Part shown: piece after piece, positions 1-42,467 of the stretch
Layout: each line of letters begins with the position of its first letter
Position numbering within the stretch: position 1 is the first letter of the stretch
Source: a virus
DNA: 42,467 nt
Virus record (IMG/VR): IMGVR_UViG_3300017987_000158
Location: 1 to 42,467 of that record
Strand: one strand, 5' to 3'
Program-made: the position numbers and the translations under genes
The notes under the pieces: model-generated
Told to the model about the DNA's origin: nothing
Database searches by the model: none
What the model saw: the letters and a program-made list of their open reading frames with translations, nothing else

Positions 1-407
1 TATGCCGCCGGCGTCCATACCAAAGCAACGTCCGCAGCCCACCCAGCGAACACGAGCCGGCCGAGACGCAGTTGGTTGCTGTCTACGGTTACCTCGTACG
101 TGCCGCCAAGCGCGAGCCCGCCGAATGCCACGTCGGCCTCAAAGGTGGCCGCGTAGTCGTCGGCGAAGTCCCACACGTTCGGATTGCCAATCGATACGCC
201 GAACTCAATGGACGATGCTTCGGTCAGTACATCCGCGAACCGCGGCGACTCCCATCCAAGCTCAAGCGAGAGTGCCGGGATGAAACCAACTGGAGCTACC
301 TCGAAGTCAAGCCGTGAGTCTGCATAGAATCCCAGGTCGGCGAACGCCGCCAACGACAACCCAACTACCGCCGCGCTAATCAGAACTGCCTTCAGAGCCT
401 TTCTCAT
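1..407 (-). CDS. Secreted protein, N-terminal part (runs off left edge)
   Basis: I translated this by hand because no stop lies inside the window; 135 codons are visible. It opens with a Sec signal peptide (MRKALKAVL, then a hydrophobic run ending SLAAFA, probable cleavage before DLGFY). The mature part alternates polar and hydrophobic residues with many Gly, Phe and Tyr (for example EVAPVGFIPALSLELGWES and LALGGTYEVTVDSNQLRLG), as in secreted beta-rich or barrel-like proteins. The start is the ATG after GGGAGGGATCCG. It overlaps the last 32 bases of the upstream coiled-coil gene, so the two are probably co-transcribed from the promoter at 789-817. Family not recognised; an envelope-associated or host-derived protein is inference only. 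Confidence 0.75.
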   Translation of the reverse strand, partial: MRKALKAVLISAAVVGLSLAAFADLGFYADSRLDFEVAPVGFIPALSLELGWESPRFADVLTEASSIEFGVSIGNPNVWDFADDYAATFEADVAFGGLALGGTYEVTVDSNQLRLGRLVFAGWAADVALVWTPAA

Positions 408-711
408 CGGATCCCTCCCATGTGACCATACTGTCTTTCGGCTGCTTGCCTAGTTTGAACTGCCACGTCTTCTGCTCTCCTTGCGCACCCACGCGCTCCC
501 CGATCTTCTTGACAACGGAATCGCGCATGAGCGTTTCCGTCGCGAGGTCCTGGGGAATGAGTTGGATGCGCTGCTCGATCTGTCCATACCTAGTCTCAAT
601 GAACGCCTTCTCGTTGAGAAGGGCCTGCCGCTCCTGTTGGAGTGCAGCAATTGAGGCCTGGCGTGCAGACAGCTCCCAATGCTCCGTGGGTGTGAGGTTG
701 CCGCTCGGCAT
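376..711 (-). CDS. Small coiled-coil protein
   Basis: A protein of 111 residues starting MPSGNLTPTEHW. Residues about 15-55 (SARQASIAALQQERQALLNE and onward) have heptad-like spacing and are predicted coiled coil; the C-terminus is acidic and Ser/Gly-rich. A longer reading frame exists upstream, but the ATG at 711 is chosen because AAAGGAGG followed by the recurrent CGGTCAGGC element lies directly before it. A sigma70-like promoter (789-817) and a GC hairpin (738-761) lie upstream. It is the first leftward gene after the divergent switch and overlaps the secreted-protein gene. Function unknown. Confidence 0.7.
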   Translation of the reverse strand: MPSGNLTPTEHWELSARQASIAALQQERQALLNEKAFIETRYGQIEQRIQLIPQDLATETLMRDSVVKKIGERVGAQGEQKTWQFKLGKQPKDSMVTWEGSDEKGSEGSSD

Positions 712-712
712 G

Positions 713-722
713 GCCTGACCGC
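713..722 (-). repeat. Start-associated motif copy 1
   Basis: GCGGTCAGGC on the minus strand, one base before the ATG of the coiled-coil gene and directly following AAAGGAG. One of ten exact copies. Confidence 0.8.
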
Positions 723-737
723 CTCCTTTGACGCGCA

Positions 738-761
738 AGGCCCCGACCGTAGCCGGGGCCT
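738..761 (-). terminator. GC-rich hairpin in 5' leader
   Basis: AGGCCCCG (738-745) pairs with CGGGGCCT (754-761) around an 8-base loop. It lies between the leftward promoter (789-817) and the first ATG (711). There is no real U-tract after it on the minus strand, so a leader hairpin or processing site is as likely as a terminator. The same promoter-hairpin-motif-ATG order precedes the portal gene. Confidence 0.45.
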
Positions 762-788
762 CGTGTCTGAGGTCGTCCCTCACAACGG

Positions 789-817
789 AGTCTAGGGCAT
801 TCCCTGTTCGCTGTCAA
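789..817 (-). promoter_or_regulatory. Leftward sigma70-like promoter
   Basis: On the minus strand a perfect -35 TTGACA (812-817) is followed, after a 17-base spacer, by -10 TAGACT (789-794). It reads into the hairpin and the coiled-coil gene at 711. Its -35 box forms the left arm of the inverted repeat shared with the rightward promoter. Confidence 0.65.
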
Positions 818-842
818 GACCCCTGCCGGCGAGGGGTTGACA
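812..842. promoter_or_regulatory. Candidate operator between divergent promoters
   Basis: TGTCAA (812-817), CCCCT (820-824), central GCCGGC, AGGGG (832-836) and TTGACA (837-842) make an imperfect inverted repeat whose outer arms are the two -35 hexamers. The symmetry is off by two bases on the left side. A dimeric regulator binding here would cover both promoters; no repressor gene is visible in the window. Confidence 0.5.
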
Positions 843-864
843 TCTGGCCCGCCGTGCTTATACT
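837..864 (+). promoter_or_regulatory. Rightward sigma70-like promoter
   Basis: A perfect -35 TTGACA (837-842), a 16-base spacer and -10 TATACT (859-864). The expected start lies a few bases upstream of the ATG at 883, leaving a leader of roughly 12 bases. This is the only convincing rightward promoter in the window and fits the only convincing rightward gene. Confidence 0.7.
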
Positions 865-882
865 GGTCGATGGTGAGAATCT

Positions 883-1437
883 ATGAGAGTCGAGTTTCCG
901 CTCCTCTCAGTTCTGTCAACCGCTGCGCTCATCGGAGCGCTGATCTTCGGCGCGGATGTGTCGCTCTACGATGTGCGTGCCCACGTGGAAACCACCGAGT
1001 CGGGGTTCAGCGTCTCAGTTCATCCCACATGGCTTTGCTGGATGGATACTCGCGATCTCTTCCGTGGCCTGTGCTACGGCAACGTGATGATCTGCGATGA
1101 GTCACTTCCGTCCGAGCTGCACAGAACTGAGATGGTTGCCCACGAGGCGGCTCACCTAGAACAGTGGTGTGCGCTTGGGCCGTGGCTGTGGCTTGCTCAA
1201 TCAGCCAACTTGCTCTCAAGCGGCACCCTGGACATCCTCCCACTTGAGCCCGAATACAGGGACATCAACGATCCATCTGTCGGCATTGCTCAGATGTGGA
1301 TGCCGCCGAATGGGTGGCTAGATCAGTGGGGATTCCTACGCATCAGCATAGATCGCGATACGGCCAACAACGCCGTTCACCTCTACGCGGACGCTCTTCA
1401 CGGAACTAGTCCCTTCATCGATCGCTCCTCGATCTGA
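883..1437 (+). CDS. Membrane-anchored HEXXH protein (putative metallopeptidase)
   Basis: This 184-residue protein is the only rightward gene supported here. An N-terminal hydrophobic segment (residues about 6-24) predicts a membrane anchor or uncleaved signal. His87-Glu-Ala-Ala-His91 sits in VAHEAAHLEQW, which fits a zincin HEXXH helix; the following ALGPWLWLAQSANLL could be a second membrane-apposed helix. No third zinc ligand is certain. The start ATG lies about 18 bases after the -10 box, with only a weak SD (GGTGAG). Its last 102 bases lie antisense to the 3' end of the tip gene. It reads as a moron or switch-associated gene. Zinc binding and peptidase activity are inferences from the motif. 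Confidence 0.7.
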   Translation: MRVEFPLLSVLSTAALIGALIFGADVSLYDVRAHVETTESGFSVSVHPTWLCWMDTRDLFRGLCYGNVMICDESLPSELHRTEMVAHEAAHLEQWCALGPWLWLAQSANLLSSGTLDILPLEPEYRDINDPSVGIAQMWMPPNGWLDQWGFLRISIDRDTANNAVHLYADALHGTSPFIDRSSI

Positions 1438-3606
1438 ACCAACGAAGTCAATAAACCCTTCTGAGATATCGTCTTGATCCAACTTCAATACTGGCTTCCC
1501 GGCAGTAGTAGAGTCACAACGGAAGAAGGCCATGTAATCATTAGCGCCAGAATCGCTGTCCACGATCTGCGATTGGGCAGTCCCGCCGGAATCGTAAAGT
1601 ATAAGCGCTCCCGCCCCCAGGAAAACACGCTGTCTTGTCGCATCATAGATTGTGAACGTATGGGCCTCGAACAATCCGCCTGCATCAAGCTGTGCCCTTG
1701 CTCCGCTTGCAGCTGTGCGGATATCGCAAGAAGTGAGTGTCCCGGCGCTGATTGTACCCGCATCCACGGATGTGATCTTGTTGGATGTAATGCCCCCCGC
1801 CAGCTCCGAGTTCAATACCGACAGCGATTGCTTCGTGATGTGCGCGAAGTCGAGCGTTCCGCGGACCGTTACGTTGTTGAACTCGGCCGACCCATCGCCA
1901 TTGACAATAAACCCCGCCGAGCCTGCCGAGTAGTTCGACGATTTGAGGTAGCCCGCCCCGCCGATCACGAGGCTTGCGGTGTTCGTCGCAGCCGTGATCT
2001 TGTCGAAGGTCATACTCACGATGTCAGCGTTCTCGATCGAGACGTTCTGGATGTAGGACCACTCCAGATCCGCGCGACGCAGGAAGCAGTTGTCGAAGCC
2101 GGCCCAGCCGTCAGAGTCGTACGCCTGCAGGTAGAACTTCAGGAACTTGACCGTCGCGGCCACTGTGTACGTCGTCGACTCGGAGCCCCATGCTGCGTTG
2201 TTCCGCGACAAGACGGTCGCCCATCCGACATTGCTCTTGTCTGCGTCGAGCGCCTGGACGAGGATGCGCCCCGTGCAGGCCCCGTCCGTCTTGATGTCCC
2301 CGCCGAACTCCCAGATCTCGCCGGGGTTGACCTCGATGTAGCGAATGCCGCCGTCGTGGTCGAGGGCGTTGTCGTTGACGTTGCTACCCGCCCGCGTGAT
2401 CTTCCACCACGCGTTTGACTGATTCCCTCCGCTTGCCTGGCGCGCGCCATTGCTTCCCCAGTAGGGCGTGCTCGCCTGTTCCATCCCTGCGTCGTAAAGG
2501 ACGTTCGCCCCGCCGCTCTGGCCGAGGAGCGGGCCGCCTGTCACGGTGATCGTGCCGGAGATCACCGCGCCGGTCATGTAGGCAACGCCGGCCTTCGTTA
2601 CGCGGAACGGAGCACTCGCTGGCGTTGCGTGGCCAGCGTAGATCCGATACGTCCCGTCCGCGCCGTCGAGTACGCCAACGTCGTTGCCTGTGCCAGCGGT
2701 GATCGTGGTCGTGCTTGAGATCTTGTCGCCGGTGATCGTGCCGGCCTTGAGGTGCGCAGTACGCACCTCGTTGATGGCGATGATGTACTTCGCCACTACA
2801 GCAACGGCCGTGATGTTCGAGTTGTCCGCCTGATTCGGCGTGAAGCCCGAACCGCTGTTGTCCTCTTCGTCAGCTATCGAGCTCGGCGTCCCGTCGGTTG
2901 CGACGATGATCGCCTTGAACTTGAACGCGTGCGTTGTGTCGAGGTCTTGGAGTAGGTGCCCCCACCGCTCGACGTGGGCGATCTCCGTCCACGCACCGTA
3001 GCCACCGCCTGAGTCCTCGGCATACCATAGCTGGTAGTGATCGAAGTTGCGCCAGGTTGTCGCCGGGTCTTGGAAGACAACAGCAATCATCCCGTCGCCT
3101 GTAGTCACCCCGCCTGTGCCGATTGTGTCATCGAACACAAGCCCGCTCGCATTGTCCGGGATGTCTGTCGTCGGGTCGACGTCCCCGGCTGTCGCATGAA
3201 CTTCGCTAGAGGCTAGGCTTTGATTCCTTGTGCGATCGAACGCGGTGACTTTGTAATACTTGGTGATGCCCGCGCCTACGTCGTCGCGGTACTGCTCGGT
3301 CCACCCGATGTCCGTTGTGTCGTCGAAGGTGGCCGAGTTGTCAATGTTGATCGATGCAGCGGAACTACGGTAGAGCCGAACTCGGTCCTGGTCTCTCAGT
3401 GTAGACCCGTCTCGGTTGAGGGACGGGTTGTCCCACGTGAGCAGGATTGCGCCTTGCTTCGCTGTCGCGCTCAGTCCACTCACAGCGGCCGGCGGCGTTA
3501 CATCACCGAGCGCCGTGATGGTCTTCACTACAGAGAAGTCCGACGCCCACTGGTCGGGGTAGGCACGGAGGTGGATCATCTGTGCGGTGATGCGGTCGTT
3601 ACCCAT
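1336..3606 (-). CDS. Tail tip / fibre protein with FN3 and CBM-like domains
   Basis: A protein of 756 residues. Residues about 35-140 resemble a fibronectin type III domain (VSGLSATAKQGAILLTWDNP), and a second FN3-like stretch follows at about 150-260. Residues about 275-360 contain the LKAGTITGDKI and GAVISGTITV phrases common in siphophage tip proteins. About 375-520 resembles a CBM4/9-type jelly roll ending WAGFDNCFLRR. The C-terminus is beta-rich (SVRVEVNGVVGRIAIYADA). It overlaps the upstream fibre gene by 8 bases. The likely role is receptor binding at the tail tip; the carbohydrate target is inferred from domain shape only. Confidence 0.75.
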   Translation of the reverse strand: MGNDRITAQMIHLRAYPDQWASDFSVVKTITALGDVTPPAAVSGLSATAKQGAILLTWDNPSLNRDGSTLRDQDRVRLYRSSAASINIDNSATFDDTTDIGWTEQYRDDVGAGITKYYKVTAFDRTRNQSLASSEVHATAGDVDPTTDIPDNASGLVFDDTIGTGGVTTGDGMIAVVFQDPATTWRNFDHYQLWYAEDSGGGYGAWTEIAHVERWGHLLQDLDTTHAFKFKAIIVATDGTPSSIADEEDNSGSGFTPNQADNSNITAVAVVAKYIIAINEVRTAHLKAGTITGDKISSTTTITAGTGNDVGVLDGADGTYRIYAGHATPASAPFRVTKAGVAYMTGAVISGTITVTGGPLLGQSGGANVLYDAGMEQASTPYWGSNGARQASGGNQSNAWWKITRAGSNVNDNALDHDGGIRYIEVNPGEIWEFGGDIKTDGACTGRILVQALDADKSNVGWATVLSRNNAAWGSESTTYTVAATVKFLKFYLQAYDSDGWAGFDNCFLRRADLEWSYIQNVSIENADIVSMTFDKITAATNTASLVIGGAGYLKSSNYSAGSAGFIVNGDGSAEFNNVTVRGTLDFAHITKQSLSVLNSELAGGITSNKITSVDAGTISAGTLTSCDIRTAASGARAQLDAGGLFEAHTFTIYDATRQRVFLGAGALILYDSGGTAQSQIVDSDSGANDYMAFFRCDSTTAGKPVLKLDQDDISEGFIDFVGSDRGAIDEGTSSVKSVRVEVNGVVGRIAIYADA

Positions 3607-4678
3607 GCTTTACCCGGTCCTTGAGCCACTTCGGGAGATCCTTCCGGAACTCCTTCTTGGCGGCTGCTTCTGCCGCTTCCCTTGTCGGCGTGACGAGGCG
3701 ATAGGCCTTGCCGGTCTCTTCGTCGAAGCGGTGTCCTGCCTTCAGGACGCGCCGCCGGGCTGGCTTTGTACTCCGGTCATGGACTTCATGAACCACGCCG
3801 TCTACCAGCTCATACCGCCGCTTCCCTTTCCCGCCGACAATCCGCTCCTCGACAGCATTCTCGACAGGGACCTCCTCTTCGGCCGTGTTCTCCTCGATCC
3901 ACTGCACGACGAACTGCTCGCGTTTCAGTGCAAGCCAGTCCTCGTATTCGACCTTCCGCGGAATCTCTGCCGTGTGAATGAACTGCTTGCCGGTGATCTC
4001 CTCTAGCGCGTGGATCGCCCCGTACATGTCAACGTTGATCTCCACTCCAAGTAGGCCGTTACGCCCGTAGAACGACCACGGGTAAACCGCGTTTGGGTCC
4101 GGGTCGAAGAGCTTGAACACGTGCGGGGCCAACTCCGCCTCATTCTCTTCCTCGTCGATAGCAAAGGGGGAGGCCGTGCCCGCGCCCCCTGCATCCTCAA
4201 CGAAGAAGGACGAGCAATCAGCCGCCTCGGCCGTTGGGTGTGTCCCCGCCTTGATGGTCAGAACGCCTACTGCGTTTGCGCCGAAGGCCGATGTCCCAAC
4301 ACCAACACAACCGCCTCCACTCGGGATCAACTTCAGGTCCCTTTCCGACACGTCGAACTGAAGCACGTACTCAGAATCCGTGTACGACCAGATATACAAG
4401 TCGCCGGTGGATTGCTGGTAGTTGATGCCGTACTTCTGGACTGCGGTATCCAGGAACTTCAGCGTGGCATACTTGTCGTCCGTAGCTACCGCACAGTCGA
4501 TTCCGACCACGACCGTGTCGTCTGCTCGGCGGAACGTCGTGTTAGCGGTGACGATCGAGCTATTCGCCCACTTGCCGGTAGTGCTGTTGTAGACGAGGAG
4601 CTGCCCAGTCGAAGCAGATGCTACAGCGACATCGGCAAGCCGGTTGATCCCGCCGCCTGGGAGTTTGCCTGGAATCAT
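3599..4678 (-). CDS. Tail fibre / virion-associated protein
   Basis: A protein of 359 residues. The N-terminus (LADVAVASASTGQLLVYNST, then TGKW) matches the short repeat commonly seen at the head of phage fibre and appendage proteins, where it promotes trimeric beta structure. The middle is a beta-rich, Gly-rich region. The last 130 residues are highly charged and helical (EEITGKQFIH, then many Lys/Arg/Glu), an unusual tail that could be a coiled coil or a chaperone-like end. SD GGAGGCGAAG precedes the ATG. It lies between a small virion protein and the tip protein, consistent with the distal tail. No catalytic motif seen. Confidence 0.65.
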   Translation of the reverse strand: MIPGKLPGGGINRLADVAVASASTGQLLVYNSTTGKWANSSIVTANTTFRRADDTVVVGIDCAVATDDKYATLKFLDTAVQKYGINYQQSTGDLYIWSYTDSEYVLQFDVSERDLKLIPSGGGCVGVGTSAFGANAVGVLTIKAGTHPTAEAADCSSFFVEDAGGAGTASPFAIDEEENEAELAPHVFKLFDPDPNAVYPWSFYGRNGLLGVEINVDMYGAIHALEEITGKQFIHTAEIPRKVEYEDWLALKREQFVVQWIEENTAEEEVPVENAVEERIVGGKGKRRYELVDGVVHEVHDRSTKPARRRVLKAGHRFDEETGKAYRLVTPTREAAEAAAKKEFRKDLPKWLKDRVKHG

Positions 4679-4687
4679 CTTCGCCTC

Positions 4688-5089
4688 CTATGTCGGGTCG
4701 ATCTCTTGGCCGACATACGCGACCGTGACCGTAGCGGCTACTGTGTCGTCGTAGTTCGTCGCCACGAACTTGAGGTAGAGTGGATCGCTCCACAGTGGCA
4801 CCGTCTTGCGCACGGTGTTGCCTGCATCACAAGTCACATCGAAATACCCAGTCTCGTCAGCGCCGTAGTCAACGCATTGCGACCATGCAGCCGTCGTATC
4901 TTCCGTGCTTGCCCGCGCATGGATTCGCACGTCGCCCGATGCCGATGCGTGGAACTGCACGACCGCTTCACAGATCAACTCCGCGAACTTCGTGCAGTCC
5001 ACCTTGGTGCATTGCCCGAGTGTCGTAGAGCTTGAATTGCTGACCGCCACGCTCGACATGATTTCGGTTCTGTCCTTCGTCAGTGCCAT
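4688..5089 (-). CDS. Small virion-associated beta protein
   Basis: A protein of 133 residues starting MALTKDRTEIMSS. Alternating beta-type sequence (VVQFHASASGDVRIHARAST, VAATVTVAYVGQEI) and no membrane segment. An upstream in-frame ATG exists, but GGGGGGATGAG sits at the right distance from the ATG at 5089. Its position among the distal tail genes suggests a structural or fibre-associated protein. Family not recognised. Confidence 0.65.
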   Translation of the reverse strand: MALTKDRTEIMSSVAVSNSSSTTLGQCTKVDCTKFAELICEAVVQFHASASGDVRIHARASTEDTTAAWSQCVDYGADETGYFDVTCDAGNTVRKTVPLWSDPLYLKFVATNYDDTVAATVTVAYVGQEIDPT

Positions 5090-5090
5090 C

Positions 5091-6707
5091 TCATCCCCCC
5101 ATCGCACGACCCTGATCGTTTATCGGATTCCACGGAATATGCTTCACTCGCACCCAAACCTGAGCCCCTGTCGGAACAGGGGAGATCATTGCGTAGTTCT
5201 TGCGCGTCTGCGTATACGGAGCAGAGCCCCAACGCCCCTCCCTGCCGATCGACGCCCAAACGTCCGTATGGTCAAACTGCCATGACCGGCAGGCATTCCA
5301 GCTCGCATGAACGGCACTCACCCACGTTCCATCGTCTCCCTGGGTAACGAACGTCCGAAGGTGAAGACCGCTCGGAGTGGGCAGCTTTTCCATCGCGCCG
5401 AGCAACCACGCCTGATACCGCGCCTGGCGCTCTTCTTCGGTGAGGTCCTGCCCGAGCCAGTACGCGCGTTCGCCGATCACCTTGTTGACCGTGCCGGAGA
5501 TGATGGTCTGCCCTACTTGGTTCTCCACGTCGAATGTCCACTCAACGCTCATGACTCCAACGTCGATTGTGTAGTCGTTCCCCACGAAGCGGATGTAGTC
5601 GTGCGGCTCCGCATTCGGGTACACATAGGGGATCGTGATCCGCACATCCGGCGTTGGATCCATGAGGTCATGAAGGCAGGCGTAAGCATAGTCCTCGGCC
5701 TCTCCCTCAGTGTCGATGCAGGACCCTCGCTCCTCGACAAGGCGCATCTTGCAGTACTTACGCGCCGTCCCGCCTGACGGGATTCCATAGTTGTCGCGCG
5801 AGGTCGAGTCGCTAACGATGATGTTGTTGGTGCGGGCAATCGTCCGGTCGTAGTAGTAGAGTTGAATGAAGTTCCGAACGTCCTCAATGCCCACCTCAAC
5901 GTCGCGAACGGAGAACTGCCCGGTGAACGTGGCGTCTACTCCACGAGCAGCCTGGACCAACGCTGTCTCAGCGCTGAGACCTGTCCCGTAGCGCAGCGGG
6001 TCGTAGAGGACGGGATAGAATCCCTCCCCGCTTGTTGACAACGCAGATCCATCGTTGAATGCGGTTGCGTTTGCCTTGTACCGACAGGCCAGGACGTAGC
6101 CTGTCGGATGGACCGCGTTCTGTAGCGCCTCCCACGTCGTGACCTCGCCCGTCGCGTACGTGTCGATCGCGAAGTTCGGATTGTCCTCAACGACCACGTG
6201 GGCTAGGTTCCCCGAGAACTCTGAGTCGGCCAGAACCGACGCGGTGAGATCAGCGATGGTCCGGCCTTCGTAGACCCACTTGCTCATGCGCTGGTCGCGC
6301 TTGTACCGAGAGGAAATGCCATACGGCTCGAACGACACCGTGTCGTCCATCTCGACCTCAGTGTGTGAACTCGCTCCTAGCGCATAGCCCTGAAAGGCAA
6401 GCTCCCACGAGTCGCCAGCGTCCTTGCGGATGTAGGCACGCACGTCGTGAGACCGTTCGAGCAGAGGGTCGTATACGCTCGATCCATCCTTGTTGAGAGT
6501 CGAACTAGAGTCCAGCGGATCGAGCGAGTTCAGGTTCGGATGATTCGTCAGGTCGACACGGCAGTACCAATCCTTGCGATCGACATCCGAGCCAACGGTG
6601 ATTCGCCTGACGCGATCGGCGATGTTCCTAGTCGTTCCATCGGTATGATCGACCTCGAACTTGAGCAAGACCGCTTGCTTGTTCGTGGCCTTCGTGAAGG
6701 ACCTCAC
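5091..6707 (-). CDS. Baseplate / tail-tip protein
   Basis: A 538-residue protein beginning with GTG (RSFTKATNKQAV), coupled to the end of the tape measure gene by a GTGA overlap. The N-terminal 400 residues are mixed alpha/beta and resemble phage baseplate or hub-type proteins in layout (VRRITVGSDVDRKDWYCRV, FQGYALGASSHTEVEMDDTV). From about residue 425 a fibronectin-III-like domain follows (PSGLHLRTFVTQGDDGTWVS to VWVRVKHIPW). Immediately downstream of the tape measure gene siphophages normally encode distal tail and hub proteins, which fits. Exact subunit (Dit, Tal or hub) is not resolved. Confidence 0.65.
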   Translation of the reverse strand: MRSFTKATNKQAVLLKFEVDHTDGTTRNIADRVRRITVGSDVDRKDWYCRVDLTNHPNLNSLDPLDSSSTLNKDGSSVYDPLLERSHDVRAYIRKDAGDSWELAFQGYALGASSHTEVEMDDTVSFEPYGISSRYKRDQRMSKWVYEGRTIADLTASVLADSEFSGNLAHVVVEDNPNFAIDTYATGEVTTWEALQNAVHPTGYVLACRYKANATAFNDGSALSTSGEGFYPVLYDPLRYGTGLSAETALVQAARGVDATFTGQFSVRDVEVGIEDVRNFIQLYYYDRTIARTNNIIVSDSTSRDNYGIPSGGTARKYCKMRLVEERGSCIDTEGEAEDYAYACLHDLMDPTPDVRITIPYVYPNAEPHDYIRFVGNDYTIDVGVMSVEWTFDVENQVGQTIISGTVNKVIGERAYWLGQDLTEEERQARYQAWLLGAMEKLPTPSGLHLRTFVTQGDDGTWVSAVHASWNACRSWQFDHTDVWASIGREGRWGSAPYTQTRKNYAMISPVPTGAQVWVRVKHIPWNPINDQGRAMGG

Positions 6708-9700
6708 CCGATTCTCCTAGTCAGACCTGATGCGGAATGCGACTTCCCAACGTATTCGCGCCCATTGCGGTCGATCACCTTGACCATATAGTCGGCACAC
6801 TCGCGGTAGAACCCGGAACCGAGATAGACCTTGACATCCATGCCGCCAGCCCCTGCCCCAGCGAACGCGGGAGATCGCCCTATCGGCGCAATCGTTTCTC
6901 CTACATGCGCCTTGACTGCTACCGGAGCACCGATCGGCAATGCCGGCATTCCCGGCAAGGCACCGATCTCCCCTCCGTGTTGGAAGCCCGGCGACAAGAG
7001 GTCGAAGAGGAAGGCAGCCAGCCCGCCGCCGATAGCCCCAAGTGCTGCCGCGCCCCACCGGACAGGATTGATCCCTGCGGTCGCCCCGACGATCGCGCCG
7101 CCAACAACTGCTAGGGCGTAGACAAGCGCGCGCTTCAAAAGCCCGATCTGCGTCTCGATTCCAGACAGCTCGGACTTCACGCCATCGAAGTCCATCAGGC
7201 CGCCGAGTTCGTCGATCCAGTTGTCGATGGACGCCGAGAGTTCATTCCATGTTGGGAGGTTCTCTGTCAGCCAGGCCGCGCCCGCTTCGATTGCGTCCAC
7301 AACGCGGTCTAGCCAGTCTGTCAGGTCCTCGATCCACCCGGGGCCTTCCTCAATGAACCATGTGATCCCGCGTTGGATCCAACTGATGATCCCATCGAGC
7401 GTGATCCCGTTGCGTTCGAGGAAGTCCCCGACGATGCGGATGGACTGGTCGGCCGCATCCATGATGTCCGGAAGGCGCGAGGTGATCCACGACCAGAGCC
7501 GCGACGCTTTCTCGCGAACGCCCTCAAGGATGTCCGTCCAGCTTGAGATCCCGAAGCCCTCGAGCAAGCCGATGATCGCCTCTCCGAGTGCCTGGCCGAA
7601 CGGCTCGGCCCACGGCGGGATTTCGATCTCTGCGCCGCCCCCTGTGGAGGGCGGTGGTTCGCCGGGTCGGATGGCTTCATAGCGTAGCCGCTCCATCTTC
7701 CAGCCGATCGGGACGTTGAGGTTCTGTAGCGCCTCCCTCGTTTCATCGTTGACATCGCTCTGGATGCCGAGCCACTCACGGACCACCTTGATTGCAGCGG
7801 CAATCGGCCACAAGAACTCGCCGATCAAGTCGTAGAACGCCTGCCAGATTGGCCGGGCTTCCTCTTGGATTGCCTGATAGGCCGCGCTCTTTTGGATCAG
7901 GCTTGTGAACGAACTGATGAGGGAGCCGACTACTCCGAGGAGGGCATTGAATCCTTCGACCAGCAAGTCCACGCCCTCGAGCGTCGTCATCTTCACCGCA
8001 GATACCGCGAGGTTCGCCAGTGCGCCGAGGATGCCGCCGCCGCCGAGCAGGCCGGCGATTCGGTCAAACGATGAAACGTAGAAGTCAAGCACCTTCTGCA
8101 GCTCGCGCCGCCGTTCCTCAAGGCCGGAAACGAACATGTCAAGCACAGAGCCCGCGAGGCCAAGCGCGCTCGTGATCGCAGCAAGCGGATCGGTAAGTCC
8201 CTTCTTGAATACGTCGAACAAGCCACTAGCGAACGTGCTGACTTTCTCGGGCAGGACGCCAATTGCCTCTTGGATCAGCGCAGACCATCCTTTGTCAAGC
8301 CACTCCGCCGCCTTCTCCTTCCACGTCTTCTCTGGCGCGAAGAATGCCTTGGCCTCCCCTGCGGCCGCCCTCAGGGCCTCCGCCAAGTCAAACTCGCCAG
8401 CCTGTTCGGCGAGCTGGATTCGCTTCTCGAGGACGCCCAGCAAGTCGCCCTCCATGCCGGTCAACATGTTGAGCACGTCAACCTGATTGAGTCCCGCCAT
8501 CCCAACGCCGGCGAGAACTTCGGAGACCGTCTCCGCTTCAGCCGACAGGGCCGGGAAGTCAGCGGACATCTGACGAATTGCCTCTGCTGCTGTCATCCAG
8601 TCGCCGGTAGCGAGCGCCTGTGCGATGGGCGCTGTGAACTGCTCGCGGAATGCGTCAAGCATGGCCGTTGCCGCATCCTTCGCAGCCTGCTCCTGTTCCC
8701 GGCGCGCTTCCTCAGCTGCCCGCTCTTGTTCCCGGAGTGCCTGCTTGGCCTGGGATTCCGCTTCGCGTGCAGCCGTCTCCTTCTCGCGTGCGGCCTTCTC
8801 TTCAGCGGCCTGCATCTCGGCTGCGATCTCCTCGGGGTTCATTCCGCTCGTGTATTGCTGGATGCGCTGGTAGAGCTCTTCGATCGCTGTCCCGGCCTCC
8901 CCTGTGCCAGCGCCCAAGCGCCACATGCCATCTCGCAGCATGGACAGCACGCCCGATGCGCCGGAGATCTCCGAGATACGCTCCGCCATCTCGCCGATGG
9001 AAAGCTCGGCCTCGTATGCCACCTCCTCCGGGATGCCCTTTGGGATACCCGCCCGCGTTTCAAAGGGAGCGTGCGTCGTGGTTGTGATCGTCTGCGTGCC
9101 CGTAGTCAGCTCTTCGATGACTCGGTCGATCTCATCGAAGATCGTCCCGGCCTCGGAGATCGCCTTTGCCTGGAGGCTCTGTGCGAGCGTCTGGGCGGCA
9201 CTAGCGGCCTGACGCATCGAGGATGCAGCCTCGGCCGCGGCGTCGCTTGTGACCCCCAATGCTCGCTCGAGATAGGCGATCGTGCTTTCTGTCTCTCTAG
9301 TCGCTTGGCCGAAGTCCCTCTGTGCCTCCAGCAAGTCACGTTGCTCAACGAGTGCGCCCTCAAGGATGCTGTGGATCTCTCTGAGCAAGTCGGGCTTGTC
9401 TCCCAGTTCATCGGCGAAGCGGACGAACATGTCGACCAGCTCTCTTGTCGGCGTGCCCATTCCCTCAAGCTGGTCCCAGACGTCTCGGAGCGTGCCGACG
9501 GTGAAACCCGCGAGCTGCTCTCCGTCCTGAATCGCTGCAGTCGTGGACCGCTGTAGCTCGTCGAAGGCGTCGACGATCGCCTGCCAGTTCTCCGGGCGGA
9601 GTTGCTCGGGCAGCGCAGCGAGGTTGGCGACAAAGCTCTCTAGCTGCCTCAGAGACGCGCCGATCATCGCCATCTCTGTTGGCTTGCTGTACTGCTGGCT

Positions 9701-12700
9701 CAGTTGATACAACTCGCCAAGGGCGGCAACCGGGTCGTCGAAGTTGAGTCCGCCAAGCGCTTCCGCCAAAGCAGAGACATCCGCGGCGGAGGTCTGGGTT
9801 TCAGCAGCAACGCGGCCGAGGATGTCCTCCAGTATGGCGATCTCGTCTTCGAGCCCTTCCATGCCGAGGCGCTGGAGCTGCTCGAAGTCGCCGAGCAATG
9901 TACGAGCGGCACTTCCGCCGGAAAGCAGGGCCGCCGGGATCTCGCCATACGTTGCGAGGAAATCCTGAAGCGGGGCGAGAGCCTGCGTTGGGTCTTCCTC
10001 CATTGCCGCTCGAAGCTGCTCGAATGCGTCAGCCCACGCCAGGGCGCTCGCTGCATCCTCTGGACTCGGCACCGCGCCCGGTGCCGTGCCTGGTGCTCCG
10101 CCCGGTGCTTCACCCGGCGGTTGCGGGGCACCCCACGTAAAGACCTGCGGAGGCTGCGCACCGAAAGTCGGTCCAGTTCCTGCCGGTGCCGCCCCAGCCC
10201 CGAACGTGATGCCGCTGAATACGGCCGACGCGGCTCCCTCTGCTTCCTCGGTCATCTCTTCGAGGTCGCCAGTAATCAAGGCAATGGTCGCCCGTAGGTT
10301 GAGGAGGTCGGCCTCCCAGGTCGTTGTCATCTGGCTCATGGCTGTCTCGATGTCGCCAAGGACGGGGAACATGCCCTCCCAATCCGCGAAGAGTTCGCGC
10401 AGGCCAGCATTCCACGCGTCCACGGCTTCTCCCAGCGGGAGGTCCATGACCTCCTTCTGAAGGTCAAACAGGGCAATGGAGAACCGATAGAGTGCCCTAC
10501 GGCCTTGGATGTCTAGATCCTCGGTCTCCTCAATGGCCTCTCGGATGGCGATCCGGATCCTCTCGAAAACGCCGGCCAACTGCTGTTCGCTGCCTGTCGC
10601 GACAGCGAGATTCAGCAGGTAGTCGAGTTGGGCGCCGAACGCCTGCAGGCTTCGCTCTGCCTGTGCAACCGGCCTGTCGATTCCCCCACCAGCGAGCGCC
10701 ATCCCGAGGGCGGTAAGCGCAGAGACGAGAGCGAGGATTGGGTTCGTGAAGACAACGATCGCCGCCAAGGCTGCCCCAACGGCTTCGAGCCCCGTTACAA
10801 CCTGACGCCAGTTACCGATCACCCACTCGAAGGAGCCGGCCAAGGTGCTGAAAAGGCTTTCGAGCGCAGTTTCCAGCGCCCCGGACTCCTCAGCCCACTC
10901 AACAACTCTGTTGACGGTTGGGATTAGCGTGTCCTGTACAAGCCTAGTGAGGATCGGGATGACCTTCTCTCCGATCGTGACCTTGAGCAACTCCCACGAG
11001 CCTCGGAGGACTTCGAGCTGGCCGGAGAGCGTTTGCAGGCGAACTTCGGCCATCTCCCGCGCGGCACCACTCGCGTTCTCGAGCAGTGTCACCATCTCGC
11101 GCAGTCCATCGTTGTTCTGAATCAGCGCCGCGAGGGCCGGCCCGGCGCGCTTGCCGACCATTGCGATGACCTCAGCAGTTGTCGCTCCGTGCTCTGTGAG
11201 CACTCCGAGAATCTCCGAGAACTGCAGCAACTCGCCGCCCGGCCCCGTGATGTCCGCGAGGCTCACTCCCATCTCGTGTAGCTGGTCTACAAAGTCACCA
11301 GACGTAGCGATGAGTTCGGAGAAGGCAAAGCGAAGGGAGGTGCCGGCCATCGAGTTGCCGGATACAATGGCTTTCCCGTTCCGCCGCACAATGAGGAGGT
11401 GGTTTGGAACTTCGGCACAGAATACCTCTCCGTCGTATTCAACCCATCCCTCAAACGCCTCGTGGCGCGATCCATCTAGTCTCGCACCATGTGCGCCCGT
11501 GTATTCACTCGGCGTGAACCATGGGTGCGATCGCTTGCGGATATTGACCTTCCATTGGTCAAAACGAGCGCGGATCGGCCGCCCCTCTGATTCCAGATTC
11601 GTCTCATGGCCAGCACGCGCAACCAGGTATATTGATGTAGAGAACCCTAGCTTGAGCGCGGTCTCCATAACATCGTCGCGAAGCTGGATGGAAGATGTGT
11701 AGTATGCTCCGTTTTGGTCTCCGTCTCCTTCAATCAAGGCCGCGAGCAGGAGCCGCAACAACCTCGGAGACCACTCCTTCGCGTACTGTGGAATGCGCTT
11801 TTCATGAGCCTTCCCAAGCCGACGAACTTCATTCCAAAGCTGCTGATTGGTGATCGAAAAGCCATCCTTGCTTTCAACAACAGCCCACGGGAGCATGGCG
11901 AGAACACTGCGCATCCGGTCGCGCACATCCCCAGGGCGCTGAGTGATCCTCACGCGGTAGTTACCGCGATGCACATCCGAACTCCCCTCTGAGATGTACC
12001 ACCCCAGAAATGCCGCCCAAAGCTCAGCGTCGACCTCAAGCGCGGAGACTTCCTTCACCCAACTACCGCGATACTGCTGGAATCCTGGGAGTCGATACGT
12101 AGCAGCATCATTGCCGCGCCATTCCATTGCGCCCGTTTGATAGCGTACTTGCCGCCCAGCAACTTCTTCGGCCGTCAAAACCTCATAGGCCTCTTGCCCG
12201 CGTCCCATAACCCACATCCGGTGATCTGGCGTGACAGACAAGTCAATTGATTGGTTCCGCACTTGATACATGCACCCATTGTGCCGATAGCGCACAAGCC
12301 GCGACGGGCTCTGGTACTCAATCTCGTTGGACTCTGGATTCAATGTGGCAAACTCGTCGTCCATGCGCGCGTCTTGCCACGAGATCCATCCGCGGCGCGT
12401 TAGCACATCCGTCTGGTCGTCGTAACAACCTTGAATGCCAACATCGCCGAGCTTCGCTACAGCAGCCACGGTTTCCTCGAGTGAGAACCCGGCCGATCGC
12501 GCGATGGGTGCGATGTACTTCAGGGATTCGCCAAGCATGGTGACCGTCGTGTTAGAGCTGGCCGCCGCCTGGGCGAGAACGTCAGCAACTCGCGTGCTCT
12601 CAGAGGCTTCGAGGCCAAGCGCGCGGATGGTCTTCGACGCGATGTCCGCCGCCTCGCCGAGGGAGATGGACGCCGCGGCGGCCATGTCGGCAACGCCGGC

Positions 12701-13087
12701 CATTGAGCCGATGATCTCAGTCGTGGAGAATCCCGCGCGGCCCAGCGCCTCCATGCCGGCCGCGATGTCTGTCATGGTGAACTTGGTCGTCTTGCCGAGT
12801 TCCTTGGCCGTCTGCTCAAGCTGCTCGAATTGCTGGGCGGTCGGCTGCGTGACGGCCCGCACGTCGGCCATCGCCTGCTCGAAGCTAGCGGCTGCACTGA
12901 CGACAGAGTTGAGGCCCTTGACTACAGCAGCAATGCCGACGACGCCGATGGCGATCGTGGCGAACTTCGCCATGCGGCCATGCCAGCCGCGAAGCGTGTT
13001 TCCCGCCGCGAGTAGGCCAGCATTGAGCCCCTGCTGGCGGGCCATGAGGTCAAAGTAAGCTGTGCCAAGGGCTTCGCCTTGTGCCAT
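6704..13087 (-). CDS. Tape measure protein interrupted by an intein
   Basis: A protein of 2127 residues, the longest gene, directly after the tail chaperones. Residues 40-220 show the TP901-type tape measure core (ASFEQAMADVRAVT, FTMTDIAAGMEALGRAGFST). At residue 220/579 the conserved motif GIQG-SMAGTSLR is split by a 358-residue intein (221-578). Then come long Ala/Glu-rich helices, a charged coiled coil (EKAAREKETAAREAESQAK) and, near the C-terminus, hydrophobic segments (LVYALAVVGGAIVGATAGI) as in many tape measure proteins. After splicing the protein would have 1769 residues; at about 1.5 angstrom per residue the tail would be roughly 260 nm. The start ATG directly follows the recurrent motif. 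It ends in a GTGA overlap with the next gene. Confidence 0.93.
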   Translation of the reverse strand: MAQGEALGTAYFDLMARQQGLNAGLLAAGNTLRGWHGRMAKFATIAIGVVGIAAVVKGLNSVVSAAASFEQAMADVRAVTQPTAQQFEQLEQTAKELGKTTKFTMTDIAAGMEALGRAGFSTTEIIGSMAGVADMAAAASISLGEAADIASKTIRALGLEASESTRVADVLAQAAASSNTTVTMLGESLKYIAPIARSAGFSLEETVAAVAKLGDVGIQGCYDDQTDVLTRRGWISWQDARMDDEFATLNPESNEIEYQSPSRLVRYRHNGCMYQVRNQSIDLSVTPDHRMWVMGRGQEAYEVLTAEEVAGRQVRYQTGAMEWRGNDAATYRLPGFQQYRGSWVKEVSALEVDAELWAAFLGWYISEGSSDVHRGNYRVRITQRPGDVRDRMRSVLAMLPWAVVESKDGFSITNQQLWNEVRRLGKAHEKRIPQYAKEWSPRLLRLLLAALIEGDGDQNGAYYTSSIQLRDDVMETALKLGFSTSIYLVARAGHETNLESEGRPIRARFDQWKVNIRKRSHPWFTPSEYTGAHGARLDGSRHEAFEGWVEYDGEVFCAEVPNHLLIVRRNGKAIVSGNSMAGTSLRFAFSELIATSGDFVDQLHEMGVSLADITGPGGELLQFSEILGVLTEHGATTAEVIAMVGKRAGPALAALIQNNDGLREMVTLLENASGAAREMAEVRLQTLSGQLEVLRGSWELLKVTIGEKVIPILTRLVQDTLIPTVNRVVEWAEESGALETALESLFSTLAGSFEWVIGNWRQVVTGLEAVGAALAAIVVFTNPILALVSALTALGMALAGGGIDRPVAQAERSLQAFGAQLDYLLNLAVATGSEQQLAGVFERIRIAIREAIEETEDLDIQGRRALYRFSIALFDLQKEVMDLPLGEAVDAWNAGLRELFADWEGMFPVLGDIETAMSQMTTTWEADLLNLRATIALITGDLEEMTEEAEGAASAVFSGITFGAGAAPAGTGPTFGAQPPQVFTWGAPQPPGEAPGGAPGTAPGAVPSPEDAASALAWADAFEQLRAAMEEDPTQALAPLQDFLATYGEIPAALLSGGSAARTLLGDFEQLQRLGMEGLEDEIAILEDILGRVAAETQTSAADVSALAEALGGLNFDDPVAALGELYQLSQQYSKPTEMAMIGASLRQLESFVANLAALPEQLRPENWQAIVDAFDELQRSTTAAIQDGEQLAGFTVGTLRDVWDQLEGMGTPTRELVDMFVRFADELGDKPDLLREIHSILEGALVEQRDLLEAQRDFGQATRETESTIAYLERALGVTSDAAAEAASSMRQAASAAQTLAQSLQAKAISEAGTIFDEIDRVIEELTTGTQTITTTTHAPFETRAGIPKGIPEEVAYEAELSIGEMAERISEISGASGVLSMLRDGMWRLGAGTGEAGTAIEELYQRIQQYTSGMNPEEIAAEMQAAEEKAAREKETAAREAESQAKQALREQERAAEEARREQEQAAKDAATAMLDAFREQFTAPIAQALATGDWMTAAEAIRQMSADFPALSAEAETVSEVLAGVGMAGLNQVDVLNMLTGMEGDLLGVLEKRIQLAEQAGEFDLAEALRAAAGEAKAFFAPEKTWKEKAAEWLDKGWSALIQEAIGVLPEKVSTFASGLFDVFKKGLTDPLAAITSALGLAGSVLDMFVSGLEERRRELQKVLDFYVSSFDRIAGLLGGGGILGALANLAVSAVKMTTLEGVDLLVEGFNALLGVVGSLISSFTSLIQKSAAYQAIQEEARPIWQAFYDLIGEFLWPIAAAIKVVREWLGIQSDVNDETREALQNLNVPIGWKMERLRYEAIRPGEPPPSTGGGAEIEIPPWAEPFGQALGEAIIGLLEGFGISSWTDILEGVREKASRLWSWITSRLPDIMDAADQSIRIVGDFLERNGITLDGIISWIQRGITWFIEEGPGWIEDLTDWLDRVVDAIEAGAAWLTENLPTWNELSASIDNWIDELGGLMDFDGVKSELSGIETQIGLLKRALVYALAVVGGAIVGATAGINPVRWGAAALGAIGGGLAAFLFDLLSPGFQHGGEIGALPGMPALPIGAPVAVKAHVGETIAPIGRSPAFAGAGAGGMDVKVYLGSGFYRECADYMVKVIDRNGREYVGKSHSASGLTRRIG
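11354..12427 (-). mobile_element. Intein with LAGLIDADG homing endonuclease domain
   Basis: In-frame insertion of 358 codons (residues 221-578 of the tape measure protein). Block A starts at Cys221 (CYDDQTDVLTRRGW). Block B is DLSVTPDHRMWV (about 282-293). Two LAGLIDADG-type helices are visible, LGWYISEG (361-368) and LAALIEGDG (448-456), each with an acidic residue. Block F is GEVFCAEVPNHLLIVRRNG and block G ends VSGN578, followed by Ser579 as +1 nucleophile. The usual penultimate His is Gly. Sampled lines of this stretch look lower in GC than the flanks, consistent with later arrival. All splicing residues except that His are present, so splicing is likely but unproven. Confidence 0.92.
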
Positions 13088-13088
13088 G

Positions 13089-13098
13089 GCCTGACCGC
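13089..13098 (-). repeat. Start-associated motif copy 2
   Basis: GCGGTCAGGC, one base before the ATG of the tape measure gene, preceded by AAGGAAG. Confidence 0.8.
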
Positions 13099-13102
13099 CT
13101 TC

Positions 13103-13411
13103 CTAGGGGTGTCTTGTCGGCACCCCCTTCATCCTGCACTCCGCATCGAGCCAGATCTCGTCGTCTACCATCGGGCTAGGAGCCGCCGCGCGGATGACTT
13201 CTATGCCGTCCTCGCCATACATGCCGGCTGGATTCTGTGCGCGCTCTAGCGAGGCCTTGGCGCACACGAGATCTATCGCATAGCCGAACTGGATGTCGTC
13301 CAGGTCCCACACAAACTCGACGCCGAAGATCGCCTTGAGGTTGAGGCCTGCTACAATTCCGGCGTACTCTCGGACGTTGAGTTCGCTTCCAGCTCGGTCG
13401 CGGATTCCCCC
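13103..13411 (-). CDS. Tail assembly chaperone, frameshift extension (T part)
   Basis: This frame has no start of its own where expected. It opens just after a TGA that lies immediately before the GGGGGAA site and runs in the -1 frame past the TAG of the first chaperone gene. Its sequence (NVREYAGIVAGLNLKAIFGV, then EFVWDLDDIQFGYAIDLVCA) looks coding well before its first ATG. A -1 slip gives a fused protein of 329 residues (13103-14091). This is the lambda G/GT arrangement seen upstream of most tape measure genes. The product would help the tape measure protein and tail tube assemble and is usually absent from the virion. Frameshifting is inferred from frames and position. Confidence 0.75.
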   Translation of the reverse strand, partial: GGIRDRAGSELNVREYAGIVAGLNLKAIFGVEFVWDLDDIQFGYAIDLVCAKASLERAQNPAGMYGEDGIEVIRAAAPSPMVDDEIWLDAECRMKGVPTRHP

Positions 13412-14091
13412 GTGTCACCACCTGCCTCTTCAGCAAAGAACTCTTTAGCCGTCTCTGGCTCTTCCCCTGAAATCTCACCATCCCTCATGTTCACAAGGCC
13501 TGTCACGGACAGGAACATCGCATCAAGCAAGTTCCCGTTGTCGCCAGCAAGCCAGCGGTCTACGAAGTCGCGATTGAGTAGAATCTTGTTGCCGGCGCTA
13601 TCAAGTGCCGGCTTGCCGTTGTCTGGGTCAATGACTTGCTCGCCGCCGTGCGCTTGTCGTAGCGACATGGCGATTGCGTCCATCATCAGTTCGCGGTCGA
13701 AGTCTGGGAACAGTTCCTTGGCGTAGGACCCCCACGTTAGGTATATGTTCGACTGCCTCCGGGTTTTGATGAACTCAACATCGCGTTCATCCATGTCCTT
13801 GAAAGGAATGTCCATATCGATCCCGCGCTCAATGGCTTCTGTGATAGTCTTCTTGTGGGCTTCGTCTACTGCCTCGGCCCACCGGACTGCAGCAGTGTTA
13901 CGCAGCGTTGAGAGCGAGAAGTCCATCCGCTCGCCGCGTTCCTTCTGCGCCGCGCGGACCATCTTCTCCAGCTTCGCCTGCCGCCCCAACGAGAGGCGGG
14001 GGAGCTCAACAGCCACCCCCGCCACCTCGAAGGACTTTGAATGCTCGCTCTGCTGTGCCGCCTCATACGACCGCAACAGATTCGACTTCAC
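13351..14091 (-). CDS. Tail assembly chaperone (G-like)
   Basis: A 246-residue protein with a GTG start after GGGGGGAATC. It is helical and acidic (FEVAGVAVELPRLSLGRQA near the start; a Glu/Ser/Thr-rich tail ending TSESTPEL). The FDRELMMDAIAMSLRQAH and LLNRDFVDRWLAGDNGNLLD regions fit tail-chaperone folds. Its place between the major tail protein and the tape measure gene is the standard site of the chaperone pair. A fraction of ribosomes is expected to slip at 13405-13411 to make the longer form. No homologue search was possible. Confidence 0.72.
   Translation of the reverse strand: MKSNLLRSYEAAQQSEHSKSFEVAGVAVELPRLSLGRQAKLEKMVRAAQKERGERMDFSLSTLRNTAAVRWAEAVDEAHKKTITEAIERGIDMDIPFKDMDERDVEFIKTRRQSNIYLTWGSYAKELFPDFDRELMMDAIAMSLRQAHGGEQVIDPDNGKPALDSAGNKILLNRDFVDRWLAGDNGNLLDAMFLSVTGLVNMRDGEISGEEPETAKEFFAEEAGGDTGESATELEANSTSESTPEL
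13405..13411 (-). promoter_or_regulatory. Candidate -1 frameshift slippery site
   Basis: The minus strand reads ACG GGG GAA in the first chaperone frame, a run of five G followed by AA. A tRNA on GGG can re-pair one base back on GGG. The -1 frame has a TGA directly upstream of this site and is open from here to 13103, so any shift must occur between here and the TAG at 13351. No downstream pseudoknot was worked out. Confidence 0.55.
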
Positions 14092-14101
14092 GATTCCCCC
14101 C

Positions 14102-15202
14102 TTACACTTCCGTGAATCCCGGAATCCCCGAAGGCACCAGAGTCACTGTGCGCGTCTGTATGCCGTCTCGCTCAATGCCATGCTCGACCGAGCTGATCCG
14201 GCACGGACACTCCCACCGCTCATAGCTATTCCCCTTGCGGGTGAATGCCACGAGGAAGGTCTCGACGTCCTCTGCGACCTCGGGATAGGTATCCGACCCG
14301 TTCCACCATGTTTCGATCGGGCCGATCTCCTTCGTGTGCATCGTTGGCGTATGCTTGGGATACGCCCCATCGCCGAACTCCGTCGTCTCCCGCATCTCAA
14401 CGCGCTCTGACACGGCGAGGTTTCCGTGTGCCCCGTTCAGCTTCTCGAGGAAACGGAACTCGAGGTTGTCGAAGTAGCTCGTCTGCGAGCCGGCGCCGAT
14501 ACTCGTTGTCACCTTCACCATGACTCGCTGCGTCGTTGCGGGCGCTTCGGTAAAGAGCGACCAGTAGCCCCACTTCGCATCGCCGTACCACTTGTTGTTC
14601 GCTTCGATCGTATCCTGAGCAGAGGCCAACGCTGTTCCGTTGGAATCCTGGAACTCGACGTACAGAGTGCCCGTATTCGTCGTGGGTAGCTTGGCCCACA
14701 CAGAAGCGACGCCCGACACTGACGCTGTGAGCGACGTGTCGAATGTGCGAACCTGGTAGAGGCCACATTCGCCCAAGGCCTTGTTGACGACCTTCGCGCC
14801 GTAGGACCGCTCATTCCAGCCCTTCAGGGCTTCGACCGTTACCGTATCGCCGGCACCAGCCGACGCGACAATCGGCGTCCAGAAGTAGATCTCATAGGAC
14901 TCGTTCGTGTCCATGATGTCTGCGTCGAGTGTTAGCTCGCCGCTGTCTACAACGGCTGCGACTGTCGCATAGGTCGCATCGCTTGTGTTGTGAACGACCG
15001 CCCCAAGCAGATCCTTGGTGAATCCGCCGTCTGCATCGTGTAGCTTGAGCGCCTCTTTGTCATCGGCCTTGCTTGCGAGAATCACCGGCCAGTTGCTCAA
15101 CTCCAAGTCGGAATCGCGCATGAGCTGATACGTCGTCTGCGAAGAGATCTGAACGTCCTTCGCCTTCCAGAGGACGGCGAGATAGCCTTTCTTCGTCGCC
15201 AT
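14102..15202 (-). CDS. Major tail (tube) protein with CBM-like insertion
   Basis: A protein of 366 residues. The N-terminus (MATKKGYLAVLWKAKDVQIS) and the C-terminal 110 residues (HTKEIGPIETWWNGSDTYPE to RTVTLVPSGIPGFTEV) look like a tail tube domain. Residues about 150-260 form an inserted beta domain (SVSGVASVWAKLPTTNTGTL to SYFDNLEFRFLEK) like the CBM4/9 jelly rolls that decorate some phage surfaces. The start of the neighbouring upstream protein (15220-15624) is similar, suggesting two related tube-type subunits. SD GGGGGTGAGGGCAG precedes the ATG. Located just upstream of the chaperones, the normal position. Confidence 0.7.
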   Translation of the reverse strand: MATKKGYLAVLWKAKDVQISSQTTYQLMRDSDLELSNWPVILASKADDKEALKLHDADGGFTKDLLGAVVHNTSDATYATVAAVVDSGELTLDADIMDTNESYEIYFWTPIVASAGAGDTVTVEALKGWNERSYGAKVVNKALGECGLYQVRTFDTSLTASVSGVASVWAKLPTTNTGTLYVEFQDSNGTALASAQDTIEANNKWYGDAKWGYWSLFTEAPATTQRVMVKVTTSIGAGSQTSYFDNLEFRFLEKLNGAHGNLAVSERVEMRETTEFGDGAYPKHTPTMHTKEIGPIETWWNGSDTYPEVAEDVETFLVAFTRKGNSYERWECPCRISSVEHGIERDGIQTRTVTLVPSGIPGFTEV

Positions 15203-15219
15203 CTGCCCTCACCCCCTCA

Positions 15220-15624
15220 CTACAGCCCGACCGTGCTCGGCGTACCGTAGAAGAGCCACGTGATGTTGACCGTCTGCACGTCATCCATCGAGGCACCCCA
15301 CTCGATCGCCTCGCACAGCGCACTGCCGGAAAGGAGAGTCGTTCCGCTCGCTGTATCCTTGATCGTGAGCAGTTTCGAGGTGTCGTTGGTCATGCACGAC
15401 TGTGCAGCAACGATCGCCACGTTGGTCGCATCCCACAGCACCGGCAGTGTCATCCGAATCGGATCGTACATGCCGCCTTCAAAGACCCTGTACGGCACGT
15501 TGCCGTCACCGATGCACGTGAACTCGATCTGATTTCGCGTGCGGCCGACACGGACTTCGCCGCGAGTCTGCACCTGCGTTCCCGAGAACTCTACGTACCC
15601 GAGATACCCCTTCCTATTCGCCAT
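15220..15624 (-). CDS. Tail tube-like structural protein
   Basis: A 134-residue protein starting MANRKGYLGYVEFSGTQVQ, close to the start of the 366-residue protein next to it. It is beta-rich (RVGRTRNQIEFTCIGDGNVP, ASMDDVQTVNITWLFYGTPS) with no membrane segment, as expected for a tail tube or tail-tube initiator subunit. Its SD (GGGGGTGAGGAAAG) lies inside the 3' end of the sulfotransferase-glycosyltransferase gene, and the two overlap by 11 bases, so translation is probably coupled. Which of the two proteins forms the tube shaft is not resolved. Confidence 0.6.
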   Translation of the reverse strand: MANRKGYLGYVEFSGTQVQTRGEVRVGRTRNQIEFTCIGDGNVPYRVFEGGMYDPIRMTLPVLWDATNVAIVAAQSCMTNDTSKLLTIKDTASGTTLLSGSALCEAIEWGASMDDVQTVNITWLFYGTPSTVGL

Positions 15625-17221
15625 CTTTCCTCACCCCCATGCCTGACCGCCATGTGTGTGTCGCCTGCTCCAAGTGACTGAGCAAGCTCGCCTTCATCTC
15701 TTCGCCTACGCTTGCGACGCCGTTCTGGAATTGCTTCCGCCCAACATCTGCAAGCAGCTTGTTCGCGTCTGCTATGTCAATCCTCACGTAGTGCCTACAC
15801 AACGCCGTGTAGTCCACGTAGGTTTCAAAGCCCAAGTCCTTCGCCTTGCGGAAGAACACGAAGTCCTCGCCCCAGCCCTTCGTGCCCCATTCGTCGGTTT
15901 CCTCCCATGCAAACACTCCATGCGGCATGGCTTCCATTACTTCTGCCTTGACCAAGCAACAGGCTAGGCTCGCAATGTCTACCCTCTGAACCCCCGGGCT
16001 GTTCGGCTCGCGGTAGTGCGGTGAGTACCCATTCGCCTTCTCATTCCAGTTGAGGGCAATGTGCATCGGCCCATGATCCTTCCATGCCTGAACGAGGAAG
16101 CCACAGATGTCCTTGTCGTGTCGCAGAAGTACATCGATGGCGTCCTCCGGCGGCTCCGTATCCGAATCGACCCACAGCATGTGCGTAAACGGACGGATGC
16201 CCTTGCCCCTCAGCCGCTCTTGTGTCTGCACGAACTCCCGGTGGCAGACGTTCCGTGCGCGGTGATGAGGCACGACGTTCATCGGTCCGTATACATGCAG
16301 GACGTACTTTCCTGACTCGCCCCACTCGAATAGCCGCTTGGCCGTCGGCCACGCGATGTCCACCTTGTTCGGCATGGCGATGAAGATGCGCGGCTTGTCG
16401 AGCACATCCCCCGCCGTCGCCCCAACGAGCTTCTCAGAGACGTGAACCTGCGCCACGTCTCCTGCCGGCGCACGCTTCGTCAATCGCCCGGACTCATCGC
16501 GGACAAGCTCGTAGCTGTTGCCTTCAGCGTCTTCGCGCACGGGATTCGCGCCAGCAACGTCGCTCGGGCCTACGTTGTAATGCGCGTCGTCGTAGTCGTA
16601 GGATTCAATCCCGAGGAATGCGAAGATCCGATCCTGCTCTTCGTGGCTACTCAGATCCTCCATTCGCACGACCAGTACGTTGTCATGCTCCTTGGCCATC
16701 TCCATGATCGCGCGGTTGTAGTCGTCGTAGTAGCGGCCCAACGCCTCGCGCTTGGTCTCCGCATCGTAGGACGGATGGATCATCGACCAGATGTTTCGCT
16801 GCCACTTCGTCCCGTCGTGGTCGATCCAGTGGTTGACCCCATCCTCGCCGCCCGTCTTCTTCACGAACGACTCGACGAACGCCTGCTTGTCTGCGCGGAT
16901 CAGCGCAATGACCTTGAAGTCGGGGAAGTCCTCCGCGATGTTGTCGAGGTAGGGCAGCCAGAAGCTCGCAACATCGCCAACAAGCCGATGCGTCTTCAGC
17001 CGCTCCTTGAACCGCTCGGCGTGAATGCGATACGGCTGCATCGGATCTTCAAGACCGTAGACCCGGCGCAGAATCTCTCGCTCCTCCTGAGTCGCTTCCT
17101 CCTTCAGCCAAGGCATGAGCGGCTCGGCTTCATGCGTCACCTTGCAGCCGTCCTGCTTGTTCAGCAGGCGAGCAAGAGACACCGTGCCACAACGCCCTGT
17201 TCCGATCCCGATTACCAACAT
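15614..17221 (-). CDS. Sulfotransferase-glycosyltransferase fusion
   Basis: A protein of 535 residues in two parts. The N-terminal half begins with the PAPS-binding loop type GTGRCGTVSL (residues 7-16) and has KVIALIRADKQAFVESF (about 103-119) in the place of the 3'-phosphate-binding Arg/Ser segment of sulfotransferases. MPWLKEE and VVRMEDL also fit that family. The C-terminal half (about 275-480) looks like a GT-A glycosyltransferase: MLWVDSDTEPPEDAID contains the DxD-type metal site (352-354), and GWGEDFVFFRKAKDLGFETY is the WGED-type acceptor/catalytic segment. The ATG follows the recurrent motif. It lies between tail terminator and tail tube genes, with an 11-base overlap. Modification of a virion protein or a host surface glycan is inference. 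Confidence 0.8.
   Translation of the reverse strand: MLVIGIGTGRCGTVSLARLLNKQDGCKVTHEAEPLMPWLKEEATQEEREILRRVYGLEDPMQPYRIHAERFKERLKTHRLVGDVASFWLPYLDNIAEDFPDFKVIALIRADKQAFVESFVKKTGGEDGVNHWIDHDGTKWQRNIWSMIHPSYDAETKREALGRYYDDYNRAIMEMAKEHDNVLVVRMEDLSSHEEQDRIFAFLGIESYDYDDAHYNVGPSDVAGANPVREDAEGNSYELVRDESGRLTKRAPAGDVAQVHVSEKLVGATAGDVLDKPRIFIAMPNKVDIAWPTAKRLFEWGESGKYVLHVYGPMNVVPHHRARNVCHREFVQTQERLRGKGIRPFTHMLWVDSDTEPPEDAIDVLLRHDKDICGFLVQAWKDHGPMHIALNWNEKANGYSPHYREPNSPGVQRVDIASLACCLVKAEVMEAMPHGVFAWEETDEWGTKGWGEDFVFFRKAKDLGFETYVDYTALCRHYVRIDIADANKLLADVGRKQFQNGVASVGEEMKASLLSHLEQATHTWRSGMGVRKDGE
15641..15650 (-). repeat. Start-associated motif copy 3
   Basis: GCGGTCAGGC inside the 3' end of the fusion gene, followed at once by ATGGGGGTGAGG, 16 bases before the ATG of the tube-like gene. 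That ATG is in the frame of the fusion gene. Confidence 0.75.
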
Positions 17222-17222
17222 G

Positions 17223-17232
17223 GCCTGACCGC
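17223..17232 (-). repeat. Start-associated motif copy 4
   Basis: GCGGTCAGGC, one base before the ATG of the sulfotransferase-glycosyltransferase gene, preceded by GGAGAAAG. Confidence 0.8.
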
Positions 17233-17239
17233 CTTTCTC

Positions 17240-17674
17240 CTAGATCACCGTCTTGTATCGCTTGAACCCCTGGTGATACCCCGCGCCCTTGATGTCGTGG
17301 AACTCATGCGCCGGCCCAAGTAGCCCGTCTAGCCGGACCTTGCTCACACCTGCCAGCGTCAACTCCGCGCCGTCTAGTGCGCCCTCTACCGCCTCGCCTA
17401 CCGCCAAGTAGCTCGCGTAGGTCGCCGCGAACCAACTCACCTGCAAGCTCGGGAACCGCACTGCTACGGCGCTGTTGCCCGTCACGCCGATCAAGTAGTC
17501 CTCGCGATTCGACAGTGGGCAGTCGATCACGATGTACGGATAGCTCGGGCTGTCTGGTATCTCGCCGCGCAGGTACACGCCGCTCAGACTCCCATCTGCC
17601 ACCAGCGCCGACGTTGCGGAGTCCGTGGCCAGCGTATTCTTGACGTGCCATGCAAGCTGCGCCTGCCAGCCCAT
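17240..17674 (-). CDS. Tail terminator / completion protein (DUF3168-like)
   Basis: A protein of 144 residues starting MGWQAQLAWHVKNTLATDSA. The layout (an N-terminal helix with a short loop, SPSYPYIVIDCPLSNREDYL, then beta strands and an AVEGALDGAEL helix) fits the gpU/gp17-like tail completion family that caps the tail tube at the head end. The start is fixed by a TGATG overlap with the gene upstream. It follows a gp10-like neck protein and precedes the fusion enzyme and the tube proteins, the conventional position. Assignment is by pattern and order. Confidence 0.65.
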   Translation of the reverse strand: MGWQAQLAWHVKNTLATDSATSALVADGSLSGVYLRGEIPDSPSYPYIVIDCPLSNREDYLIGVTGNSAVAVRFPSLQVSWFAATYASYLAVGEAVEGALDGAELTLAGVSKVRLDGLLGPAHEFHDIKGAGYHQGFKRYKTVI

Positions 17675-18096
17675 CACTCCTCGCCCCCAAAGAATGCACC
17701 GCCTGTCCGTCCTTGGGTGTACTTCAGGTCCACACCAAGGATCTTCTGCCAGCGATCCCAGCATTCATCCTTTGTCAGCGTGATCCATGGGCGCGGGTCC
17801 ATGTTTTCGGTCCCTGTTTCCAGATGCTTCGCATAGATGAGCTTCTTTCCGCCAGCCGTCATGCTAAGAACACCCCAATATCCCGTAAGGCGGTTCCCAT
17901 CTAGTTTGAACGTGATGCGCCCTTTCAGTGTCGCGGTATCTACATGCGGGTACTCATATGCCTTCGACGGTTCTCCCGTGCGTTCCATGTTTTCCTTGGC
18001 TGTCGCAACAGCCAGGACACAGCAATCGCGCAGCTTCTCCATCACAGCGTCCCGGGCCATTCTCTCGAAGGCCTTCGTGTTGATCGTTACACTCAC
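17674..18096 (-). CDS. HK97 gp10-like neck protein
   Basis: A protein of 140 residues. It begins with a helix (AFERMARDAVMEKLRDCCVL) and has the family's characteristic YAKHLETGTENMDPRPWI, equivalent to the YA-x-x-x-E-x-GT...xxRPF signature of gp10-like head-tail joining proteins. The C-terminal 40 residues (ILGVDLKYTQGRTGGAFFGG) are flexible. It couples to the tail terminator by TGATG and overlaps the upstream head closure gene by 4 bases. Expected at the neck between the connector and the tail. Confidence 0.75.
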   Translation of the reverse strand: MSVTINTKAFERMARDAVMEKLRDCCVLAVATAKENMERTGEPSKAYEYPHVDTATLKGRITFKLDGNRLTGYWGVLSMTAGGKKLIYAKHLETGTENMDPRPWITLTKDECWDRWQKILGVDLKYTQGRTGGAFFGGEE

Positions 18097-18425
18097 GTCA
18101 GCCCCCTCACATGCACCGTGTGGACCTCAAGGTGATGCCCCGTCTCGTCAGGATTCACCACACTCAGCACCTTGTACAAACTCGACCCGTAGGACACGTA
18201 ATAGCCCTCGTCGATCGTCTCGCTTGGGCGGAACAGAAACGTGTGTGTCGCCACTTCCGCTTCCCCGCCCGCCTCAATCTCCAGCCGCTCTCTTCGGAAG
18301 TAGGACCCCGAGAGCACCCGGCACTTCACATCCGCCGCTGAGAGCGTTAGTGAATCGGTCACTCCGAAGCTGCCCTCGACCTCAACGTTTCGGTAGAGGT
18401 CGCAGACCTGATTCAGCCAACTCAC
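18093..18425 (-). CDS. Head-tail adaptor / head closure protein
   Basis: A protein of 110 residues with a GTG start in a GTGA overlap. It is beta-rich (DVKCRVLSGSYFRRERLEIE, VATHTFLFRPSETIDEGYYV) and ends in HHLEVHTVHVRGLT, the pattern of SPP1 gp16 / Phage_H_T_join-type stoppers (in which an oligonucleotide-like beta barrel closes the connector). Its place between the gp6-like connector and gp10-like neck genes agrees. No catalytic residues expected or seen. Confidence 0.65.
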   Translation of the reverse strand: MSWLNQVCDLYRNVEVEGSFGVTDSLTLSAADVKCRVLSGSYFRRERLEIEAGGEAEVATHTFLFRPSETIDEGYYVSYGSSLYKVLSVVNPDETGHHLEVHTVHVRGLT

Positions 18426-19060
18426 GCGATGGCCCCCGCGAATACGTTCACCGACCCGCCGAGCCGGTCGAGCCGCCGCAACAGGTCAGAGAAGAGCACG
18501 TCGTCTTCCTTCCACGTCACGTTGTACTCACCGACTTGCAGCTTCTTTGGGTTCCCATCCTGGCGGTATTGCTGGTCGATCTTCATCAACGCCCGCGTCG
18601 CCATCTCCAACACGACGTCCTTCAACTCCGTCGGGATCGCCCGGGCGCCGGATGTCGAATCCGAGAACCCACCCGTGTAGGTCAGCGTCACATACTTCCG
18701 GTATCTCGGCCGCACGGTCGCTGGCTCTAGGTCGTCCTTGTCCGATTCGACGATCCGGATGTAGTCATCGTAGGCGTAGAACTCCTCGTTTGACTCACTC
18801 AGCGTGTCCGTATCCCACACGACCGTTGCTGACCCCTGGATTGGGGGGTGGATGACCGGGATGGTCAAACACCCCCCGTCTAGCTTCTCTGTCACGCTGG
18901 CCTCGTCAAAGCCGTAGCGCGGATCGCGGCCGCAATGGGCCGCTGCGAGCGCCTTCGCATTCGTCAGCAGCGACGATACTGCCGCTGTAGTCGTCCACTC
19001 GGCGCTCGACAGGGTCGCCCCTGCCCGCGTTGCTACGTCGCTCGCCGTAGGCCAGGCCAT
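18422..19060 (-). CDS. Head-tail connector protein (gp6-like)
   Basis: A protein of 212 residues starting MAWPTASDVATRAGATLS. The helical N-terminus typical of connector adaptors (sorting around ALAAAHCGRDPRYGFD) is followed by a beta region (LTIPVIHPPIQGSATVVWDT) and a helical C-terminus (ELKDVVLEMATRALMKIDQQ), as in gp6-like/Phage_connect_1 proteins. A longer upstream reading is rejected: the ATG at 19060 is two bases after the previous stop. It follows a small capsid-proximal gene. Assignment depends on fold pattern and order. Confidence 0.65.
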   Translation of the reverse strand: MAWPTASDVATRAGATLSSAEWTTTAAVSSLLTNAKALAAAHCGRDPRYGFDEASVTEKLDGGCLTIPVIHPPIQGSATVVWDTDTLSESNEEFYAYDDYIRIVESDKDDLEPATVRPRYRKYVTLTYTGGFSDSTSGARAIPTELKDVVLEMATRALMKIDQQYRQDGNPKKLQVGEYNVTWKEDDVLFSDLLRRLDRLGGSVNVFAGAIA

Positions 19061-19062
19061 GA

Positions 19063-19455
19063 CTAGCTCGCCGTGTTCGGCCTCACGGGCCGGTTGAAGC
19101 CAACTAGCACCGCCGCGAAGTCGCAAGCCTCCGCCGCCCCCATGTCGTACTGGAGCGCTACGTAGGGGTAGAGATCCTGCAGCTCGTAGGTATGCACGCC
19201 GTCAGTCGTGATCGCCTGGTCCGAAGACAGGGCATCCGTCGAACTCGTGCCGCTCGTGTCCTTTGCCGTCAGAAGTTGTACCGTCAACGTCTCAGAGCTC
19301 AGGCCCGAAACGTCGATAATGAGTCCGCCATCACGGCAGTTGTCAATCGATGTCCAGCCGGTCGTCTGCTCTTTCGCTCCGCCCGTGTCCGTGTAGGTCT
19401 TCGCCCGGAACAGTTCCCGAGTGTAGAAGTTGTCGTCAAAGCTCATTCGGGGCAT
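19063..19455 (-). CDS. Small head protein, possible decoration or spike
   Basis: A protein of 130 residues directly after the major capsid gene. It is wholly beta-like (GLIIDVSGLSSETLTVQLLT, ITTDGVHTYELQDLYPYVAL) without membrane or coiled-coil segments. Head decoration proteins are often found at this position, but a virion auxiliary protein of another kind is equally possible. SD GGGGAGGTGACATAG precedes the ATG. Family not recognised. Confidence 0.55.
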   Translation of the reverse strand: MPRMSFDDNFYTRELFRAKTYTDTGGAKEQTTGWTSIDNCRDGGLIIDVSGLSSETLTVQLLTAKDTSGTSSTDALSSDQAITTDGVHTYELQDLYPYVALQYDMGAAEACDFAAVLVGFNRPVRPNTAS

Positions 19456-19469
19456 CTATGTCACCTCCC

Positions 19470-20690
19470 CTACGAAGTCGCCAGATTCGAGATGATGTCG
19501 AAGTTGACTGTCCGGCGAAGCGCGAAGTCCACCCGATGCACGCCAATGATGCCGTGCTGGAGCTTCTCGCCGTAGGAGCCGTCCTTCAGCACCCGAATCT
19601 CGATTCCGCCACCCTCGGCAATCACACAATCGCTGAAGTTCCCGAGGATGATCTTGTCGTTGTCGTACTGCGTCGAGGCGTAGTAGTTCATCCCAAGAAT
19701 CATCTTCTTCTCGCCTTCCCAGAAGCTCGGGATCAAGATGTACTCGGAATCGCCTGTCTTCAGCTTGCGGATCAGATCTATCTGCGTCGGATGCGTCATC
19801 CACCCGCTGTAATCGCCGTTGCGGCCTTCGATGTTCGCCTTGCGCGTCAGCAGCAAATCGCCGGTGATCTTGCTGCCCGAGTTGTCCGTCGTGTAGGACG
19901 AGATACCCGGCCAGTTCAGAAGACCAAGCGGCTGCGTACCGCCCGTGCCATCGTAGAAAGCTGCGTCCTCTGCCAGTGCAATTTGCTCAGCCAGATCCTG
20001 CCGAACCAACGACTCAACCGCCTCGTTCGACGCCCGAAGCAGGTCCTCGTCGATCACGACACGCCCAGCACATCGGCGCAGTCGCATCTCGACTTGACCG
20101 AATGTCAGATCGGACGCGGTGATCGCACCCGGCTGTGCCTCCATCCCAATCCAGTAGCCACTAGACGCCGACTCCTGAGTGTTCAGCATGAAGTGGTACG
20201 GCGCGTTCTGGATGACCGTCGCGCCCGCAGCGTAGAACTGCGCCTTCGCCTTGACCATCGAGATGATGCCGCTTGCCGTCACGCTCGGGACAAGGAACCC
20301 ACCGTACAGATCATCGGCCGAATCTAGCGTTGCCTTCTCTACGCCATAAGAAGGATTCGCCCGGCACCATTCGCGCTCAAGTTCCGCTCCACGCCAATCA
20401 CCGTAGATCTTCCCGCGAATCGCCGCCGCGATGCTGAACGATTCCAGCTTGCGCTCCGGCTGCGGATGAACTGCTGGTGCCGCGAACTTCTGCTCCGGCT
20501 GCTTCTCACCCGCCTGCGCAGGATCGACCGCCTTCACCTGCGCCGGAATTGAATCCGCCCTCTGGACGGTCTTCCCGTCCTCCGTCTCTGCGCTATCCGC
20601 CCCGCTATCCAGTAGCTTGCTGGCGACCTGGACGGCAAGCGCATCGAGCTGCTCTTCTGTCAGCTCAGTCGTCAACTGCTCTTGGTCCAT
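19470..20690 (-). CDS. HK97-type major capsid protein
   Basis: A protein of 406 residues. The first 95 residues are a charged helical delta/scaffold-like region (QEQLTTELTEEQLDALAVQV). The mature domain starts near ESFSIAAAIRGK. The family hallmarks ITASDLTFGQVEMRLRRCAG and VVIDEDLLRASNEAVESLVR, then EQIALAEDAAFYDGTGGTQP with the GLL motif, and a C-terminal GIIGVHRVDFALRRTVNFDI are all present. The ATG at 20690 is chosen because GGGGGTGAAAGAG precedes it; the TTG at 20705 directly after the recurrent motif is the alternative. The start overlaps the 3' end of the protease gene by 26 bases. Cleavage by the neighbouring S78-type protease is expected. Confidence 0.95.
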   Translation of the reverse strand: MDQEQLTTELTEEQLDALAVQVASKLLDSGADSAETEDGKTVQRADSIPAQVKAVDPAQAGEKQPEQKFAAPAVHPQPERKLESFSIAAAIRGKIYGDWRGAELEREWCRANPSYGVEKATLDSADDLYGGFLVPSVTASGIISMVKAKAQFYAAGATVIQNAPYHFMLNTQESASSGYWIGMEAQPGAITASDLTFGQVEMRLRRCAGRVVIDEDLLRASNEAVESLVRQDLAEQIALAEDAAFYDGTGGTQPLGLLNWPGISSYTTDNSGSKITGDLLLTRKANIEGRNGDYSGWMTHPTQIDLIRKLKTGDSEYILIPSFWEGEKKMILGMNYYASTQYDNDKIILGNFSDCVIAEGGGIEIRVLKDGSYGEKLQHGIIGVHRVDFALRRTVNFDIISNLATS

Positions 20691-22092
20691 CTCTTTCACC
20701 CCCAAAGGCCTGACCGCCTTTCGATCGGATCACCTTCGCCGCCAGCTCGCGTGCTCTACCGCGCCACATTTCGGCGGCCTCTATTGCCTTCGCTTCCGCC
20801 TCTACCGCCGACCGGAGTTCGATCTCCAGGCCAGCGACCAATCCTTCTATCTCTTCATAGGCTTCGTCCGCCGTGAGCGCGCCTGCTACATGAGCCAGGC
20901 GGATCTCATCCAAGGATGCGAGGCCCTTTGCGTCTTTCAGCTCGGGCACGTCATCGGGATCAACCCCGAAGTCATCGACCAGGTGTTTGCGCACGTGCGC
21001 GTATACACCCTTCCGATCTCCCTCGGGGATGTTCGTCCCGCCACGACCGCCGTTGAGCACACCGATCGCCGCCGAGCACGCCCGCTTGTTGACCGCCTTG
21101 CCGTCCTGATGATGGTGAGCGAACTTGTACGAGCCCTTGTTGTCCGGCTCCTCCGAGTCAACCCACGCACACATGACCTTGAGATCGTCGATGTCCGCAG
21201 GCGCGCGCTCCTTGCCGTTGTCCCACTCAGTGCCGGGATCGGCCTTCGGCGTGCCGTCAGGATGGGCTCGGGCGTAGGTGATAACGCCCTTGTCTGCGGT
21301 CGCAGACATACCGTCATCACCGGGCTCGTCCTCGATCTTGACCAGGTTCTCCCCAATCGTGATCGTGACCGTGTTGCCGCGCTCGTCCTTGAAGGTCGTC
21401 GACGGCACTGCCACCTGCTTCGGCCGCCCCTGAGACTCACCAGCAACCCACAGCGACTTCATGACCGGACTCGGGCCGGCCATCACCATCTCGCCGAACG
21501 CCTCAAGCGATCGCACGGCATCTCGGTTGCTCGGGATGACTACAGGCGAGAACTCGAGCAGCTCCCACTCTTCGTAGACCCAGCCCTCGTATCCTTCCTT
21601 CGTCGGCCCCCACTTGATCGGAAGGAAGCCGATCGACGTGGCATTGATCGCATTCGCATCCCACCACGCCTGATACTTGGCTGCGAGGGAATCCGGCAGG
21701 TCAACGAGCCACTGCCACTGCGCCCATGCTGAGTTCTTGAGGACCTTCAGCTTCTCGGCCAATCCGACAGGGAAGTCGTGCATGTGCATCGGTAGCACAA
21801 CCGGATTCTTCAGGTAGTGCTCGACGAGCATCCCGCCTGTCTGTACCACGTCGCCATCACGATCGACATTGGCCGAAGTGATGACGCTCGACGCTGTGGG
21901 CCGATCGGATTTCAGCCCGGCGTAGTCCAGCGTGTGAACCGCCTTCACTTCGCCTTGCGGCTCATCCCGTGCAGCCAGCCCATACTTGAACACGCCGTCA
22001 ACCTGCCCAGCCTCAAGCAAGCGCCCGAGCTCTTCGCGGGGGACCACCTGATGCTCGGCTTCGCCCTTCACCCTGACTTCGGTGATGCGCAT
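20665..22092 (-). CDS. Prohead protease (HK97 gp4-like, S78 family)
   Basis: A protein of 475 residues. The protease domain occupies about residues 1-215: NVDRDGDVVQTGGM, then HMHDFPVG with His103/His105, and NATSIGFLPIKW with Ser153, matching the His/Ser catalytic layout of the family. The C-terminus holds a domain with YARAHPDGTPKAD, SYKFAHHHQDGKAVNKRACS, VLNGGRGGTNIPEGDRKGVY and AHVRKHL, a module often fused to HK97 proteases. It ends in a coiled-coil region that may act as scaffold. The ATG follows GGAAGGGGGGACC. A one-mismatch copy of the recurrent motif (GGCGGTCAAGC) lies near 22107. It makes the internal cleavage of the capsid protein. Confidence 0.88.
   Translation of the reverse strand: MRITEVRVKGEAEHQVVPREELGRLLEAGQVDGVFKYGLAARDEPQGEVKAVHTLDYAGLKSDRPTASSVITSANVDRDGDVVQTGGMLVEHYLKNPVVLPMHMHDFPVGLAEKLKVLKNSAWAQWQWLVDLPDSLAAKYQAWWDANAINATSIGFLPIKWGPTKEGYEGWVYEEWELLEFSPVVIPSNRDAVRSLEAFGEMVMAGPSPVMKSLWVAGESQGRPKQVAVPSTTFKDERGNTVTITIGENLVKIEDEPGDDGMSATADKGVITYARAHPDGTPKADPGTEWDNGKERAPADIDDLKVMCAWVDSEEPDNKGSYKFAHHHQDGKAVNKRACSAAIGVLNGGRGGTNIPEGDRKGVYAHVRKHLVDDFGVDPDDVPELKDAKGLASLDEIRLAHVAGALTADEAYEEIEGLVAGLEIELRSAVEAEAKAIEAAEMWRGRARELAAKVIRSKGGQAFGGERDGPRAVDD
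20708..20717 (-). repeat. Start-associated motif copy 5
   Basis: GCGGTCAGGC inside the protease 3' end, 18 bases before the chosen ATG of the capsid gene (two bases before the alternative TTG). Confidence 0.75.
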
Positions 22093-22205
22093 GGTCCCCC
22101 CTTCCGCTTGACCGCCTTGGATCGCACGAGCCGCCCGCCGCAGCGGGGACACTCACGCGCCCACGATTTCACGACCATTCCGCACTGCTCGCACTTAAGC
22201 TTCAT
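22068..22205 (-). CDS. Zinc-ribbon microprotein
   Basis: A 45-residue protein, found by hand. It has MKLKCEQCGMVVKSW followed by CPRCGGRL, two CxxC pairs that would bind one zinc, and a basic tail (SKAVKRKGG). Its 3' end overlaps the start of the protease gene in another frame. The ATG begins two bases after the stop of the exported repeat protein. A rubredoxin-like knuckle next to the capsid/protease genes could be structural or regulatory; function unknown. Confidence 0.65.
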   Translation of the reverse strand: MKLKCEQCGMVVKSWARECPRCGGRLVRSKAVKRKGGPCASPKSG

Positions 22206-22207
22206 GG

Positions 22208-24262
22208 CTACTGCGTGTTCACCACGCCTACGTCGTAGTTCCAACGCACTCCGTAGAGGTAGAAGTCATCCGTGTCCGCCGTAGAGGTCAGCTCGACGAT
22301 CAGGTAGGTATCGTCGCCGGTGAGGTCCGTATCCTGGCCAATGCCCGTGCTGTTGGTCACAAGGCTGGCCCACCCTCGCGCCGTGGTATCGGGAACAGCC
22401 AGCGTGTCGGTAAGGATCGCCGTGGTGTTGCCGTACTCGAACAGCCGCACGTCCATGTTGCATTCCTCGTTGGTTTGCTCGTGGACGTTGAACTGGAGAA
22501 CCAGCGAGCCGGTCTGCCCGTTGTCGAGCCACAGCGGAGGCAGCGGGATTGCGAATCGACAGTAGTCCGCCGCATCGCCAATCGACACGTAGCCCTCAGT
22601 AGATCCGACAGAAGCCGCGCCACCGTCAAGGCCAGCACAAGTCAGTGGCATACCGCCGCCGAGCACCTCAAGGCCATTCACCGACGGCGTCTGCGCATCG
22701 GTGTTGTAGCCAATGCCGAACACCATGAACCGTTCGTCAAGCGAGTTGGTCGTCAGCGAGATCGTCCCGGCCGTCGATGAGATGTTCCCACCGGTGACCG
22801 TCGCAGTACCGTCAGTCAGAGAACCACCAGTAACCGCGCCGTCGCTCGTGATCGCGCCGTTTGCTTGGATGACACCTGCCGTGGAAAGCGAGACGCCGGT
22901 CGAGCCGTAGCCACCGCCGATCGCTGCACTGTCGGCCGTCAGGGATCCGTCTGTCGTGATCGCCCCGTTAGCCTGAATCACGCCAGCCGCCGACACCGTG
23001 ACTCCCGTCGCGCCGTAGCCGCCGCCAATCGTTGCGTAGGTGATGCTGCCCGTCTGGCAGGTCATCGTTGTGAACGTGCCAGCCCCGGCAGATCCTGCGC
23101 CGATTGTCGCGCCGTCGACCGTCCCGCCGTTGATGTCCGCTGTAGTGACCGAACCAAGATTCGCAATCGTTGCGCCGGCAAAGGTGGCCGTAGTCGTCAC
23201 CGTCAGGTCCTGGATGGACGCATCGTCTGCTACCGTGAGGTCCCCGCCAGTGCCTAGAAGCGTGATCGACCCAGTCTGCGATGTATTGCCTGTTCGATAG
23301 ACTGCCCCAACATGCGTCAGAGCCCCCGCGATGTTCACCGCGTCATCGATGTCAACCACGTCAAGATTGGTTATCCCGTCCACGTCAAGATCGCCCGTGA
23401 CATCGGCATCGTCCCCGACGGTCAGGTCGCCGCCTGCACCGATCAAGGTGACCGACCCTGTCTGAGTGGTATCGCCTGTAATCCCCAGGCTTGTCAGCCC
23501 CGTCAAGTCGCCGCTGGTCAACGTAGCCGTGCCGTCTGTAAGGGACGTGACAGTCGTTGCGTCCAGTGCGGCCGCCCCAACGAAATCGAACCCACCACCA
23601 GCCGTCCAGGTAAGCGCCTTGCTCGAACCCGTCTGCGTGATCGTCACATTGCCGGTCGTATCAGCAACTGAGATCTTCATCCACGAGTCAGCGTCGTAGC
23701 CGACGTAGTAGGACGGTGTGTAGAATGCGAGCGACGTGTCATTCGTCCACGTAGTCGCCTCGCCTGATCCAGCCTGAGTGATCGCCAGAACGCCGGTCGT
23801 GTCTGTCACCGCGAACTTCAGGTACGCCCCAGCGTCGTAGCCAATCGTGTAGCTCGGCGTGTAGAAGCTCAGTGATGTTCCGTTCGTCCATGAGGTCGCC
23901 GGCGCACTCCCAGCGTGCGTAATCGCCAGCACGCCAGTTGTGTCCGATACTGCGAACCTGATGTATGCCCCGGAATCATAGCCGAACGTCTGGCTCGATC
24001 CGTAGAATGCTGATGCCCCAGTGAACGACACCACGCCGACTAGGCTGATGTTCGTCTCTGTGATCGTCAGCGTGCTCGCCGTTGTGTTGTCAAGTTGCGC
24101 CCCGCCTACTAGGTCCATCCGCCCCGTGCTCGTAATGCCCCAGATGCAGGTAGACCCGTCTGGTGCCACGCGCCAGATGTGATAGTCCGAAGTACTGATG
24201 GCAAACGAAGACGCCGCCGCCAGCAAGACTACTCCCAGCGCGAGGACAAGTGCTCTCTTCAT
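22208..24262 (-). CDS. Sec-exported repeat protein in the head operon
   Basis: A protein of 684 residues. A canonical signal peptide (MKRALVLALGVVLLAAASSF, then A; cleavage before ISTSDY) opens it. Three tandem repeats of about 45 residues follow, starting GYDSGAY, GYDAGAY and GYDADSW, each with DTTG and an aromatic SFYTPSY-type end (the third is degenerate). Then comes a long Gly/Thr/Asp-rich repetitive region (GGDLTVGDDADVTGDLDVDG) typical of beta-helical fibres, and a globular C-terminal domain of about 180 residues. The ATG follows GGGGGTGAAAGAG; an in-frame ATG lies at 24277. It lies between portal and protease, an unexpected place for an exported protein. Role unknown: head fibre or surface adhesin are possibilities. 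Confidence 0.75.
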   Translation of the reverse strand: MKRALVLALGVVLLAAASSFAISTSDYHIWRVAPDGSTCIWGITSTGRMDLVGGAQLDNTTASTLTITETNISLVGVVSFTGASAFYGSSQTFGYDSGAYIRFAVSDTTGVLAITHAGSAPATSWTNGTSLSFYTPSYTIGYDAGAYLKFAVTDTTGVLAITQAGSGEATTWTNDTSLAFYTPSYYVGYDADSWMKISVADTTGNVTITQTGSSKALTWTAGGGFDFVGAAALDATTVTSLTDGTATLTSGDLTGLTSLGITGDTTQTGSVTLIGAGGDLTVGDDADVTGDLDVDGITNLDVVDIDDAVNIAGALTHVGAVYRTGNTSQTGSITLLGTGGDLTVADDASIQDLTVTTTATFAGATIANLGSVTTADINGGTVDGATIGAGSAGAGTFTTMTCQTGSITYATIGGGYGATGVTVSAAGVIQANGAITTDGSLTADSAAIGGGYGSTGVSLSTAGVIQANGAITSDGAVTGGSLTDGTATVTGGNISSTAGTISLTTNSLDERFMVFGIGYNTDAQTPSVNGLEVLGGGMPLTCAGLDGGAASVGSTEGYVSIGDAADYCRFAIPLPPLWLDNGQTGSLVLQFNVHEQTNEECNMDVRLFEYGNTTAILTDTLAVPDTTARGWASLVTNSTGIGQDTDLTGDDTYLIVELTSTADTDDFYLYGVRWNYDVGVVNTQ

Positions 24263-24282
24263 CTCTTTCACCCCCATGTTTC

Positions 24283-24292
24283 GCCTGACCGC
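24283..24292 (-). repeat. Start-associated motif copy 6
   Basis: GCGGTCAGGC touching the portal stop codon (TAG at 24292-24294), five bases before an ATG at 24277 and 20 before the chosen ATG at 24262. Confidence 0.75.
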
Positions 24293-26466
24293 TATCCGTA
24301 TATCTGCATCAGGTGCTCGACGTACCGCTCGGCCTCGTGCTCGAAGTAGGCCGCCAGAGCGCCCTGGAATCGCTTGAACTCGTCTCCCTGCTCTAGGCCC
24401 TTCATCCAGTCCTCGAAGCCCAGCACGCCGAGCGCCTTGTATGTGGTAAACCCCTTCCTCCCCGGCATATGTGGGATCTCTTCACAGTAGCAGTTGATGT
24501 CCTCCGCGCCGATTCCCGTCATTCGCGGGGCAAGCGTCGCGACAGTCCCGCCGTCCATGCCCATGAACTCAAACGGATCGTCAATCGGAATCGCATTGCC
24601 CTTGGAATAGGCATCGTGCGCCCGGATGTGAGAAGTACGCGTATGGAACAACGTCGCCTGCCACCAATGCTGCTCTACCTTCACGTCCGAATAGAGCTTG
24701 TGCTGCCCGAAGCTCACTGCCTTGCCGCCTTCTGTGCGCGCGATGGTCAGCGCACGAGTACGGCTCATGTCCCTAAACTCACGCCGGAGATCCGCCGCGA
24801 TGGCCCTCGCGCCTTTGCCCTGATCTATGCCTTCGCGAATGACGCGTGCCCCGCGTGTCCGCGTCCATCCATCCATGTCCGCAACGCGCTCGCCCAGTTC
24901 TGAATCAAGCCATCGCTGAATCTCGTCCTGGAAGTTGAACACCTGCTCCCAGTCAGGCGGAACCGTCACCCCAAGCCCCGTCACGATGTCCACGCCGCGC
25001 CCTGCGCCCGACACTGCGATGTCGGGCATGTACTCCTCGCAGACCTCTTCGAGTACTGCCGTCTCAGGCGGAGGCATCAGTGCACCGATGTCGTCTGCTA
25101 CGTCCTTTACAACGCGTCTACCCGTTCCGAGCGTGCGGACTTCATTCCCGCTGTTGTCCATGAGGTCAACGGTGTTCCCCTGTGGGTCCATCGCCACGAA
25201 CGTGCGCGGAATCAGCACCGTCTCGCCGAGGACGCCTCCGATCGGCTCTTGATCCCACGCTACCCGGATCTCATCGATCTTGTTCGGGAGGTCCTTGCGA
25301 ATGCGCCAGATCCGCGCCTTGCGCTCGACGTCCTCTTGCAGTGCCTCGATTGCTGACACATCGAACATCAACCGGATGTTCTCCTCGGGGACTAGCGCGT
25401 GATCTAGCACTGCCTCGATCTTGTCACACCACGGCAGGACCGTGTTCTCCCAGAACATCCGCCGCTCAGTCTGGGAGATCGCCTTGTTCGCTCCCTCGCG
25501 CAGTCCGACCAGAATCGGCGGCACACCCAGCACGGCGAGCACCTCATCGCGCGTCCACTCACGGAGGCTGAGAAACTCCATGTCCTTGTGCGAGCGGTCG
25601 AGATACTCATACTTCGTTCCATCCGCGAGGACCGCCGTCCGATGCGACCGCTGGCGCCCCATGTGCTGCTCTTCCCAAAGCTCTCGGATCATCTTCGCGT
25701 TCGGCTTCTCTAGGTGCTTCTCAGTCGTCAGGTAGCCGCTAGGAATCGCCGAGTTCTCGAAGAACATCCGGTTCCAGTCCATCGCCCGCACATCCGCAAT
25801 GAGGCTCTGCTTCAGCACTTCCGTCGGCGATAGCCCGTAGTACGGATTCTCCGGGTTGAACGTCTTGAAGTGGATGAACTGATCCGCTTCAAACGCCACG
25901 TAGCCCGTAGACTTGCGCCACACGTAGCCCTTGACGAGCCGCTCCTCTCCCGGCATGACATACACGCTCCGCGGGTCGATGAACGGCCATAGGCCGTTGG
26001 GCTCCTTCGCGTTCTCCGATGGATAGCACTTCTCGATGAAAGCGTTGCCATCCGTTCCGAGGTAGATGACGACTGCATAGAGCAGGTCATGGCTTGTCAC
26101 GTTCTCGCCCGGCAGTGGTTTGTAGAGCAGGCCAAGCGCCGGATGGTCAACGAGTTCCGCGCCCTCGTCTTCGGCGTACTTCTCGAGCAGCTTCTCCCAG
26201 CCTAGCCGCTCTTGCGCTTTGAATGCCTTGATCGTTCGCGTCGGGCGCTGTTTCATCTTCAACGCGACAAGCGGGACGCTCGCTGCCGCCTTGCCGATGG
26301 CATCAAGGCCCGCATAGATCCACGGATGGACCCGATACGCTTGCACGAGATCCCTTGACTGGCTCGTGTGCGCAACGCTCGGGCCGTAGTACGTGGCTAG
26401 ATGGGGCCAGATCTGGCTTTCCTTCTCGACAGCAAGGCCCTGCTCCAAGGTTTTGAGTAGACCCAT
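24292..26466 (-). CDS. Portal protein fused to a MuF-like domain
   Basis: A protein of 724 residues. Residues about 1-440 are an HK97-type portal: VQAYRVHPWIYAGLDAIGKA, DHPALGLLYKPLPGENVTSH, IHFKTFNPENPYYGLSPTEV and EVLAVLGVPPILVGLREGAN are family features. The C-terminal third (about 510-665) carries a Phage_Mu_F-like head morphogenesis domain (MSRTRALTIARTEGGKAVSF; HIRAHDAYSKGNAIP; EDINCYCE). Portal and MuF proteins are usually separate neighbours; here they are one chain with no stop between. The ATG immediately follows the recurrent motif. A promoter and a hairpin with a T-run lie just upstream. The portal ring is the DNA gate of the head. Confidence 0.9.
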   Translation of the reverse strand: MGLLKTLEQGLAVEKESQIWPHLATYYGPSVAHTSQSRDLVQAYRVHPWIYAGLDAIGKAAASVPLVALKMKQRPTRTIKAFKAQERLGWEKLLEKYAEDEGAELVDHPALGLLYKPLPGENVTSHDLLYAVVIYLGTDGNAFIEKCYPSENAKEPNGLWPFIDPRSVYVMPGEERLVKGYVWRKSTGYVAFEADQFIHFKTFNPENPYYGLSPTEVLKQSLIADVRAMDWNRMFFENSAIPSGYLTTEKHLEKPNAKMIRELWEEQHMGRQRSHRTAVLADGTKYEYLDRSHKDMEFLSLREWTRDEVLAVLGVPPILVGLREGANKAISQTERRMFWENTVLPWCDKIEAVLDHALVPEENIRLMFDVSAIEALQEDVERKARIWRIRKDLPNKIDEIRVAWDQEPIGGVLGETVLIPRTFVAMDPQGNTVDLMDNSGNEVRTLGTGRRVVKDVADDIGALMPPPETAVLEEVCEEYMPDIAVSGAGRGVDIVTGLGVTVPPDWEQVFNFQDEIQRWLDSELGERVADMDGWTRTRGARVIREGIDQGKGARAIAADLRREFRDMSRTRALTIARTEGGKAVSFGQHKLYSDVKVEQHWWQATLFHTRTSHIRAHDAYSKGNAIPIDDPFEFMGMDGGTVATLAPRMTGIGAEDINCYCEEIPHMPGRKGFTTYKALGVLGFEDWMKGLEQGDEFKRFQGALAAYFEHEAERYVEHLMQIYG

Positions 26467-26476
26467 GCCTGACCGC
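26467..26476 (-). repeat. Start-associated motif copy 7
   Basis: GCGGTCAGGC abutting the portal ATG, preceded by CAGAAG. Confidence 0.8.
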
Positions 26477-26489
26477 CTTCTGCCAATGC

Positions 26490-26516
26490 AAAAGCCCCTG
26501 GCGCAATGCCAGGGGC
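26490..26516 (-). terminator. Rho-independent terminator or attenuator before portal
   Basis: On the minus strand a 9-base perfect stem (GCCCCTGGC / GCCAGGGGC, five-base loop) is followed by TTTT. It lies about 20 bases downstream of the expected start of the promoter at 26544-26572 and just upstream of the portal ATG, so it could stop read-through from the small-gene block or act as an attenuator. Confidence 0.7.
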
Positions 26517-26543
26517 CGTTGTCATGGCTCGTCCTGTGAGGCT

Positions 26544-26572
26544 AGTGTATGCTATCTAGTCCACGCTGTCAA
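26544..26572 (-). promoter_or_regulatory. Leftward promoter for the head-tail operon
   Basis: A perfect -35 TTGACA (26567-26572), 17-base spacer and -10 TACACT (26544-26549). It lies within the 3' end of the upstream small gene. The shared TTGACAGCG start matches the leftward promoter at 789-817. Likely start of the morphogenesis transcript. Confidence 0.6.
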
Positions 26573-26780
26573 GAACCGCTGCAGCCAGGCTACTCTCATT
26601 CCGCCGCCCGATCTGTACCCGATCCCGGTACGATCGTACCCAGTCTTGGTCCGCGCCCAACGCCAAGATCAGCATCTCAGGGAAGCCGTCTTTGTACGCT
26701 TCCTCAACTTGTACGCGCGTCGCGTACATCGATGCGCCCGGCTTGCCGTCAACCACGTCGCGCATGGATCTGGAACACAT
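26556..26780 (-). CDS. Small unknown protein
   Basis: A protein of 74 residues from this ATG, or 69 from the ATG at 26765 (MRDVVDGKPGASMYATRVQV). It has a helical middle (EEAYKDGFPEMLILALGADQ) and a basic end (RDRVQIGRRNE). No SD is clear for either start. It ends inside the promoter of the head operon. Function unknown. Confidence 0.5.
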   Translation of the reverse strand: MCSRSMRDVVDGKPGASMYATRVQVEEAYKDGFPEMLILALGADQDWVRSYRDRVQIGRRNESSLAAAVLDSVD

Positions 26781-26847
26781 AGCCCCGATCGCGGCCGGGC
26801 AATGTCACAGCACAATTGTCCACCGGGAGTTGACCTGCACCCGCCAT
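26749..26847 (-). CDS. Tiny ORF, 32 residues
   Basis: MAGAGQLPVDNCAVTLPGRD and a basic end. The ATG lies two bases after the upstream stop, and the end overlaps the next gene in another frame. Overlap pattern is its only support. Confidence 0.3.
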   Translation of the reverse strand: MAGAGQLPVDNCAVTLPGRDRGYVFQIHARRG

Positions 26848-26848
26848 T

Positions 26849-27001
26849 TCAAACCCCGCTCAGTAGCCGGATCAGGCTATAGCCAAGGTTGGCTAACATC
26901 CATCCCCCCTGCTGTCCCGCGTGCGGCTTGGTCGAAACATAGCCCGCCTCCAACCACTGACAGACAATAGCTGCAATCAGCCGAGCCGGCGGTGCTCCCA
27001 C
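26849..27001 (-). CDS. Small unknown protein, 50 residues
   Basis: Starting at the GTG that overlaps the previous TAG by one base (TAGTG), it reads VGAPPARLIAAIVCQWLEAG and ends LGYSLIRLLSGV. A longer reading in the same frame covers the gene upstream and is rejected there because that stretch looks coding in the other frame. Helical; function unknown. Confidence 0.5.
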   Translation of the reverse strand: MGAPPARLIAAIVCQWLEAGYVSTKPHAGQQGGWMLANLGYSLIRLLSGV

Positions 27002-27246
27002 TACCACTCTATCACCGTCCCATTCGCAAGCACTGTCGCCGTGACCTTGAGCGGCCGATCCATATAGACCGTCACGAGCACCCCGTCGCTCTCCTCGTTC
27101 GGCACGACTTCGATGAATCGCACAACCCATCCGTACTGCGGCCCGACGAGGATCGAGCCCTCGTGGTCTACCTTCATGGCACACTCGGCCGCGTTGATGA
27201 TGCGGTCAGTGTCGCCTACGTCGCGGAACTCCCACTCGTGGTCTAT
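27001..27246 (-). CDS. Small beta protein, start uncertain (81 or 58 residues)
   Basis: Hand translation gives DHEWEFRDVGDTDRIINAAE, an ATG at 27177 (MKVDHEGSILVGPQYGWVVR) and an end VTATVLANGTVIEW. The coding character extends upstream of that ATG as far as codon 27246 (ATA), which sits six bases after GAGGTGAT; the in-frame TGA is only four codons further. Either an ATA start is used or the 58-residue form is real. It overlaps the end of the Myb/HTH-like gene. Function unknown. Confidence 0.55.
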   Translation of the reverse strand: MDHEWEFRDVGDTDRIINAAECAMKVDHEGSILVGPQYGWVVRFIEVVPNEESDGVLVTVYMDRPLKVTATVLANGTVIEW

Positions 27247-27506
27247 GGCCCAATCACCTCAGTAGCCTCACGGAGTCGGCGATAGCGCTTCTCCCAAGCA
27301 GCCCGGCTCTTTTGGACTCCGAACTGCTTGTTGAACGCCGCCGCGATTGCCGTCCAGCTCAACTGCGAGCCCTGCACCTTCGAGCCGTACTCCATGAGGG
27401 CCGCGTCCATCTCTTCGGTGTATCCAGACTTCCGGCGATATGGCTGCCCCGCGAGCTCGTCTAGTGCCTGGATCCGGATCTCTCCATGCTTCACTTGGCT
27501 TGGCAT
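27243..27506 (-). CDS. Myb/HTH-like small DNA-binding protein
   Basis: A protein of 87 residues from the ATG after GGAGGTACTACACCT. Residues about 30-80 (SGYTEEMDAALMEYGSKVQG, LSWTAIAAAFNKQFGVQKSR, AAWEKRYRRL) look like a three-helix SANT/Myb-type domain with spaced Trp residues and a basic third helix. The start overlaps the 3' end of the phosphoesterase gene by 16 bases. Regulatory or packaging-associated role is inference. Confidence 0.6.
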   Translation of the reverse strand: MPSQVKHGEIRIQALDELAGQPYRRKSGYTEEMDAALMEYGSKVQGSQLSWTAIAAAFNKQFGVQKSRAAWEKRYRRLREATEVIGP

Positions 27507-28273
27507 AGGTGTAGTACCTCCGGAACATCCGATCGGATGACCATGGTGTGTGACCGCCGGTCGACGATACGTCCGTCCTCGATGTCCATCACGACCACTC
27601 CCCAGTGCGCGTCGCCTTCGGAGTTCTCGTCTGCGAACTCTGTCCGGCAACAGAGCGCCGGCAGGGTCATTGCAGTCCATTCCGGGACCTCAACAATGAG
27701 GTGATAGTGGACGTGGCCAAACAGGAGTACGTCCGCCTTCGGCTCTCTCTCGCGCGCGGCATTCAGTTCATTCCAGATCGCCTGGCGCATCACCGGCGTC
27801 GCCTTGCCGTGAGGGATCCGCGATCGGCCTACCTTGTGCCGCGCAACGAACTTGACGCCCTCGATCTCGAAGAAGACCCGCGAGCCAAACTTGGCGCTTA
27901 CCGACGCAGCCAGTACGCGCTCCCATTTCTCGATGTCGCCGGTATGGCGTGGCGTCCCCGCGATGATGAGATTCTCGGACGCGCCAACGAGGTTGACGAT
28001 GGCCGCTGCTTGCTCAACTTGCTCGTCGCGGTCCATCGTAGTCATCAGCGCGTCGGGCATCCGGCCATGGATCATGTCGCCAGCCCATACCGCAGCATCG
28101 AATGGCTGCTCGGCCTTGATGATCTCCCGGAGCTTCTCTTCGGACTCTAGCTGGACTTCGCCGGCACGGTTGCGGCGCTCTGTCCCGCCAACGGTAGGCC
28201 ACTGCCAGGGAGGCAGCGTCGTTGCCTTGGCGTGGCCGGCATGAAGGTCAGCCCCCAACAGCACGCGCCTCAT
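27491..28273 (-). CDS. Calcineurin-like metallophosphoesterase
   Basis: A protein of 260 residues with the metal motifs in order: LGADLHAGH (Asp9, His11), AVWAGDMIHG (Gly65-Asp66), an IIAGTPRHTG variant of the GN-H/D motif (His110), and FGHVHYH near residue 190. The fourth block has the GHxH form of the family. The substrate is unknown; phage members act on nucleic acid ends or nucleotides. It has an SD GGGTGAATC. Its 3' end overlaps the small HTH gene. Confidence 0.8.
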   Translation of the reverse strand: MRRVLLGADLHAGHAKATTLPPWQWPTVGGTERRNRAGEVQLESEEKLREIIKAEQPFDAAVWAGDMIHGRMPDALMTTMDRDEQVEQAAAIVNLVGASENLIIAGTPRHTGDIEKWERVLAASVSAKFGSRVFFEIEGVKFVARHKVGRSRIPHGKATPVMRQAIWNELNAAREREPKADVLLFGHVHYHLIVEVPEWTAMTLPALCCRTEFADENSEGDAHWGVVVMDIEDGRIVDRRSHTMVIRSDVPEVLHLCQAK

Positions 28274-28292
28274 GATTCACCCAGCCGCGCCA

Positions 28293-28889
28293 TCAGGAAC
28301 CGCCCAAGACAACCGTGTAGCTCGTCATCCCCCCGCGTCCGTCTCGCACGGCATAGGTGAACGGTGTCTGTTGCACTCCAGGATCACAGCCCATCGCCGC
28401 CAGGTTCGGTTCCTCGTCTTGCGTGCCGAACGGATACGGCGGGATCTCGCCTTGCCAGCCGATGATGATTGTCACCAGCGCAAGCTGCTCGCCGCGATCG
28501 TCTTCCGGGAACGTAATCCACTGGTCGTTGACCTTCTCATAGGTCGCCGTGTACACGCTCCACTCACACGTCACGCGGTACTCAAGCGGATCGCCATCCG
28601 GATCCCATGCGCCCGTCGCCCAGGTCGGTGCGCCGCCCGAGTCGCATCCATGCTCGCGATACCTCAGGTCAAACCGCACGAGATCGCCCGACACGAAGCT
28701 CGGATCGCCGGGGATGAACGCCGCATGTGCAATGGGCGCCGTGTTTGTCTCAACGATCGGCGGCTCCTCCTCGTCTGGAAGCTGCTTCTTCCCGCAACCT
28801 GCAGCGAGCAAGCCGATGATCGTGCCAAGCATTGCCAGGAAGATCACTGCGCGAATCGTCGCGCGGCCTATCCATGGTCTATGTCTCAT
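28293..28889 (-). CDS. Lipoprotein with PKD-like domain
   Basis: A protein of 198 residues. A basic N-terminus and hydrophobic helix end in GLLAAGC, a lipobox with the lipid-modified Cys at about residue 32. The rest resembles a polycystic-kidney-disease/Ig-like fold (DPSFVSGDLVRFDLRYREHG, GAWDPDGDPLEYRVTCEWSV, FTYAVRDGRGGMTSYTVVLG) with four Cys. A secreted envelope-anchored protein; superinfection exclusion is a possibility by analogy with other phage lipoproteins, not shown. Confidence 0.7.
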   Translation of the reverse strand: MRHRPWIGRATIRAVIFLAMLGTIIGLLAAGCGKKQLPDEEEPPIVETNTAPIAHAAFIPGDPSFVSGDLVRFDLRYREHGCDSGGAPTWATGAWDPDGDPLEYRVTCEWSVYTATYEKVNDQWITFPEDDRGEQLALVTIIIGWQGEIPPYPFGTQDEEPNLAAMGCDPGVQQTPFTYAVRDGRGGMTSYTVVLGGS

Positions 28890-28898
28890 GTCGTCCCC

Positions 28899-29000
28899 CT
28901 ATCGATTCCACCACCTGCGCCAGAACCGCATCACGCCACGGCCCAGCAGAATGACGATCACCACACATGCGACTACGATGCCAAGCACTAGCCAGAGCAT
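28899..29000 (-). CDS. Single-pass membrane microprotein
   Basis: 33 residues: MLWLVLGIVVACVVIVILLG then a basic end RFWRRWWNR. A single transmembrane helix with a positively charged exit. The ATG lies one base after the previous stop. A longer in-frame start exists at 29129 but overlaps the preceding gene. Function unknown. Confidence 0.55.
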   Translation of the reverse strand: MLWLVLGIVVACVVIVILLGRGVMRFWRRWWNR

Positions 29001-29001
29001 G

Positions 29002-29361
29002 TCAGTGAGCCCTCGCCAGGATGAAGGCGCGGGTGATGGCTTTGGCCTCTTCGCCTTCATCGGCTTCTCCCTCGCATAAGCATCCACCTTCAGAATACCC
29101 ACCGACCGTGCAATACGTCTTCCCATCAAGGTCGTAAAGCATCCGGCGCTTTGGCAGCTTCTCCCACAACTCCCACGCCGCCGCGATGTCGTGCGGGTAG
29201 TCGGGGATGATGATCCAAGTTGTTCCAGACCCGCCTGCTGTCTTCACGCATTGCATCCTATCATGAATTTCATGCCTCAAAACACGAAGCCCTGAATCCA
29301 GTTCATAAGCCTTGACTAACAGCTCCTTATCCGTCAGCGCCATCACTTCGTCGGGTGTCAT
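29002..29361 (-). CDS. Phage_ABA_S-like protein, copy 1
   Basis: A protein of 119 residues starting MTPDEVMALTDKELLVKAYE, fixed by a TGATG overlap. It contains PHDIAAAWELWEKL and AKAITRAFILARAH, the two end blocks of the phage ABA-sandwich family. A Cys-containing insert (CTVGGYSEGGCLCEGE) lies between them. Two further copies occur in the window (30801-31289, 37152-37496), and the 20 bases encoding AITRAFI are identical in all three. Function of the family is unknown. Confidence 0.75.
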   Translation of the reverse strand: MTPDEVMALTDKELLVKAYELDSGLRVLRHEIHDRMQCVKTAGGSGTTWIIIPDYPHDIAAAWELWEKLPKRRMLYDLDGKTYCTVGGYSEGGCLCEGEADEGEEAKAITRAFILARAH

Positions 29362-30089
29362 CAGCACACCCCCGTCGGCCCCACATTCACGTCGAAGGCG
29401 CCATCGATCCAGAACGATTCCAGCGGCACGACCTCGATCCACTGACTCGCGCCCTGCGTCACAACGATGTCGCCTGGCTCGGACAGCCGCCGCCGCGCGA
29501 AGCCGCCCGACACCTGCACCGGCACCATCTCGCCCGGCCACAGCACCTCGTAATCGCCGCCGTCTGGCAGCGCCAGCTCGACCTCGATCCACTCAGCCTC
29601 AGCCGCGACCTCGATCGTCGCCGTCTGCGCCGGCATGTCGGGTACGGTATGGTCGCCACACGAGTCCCACGGGTAGCCAACGAGCGGATAGGGCGGTAGC
29701 GGCAACCCGGAGAAGATCTCGGTCGGCGCCGTCCACCCCGGGAACCACACGCACTCGTTCGGCCCCAGATTCGCCGGCCAGAATACCGTGTCCTCTTCCG
29801 TCTTCGCCGTGCACTGGATACGCACTTCGCGGATCGTCCACCGCGTATCGTCGCTCAGGCCGACCCTGTTGCCGTACTGGTCGCGCCCCGTCGCCCAACT
29901 GAGCCGAATGAGATCGCCTGGCTGGACGTTCGCGTCGTAGTACAACGGCGTCCCGTTGACCATCGGCAAGTACAGCGCCCCCTCGGCGCTGATGACCTGC
30001 AAGACTGGCTCCAATAGGACTGGCTGGAAACACCCGGAGAGGGCGGCGAGCAAGAGTACCGCCCCCAACCCCGCTAATCGTCTCTTCAT
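29361..30089 (-). CDS. Lipoprotein, secreted
   Basis: A protein of 242 residues. MKRRLAGLGAVLLLAALSGC gives a signal peptide with lipobox LSGC, so Cys20 would be lipid-modified. The mature part is beta-rich with several Cys (IQCTAKTEEDTVFW, CVWFPGWTAPTEIF) and ends in FWIDGAFDVNVGPTGVC. The ATG abuts the recurrent motif. It is followed by the copy 1 ABA gene through TGATG. Envelope location is expected; role unknown. Confidence 0.7.
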   Translation of the reverse strand: MKRRLAGLGAVLLLAALSGCFQPVLLEPVLQVISAEGALYLPMVNGTPLYYDANVQPGDLIRLSWATGRDQYGNRVGLSDDTRWTIREVRIQCTAKTEEDTVFWPANLGPNECVWFPGWTAPTEIFSGLPLPPYPLVGYPWDSCGDHTVPDMPAQTATIEVAAEAEWIEVELALPDGGDYEVLWPGEMVPVQVSGGFARRRLSEPGDIVVTQGASQWIEVVPLESFWIDGAFDVNVGPTGVC

Positions 30090-30099
30090 GCCTGACCGC
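30090..30099 (-). repeat. Start-associated motif copy 8
   Basis: GCGGTCAGGC abutting the lipoprotein ATG, after ATCGGAG. Confidence 0.8.
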
Positions 30100-30126
30100 C
30101 TCCGATTCATGATTCGTGCAGTTGCC

Positions 30127-30303
30127 TCAGATCGCCTCCCCGCAGTACGGACACCAGTGAAGCGAACAGAAGGCCGAATGCCGAACCATCCGCCCAACAA
30201 CGACCGGCCCCGCTGCGTCGCCTTCCGATACCGGCGTCCATTCCAACCCGCCCTCATGCCGGATCAGTGCATCCCAAAGCTCGCGACAGCAGATCCTCTT
30301 CAT
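30127..30303 (-). CDS. Zinc-knuckle microprotein
   Basis: Found by hand: 58 residues starting MKRICCRELWDALIRHEGGL and ending SLHWCPYCGEAI. The CPYCGEAI end is a typical phage zinc-knuckle half; CxxH/C partners earlier may complete the site (CC at residues 5-6, FCSLHW). The ATG abuts the recurrent motif. Function unknown. Confidence 0.65.
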   Translation of the reverse strand: MKRICCRELWDALIRHEGGLEWTPVSEGDAAGPVVVGRMVRHSAFCSLHWCPYCGEAI

Positions 30304-30313
30304 GCCTGACCGC
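30304..30313 (-). repeat. Start-associated motif copy 9
   Basis: GCGGTCAGGC abutting the zinc-knuckle ATG, after GTTGGAG. Confidence 0.8.
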
Positions 30314-30319
30314 CTCCAA

Positions 30320-30586
30320 CTAAGGCGCTCGAATGATGCCCTTCTGTTGTATAATCGCTTCCTTCAGCACGCGGAACGCTTCCCGCGCTCGGGCTTCGCT
30401 TCCATACCGCCCGAGAATCCACCCGCCGCCATCCGGAGAAACCATGCCCGCAATCTCCCAGATCCCCGTCTTTTCTATCCTACTGCGCTCTTTCTTCATG
30501 CCCAGTACACACCGCTCCTGCTCAGACGGCTGCCTGATGCCGGCGATGCAATAGAGATCCCCCCATTGCGTCTCGATCCATACCAT
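30320..30586 (-). CDS. Small phage protein of the short beta/alpha type
   Basis: 88 residues starting MVWIETQWGDLYCIAGIRQ and ending in a helix (ARAREAFRVLKEAIIQQKGI). The layout (short beta start, Gly-rich turn GGGWILGRYGSE, closing helix) matches a common class of small phage proteins of unknown role. Start fixed by TGATG with the preceding gene. Confidence 0.6.
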   Translation of the reverse strand: MVWIETQWGDLYCIAGIRQPSEQERCVLGMKKERSRIEKTGIWEIAGMVSPDGGGWILGRYGSEARAREAFRVLKEAIIQQKGIIRAP

Positions 30587-30789
30587 CAGTCCCCCCCCTG
30601 CTCGTTCTCCGTACTCCTCACAATGTGAAAGCACCGCCTCCCACGATACACCAAGGGGACGCGGCACCATACGTTCAGGAGCTGGCCTTCCCGCCAGTCC
30701 ATCTCCGTCTTGAGCGAGAGACCCTCTTCGGCCTCAGCGCCCTCAATCTCAGCTCGGATTTGTTCGAGTAGCTGGCCTGACCGCTGCAT
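30586..30789 (-). CDS. Small unknown protein
   Basis: 67 residues: MQRSGQLLEQIRAEIEGAEA, then WREGQLLNVWCRVPLVYRGR and a charged end. A helical N-terminus with a beta second half. SD AGGGAGAC. The recurrent motif lies inside its codons 2-5 rather than before the ATG. Function unknown. Confidence 0.55.
   Translation of the reverse strand: MQRSGQLLEQIRAEIEGAEAEEGLSLKTEMDWREGQLLNVWCRVPLVYRGRRCFHIVRSTENEQGGD
30775..30784 (-). repeat. Start-associated motif copy 10
   Basis: GCGGTCAGGC within codons 2-5 of the 67-residue gene, three to twelve bases after its start codon. Confidence 0.75.
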
Positions 30790-30800
30790 GTCTCCCTATT

Positions 30801-31289
30801 CTACATCGGATCCTTTTCGCCGCCCATAGCCAGGATGAAGGCGCGGGTGATGGCGCGGGGAGCAAGCATGTCTTCGGCTTCGCCGCTGCCCACTGCGCGC
30901 CCGTCATCGTCAACTTCAATCACAGACGCCTTGACGGGCGGGATATTGCGGGCATCAGTTGCATTCCCGGCAGGGGCAGATAGCGATAGCCAAAGCCGCT
31001 GTCTGTCCCCGACTAGTTCCCACGCCGCCGCGATGTCATGGCAGAAGTCGGGCAGCTTGGAAGCCGCGCGCCCATCGTCCGTGTGCCAGTAGTACGCACG
31101 GTGAACCTCATGCGCCTCGAATCGCTTGGTCTCCCCCGCGATTTCCTTCTCATAGTACGCAGGCTCACCGACAGGCATGTGGTAAATCAACCCAGTTGGG
31201 ATAGGCTCATTAGACTCTGGCGGATTCCATCCCGCCAGCTCGGCTGCCTTGGCGTTCCGCTCCTCGTCCGTGACTGCTTTCCTATCCAT
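30801..31289 (-). CDS. Phage_ABA_S-like protein, copy 2
   Basis: 162 residues starting MDRKAVTDEERNAKAAELAG. It has CHDIAAAWELVGDRQRLWLS and APRAITRAFILAMGGEKDPM, the same two blocks as the other copies, with a long N-terminal part about a bulky aromatic strand (HRAYYWHTDDGRAASKLPDF). Start overlaps the previous gene by 8 bases, with SD AAGGTGGAGAG. Function unknown. Confidence 0.7.
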   Translation of the reverse strand: MDRKAVTDEERNAKAAELAGWNPPESNEPIPTGLIYHMPVGEPAYYEKEIAGETKRFEAHEVHRAYYWHTDDGRAASKLPDFCHDIAAAWELVGDRQRLWLSLSAPAGNATDARNIPPVKASVIEVDDDGRAVGSGEAEDMLAPRAITRAFILAMGGEKDPM

Positions 31290-31623
31290 ACCGGCTCTCC
31301 ACCTTCCGCGCCGCCCACGAGCCCGCGACGACGCGCCACTCCTCGCCAACCTTCACCACCTCGAAGCTGCCCTCTTGCCACATGCGGCCGAAGCCGCCAC
31401 GCGGCAACAGATAGAGAGCCACGTCGACTGCACGCTTCTCATCAGCGTCCCAGCCCGGCACCTTCGCCGCGTGCATGTCGCGCCAGCGGTCGAACTGCGG
31501 CACACTCAGGCCGTCGCCGACAGCAAACGGCTGCCAGTTGCGGTCGCCGCCGAACTTGATCGCCTCAAGATAGCCGGCGAGGACTTCTTTCGTCGCCTCT
31601 GCGTCAAGCGATCGCGCCATCAT
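31282..31623 (-). CDS. Small unknown globular protein
   Basis: 113 residues, ATG in an ATGA overlap with the membrane microprotein. Contains MHAAKVPGWDADEKRAVDVA and FEVVKVGEEWRVVAGSWAAR, a helix-then-strand pattern. Trp-rich. Not recognised. Confidence 0.6.
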   Translation of the reverse strand: MMARSLDAEATKEVLAGYLEAIKFGGDRNWQPFAVGDGLSVPQFDRWRDMHAAKVPGWDADEKRAVDVALYLLPRGGFGRMWQEGSFEVVKVGEEWRVVAGSWAARKVESRYG

Positions 31624-31790
31624 CGTCCCCAAATCCGCTCAACAGCGCCTCGGCATCCCAGCGCAACCAGCGAAAGCAGCCACAACAGCGCTCCCAGTAC
31701 ATCAAACAGGTCATGCGCCCCGATCGCCGATGCGAAGGCACAGCCGATTACAACATATCCTCCAATGCCTATCCACGCTTCCCACGGCAC
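31620..31790 (-). CDS. Small membrane protein
   Basis: Found by hand: 56 residues from GTG (VPWEAWIGIGGYVVIGCAFA, then LFDVLGALLWLLSLVALGC). Two hydrophobic helices. GGGGGGTGA serves as SD for the GTG at 31790, and the stop overlaps the next ATG (ATGA). Function unknown. Confidence 0.55.
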   Translation of the reverse strand: MPWEAWIGIGGYVVIGCAFASAIGAHDLFDVLGALLWLLSLVALGCRGAVERIWGR

Positions 31791-31796
31791 AACCAA

Positions 31797-32060
31797 TCAC
31801 CCCCCTATCCCCGGCGCCAGACTCGCCGCCGCCATGACCACGTACAACAGTGCTAGCCCAATCTCGGCCAACGTACCCCACGCCGTGAAGTACATCGCCT
31901 GCCCGACCAACGTCCGCTCTAGCGGATGCTTCTGGCTCGGCGACTCCCCGCGCAGATAGCCCGACTTCGCCGCGCTGCTGATGAACGTCCATACCGAGAC
32001 AGCTTGCCAGAACGCGCCGACTACCAGCAGGAACCACAGGTAGGCTCTAAGAATCGACAT
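31797..32060 (-). CDS. Two-helix membrane protein
   Basis: 87 residues from the ATG directly after AGGAGG (MSILRAYLWFLLVVGAFWQA). Two hydrophobic segments, about residues 4-25 and 60-82, with a basic loop between (AKSGYLRGESPSQKHPLERT). Longer reading upstream is rejected as it covers the previous gene. Function unknown. Confidence 0.6.
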   Translation of the reverse strand: MSILRAYLWFLLVVGAFWQAVSVWTFISSAAKSGYLRGESPSQKHPLERTLVGQAMYFTAWGTLAEIGLALLYVVMAAASLAPGIGG

Positions 32061-32460
32061 CCTCCTGCGCCTCCAGCCATTCGAGCAACGTCTTGCGCGG
32101 CGACCCGCTTGCCAGCTCTGCCTCGCGTACTTCCGCGATGGACACCACCCCTTCCTCAACCGCCGATCGAATCGTGACAATTGGCGTCGCGGTCCAGTCA
32201 ACGCCCATTACCTTGTCCGCCTCAAGAAGCTCGGCGGGCTTCACTACGAACCGCCTCTCGTCCAGCACCTCGACGTGGAAGCCGAGCATTTGAAGCTGTT
32301 CCACTCGCTTCGCCACGTTCTTCCGTGCCGCCTCACAGACCAACGCCAACCCGCCCTCATGCTGCTCTAGTACCGCCCTCATCGCTACCACCTTCCCTTG
32401 TCCTAGTCCGCGCAACGTCTCGATCGGTTCGCCGAGAACGTCGCGGAGATAGCCGTTCAC
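32047..32460 (-). CDS. Small unknown protein
   Basis: 137 residues from GTG in a GTGA overlap (MNGYLRDVLGEPIETLRGLG). A mixed helix/strand domain with MLGFHVEVLDERRFVVKPAE, and a C-terminal helix (SPRKTLLEWLEAQEDVDS). Not recognised; the start and the SD are supported by the overlap. Confidence 0.6.
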   Translation of the reverse strand: MNGYLRDVLGEPIETLRGLGQGKVVAMRAVLEQHEGGLALVCEAARKNVAKRVEQLQMLGFHVEVLDERRFVVKPAELLEADKVMGVDWTATPIVTIRSAVEEGVVSIAEVREAELASGSPRKTLLEWLEAQEDVDS

Positions 32461-32765
32461 TGCCCTTCTTCCAACCCCGCTAGCTCTTCCTCAATCGCCG
32501 CGACCAGGCCGTCGTTCTCTTCCCTCACGCGGTCCAGTTTGGCCCGCAGGAACTCCGCCTCGGAATCGAATACCTGGATGACCTTCCCGCAGTCCTTGCA
32601 GACTTCATAGAACCAGAAGATCCATTCGCCCTCTCTGAACTCCTTGTGCTCATGCGGGCACTCTAGTTGCTTCAGGCGCGTCTCGATCTTCGCAAGGCGC
32701 TTGTCTGTTTCCTGCTGGTGCTTCCTCACGCTGCCCTTAAACATGCTCGATCCCCCACCCGCCAT
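32457..32765 (-). CDS. Coiled-coil protein with zinc-binding site
   Basis: 102 residues. A coiled-coil N-terminus (RKHQQETDKRLAKIETRLKQ) leads to CPHEH and then a CKDCGK pair, a likely zinc site, followed by a second coiled coil (AEFLRAKLDRVREENDGLVA). M8 (MFKGS, SD GGTGGGGG) is an alternative start. Function unknown. Confidence 0.6.
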   Translation of the reverse strand: MAGGGSSMFKGSVRKHQQETDKRLAKIETRLKQLECPHEHKEFREGEWIFWFYEVCKDCGKVIQVFDSEAEFLRAKLDRVREENDGLVAAIEEELAGLEEGQ

Positions 32766-32768
32766 CAG

Positions 32769-33011
32769 TTACCTCTTCGGCGCTACTCGGCCAGGGCCGC
32801 CGGGGCTCCCCGCACGCACGGGCTCCCTTTCGATCGACTCAAGCCGATCCACGTCAAACCATTCAGACCCCGCGGGCTTGCCTTTATCATCGAGCTTCCT
32901 CGGCTGGATAAGGAATTGCGTACATCCAGTGAGATAATGTACCTCGCCCGTGACTAGCCCCTTGAATCCCGTGAACCTGTCCCTTGCGTCTTTGCCTAGC
33001 TTCACTTCCAT
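32769..33011 (-). CDS. Small beta-rich phage protein
   Basis: 80 residues starting MEVKLGKDARDRFTGFKGLV after AAGGAGTGTGAG. The core GFKGLVTGEVHYLTGCTQFL with SEWFDVDRLES resembles a common small phage protein of unknown function. It lies between terminase and the small-gene block. Confidence 0.6.
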   Translation of the reverse strand: MEVKLGKDARDRFTGFKGLVTGEVHYLTGCTQFLIQPRKLDDKGKPAGSEWFDVDRLESIEREPVRAGSPGGPGRVAPKR

Positions 33012-33012
33012 C

Positions 33013-33186
33013 TCACACTCCTTCCCCCATGTACGCCCCGATGATGCGATCCATCGCCGCTTGGTCTGCATCGCGCGCCATCTTCAGCAGCTCCACCTCG
33101 ATCTGGAGCCGGAGCCGGTCGGCGTTCACCTGGCCCTCGATCCGCACGCCTTTCATCGCCCGCTCTGCGCGTTCACGGATTTCCAT
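33013..33186 (-). CDS. Small helical protein
   Basis: 57 residues starting MEIRERAERAMKGVRIEGQV after AAGGAGGACTG. Helical (RLRLQIEVELLKMARDADQA). The ATG at 33210 overlaps the terminase stop and is the alternative start. Function unknown. Confidence 0.55.
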   Translation of the reverse strand: MEIRERAERAMKGVRIEGQVNADRLRLQIEVELLKMARDADQAAMDRIIGAYMGEGV

Positions 33187-33209
33187 CAGTCCTCCTTCAC
33201 CAATCGCCA

Positions 33210-34820
33210 TCACACGAACACCCCCGCCCGCTCCCACGCTGTCGCCTCATCTCGCACGAGCTCCGAGTAGACGAACGCGTGGGCGTAGTGATCCGGCTTG
33301 CCCTGGTCGTCCCACTTCGCGTACTCGCGCCTTCCGTCTCTCACCACGATTCGCGTCTGTGCTTTCATGTGCGCGAACCAATCCGCCGGCGCGTTGACCG
33401 GCACCTCTTCTTCGCCATTCAAGATCCGCGCGAACGCCGTGTCGATCACCTCGGTACGTGCTACGGTCAGCACCGATACGCCGTCCTCCTCCTTCACAGA
33501 CTGCCCCGTCGCTGTAGGGCTCGGGTTGTACCGAATGAGCGTTACCTTGCCCGAGTGGTCCCTCGCGAACTCCTTCGCCTTCGTCGTCTCCGGCGCGATG
33601 TCGATCCCGCACTGGGCGACGTTGTAGTTCACCATGGCCCGACTCATCTCCGTCCAGTCGAGTGTCCCCGCCCACAAAATCCCGCCGCCCATCTTCCGGA
33701 TCTCGACGTGGTTCTCAGCGCCAACGTCAACGCCCATGCACGTCGGCTTCTTCCACCCCATCACCATCTCGGGGCCGCGTGGCAGTGCGTTCAGCACCTC
33801 GTCAGTCAGCCGAGCGCCCTCTGGCGCATAGGGCAGGCCAAGCACCGAGTTGTAGAACTCCTGTAGCCGCGTCGTGTTCCCCTGGGCCGCTCCCCATGCC
33901 GCCGCGATCTCCCACGGCTCTACTGCCGGGGAAATGAGCTGGGACATGCGGAACGAGCGGTATGGTGCCCCTGGGTTCGTCGGCACCCATCGCCCATTGA
34001 ATCGCTCAACCCGCTCACCACAGTGCGGGCAGACGAGGGCGTAGACACCTTCGGCCCGATCGCCCCCGTCTTGCCCTGCACCCGAGGAGGCCTGACTGCT
34101 CCATTTCACGCTCTCCGGCCAACACGGCTCTTCTTCCGCGCCGCACGCCTCACACTTCACCTTCCAGACGCTCTGATCCCCGCGCTTGTACTCAAGGTCA
34201 ATCCCGCTCTCGGGATAGCGCGGGTTGCCCAGGTCTAGCACCCACTTGAACCGCGACGCCCCAAGCCGCGCGGGCATCAGCTCCCGACCTTCCTCCGGCA
34301 TCTCCCCGTACTCGTCACGAACCAACAGGCCGACCGGGATCTCACGCAGCTTCGACCTCGAAACCGCGCCACGGAAGTACCACGCCTGCCCCCACGCCAG
34401 CTTGACGTCCGTGTTGTCCGTATCACGAAACGCGGCCTCGATGTAGGGTGACTTGCGCACGCTCGGATCTACCCGCGCCTGAACGAATGACTTGATCGCG
34501 TCCTCCGTCGGCAAGCCGTACATCACGCCTTCATCGCACTCGTCAAGGAACCAAAGGCCGAGCCCGATTCCCGCCTCCGTGCAGCCGACCTGTCCGCACT
34601 TCGACCAGACCTGGCGATAGCCCCTCGGCGCATCCTTGCTCCACTCACAGAGCGGCTCGTACAGATAGGGCATGTAGAAATGACGCCGCGAGTCCATGAT
34701 TTCATACCGCTTCCCCGTCGGCATGACCCGATGCGCAACCTGCCACCAATACGGGTTCAGCGGCGCATACCGAAGCTGTCGCTCGCGAACGTCACTCTTC
34801 GTCGCCGCCGTCAAGGACAT
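33210..34820 (-). CDS. terL: Terminase large subunit (GpA-like)
   Basis: 536 residues from the ATG at 34820. KCGQVGCTEAG (about 74-84) is the variant Walker A, with the Lys upstream, as in the lambda gpA family. VGLLVRDEYGEMP (about 163-175) is Walker B with Asp-Glu. A zinc knuckle CEACG...CPHCG (about 223-268) interrupts the middle. The nuclease domain follows: MGVDVGAENH (about 362), QCGIDIAPETTKAKEFA and DHYAHAFVYSELV. This motor packages DNA into the head. It overlaps the small subunit gene by 29 bases. The order terS-terL is usual, but the portal gene does not follow. Confidence 0.92.
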   Translation of the reverse strand: MSLTAATKSDVRERQLRYAPLNPYWWQVAHRVMPTGKRYEIMDSRRHFYMPYLYEPLCEWSKDAPRGYRQVWSKCGQVGCTEAGIGLGLWFLDECDEGVMYGLPTEDAIKSFVQARVDPSVRKSPYIEAAFRDTDNTDVKLAWGQAWYFRGAVSRSKLREIPVGLLVRDEYGEMPEEGRELMPARLGASRFKWVLDLGNPRYPESGIDLEYKRGDQSVWKVKCEACGAEEEPCWPESVKWSSQASSGAGQDGGDRAEGVYALVCPHCGERVERFNGRWVPTNPGAPYRSFRMSQLISPAVEPWEIAAAWGAAQGNTTRLQEFYNSVLGLPYAPEGARLTDEVLNALPRGPEMVMGWKKPTCMGVDVGAENHVEIRKMGGGILWAGTLDWTEMSRAMVNYNVAQCGIDIAPETTKAKEFARDHSGKVTLIRYNPSPTATGQSVKEEDGVSVLTVARTEVIDTAFARILNGEEEVPVNAPADWFAHMKAQTRIVVRDGRREYAKWDDQGKPDHYAHAFVYSELVRDEATAWERAGVFV

Positions 34821-35250
34821 CCCCACTCATCTTCGCCATCACCTCAGCCTCTTCGCGACTCAGCGGCCGCGGCACACCCGTGACCTTCACCTCGCCGCCG
34901 AGATTCACGTTTGACTCTTTCGGCGCATCAAGCCCCAGGTACTTCGACCGCCGCTCCATGATTCGCAGTACCCGGTCCAGCGCGGCGGCATCGCCCTTGA
35001 CTGCCTTCATCCATAGCCCGGCGAGCAATTCATCTAGCCGCTCAAGTTCAAGCGTTCTCACTTCCTCGGCGGGTTCGCGCAACATCTTCTCAATCGCAGA
35101 CATGACGGCCTTGTATGCGCCACTCCTGCTGGAGTAGCCAAGCTCACTGGCAATCACATCGAAGCTAGTGCCGCGCTTGCGCATCTCCAATGCACGTCGC
35201 TGCTTCTCTACAGCCTCTAGCCGTCGTTTACTCGTCTTGGGTTCACTCAT
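34792..35250 (-). CDS. terS: Terminase small subunit
   Basis: 152 residues. The N-terminus is basic and helical. A helix-turn-helix is seen at about 27-50 (RGTSFDVIASELGYSSRSGA). The AAALDRVLRIMERRSKYLGL, then DAPKES motif is shared by many phage small terminases. The last 30 residues are acidic and flexible. It recognises packaging DNA and stimulates the large subunit; its end overlaps terL. No obvious pac/cos site could be defined. Confidence 0.85.
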   Translation of the reverse strand: MSEPKTSKRRLEAVEKQRRALEMRKRGTSFDVIASELGYSSRSGAYKAVMSAIEKMLREPAEEVRTLELERLDELLAGLWMKAVKGDAAALDRVLRIMERRSKYLGLDAPKESNVNLGGEVKVTGVPRPLSREEAEVMAKMSGDVLDGGDEE

Positions 35251-35301
35251 CGCCTCAGTCGCCCGCCTGGATGCTTGTCAGTCACTGGACTTCGCCCCCG
35301 C

Positions 35302-35547
35302 TCACCAGATAGTCCCGCCCTCGCCCTGGACCCGCCGCGCCACCCGATCAAGGACGCCCTGAAGCTGCCTCAGCCCGTCACGAGATAGTTCGATCCGAAC
35401 GACAGACTCATCCCGGCCCGAGGCCGAATCCGCTTTCCTCGGAGCGCCAACGTTCAGCGCCGCGCTACCGATCCCTATTGCGTAGCCAAGCGCAGCCGCC
35501 ACGATCAGAACGCCTAGCCTCCACTTCCATCCACCGCCCACGTTCAC
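35302..35547 (-). CDS. Small membrane-anchored protein
   Basis: 81 residues from GTG (GTG at 35541 also possible). A hydrophobic helix (RLGVLIVAAALGYAIGIGSA) then a basic C-terminal helix (DGLRQLQGVLDRVARRVQGE). Just upstream of terS. Similar in plan to the 61-residue protein at 37847. Function unknown. Confidence 0.6.
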   Translation of the reverse strand: MNVGGGWKWRLGVLIVAAALGYAIGIGSAALNVGAPRKADSASGRDESVVRIELSRDGLRQLQGVLDRVARRVQGEGGTIW

Positions 35548-35550
35548 CCC

Positions 35551-35937
35551 CTACTGTCGTTCCCTCATCACCCGCTCTACATCCTCCTGGCGATAGAGCC
35601 ACCCTCGGCCAGCCGCCTCTCTGCGAATGTGGCCCTCCCGGCCAAGACGCCGAACCGTCGCCGGCTTGTACCCAGTCTTGAGCGACACAACCTCAGCAGT
35701 CACCCACCCTGAGCTATCCGCTTCCCGCGTCTGGGCAACCGGCTGCCTCGCGGGCTTTCCGCAGACTGGACACTTCGCCGCACCTCGCACAAAGCGGTGC
35801 AAGTACCACTTGTATGAGAAGATCCCCAGCGGCGCTTCACAGCTCTCGCAGTAGCGCATCGCACGGGAACGCCGGACATTCTCACGCCGGGTCCGCGCCC
35901 TGCGCTCGTTGAGAATGCTCGCCTGGGGCGCCGTCAC
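35551..35937 (-). CDS. Zinc-finger HTH DNA-binding protein
   Basis: 128 residues. A GTG start is fixed by a GTGA overlap with the 44-residue gene; a longer upstream form is rejected. CESCEAPLG (residues about 30-38) and CPVCGKPA (about 55-62) bracket a 20-residue loop and probably bind zinc. The C-terminus (SSGWVTAEVVSLKTGYKPAT, VRRLGREGHIRREAAGRGWL, YRQEDVERVM) is an excisionase/MerR-like winged helix. Probably a regulator or accessory DNA-binding protein. Confidence 0.65.
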   Translation of the reverse strand: MTAPQASILNERRARTRRENVRRSRAMRYCESCEAPLGIFSYKWYLHRFVRGAAKCPVCGKPARQPVAQTREADSSGWVTAEVVSLKTGYKPATVRRLGREGHIRREAAGRGWLYRQEDVERVMRERQ

Positions 35938-36068
35938 AATTCCACTTCCCCCAGAATCTCGAAGATCTCGCCAAGGAGCGTCTTCACTACCTGCTGACAC
36001 AAGGCCCGACCGCTATGCTGGGCGTGCCACTGGATCACTCTTAGCCGCGCTTCGACTCGGGGATCCAT
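35934..36068 (-). CDS. Small helical protein, 44 residues
   Basis: Found by hand: MDPRVEARLRVIQWHAQHSG and an end QQVVKTLLGEIFEILGEVEL. SD GGGGTGAGCGGC. Its stop forms a GTGA overlap with the zinc-HTH gene. Function unknown. Confidence 0.6.
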   Translation of the reverse strand: MDPRVEARLRVIQWHAQHSGRALCQQVVKTLLGEIFEILGEVEL

Positions 36069-36073
36069 GCCGC

Positions 36074-36169
36074 TCACCCCACCACGCCCAGCACGCTCAG
36101 GGCCATCAGGACCAAGACGCCTACTACGCCAACAAACACGCCGATTAGTAGGCCAATGATGAATCCCAT
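36074..36169 (-). CDS. Single-pass membrane microprotein (DUF3789-like)
   Basis: Found by hand: 31 residues, MGFIIGLLIGVFVGVVGVLV then LMALSVLGVVG. A single transmembrane helix with GxxxG spacing, like the tiny DUF3789-type phage proteins. SD AAGGGGTGAGCG. Function unknown. Confidence 0.6.
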   Translation of the reverse strand: MGFIIGLLIGVFVGVVGVLVLMALSVLGVVG

Positions 36170-36199
36170 TCGCTCACCCCTTGCCCTCTTCGCCTATCA

Positions 36200-36460
36200 T
36201 CAAAGATCCGCCCCGCAGAATGGGCACTTCTCGATCATCACCCCGCCCATCTCCCACAGGATTGACCCGCTGAATGGGCTAACACCGCGCACCACATTCG
36301 CCTCACATACAGCCCGCTCCATACGACTACAGCAGTAAGTAGGCAGGAACTCCGCCCGCAAAGAGGCTAACGCACCTGCCTGTCGCTCAGTCATTCCCGT
36401 GTCCTCGCAAACAAGTGCATCAAGGACATGCACCACGTTGAGCATCTGACTCTTGTCCAT
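36200..36460 (-). CDS. Small zinc-knuckle protein
   Basis: 86 residues starting MDKSQMLNVVHVLDALVCED, ending IEKCPFCGADL. Two central Cys (YCCSRMERAVCEA) may pair with the C-terminal CxxC to hold zinc. SD AAAGGGGTGTGAG. A class common in small phage gene blocks; function unknown. Confidence 0.65.
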   Translation of the reverse strand: MDKSQMLNVVHVLDALVCEDTGMTERQAGALASLRAEFLPTYCCSRMERAVCEANVVRGVSPFSGSILWEMGGVMIEKCPFCGADL

Positions 36461-36547
36461 CTCACACCCCTTTGATCGCTATCAAGTACCTTCCCACTCC
36501 CCCCGCAGACTGGGCGCTTCTCCGCATGTGTCACCTCTCCCCCTGCA

Positions 36548-36581
36548 CCCGGGCGGCCGACCCGGAGAGCGGCCGCCCGGG
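36548..36581. terminator. Strong GC hairpin after the 159-residue gene
   Basis: A perfect 12-base stem (CCCGGGCGGCCG / CGGCCGCCCGGG) with a 10-base loop, starting 7 bases after the stop of the 159-residue gene. There is no T-run, so a rho-independent terminator is not certain; transcript-end protection or a site for a protein are alternatives. I see no convincing gene in the rest of this 127-base gap. Confidence 0.55.
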
Positions 36582-36587
36582 CTTCCG

Positions 36588-37067
36588 CTACTGCTGGTTC
36601 TGCGAGACCTTGCAGCAGAACAGATGCACGACCTGATTGCCCGACAGGTACAGGTAGTTCGGCTCGGTGATCGGCCGCTGGACTTCGACCTCGACGTCAC
36701 GCACGTATGCGCCGGCCGCGTCCTCCATGTAGCCGCTACTCCAGCCCGTGATGATCGTCAGATACGGCGTCGCTGCCTCTAGGCCGCGGAAGCACTCGTT
36801 GGGCGGGATCGCGTAGAACGCATAGAGCGGAATGTCCCACAGCCACTCATCGTGCGCTTCGATTGCCAAGAGCCGCCGAATCGACAGCGATCTCTCCGCC
36901 AGCGGCACCGTCAGCACGCCCTCCGTCGTCCCTGCTAGCCTGACACTGCCGATCATCGCCGCGTCGTAGTCGAGGTAGTCGCTAGGCCCTAGCGACTTCT
37001 CAATCGGCGCGAAGAGCTTCCGCGCCTCTGCGATCACCTTGCTTCGGTCGAATCCTGTGAGCTCCAT
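36588..37067 (-). CDS. Unknown 159-residue protein
   Basis: Starts MELTGFDRSKVIAEARKLFA after GGAGGTGCAA. Contains SIRRLLAIEAHDEWLWDIPL, YAFYAIPPNECFRGLEAATP and a beta end (VRDVEVEVQRPITEPNYLYL) with CCKVSQNQQ. No membrane segment. It is bracketed by a terminator upstream (37084-37109) and a hairpin downstream (36548-36581), so it may be its own transcription unit, though no promoter was found. Not recognised. Confidence 0.6.
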   Translation of the reverse strand: MELTGFDRSKVIAEARKLFAPIEKSLGPSDYLDYDAAMIGSVRLAGTTEGVLTVPLAERSLSIRRLLAIEAHDEWLWDIPLYAFYAIPPNECFRGLEAATPYLTIITGWSSGYMEDAAGAYVRDVEVEVQRPITEPNYLYLSGNQVVHLFCCKVSQNQQ

Positions 37068-37083
37068 TTGCACCTCCAAAAGC

Positions 37084-37109
37084 AAAACCCCCACCCTTTC
37101 GGGTGAGGG
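37084..37109 (-). terminator. Rho-independent terminator
   Basis: On the minus strand CCCTCACCC-GAAA-GGGTGGGGG (one G-T pair) is followed by TTTTGCTTTT. It ends the transcript of the 103-residue and ABA copy 3 genes before the 159-residue gene. Confidence 0.75.
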
Positions 37110-37151
37110 AGTCCGTTCCGACGATGCCCCTCTGGCGCTACCGCTGCAGGT

Positions 37152-37496
37152 CTACTTCGCTGTTGCCTCCTCAGCCGTCATTGCCAAGATGAAGGCGCGG
37201 GTGATGGCGCGGGGAGACAAAGATGCAAAGAACCACCACGCTGTCGGACATTCCGTTGGAATCTCAATAAGCTCCGCATAGAACTCGGAAAACGCATCAA
37301 TTCGATCCGCCGGAATTGCCTTGGAGAGTTCTAGCGCTGCCGCGATGTCGTGGACAGGATCCCATCGCACCACGGTTACCGCGCCTTCGAGCCCGGCAGA
37401 TATCTCGGCAATCTTAGCTGCAAGCTCGTCTTCTTCCGCACTATCCTTCCGCGCCAACTCCGCCGCCTCGATCCGCAGCTCTTCATCGCTCATCAT
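37152..37496 (-). CDS. Phage_ABA_S-like protein, copy 3
   Basis: 114 residues. An acidic helical start (MMSDEELRIEAAELARKDSA) leads to PVHDIAAALELSKAIP and SPRAITRAFILAMTAEEATA, the same two family blocks as at 29002 and 30801. ATGA overlap with the preceding gene; a terminator follows it by about 40 bases. Function unknown. Confidence 0.7.
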   Translation of the reverse strand: MMSDEELRIEAAELARKDSAEEDELAAKIAEISAGLEGAVTVVRWDPVHDIAAALELSKAIPADRIDAFSEFYAELIEIPTECPTAWWFFASLSPRAITRAFILAMTAEEATAK

Positions 37497-37804
37497 CTCG
37501 CCGCCACCACCTGCCGCCGATACTCGCGTGCCTCGCGCACGACTTCGGCTAGATCCATCAGCCGCGTCACACGCTCGCCTTGGATCCCCGCCAGCTTCAT
37601 CCCCGCAAGCGCGCCGTCATCAAACCACACTTCGACGCGAATCGTTTCGTCACGATGGACTGCGTACACGAGATCGACCGCCGCGCCTACGTCGCAACCG
37701 AACAGCGGCCTCAAGTAAAGGCTAATCACCTCTGCCGGGAGGCCGACCACTTCCGCGACGGTGGCAACCGCCGCATTGAACTGCGCTGCCTGCTTCTCAC
37801 TCAC
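37493..37804 (-). CDS. Unknown 103-residue protein, possibly leaderless
   Basis: Reading from the GTG at 37804 gives MSEKQAAQFNAAVATVAEVV, then a beta region (YAVHRDETIRVEVWFDDGAL) and a helical end (LMDLAEVVREAREYRRQV). A GTG three codons earlier is the alternative. The promoter at 37814-37842 places the transcript start only a few bases before the GTG, so there is no room for an SD. ATGA overlap to ABA copy 3. Function unknown. Confidence 0.55.
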   Translation of the reverse strand: MSEKQAAQFNAAVATVAEVVGLPAEVISLYLRPLFGCDVGAAVDLVYAVHRDETIRVEVWFDDGALAGMKLAGIQGERVTRLMDLAEVVREAREYRRQVVAAR

Positions 37805-37813
37805 GTTGCCCAC

Positions 37814-37842
37814 AGTATACCACGCCCCCTCAAGTTCGCCAA
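37814..37842 (-). promoter_or_regulatory. Leftward promoter
   Basis: TTGGCG (37837-37842), 17-base spacer, TATACT (37814-37819). Two mismatches in the -35 box and one in the -10. The predicted start lies near 37807. Confidence 0.5.
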
Positions 37843-37846
37843 GGGC

Positions 37847-38032
37847 CTACCGCAGCTCCTCAAGCATGTCCTCGAGCGCCGCGACGGTCTCGTCCGAAAG
37901 CTCGACTACCTGCGGGACCGGCCCCGCCGGCTTCGACGGCAGGACGCCGCCTGAGAACGCGACCGCCAGAAAGCCGATGAGCCCGCCCAGCACGAGCGCC
38001 GCTATCAATGGCCCGACCCGGGATGCAAACAT
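37847..38032 (-). CDS. Small membrane protein
   Basis: 61 residues starting MFASRVGPLIAALVLGGLIG after TAGGAGGAGAC. One transmembrane helix, a Pro-rich linker (VLPSKPAGPVPQVV) and an acidic C-terminal helix (ETVAALEDMLEELR). A spanin- or anchor-like plan, but no lysis gene lies near. Function unknown. Confidence 0.6.
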   Translation of the reverse strand: MFASRVGPLIAALVLGGLIGFLAVAFSGGVLPSKPAGPVPQVVELSDETVAALEDMLEELR

Positions 38033-38040
38033 GTCTCCTC

Positions 38041-38142
38041 CTAGACCTCGTACCTCACCGCATGGCACGCCGCGACCGTGTCGCCGTCCACAACGAGCAA
38101 GACCTCCGCCTTGTACCTGTAGAGCTCCTCATCGTTTTGCAC
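38041..38142 (-). CDS. Small unknown protein, 33 residues
   Basis: From the GTG nine bases after AGGAGG it reads MQNDEELYRYKAEVLLVVDG and ends ACHAVRYEV. The ATG at 38151 is directly against the SD and less likely. The start overlaps the 3' end of the previous gene by 14 bases. Function unknown. Confidence 0.5.
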   Translation of the reverse strand: MQNDEELYRYKAEVLLVVDGDTVAACHAVRYEV

Positions 38143-38632
38143 GCCTACCATCCTCCTTCTGCCGGCTTTGCGGTTCCCACAAGACACACCCAAAGTCAGC
38201 CCGTGATTCCATCCCAATGAACAGCACCTTGCTGTCGCCCGCCCCGAACTCGCACTCATCATTGACCCTCAGCAGAAACGGCAGATCGTTGAAGTCTGGT
38301 TGCCCAGAATCATTGACCCACGCTAGCTCACAGTTCCCCCATGCGCTGTCCCCTTCATGCCACTGCCAATGGCGGCAACTACCACACTTCCCGCGGATTG
38401 CCTGTTGCTGCCTTCTGTCTAGCCCCAAGACTACCAGCACAGTAGCCCATGGTCCGTCTCCCCGCCCATATGGGTCGCGGAATACAAGCGGCCACAGCAC
38501 GATGTCTAAGAAGAGGGAACCCAACGGGACCACGCGCCCATCAACCTCCCGCATCACGTAGGCATCTAGAAGCGCACACCGAATACCTATTACCAGATAT
38601 GCCGCCGCAATCAACCAGATCCACCATGTCAT
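38129..38632 (-). CDS. Membrane protein with Cys-rich cytoplasmic domain
   Basis: 167 residues. An N-terminal helix (WWIWLIAAAYLVIGIRCALL) and a second hydrophobic stretch (GSLFLDIVLWPLVF). The C-terminal half has CGSCRHW, GNCELAW, CEFG and FGCVLWE, spaced like a metal-binding module in small phage/bacterial proteins (CGSCxxW...GxC). SD AGGAGGAATGGAAG. Not further identified. Confidence 0.6.
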   Translation of the reverse strand: MTWWIWLIAAAYLVIGIRCALLDAYVMREVDGRVVPLGSLFLDIVLWPLVFRDPYGRGDGPWATVLVVLGLDRRQQQAIRGKCGSCRHWQWHEGDSAWGNCELAWVNDSGQPDFNDLPFLLRVNDECEFGAGDSKVLFIGMESRADFGCVLWEPQSRQKEDGRRAKR

Positions 38633-38670
38633 CTTCCATTCCTCCTACCCCCCGAGCCATCGCCGCGCAT
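38629..38670 (-). CDS. 13-codon leader ORF
   Basis: MRGDGSGGRRNGR, with SD AAAGGAGACAACCA and an ATGA overlap into the 167-residue membrane protein. Likely a coupling leader peptide if real; too short for codon evidence. Confidence 0.3.
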   Translation of the reverse strand: MRGDGSGGRRNGR

Positions 38671-38694
38671 TGGTTGTCTCCTTTCGTGGCTGGA

Positions 38695-38976
38695 TCAGTC
38701 TTCGGTCTCCTCTTCCGCCGCTATCCATTCCTGATAGTGCTCGTACTGCTCTCTTTCCTCTCGCGCTCGCTCCTCTTCGCGCTCGCGGCGACGTTGGAGT
38801 GAGGCGTTCACTACACGGGACGCTTCTGCTTGAGCTGCATCGTGCCAAGGCATCGCTCGGTTGTAGTAGTTGTCCTCAATCCGGTCCATGCTGACGGCAT
38901 CAGGGTTGCCGCCGCGTCTCCATGCCTCGTAGACAGCATCTCCCCATGCCTGCTCTCGCTCTCGGTCGCGGTGCAT
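38695..38976 (-). CDS. Charged helical protein
   Basis: 93 residues starting MHRDREREQAWGDAVYEAWR. The C-terminal half is almost wholly Arg/Glu (LQRRREREEERAREEREQYE), a long charged helix. SD AAGGAGGGGGAA. Function unknown. Confidence 0.6.
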   Translation of the reverse strand: MHRDREREQAWGDAVYEAWRRGGNPDAVSMDRIEDNYYNRAMPWHDAAQAEASRVVNASLQRRREREEERAREEREQYEHYQEWIAAEEETED

Positions 38977-39005
38977 TTCCCCCTCCTTGGTTACTGAAGC
39001 AGCAT

Positions 39006-39917
39006 CTAGTCCTCTTCCTTCACCCGCCCCGCGCCGATGACAACCGAGCCGCGCATCAGCGCCTCGCCCTCAAGTAGCTCCGGCCGCTCGACCGACTTCA
39101 CCGATCGCAGGCTACCGTCCAGTTCCTCCACGACGAACGCACGCCTGCGCTTCTTCGAGCGCGCCTTATCCACGCCATCCCAGAAATCGGCTGGCTTCTC
39201 CCACAGGCCAAGTAGCTCCGCCTGCGCTTCCGCCGGCAGGGACCGCAGCGCGTCCAGCGCATCGAGATCCACGCCGCGCACGACGCCGCCTAGCTTCTCT
39301 TCCACGACCCACTGGCCAACCTTGCGTAGCTTATTGCCGCGCGGCTTGGTCATGCCGAGATAGGAGTAGAGCCGCTGGAAGTCCTGCAGCGGCGTCAGTG
39401 CTTCCATCTCGCTGCCATCGCTGTTCTGGCGCAGCTCCTCGCACACGTACTGCAGGGGCGGCTTGCCCTCTCCCGGCGCGAACCAGGCCAGTAGCTCGGC
39501 CACACGAAGGCCCGCCTCGTTGAACGTGCGGATCGCCTCCGATAGCCGCGGATACTTCGCAAACGCATCCCACCACCGTTGCTGATTGTGGAAGAAGATC
39601 CGTTCGTGTGGCACCTTGCGCTGTTCGTAGTCAACAAACTCGAGGACGCCAGCATCCAGGTCAATCCGCGCCATCGTATACTCGCTATGCGTTAGATCCT
39701 GGCACGCTTGGCAGCCCCAGAGGAGATACCGGGGGTCATTGCACTCTGCGTCGCTTGCCGCACCGCCGATGCCTTGATGGCCCGGATGGCCCTTCCCCGT
39801 CGGATGGACGATCTGGTTCCCCAGCACCGGGATCTCGTGGAAGAGCTGGCAGTAGCCGCGCGCGCGCGCCTTCACTTTCGCCCGCGCCTCATCGCTCACG
39901 CCGCGCTTGGTCTTCAT
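39006..39917 (-). CDS. HNH-like protein
   Basis: 303 residues. The N-terminus holds a Cys/His-rich segment that resembles an HNH nuclease: CQLFHEIPVLG (Cys23), HPTGKGHPGHQGIGG (His38, His44, His47) and CNDPRYLLWGCQACQ (Cys69, Cys72). The central Asn/His order is not standard, so activity is uncertain. The C-terminal 230 residues (IRTFNEAGLRVAELLAWFAP, KKRRRAFVVEELDGSLRSVK) are unassigned. ATGA overlap with the preceding gene. Confidence 0.5.
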   Translation of the reverse strand: MKTKRGVSDEARAKVKARARGYCQLFHEIPVLGNQIVHPTGKGHPGHQGIGGAASDAECNDPRYLLWGCQACQDLTHSEYTMARIDLDAGVLEFVDYEQRKVPHERIFFHNQQRWWDAFAKYPRLSEAIRTFNEAGLRVAELLAWFAPGEGKPPLQYVCEELRQNSDGSEMEALTPLQDFQRLYSYLGMTKPRGNKLRKVGQWVVEEKLGGVVRGVDLDALDALRSLPAEAQAELLGLWEKPADFWDGVDKARSKKRRRAFVVEELDGSLRSVKSVERPELLEGEALMRGSVVIGAGRVKEED

Positions 39918-40276
39918 TCGCCCTCCGAGGGCAGGGTGCGGATCAGTGCTATTGCCTCAGCTGCGCCAAGTCTTGAATGCACGGGCATCTCGCCGTCCGG
40001 CGCGACACGTAGGATAGCGATACACCGCTGCCTCATCCGCTCCTCGGCCTCGCGCTGGGCTAGCTTCACTGCTATATGGACTCCTTCGTTCTCGCACGTC
40101 ACATGCTCCCATGCGAGATCCTTGATTGCCTCCAGCTCCGCGATCCGGCGCTCAAGCGCAGCGAGCTTGACAGCGATGATCTCTTCCACAGCATCGCGCT
40201 CGCTGTACGCCGCTCGATCCGCTAGGTATCCGTGCGCGTGTAGCGCCTCCGCAATCTCCCTCGCCAGCTCAGACAT
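39914..40276 (-). CDS. MSELA-start coiled-coil protein
   Basis: 120 residues from the ATG at 40276 (MSELAREIAEALHAHGYLAD). A coiled coil spans about residues 25-75 (VKLAALERRIAELEAI). Its start overlaps the previous stop as ATGTCTGA, the same junction as at 40634 and 41415. Function unknown. Confidence 0.6.
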   Translation of the reverse strand: MSELAREIAEALHAHGYLADRAAYSERDAVEEIIAVKLAALERRIAELEAIKDLAWEHVTCENEGVHIAVKLAQREAEERMRQRCIAILRVAPDGEMPVHSRLGAAEAIALIRTLPSEGE

Positions 40277-40290
40277 CCTCGCCTCCTTCG
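40261..40290 (-). repeat. 30-bp gene-start repeat, copy A
   Basis: Identical over 30 bases to 41400-41429. It holds the end of one gene (EGGEDV) and the MSELA start of the next. A 17-base core also occurs at the 40634 start. Confidence 0.8.
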
Positions 40291-40634
40291 AGTAGGTCAA
40301 GGGCTTGCTTTGCAAGGGCGATTGACCCCTCTGCCGTCTGCCGCCAGACAAGTTCGCCTAGCGGCTGCAGCGCAATGCTGCGGATTAGTCCCCGCACCTC
40401 TGCATCGCGGGCCGCAAGCCTCATGTCTTCGGTGCAGATCCAGCAGACGATCCGCTCCATGTAGCACCACTCGACGGAACCCTCCTCAAGCTGCTCCGGC
40501 ATGTGGCCGATGTCGTAGAGTAACGACAGCACCTTCGGCGTCGCGTTGATGTAGGCATACAGGGCCTTCTTACTAACAGGTCCTTCCCGCTCGCCAGACC
40601 GGATTTCGGCGATTTCCCTCGCCAGCTCAGACAT
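40269..40634 (-). CDS. MSELA-start protein
   Basis: 121 residues from the ATG at 40634 (MSELAREIAEIRSGEREGPV). The remainder is helical with KALYAYINATPKVLSLLYDI, ERIVCWICTEDMRLAARDAE and a C-terminal KQALDLLEGGEDV. The same N-terminal block begins the 120-residue gene. ATGTCTGA junction to the hexad-repeat gene upstream. A longer in-frame ATG is rejected. Function unknown. Confidence 0.6.
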   Translation of the reverse strand: MSELAREIAEIRSGEREGPVSKKALYAYINATPKVLSLLYDIGHMPEQLEEGSVEWCYMERIVCWICTEDMRLAARDAEVRGLIRSIALQPLGELVWRQTAEGSIALAKQALDLLEGGEDV

Positions 40635-41367
40635 CGCCATCGGCCCTCTCAACAAGTTCGCCCGTCAGCACTTGCCCGTTCGCAAGACGGATTGTCGCGG
40701 TGGATTTCGGCTCGCCTGTGAATCCAGTCACAACGAGCTTCCCGTGAACGATTTCGCCAGAATCATGAGACCCACAACGGATTTCGTCGTCTCCTTCATC
40801 CAGCTCCAGCTTCCACGGAGCCAAACCCGCGAACAATCGGCCCCCGAATGCAAGCCCCTCCTTGCAGGTGATCGACAATCCCGCATGAATGCCGAAACCG
40901 GCCTTGATGTACCGGCCGGCCTTGATGAACTCGCCGGCCTCGATGTACCAGCCGGCCTTGATGTACCAGCCGGCCTTGATGGACCAGCCGGCCTTGATGA
41001 ACCAGCCGGCCTTGATGAACCAGCCGGCCTCGATGTACCCGCCGGCCTTGATGTACCCGCCGGCCTTGATGGACCAGCCGGCCTTGATGAACCAGCCGGC
41101 CTTGATGAACCAGCCGGCCTCGATGTACCCGCCGGCCTTGATGTACCCGCCGGCCTTGATGAGCCAGCCGGCCTCGATGGACCCGTCGGCCTTGATGCCC
41201 GAGCCGGTCTTGGCGACAATCATCCCAGTAGCTGCAATGCTGCCTTCGACGTAGACGGACCCAAGGTTCGCCTCGAATCGAAGATGCCCGACAATCTGGG
41301 AGAGGTCGGCCCTCCCGACGTACTGCCCGTTTTCTACCTGTGACTTGTCAACTACATATGTCTCCAC
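40627..41367 (-). CDS. Hexapeptide-repeat (beta-helix) protein
   Basis: 246 residues from GTG after AAAGGAGG. Residues about 55-168 are 19 hexads of the form G-x-x-I-K/E-A (for example GWFIKA, GGYIEA, GWSIKA), the pattern of a left-handed beta-helix. Trp, Phe or Tyr recur at positions 2-3. The flanking parts are globular (LRFEANLGSVYVEGSIAATG; a C-terminal beta domain with GSHDSGEIVHGKLVVTGFTG). The region shows an exact 90-bp tandem duplication. A bactofilin-like or surface role is only an analogy. Confidence 0.7.
   Translation of the reverse strand: METYVVDKSQVENGQYVGRADLSQIVGHLRFEANLGSVYVEGSIAATGMIVAKTGSGIKADGSIEAGWLIKAGGYIKAGGYIEAGWFIKAGWFIKAGWSIKAGGYIKAGGYIEAGWFIKAGWFIKAGWSIKAGWYIKAGWYIEAGEFIKAGRYIKAGFGIHAGLSITCKEGLAFGGRLFAGLAPWKLELDEGDDEIRCGSHDSGEIVHGKLVVTGFTGEPKSTATIRLANGQVLTGELVERADGDV
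40864..41205 (-). repeat. 18-bp tandem repeat array (hexad codons)
   Basis: About 19 units of 18 bases encoding G-x-x-I-x-A. Not a CRISPR: no spacers, and the frame is kept throughout. Confidence 0.9.
40981..41160 (-). repeat. Exact 90-bp tandem duplication
   Basis: Bases 40981-41070 and 41071-41160 are identical. Each copy encodes five hexads. Identity at all positions, silent ones included, suggests recent expansion. Confidence 0.9.
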
Positions 41368-41379
41368 TCTTTGCCTCCT

Positions 41380-41415
41380 TTAGATCTTTCCGATCTCCTT
41401 CGCCAGCTCAGACAT
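41380..41415 (-). CDS. 11-codon MSELA stub ORF
   Basis: MSELAKEIGKI then stop, starting in the same ATGTCTGA junction and the same 30-bp context as the gene at 40276. It ends before the hexad-repeat gene. It may be a decayed start or a coupling leader. Confidence 0.35.
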   Translation of the reverse strand: MSELAKEIGKI

Positions 41416-41429
41416 CCTCGCCTCCTTCG
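41400..41429 (-). repeat. 30-bp gene-start repeat, copy B
   Basis: Identical to 40261-40290 over 30 bases. Confidence 0.8.
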
Positions 41430-42313
41430 CGCTTGGTACTACCAGCCGCTATTCTGGTTGCGTTTGGCCTTAGGTAGTAATCATGCCCGCGGCTCGTCCC
41501 CGGCCGCTTCTGAATCGACGGCCGCTCGCCGTTGCGCCGCGGGTCCGGCCGGCCACGCGCATCCCAGTCCTCGGCCATCGCCAGGTACCGCTCGAAGTTC
41601 GACGTCCGAAACGGCGTCACGCAGTCGAAGAACTGGCGCGACTTCTCATCGCCGCGGTCCTTGGCCGCGAGATACTCGAGGACGAGAACCAACTGCGCTT
41701 CGGTGAAGCCGTCCGACAACCGGCCGTTGATATGCTCGACGTTCTTCGCGTGCGTGGCCGACAACGGGCGGAAGCTCGCCCAGGTCCAGTTGGCCTCGCG
41801 CAGTTCGTTCAGCCGCCTGATGACTCGGTCGGTGGGGGACTCCTTCTCTTCTGGGTCTTGGTCTGGGTCTTGGTCTGGGTCTAGCGGTACGTTCTCGTCC
41901 CGCGCGCGGCCCGCGTTCGTTACGTGTTCGGAAAGTGCCTTCTCTTCTATATTCCCGGGCTCTCGCGGGAACCTCTCATCGGGCTTCACATCGCCGCGCA
42001 ACCGCCGCCTCGGACTGATGAGGTGAAGGTACTCAGACCCGTTGACGGAGTAGAGCGCGGCGAGTGGCCCGACCGCGTTCGCTACGAGTTCGGCCCGCCA
42101 ACGGCCCACGTCCGTCTCGGTCACCTCCTTCTTCGCCCAACGATGAGGGAAAAGGCTGGCAAGCAGCATCCGCGGCGAGCCGTAGTAGTTCCCATAGTCA
42201 TCTGCCTGAGCGATCAGTCGGACGAACAGAACCTCGGCGCCGACGGAGACTGCGTTCACTCTCTCGCTGAATGGGTAGCTCTTGAGTAACGGATTCCACG
42301 ACTCGTTAGGCAT
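41408..42313 (-). CDS. Replisome-organiser-like protein (Phg_2220_C-type)
   Basis: 301 residues. The N-terminus (WNPLLKSYPFSERVNAVSVG, RLIAQADDYGNYYGSPRMLL) is a winged-helix region as in phage replication-initiator O/DnaD-like proteins. A Asp/Pro/Gln linker (DPDQDPDQDPEE) precedes a C-terminal domain (about 163-246: VIRRLNELREANWTWASFRP, NVEHINGRLSDGFTEAQLVL, CVTPFRTSNFERYLAMAEDW) that fits the conserved phage C-terminal (Phg_2220_C) pattern. The likely role is loading the replicative helicase. Strong SD GAGGGGGAGGA. Confidence 0.65.
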   Translation of the reverse strand: MPNESWNPLLKSYPFSERVNAVSVGAEVLFVRLIAQADDYGNYYGSPRMLLASLFPHRWAKKEVTETDVGRWRAELVANAVGPLAALYSVNGSEYLHLISPRRRLRGDVKPDERFPREPGNIEEKALSEHVTNAGRARDENVPLDPDQDPDQDPEEKESPTDRVIRRLNELREANWTWASFRPLSATHAKNVEHINGRLSDGFTEAQLVLVLEYLAAKDRGDEKSRQFFDCVTPFRTSNFERYLAMAEDWDARGRPDPRRNGERPSIQKRPGTSRGHDYYLRPNATRIAAGSTKREGGEDV

Positions 42314-42357
42314 TCCTCCCCCTCGCCGCGCTGCTGGCGCGCCGTATATGCGGTGCC

Positions 42358-42467
42358 TCAGATGCGATGGTTCCGCCGCCTCCAGTTATAGAGATCGACC
42401 AGTGCCTGACAGACGGCCTGCTCGCCATGCGGGCGATACGGGAATCGTTCCTGCGCCTTCGTGATGA
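42358..42467 (-). CDS. Unknown protein, C-terminal end only
   Basis: Found by hand at the right edge: 36 residues (ITKAQERFPYRPHGEQAVCQ, then ALVDLYNWRRRNHRI) ending in TGA 44 bases before the replication gene. Two other frames are less coding-like. Too little to assign. Confidence 0.5.
   Translation of the reverse strand, partial: ITKAQERFPYRPHGEQAVCQALVDLYNWRRRNHRI

What the first reader, a model, noticed from the sequence alone, without database searches (positions are those of the whole stretch)
11354..12427. Intein inside the tape measure protein at a conserved motif
The intein splits GIQG|SMAGTSLR, the most conserved motif of TP901-type tape measure proteins. Because tail length is set by the tape measure length, splicing must occur before tail assembly or the tail would be about 54 nm longer or not assemble. 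Inteins usually lie in terminases or polymerases; a tape measure site is rare.
Basis: partly seen in the sequence, partly recalled or inferred. Interest (0 to 1): 0.75.

Follow-up and report, generated by a model that had tools for sequence, protein, structure and literature searches.

The report
Mobile intein in phage tape-measure gene
This uncultivated phage carries a probably self-splicing, mobile protein insert (an intein) in the most conserved motif of the protein that sets its tail length, and related inserts sit at exactly the same point in six other tape-measure genes, so this gene is a recurring landing site for inteins.

Summary
Confirmed. The 2127-residue tape-measure protein (TMP; 6704-13087, minus strand) contains a complete 358-residue intein at exactly the stated coordinates. 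Splicing residues (Cys1, TxxH, block-F Cys, Asn358, Ser+1) and both LAGLIDADG motifs are intact. The predicted fold (pLDDT 90.6) matches solved endonuclease-bearing inteins. Joining the flanks makes the Pfam TMP match continuous (111 to 142 bits). The insertion point is the centre of the most conserved 12-residue stretch of TMPs.

Related inteins (45-65% identical) occupy the identical point, GI[KQ]G|SMAG, in six other distinct TMPs of viral contigs; intein-free alleles exist in many relatives, some in the same metagenomes. Intein and extein trees conflict (AU tests), which indicates horizontal homing between TMPs. None of the 631-859 isolate-phage records matched by three TMP-plus-intein queries covers 80% of the query at one place, and the papers I could search report none; TMP interruption by introns is known (ICP1).

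The '54 nm longer tail' inference is weak: an intein is a globule whose ends meet, so an unspliced copy would more likely block tail assembly. Splicing and homing are inferred, not shown. Best filed as a new, recurrent host site for a known kind of element.

The parts
12428..13087 (-). TMP N-extein, 220 aa, ends ...KLGDVGIQG
   Evidence: PF10145 profile 2-131 ends at residue 220; translation
11354..12427 (-). intein with LAGLIDADG homing endonuclease, 358 aa
   Evidence: full-length homology to phage inteins, fold, alignment of 13 inteins
12386..12427 (-). block A, CYDDQTDVLTRRGW, with Cys1 nucleophile
   Evidence: Cys1 invariant in 13 related inteins
12221..12232 (-). block B, TPDH (TxxH)
   Evidence: T66, P67, H69 invariant
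11984..12019 (-). first LAGLIDADG motif, WAAFLGWYISEG, acid E147
   Evidence: F140, G142, G148 invariant, E147 nearly so
11720..11752 (-). second LAGLIDADG motif, LLAALIEGDG region, acid D235
   Evidence: G234-D235-G236 invariant; weak PF14528 match
11381..11428 (-). block F, EVFCAEVPNHLLIVRR, with invariant Cys337
   Evidence: C337, V340, R348 invariant
11354..11371 (-). block G, AIVSGN, terminal Asn358; next-to-last residue Gly instead of the usual His
   Evidence: Asn358 invariant, Gly357 nearly so
6704..11353 (-). TMP C-extein, 1549 aa plus stop, begins SMAGTSLR (Ser+1 nucleophile)
   Evidence: joined flanks match PF10145 profile 2-182 without a break; TIGR01760 second stretch

Best explanation
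A class-1 intein with a LAGLIDADG homing endonuclease sits between the Gly and Ser of the conserved GI[QK]G|SMAG motif of a TP901-type tape-measure protein. The 2127-residue precursor most likely splices itself to a 1769-residue TMP: Cys1 forms a thioester, Ser+1 attacks it, Asn358 cyclises, and the two exteins join. The endonuclease most likely cuts intein-free TMP genes at the same site when two phages share a cell, so that repair copies the intein in (homing). It belongs to a lineage of inteins fixed on this TMP site that moves between very different TMPs. Shown here: the anatomy, the exact site, intact catalytic residues, empty alleles, and the conflicting histories of intein and extein. 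Inferred: splicing itself, DNA cleavage, and that splicing precedes tail assembly.
For: Full-length intein homology; conserved catalytic residues in 13 relatives; confident fold matching PI-TkoII, PhoVMA and PI-SceI; joined flanks restore the TMP domain, 111 to 142 bits; the same point is occupied in six further distinct TMPs and empty, GI[KQ]G|SMAG, in many others, including 66-79% relatives; intein 65% but N-extein 38% between window and L066, and intein 49% but extein 65% between L066 and L072; AU tests reject congruence, p 0.0016, 0.006, 0.0014; TMP inteins are one side of a branch, 90/80; low pN (0.16-0.35) with saturated pS in the intein.
Against: No splicing or cutting was observed. The residue before the terminal Asn is Gly, not His, though about 5% of functional inteins lack this His (PMC4031507). 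No flanking co-conversion tract is visible. No close intein-free allele of the window's own TMP was found.
Confidence: 0.9

Rival explanations
1. The endonuclease is dead or dying: the intein still splices but no longer homes in this phage and is inherited vertically.
For: No recent co-conversion tract around the site in relatives; no activity was measured.
Against: Both LAGLIDADG motifs and their acids are intact, the endonuclease part is predicted with high confidence, and histories conflict between intein and extein.
Confidence: 0.2
2. The intein is a conditional switch: splicing is delayed or triggered (redox, temperature, a phage factor) so that TMP becomes active only when tails should be built.
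For: Placed in the most conserved motif of an assembly protein; invariant Cys at block F and Gly before the last residue could make splicing slow or sensitive (inference).
Against: Most related TMPs have no intein and evidently assemble without such a switch; a homing parasite explains the same facts.
Confidence: 0.05
3. The insert does not splice but cuts, or stays in the virion TMP as a folded domain.
For: Gly in place of the usual penultimate His can slow Asn cyclisation (PMC4031507).
Against: It would break the most conserved TMP motif; all splicing nucleophiles including Ser+1 are kept in seven diverged TMPs.
Confidence: 0.04
4. It is a self-splicing RNA intron with an endonuclease frame, as in the ICP1 tape-measure gene.
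For: Introns with homing endonucleases do interrupt the TMP gene of phage ICP1 (PMC10448857).
Against: No Rfam match on either strand at E up to 1, open frame throughout, complete intein blocks and intein fold.
Confidence: 0.005

Closest known systems
LAGLIDADG inteins of ThyX (Corynebacterium phage P1201; Solirubrobacteraceae MAG JANWIP010000028)
   Same: Same length class, same N- and C-terminal blocks, Gly before the last Asn, LAGLIDADG endonuclease; aligns over the full length, 27-35% identity
   Different: Host protein and insertion site; the TMP inteins form their own branch
Tape-measure introns with HNH endonucleases of vibriophage ICP1 (PMC10448857)
   Same: Mobile endonuclease elements inside a TMP gene, removed before the protein works
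   Different: Removed from RNA, HNH endonuclease; here removal is at the protein level and the endonuclease is LAGLIDADG
Mycobacteriophage inteins (terminase, nucleotidyltransferase, portal and others; PMC5050341)
   Same: Phage inteins at conserved sites with homing endonucleases
   Different: 13 host protein groups there, none a tape-measure protein
PI-SceI, PI-TkoII and PhoVMA inteins (solved structures)
   Same: Hint splicing domain plus LAGLIDADG endonuclease, fold match E 2e-15 to 2e-12
   Different: 10-16% identity; hosts are VMA ATPases or DNA polymerase

Membership tests
Class-1 intein | Cys, Ser or Thr at intein position 1 | tested here: met
   Cys1, invariant in 13 relatives
Class-1 intein | Block B TxxH | tested here: met
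   T66-P-D-H69
Class-1 intein | C-terminal Asn and Cys/Ser/Thr at +1 | tested here: met
   Asn358, Ser+1 in all seven TMPs
Class-1 intein | Penultimate His (usual, not obligatory) | tested here: not met
   Gly357; about 5% of functional inteins have another residue, so membership is not excluded
Class-1 intein | Hint fold | tested here: met
   AlphaFold pLDDT 90.6, Foldseek matches to solved inteins
Class-1 intein | Splices in frame to a conserved host protein; intein-free alleles exist | tested here: met
   Joined flanks match PF10145 without a break; empty alleles
Class-1 intein | Protein splicing activity | not testable with these tools
   needs an expression test
LAGLIDADG homing endonuclease | Two LAGLIDADG motifs with acidic residues | tested here: met
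   E147 and D235 kept; PF14528 itself is below its cut-off in the window protein (19.6 of 22.5 bits) but above it in L068, L071 and L064
LAGLIDADG homing endonuclease | Moves between alleles (conflict of element and host histories) | tested here: met
   identity table and AU tests
LAGLIDADG homing endonuclease | Site-specific DNA cleavage | not testable with these tools
   needs a cleavage assay
TP901-type tape-measure protein (host) | TIGR01760 / PF10145 conserved domain | tested here: met
   213.5 and 111.2 bits, above cut-offs

The most novel reading that the evidence does not exclude
Splicing of the TMP intein is regulated and times or gates tail assembly, so that a homing parasite has become a switch on a ruler protein.
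Probability: 0.05. Interest if true: 0.75.

Novelty: new member of a known kind. Interest (0 to 1): 0.45.

Why it matters
Lists of intein hosts are dominated by enzymes of DNA and nucleotide metabolism and terminases. Here a long, non-enzymatic ruler protein is a repeated target, and the target is its most conserved short motif, which suggests that a conserved DNA target, not an enzyme active site, is what homing needs. It also warns that TMP length, used to predict tail length, must be counted without the intein, and offers a natural way to ask when TMP must be whole during tail assembly.

Tried and rejected
Intron: no Rfam match at E up to 1. Other intein types at the same TMP site: a degenerate pattern for GI[KQ]GC[LF]xxDT over viral contigs gave six hits, none in a TMP; one is an intein in a helicase-like protein directly before a P-loop, which shows that the pattern can find inteins. 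Close intein-free allele of the window's own TMP: none found with N- or C-extein queries. Co-conversion tract: identity of L067 and L068 to empty alleles is flat, about 0.6-0.75, for several hundred bases on both sides, so no recent tract is visible. Bacterial genomes: one scan found only a ThyX intein. Lak phage intein: host is not recognisably a TMP. dN/dS ratios: synonymous sites saturated, so only pN and pS are given. Sequence search of the PDB: one marginal match.

Full report
Observation. The window is a 42,467-base virus record of IMG/VR. Portal, capsid, terminase and tail genes lie on the minus strand. The reading frame 6704-13087 encodes 2127 residues and is a TP901-type tape-measure protein (TMP): TIGR01760 4.2e-63 in two stretches, PF10145 7.9e-32. 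PF10145 stops at profile position 131, at the last residue before the insert. The insert, 11354-12427, reads CYDDQTDVLT...VSGN and is followed by SMAGTSLR. It is homologous from its first to its last residue to known phage inteins, e.g. the ThyX intein of Corynebacterium phage P1201 (9e-25; annotated there as a hypothetical intein). With the two flanks joined, PF10145 matches without a break over profile 2-182, with 142 instead of 111 bits. A second assembly carries the same TMP and intein at 99.994% identity over 16.7 kb.

Anatomy. In an alignment of 13 related inteins, Cys1, TPxH of block B, the glycines and acids of both LAGLIDADG motifs, a Cys in block F and the terminal Asn are invariant or nearly so. 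The residue before the last is Gly, not His, in this intein and nearly all its relatives; about 5% of functional inteins have an alternative there (PMC4031507). The AlphaFold model has mean pLDDT 90.6; its best solved matches are PI-TkoII, the TliVMA and PhoVMA inteins and PI-SceI, all inteins with endonucleases (the PDB row of the best match says only 'intein homing endonuclease II', the name PI-TkoII is from my own knowledge).

Site. Across 17 intein-free TMPs the 12-residue stretch centred on the insertion point is the most conserved of 258 windows. In the modelled N-terminal TMP domain (mean pLDDT 72, about 85-90 around the site) the point lies in a short Gly-rich turn at the start of a helix.

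Relatives. Scans of viral contigs with the intein and its flanks found inteins at exactly the same point, GI[KQ]G|C...GN|SMAG, in L066, L067, L068 (and its near-copy L069, where SMAG reads SMSG), L070, L071, L072 and a fragment, L075. In six of these records, and in the 52-kb sister of the window, the PF10145 match likewise breaks at position 131. Empty alleles are present in many TMPs, among them relatives of L068 with 66-79% identity in the N-extein; occupied and empty alleles occur in the same metagenomes, 3300025736 and 3300033145.

History. Inteins and exteins disagree: the window and L066 share 65% in the intein but 38% in the N-extein; L066 and L072 share 49% in the intein but 65% in the N-extein. 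AU tests reject the extein grouping on intein data and the intein groupings on extein data (p 0.0016, 0.006, 0.0014); these groups were chosen after seeing the identities, so the p-values are somewhat optimistic. The TMP inteins form one side of a branch against inteins of ThyX, terminases, RNA polymerase and others (90/80; moderate support, long branches outside). The simplest account is one lineage of inteins specialised on this TMP site that moves by homing. Amino-acid conservation with saturated synonymous change (pN 0.16-0.35, pS 0.76-0.90) shows continuing selection on the intein.

Function. The best-supported mechanism is ordinary class-1 protein splicing to a 1769-residue TMP plus homing of the gene; neither reaction was observed. 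The rule of about 0.15 nm of tail per TMP residue (established knowledge from lambda-like phages) holds for the extended helical ruler. An intein is a compact domain whose two ends meet in one active site, so an unspliced copy should add little length but put a globule into a conserved domain that has to be packed in the tail tube. Failure of assembly is more likely than a tail 54 nm longer.

Known or new. TMP genes are known homing targets through introns (ICP1, PMC10448857), and inteins are common in phage enzymes and terminases (PMC5050341). I found no report of an intein in a tape-measure protein among the searchable papers, and none of the 754, 859 and 631 phage records matched by three TMP-plus-intein queries had one place covering 80% of the query. 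UniProt and nr could not be searched and only the top rows of those lists could be read, so priority is not settled. I file it as a new member of a known kind, with an unusual and recurrent host site.

Noticed in passing
window 40815-41264 (gene 40627-41367, minus strand): About 17 tandem copies of an 18-bp unit encode a hexapeptide repeat (AGGYIK/AGWFIK...), a repeat protein without Pfam match, possibly a beta-helix.
   Followed up: partly
window 15614-17221 (-): A 535-aa protein with an N-terminal sulfotransferase domain and a C-terminal part like a phage glycosyltransferase lies between tail and capsid genes.
   Followed up: no
window 22208-24277 (-): A 689-aa protein next to the portal gene, with an internal 141-bp repeat and no Pfam or PHROG match.
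   Followed up: no
L063 5010-6053: A related intein inside a protein whose flanks look like a trypsin-like protease, directly after a SNNHV-like active-site stretch, another unusual intein host.
   Followed up: no
L057 4001-5032, L058, L078: Related inteins in proteins that look like virus-encoded RNA polymerase beta subunits; identified by eye only.
   Followed up: no

Follow-up and report, generated by a model that had tools for sequence, protein, structure and literature searches.

The window analysed here is the whole 42,467-nucleotide stretch of the IMG/VR virus record IMGVR_UViG_3300017987_000158. Its minus strand encodes, within the tail operon, a single protein in which a predicted sulfotransferase (ST) half is followed by a predicted glycosyltransferase (GT) half (Table 1). 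A reading-frame check of the window showed the gene to be intact from ATG to TAG over 535 codons, and its 3' end shares 11 nt with the beginning of the gene that follows. The combination of a PAPS-loop-type N-terminus with a GT-A-type C-terminus in one chain, first noticed in an earlier note made from the sequence, is thereby borne out: there is one intact frame, both halves match families, and the motifs can be located.

Table 1. Positions in the window of the fusion gene, its parts and its neighbours.
Feature	Position	Strand	Basis
ST-GT fusion gene, 535 aa	15614..17221	minus	open frame; both halves identified; same in sister contig
Ribosome-binding site GGAGAAAGG ahead of fusion gene	17232..17240	minus	sequence; begins on the final base of the upstream stop codon
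Predicted sulfotransferase half, residues 1 to about 250	16472..17221	minus	PF17784/PF13469; model and PDB folds; end from G002 relative
GTGRCG, residues 7-12, 5'-phosphosulfate-binding type loop	17186..17203	minus	kept in relatives
R109...S118, likely 3'-phosphate-binding pair of PAPS	16868..16897	minus	invariant in 11 relatives; role by analogy
Linker between halves, about residues 251-274	16400..16471	minus	low-confidence ends of both models
Predicted GT-A glycosyltransferase half, residues about 275-535	15617..16399	minus	phrog_1574; model and PDB folds
DSD (352-354), DxD metal/donor motif	16160..16168	minus	conserved in almost all of some 30 phage relatives
E452-D453 of WGED (450-453)	15863..15868	minus	conserved in almost all relatives
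H477, probable third metal ligand	15791..15793	minus	invariant column, alignment A5; role by analogy
Tail completion (gp17-like) gene, 174 aa, directly upstream of fusion	17240..17764	minus	PF11367, 25.2 bits, cut-off 24.5
134-aa tail-region protein, start inside fusion gene	15220..15624	minus	11-nt overlap
366-aa tail-region protein, possible acceptor	14102..15202	minus	position

Genomic context of the fusion gene

Read along the minus strand, the head part comprises portal, a 689-aa protein, a protein resembling proteases, capsid, a 130-aa protein, head-tail adaptor and head closure. These are followed by a 140-aa protein, the Tail_completion_gp17 protein, the fusion, the 134-aa and 366-aa proteins, and then by probable tail chaperones (identified by position), the tape measure and tail tip or fibre proteins. 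The fusion is therefore a phage GT linked to virion genes. Of the neighbours proposed in the earlier note, the terminator gene is supported by a PF11367 match above the cut-off. For the tail tube genes, profile searches found no family match for the 134-aa and 366-aa products, so that calling either of them tail tube is an assignment by position. The two tail proteins with CBM-like domains, from which the same note had drawn a sugar-based theme, gave no family match that would confirm them.

The 689-aa protein encoded between portal and protease (22208-24277, minus strand) has a signal-peptide-like start, 2.2% K+R, 25% S+T and a pI of 4.05, and matched no family in profile searches; we regard it as a candidate for a surface or decoration role and as a possible glycan acceptor. 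The tape-measure gene (6704-13087, minus strand) contains an intein-like insert right behind its TP901 domain, and TIGR01760 matches the protein in two stretches. The layout of the insert is GIQG, then CYDDQTDVLTRRGW ... TPDHRM ... ISEGS ... IEGDGD ... IVSGN, then S, and no Pfam intein model matched it at E 0.01.

A sister contig of 52,114 bases (IMGVR_UViG_3300017989_000148) is 99.97% identical to the window over 39.8 kb and represents the same phage; its fusion gene is 100% identical, without a single difference. Because the contigs join at window position 1328/1347, the 52-kb contig seems to be a nearly complete, circularly permuted copy of the phage. Its extra content includes a gene for a large serine recombinase, and the window phage may therefore be temperate. 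The alignment of the two contigs breaks and overlaps at about 40988-41120 of the window, an array of about 18-bp repeats encoding 'IKAGW/IKAGG' repeats, the copy number of which probably differs between them.

Predicted folds and conserved residues of the two halves

Residues 3-189 of the fusion protein match Sulfotransfer_4 (PF17784; 44.7 bits against a cut-off of 22.8, E 1.9e-11) and residues 4-206 match Sulfotransfer_3 (PF13469; 30.6 bits, cut-off 27). By these matches the N-terminal half belongs to the PAPS-dependent sulfotransferase superfamily and is predicted to transfer sulfate. The GTGRCGTVSL motif occupies residues 7-16, and an alignment with eleven ST relatives shows conservation of GTGRCG, R109, S118, several W/P positions and the pair H30-E31, which is invariant; by analogy, R109 and S118 likely bind the 3'-phosphate of PAPS. 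The stand-alone 272-aa ST of phage G002 is 47.5% identical and aligns as far as residue 241, and we therefore placed the end of the domain near residue 250. We modelled the two halves separately, since in the full-length alignment (A4) GT N-termini bled into the ST half. The AlphaFold2 model of the ST half has a mean pLDDT of 86.9 and a pTM of 0.86. Its first 32 matches in the PDB are all sulfotransferases (E 5e-6 to 2e-4, TM about 0.4-0.5), with P-loop kinases ranking later. The best fold matches are the human tyrosylprotein sulfotransferases TPST2 and TPST1, with other sulfotransferases close behind, but the TPSTs are eukaryotic and share 15-20% identity with the ST half over the aligned columns.

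No APS kinase was matched in the window phage, and no PAPS reductase, the only two matches for the latter lying in the contig of the capsid-ST-GT halovirus L022 (G008, 12506-14420) as two genes of the PAPS-reductase family. A viral APS kinase gene (PF01583, E 3e-55) is found at L149:4046-4789, within a few genes of an ST belonging to the same family and beside another ST-like gene, and could be a virus-encoded supply of PAPS.

In the C-terminal half, residues 321-477 match phrog_1574 (E 6e-10) and phrog_34859, annotated as 'glycosyltransferase' (E 4e-5), while the Pfam GT models gave no match to the window protein. The model of this half (pLDDT 84.7, pTM 0.79) retrieves GT-A enzymes from the PDB, namely the viral protein A197 of STIV (E 2e-10), COLGALT1, LH3, Mnn9 and ppGalNAc transferases, and the sequence profile likewise finds A197 and Mnn9. 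On this basis of family and fold the half is assigned to GT-A glycosyltransferases of the phrog_1574 family, with a predicted activity of sugar transfer. D352/D354, E452/D453 and H477 fall on columns conserved across about thirty phage relatives, the last being a probable metal ligand by analogy. A197, the best PDB match by both fold and sequence profile, is an essential viral GT that possibly glycosylates the coat protein (PMC10551542); it differs from the window protein in being a single-domain enzyme of an archaeal virus, without a sulfotransferase. Structure prediction and fold search of each half, the check suggested in the earlier note, thus returned sulfotransferase and GT-A folds with good confidence. 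Since both are of the expected classes, the proposal was not overturned by the absence of either fold, the outcome that had been named as fatal to it.

The most hydrophobic 19-residue stretch of the fusion protein is weak (mean 1.3), which suggests that the enzyme is probably cytosolic, in the compartment where virions assemble.

Origin and recurrence of ST-GT pairs

The most related phage found, G002 (IMGVR_UViG_3300031111_000017), clearly shares with the window phage its ST and two further genes. Unlike in the window phage, ST and GT are separate genes in G002, and a second GT is present, upstream of a tail-region gene that encodes a large protein of 1378 aa. One G002 GT (32% identical, E 2e-28) lies between the tail terminator (phrog_176) and the major tail protein (phrog_885), which is the slot of the fusion. 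BLAST found nothing between the neighbouring tail proteins of the two phages, and the synteny is therefore drawn from profile matches and position. The fusion thus unites two genes that are separate in G002 and occupies the place of one of the two. In the ST phylogeny the window protein pairs with G002 (support 97/99), and in the GT phylogeny it clusters with both G002 GTs (100/96) and away from fusion proteins of planctomycetes.

These planctomycete proteins, encoded in five genomes (L110, L133-L136; in three of them on single contigs of >7 Mb), are chains of 455-456 aa which, like the window protein, combine an N-terminal ST with a C-terminal phrog_1574 GT (E 8e-4 to 2e-21 in the C-terminal halves checked). 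They are found in bacterial genomes and not in a virion operon, whereas each half of the window protein is nearest to the separate genes of G002. A third arrangement is encoded at L143:4480-6633, a viral chain of 717 aa composed of an N-terminal part without assignment, a GT2 domain (PF00535, E 1e-15) and a C-terminal ST, so that a different GT family is present and the order is reversed (GT-ST). This gene lies beside tail-like genes.

To test whether the phage and planctomycete fusions go back to one event, all GT fusion halves were forced together, and this was rejected (p-AU 7.8e-5); the test was made on the GT half, the resolution of the ST tree being too low to add to it. With L143, which has another GT family and the reverse order, ST and GT have been joined three times separately, which by the usual domain-fusion argument suggests that both enzymes work on the same product.

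We collected ST-family sequences from viral contigs and one genome scan; the loci are not a random sample. Among them, ST is fused to or immediately beside a GT at 13 of 19 loci (planctomycetes counted as one; five of the 13 are one clade), with GT partners from several different families and few GTs elsewhere in the pieces examined. GT neighbours were judged by Pfam and other profiles; a purpose-made generic GT2 profile found nothing and was set aside. In Salinibacter-type haloviruses (L016, L017, L019, L022 and L002) the capsid gene is followed by ST, then by a GT2/B4GALNT1-like GT and connectors. This cassette resembles the window locus in having the same ST family beside a GT in a virion operon, but differs in that it consists of two genes, its GT is of the GT2, B4GALNT1-like kind, and it follows the capsid gene instead of lying in the tail block. 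The pair is also present in the halovirus L021, where the capsid gene is off the piece, and L145 has a pair of the same kind. In two bacterial MAGs (L108 and L109) a GT92-type and a Gly_transf_sug gene lie directly upstream of ST, and in L144 and L147 GT2 and Gly_transf_sug/Caps_synth genes flank it on both sides. At the six other loci (L015, L018, L146, L148, L149 and L150) no fused or adjacent GT was seen, L015 having GTs elsewhere and L148 only a weak GT2 match.

The GT family of the window protein also occurs near virion genes, phrog_1574-type GTs being found at a distance of one or two genes from capsid in L036, L075, L028, L089 and the Manatee Spring phages. Viral sulfotransferases are not new, since a library of predicted structures contains several from phages and giant viruses, in addition to two giant-virus proteins named glycosyltransferase that contain the matching fold. 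The earlier note knew of no phage with this exact arrangement. Planctomycete ST-GT chains and the reverse chain of L143 show that the arrangement is not unique; among the phage records searched there was no other chain in the order of the window, and none covers 80% of either fusion. Scans of IMG/VR for such chains returned the same phage only in the window order, plus L143. We conclude that the fusion architecture is real and recurrent, a case of phage-encoded glycan modification machinery with relatives and not an isolated one.

Proposed function and alternatives

We propose, with a probability of roughly 0.57, that the fusion protein is a two-step enzyme which first glycosylates a virion protein and then sulfates the added sugar from host PAPS. 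It would be a soluble enzyme produced in the cytoplasm alongside the tail proteins during late expression. Its C-terminal GT-A domain would use a host nucleotide-sugar as donor to glycosylate a virion protein, be it tail tube, another tail protein or capsid, its N-terminal ST domain would next sulfate that sugar, and the resulting virions would bear short, sulfated, negatively charged glycans. The repeated fusion of ST and GT, including the reverse order in L143, is as expected for consecutive steps. The earlier note had considered either modification of a virion protein or an enzyme carried in the tail. Its placement of the gene among virion genes stands, and that a virion protein is modified has the best support, since homologues of both ST and GT are found repeatedly within the virion operons of viruses that are unrelated.

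Several observations count against this proposal. In G002 the ST gene lies near the terminase genes, apart from the GTs, and the DxD motif of GT1 reads DER. At five loci (L018, L150, L144, L147 and L148) ST is found among other sugar or biosynthesis genes and virion genes are unproven, so the ST family is not confined to virions. Since at L018, L150, L144 and L147 these gene groups resemble sugar biosynthesis, the enzyme could instead modify a host surface polysaccharide or lipid-linked glycan, leading to receptor alteration or superinfection exclusion, with the virion left unmodified. The chromosomal location of the planctomycete fusions and the large serine recombinase of a phage that may be temperate are consistent with this, but we consider it unlikely, given that the fusion gene lies in a late virion operon with translational overlap, that its product has no strong hydrophobic segment, and that relatives in other viruses adjoin capsid or tail genes. 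The TPST folds at the top of the ST matches raise a different objection, namely that sulfate could go to tyrosine. One chain would then make two separate modifications, with ST sulfating a virion protein at tyrosine or some other side chain while GT glycosylates a different site. The TM-scores are only about 0.5, however, with other sulfotransferases scoring almost as well, and the pairing of ST with several unrelated GT families fits a glycan acceptor better, which makes this reading distinctly improbable.

Nucleotide modification systems based on glycosyltransferases and sulfotransferases have been reported in phages (PMC10829341), and it is conceivable that the enzyme glycosylates and then sulfates bases of the phage DNA. 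Such a role is disfavoured and in our view very improbable: neither the phage nor five relatives yielded a base hydroxymethylase of the thymidylate-synthase type (PF00303) in a search that detected its positive control, there was no Tet_JBP match either (its positive control also gave no match), and the fusion gene lies in the tail operon and not with DNA genes. We give the least credence of all to a fusion protein packaged in the tail and acting on the host at entry, the other possibility raised in the earlier note, which found no support beyond the position in the tail operon; other viruses have relatives of it downstream of the capsid gene, and the donors that the two enzymes require, PAPS and nucleotide-sugar, are cytosolic.

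Modification of a virion protein by the phage's own enzyme has precedents. Mycobacteriophages such as Che8, Corndog and Myrna are described as glycosylating capsid and tail tube with GTs that they encode; the paper names no sulfotransferase (PMC12363180). Sulfation of virion glycans by a viral enzyme would, if true, be the new element of our proposal, and a search of the open-access literature, with subscription papers outside its scope, returned no report of it. We likewise know of no description of virus-encoded sulfation of virion glycans, and phage-encoded virion glycosylation itself is known in a few cases.

If the two-step proposal is true, phage particles would be coated with sugar of strongly negative charge, with possible effects on salt stability, adsorption and recognition. 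For a broader proposal we would stop somewhat short of even odds: that tailed phages make sulfated glycans on their own particles, and that the GTGRCG ST and a GT form a two-step module for decorating virions that was put together on several occasions, either as adjacent genes or as a single chain, giving a capsid-ST-GT cassette in salt-lake viruses and a tail-operon fusion here. It would suggest a function for many 'hypothetical proteins', among them the ST gene of the GTGRCG family carried by 184 Salinibacter phage records (in the order capsid-ST-GT2-connector where checked) and the phrog_1574 GTs found repeatedly near capsid or tail genes. In L002 (18309-21450) and these 184 records the capsid gene is followed by ST and a GT2-like gene, these genes being labelled only as hypothetical, and phages of this kind infecting Salinibacter ruber M8 are cultivable.
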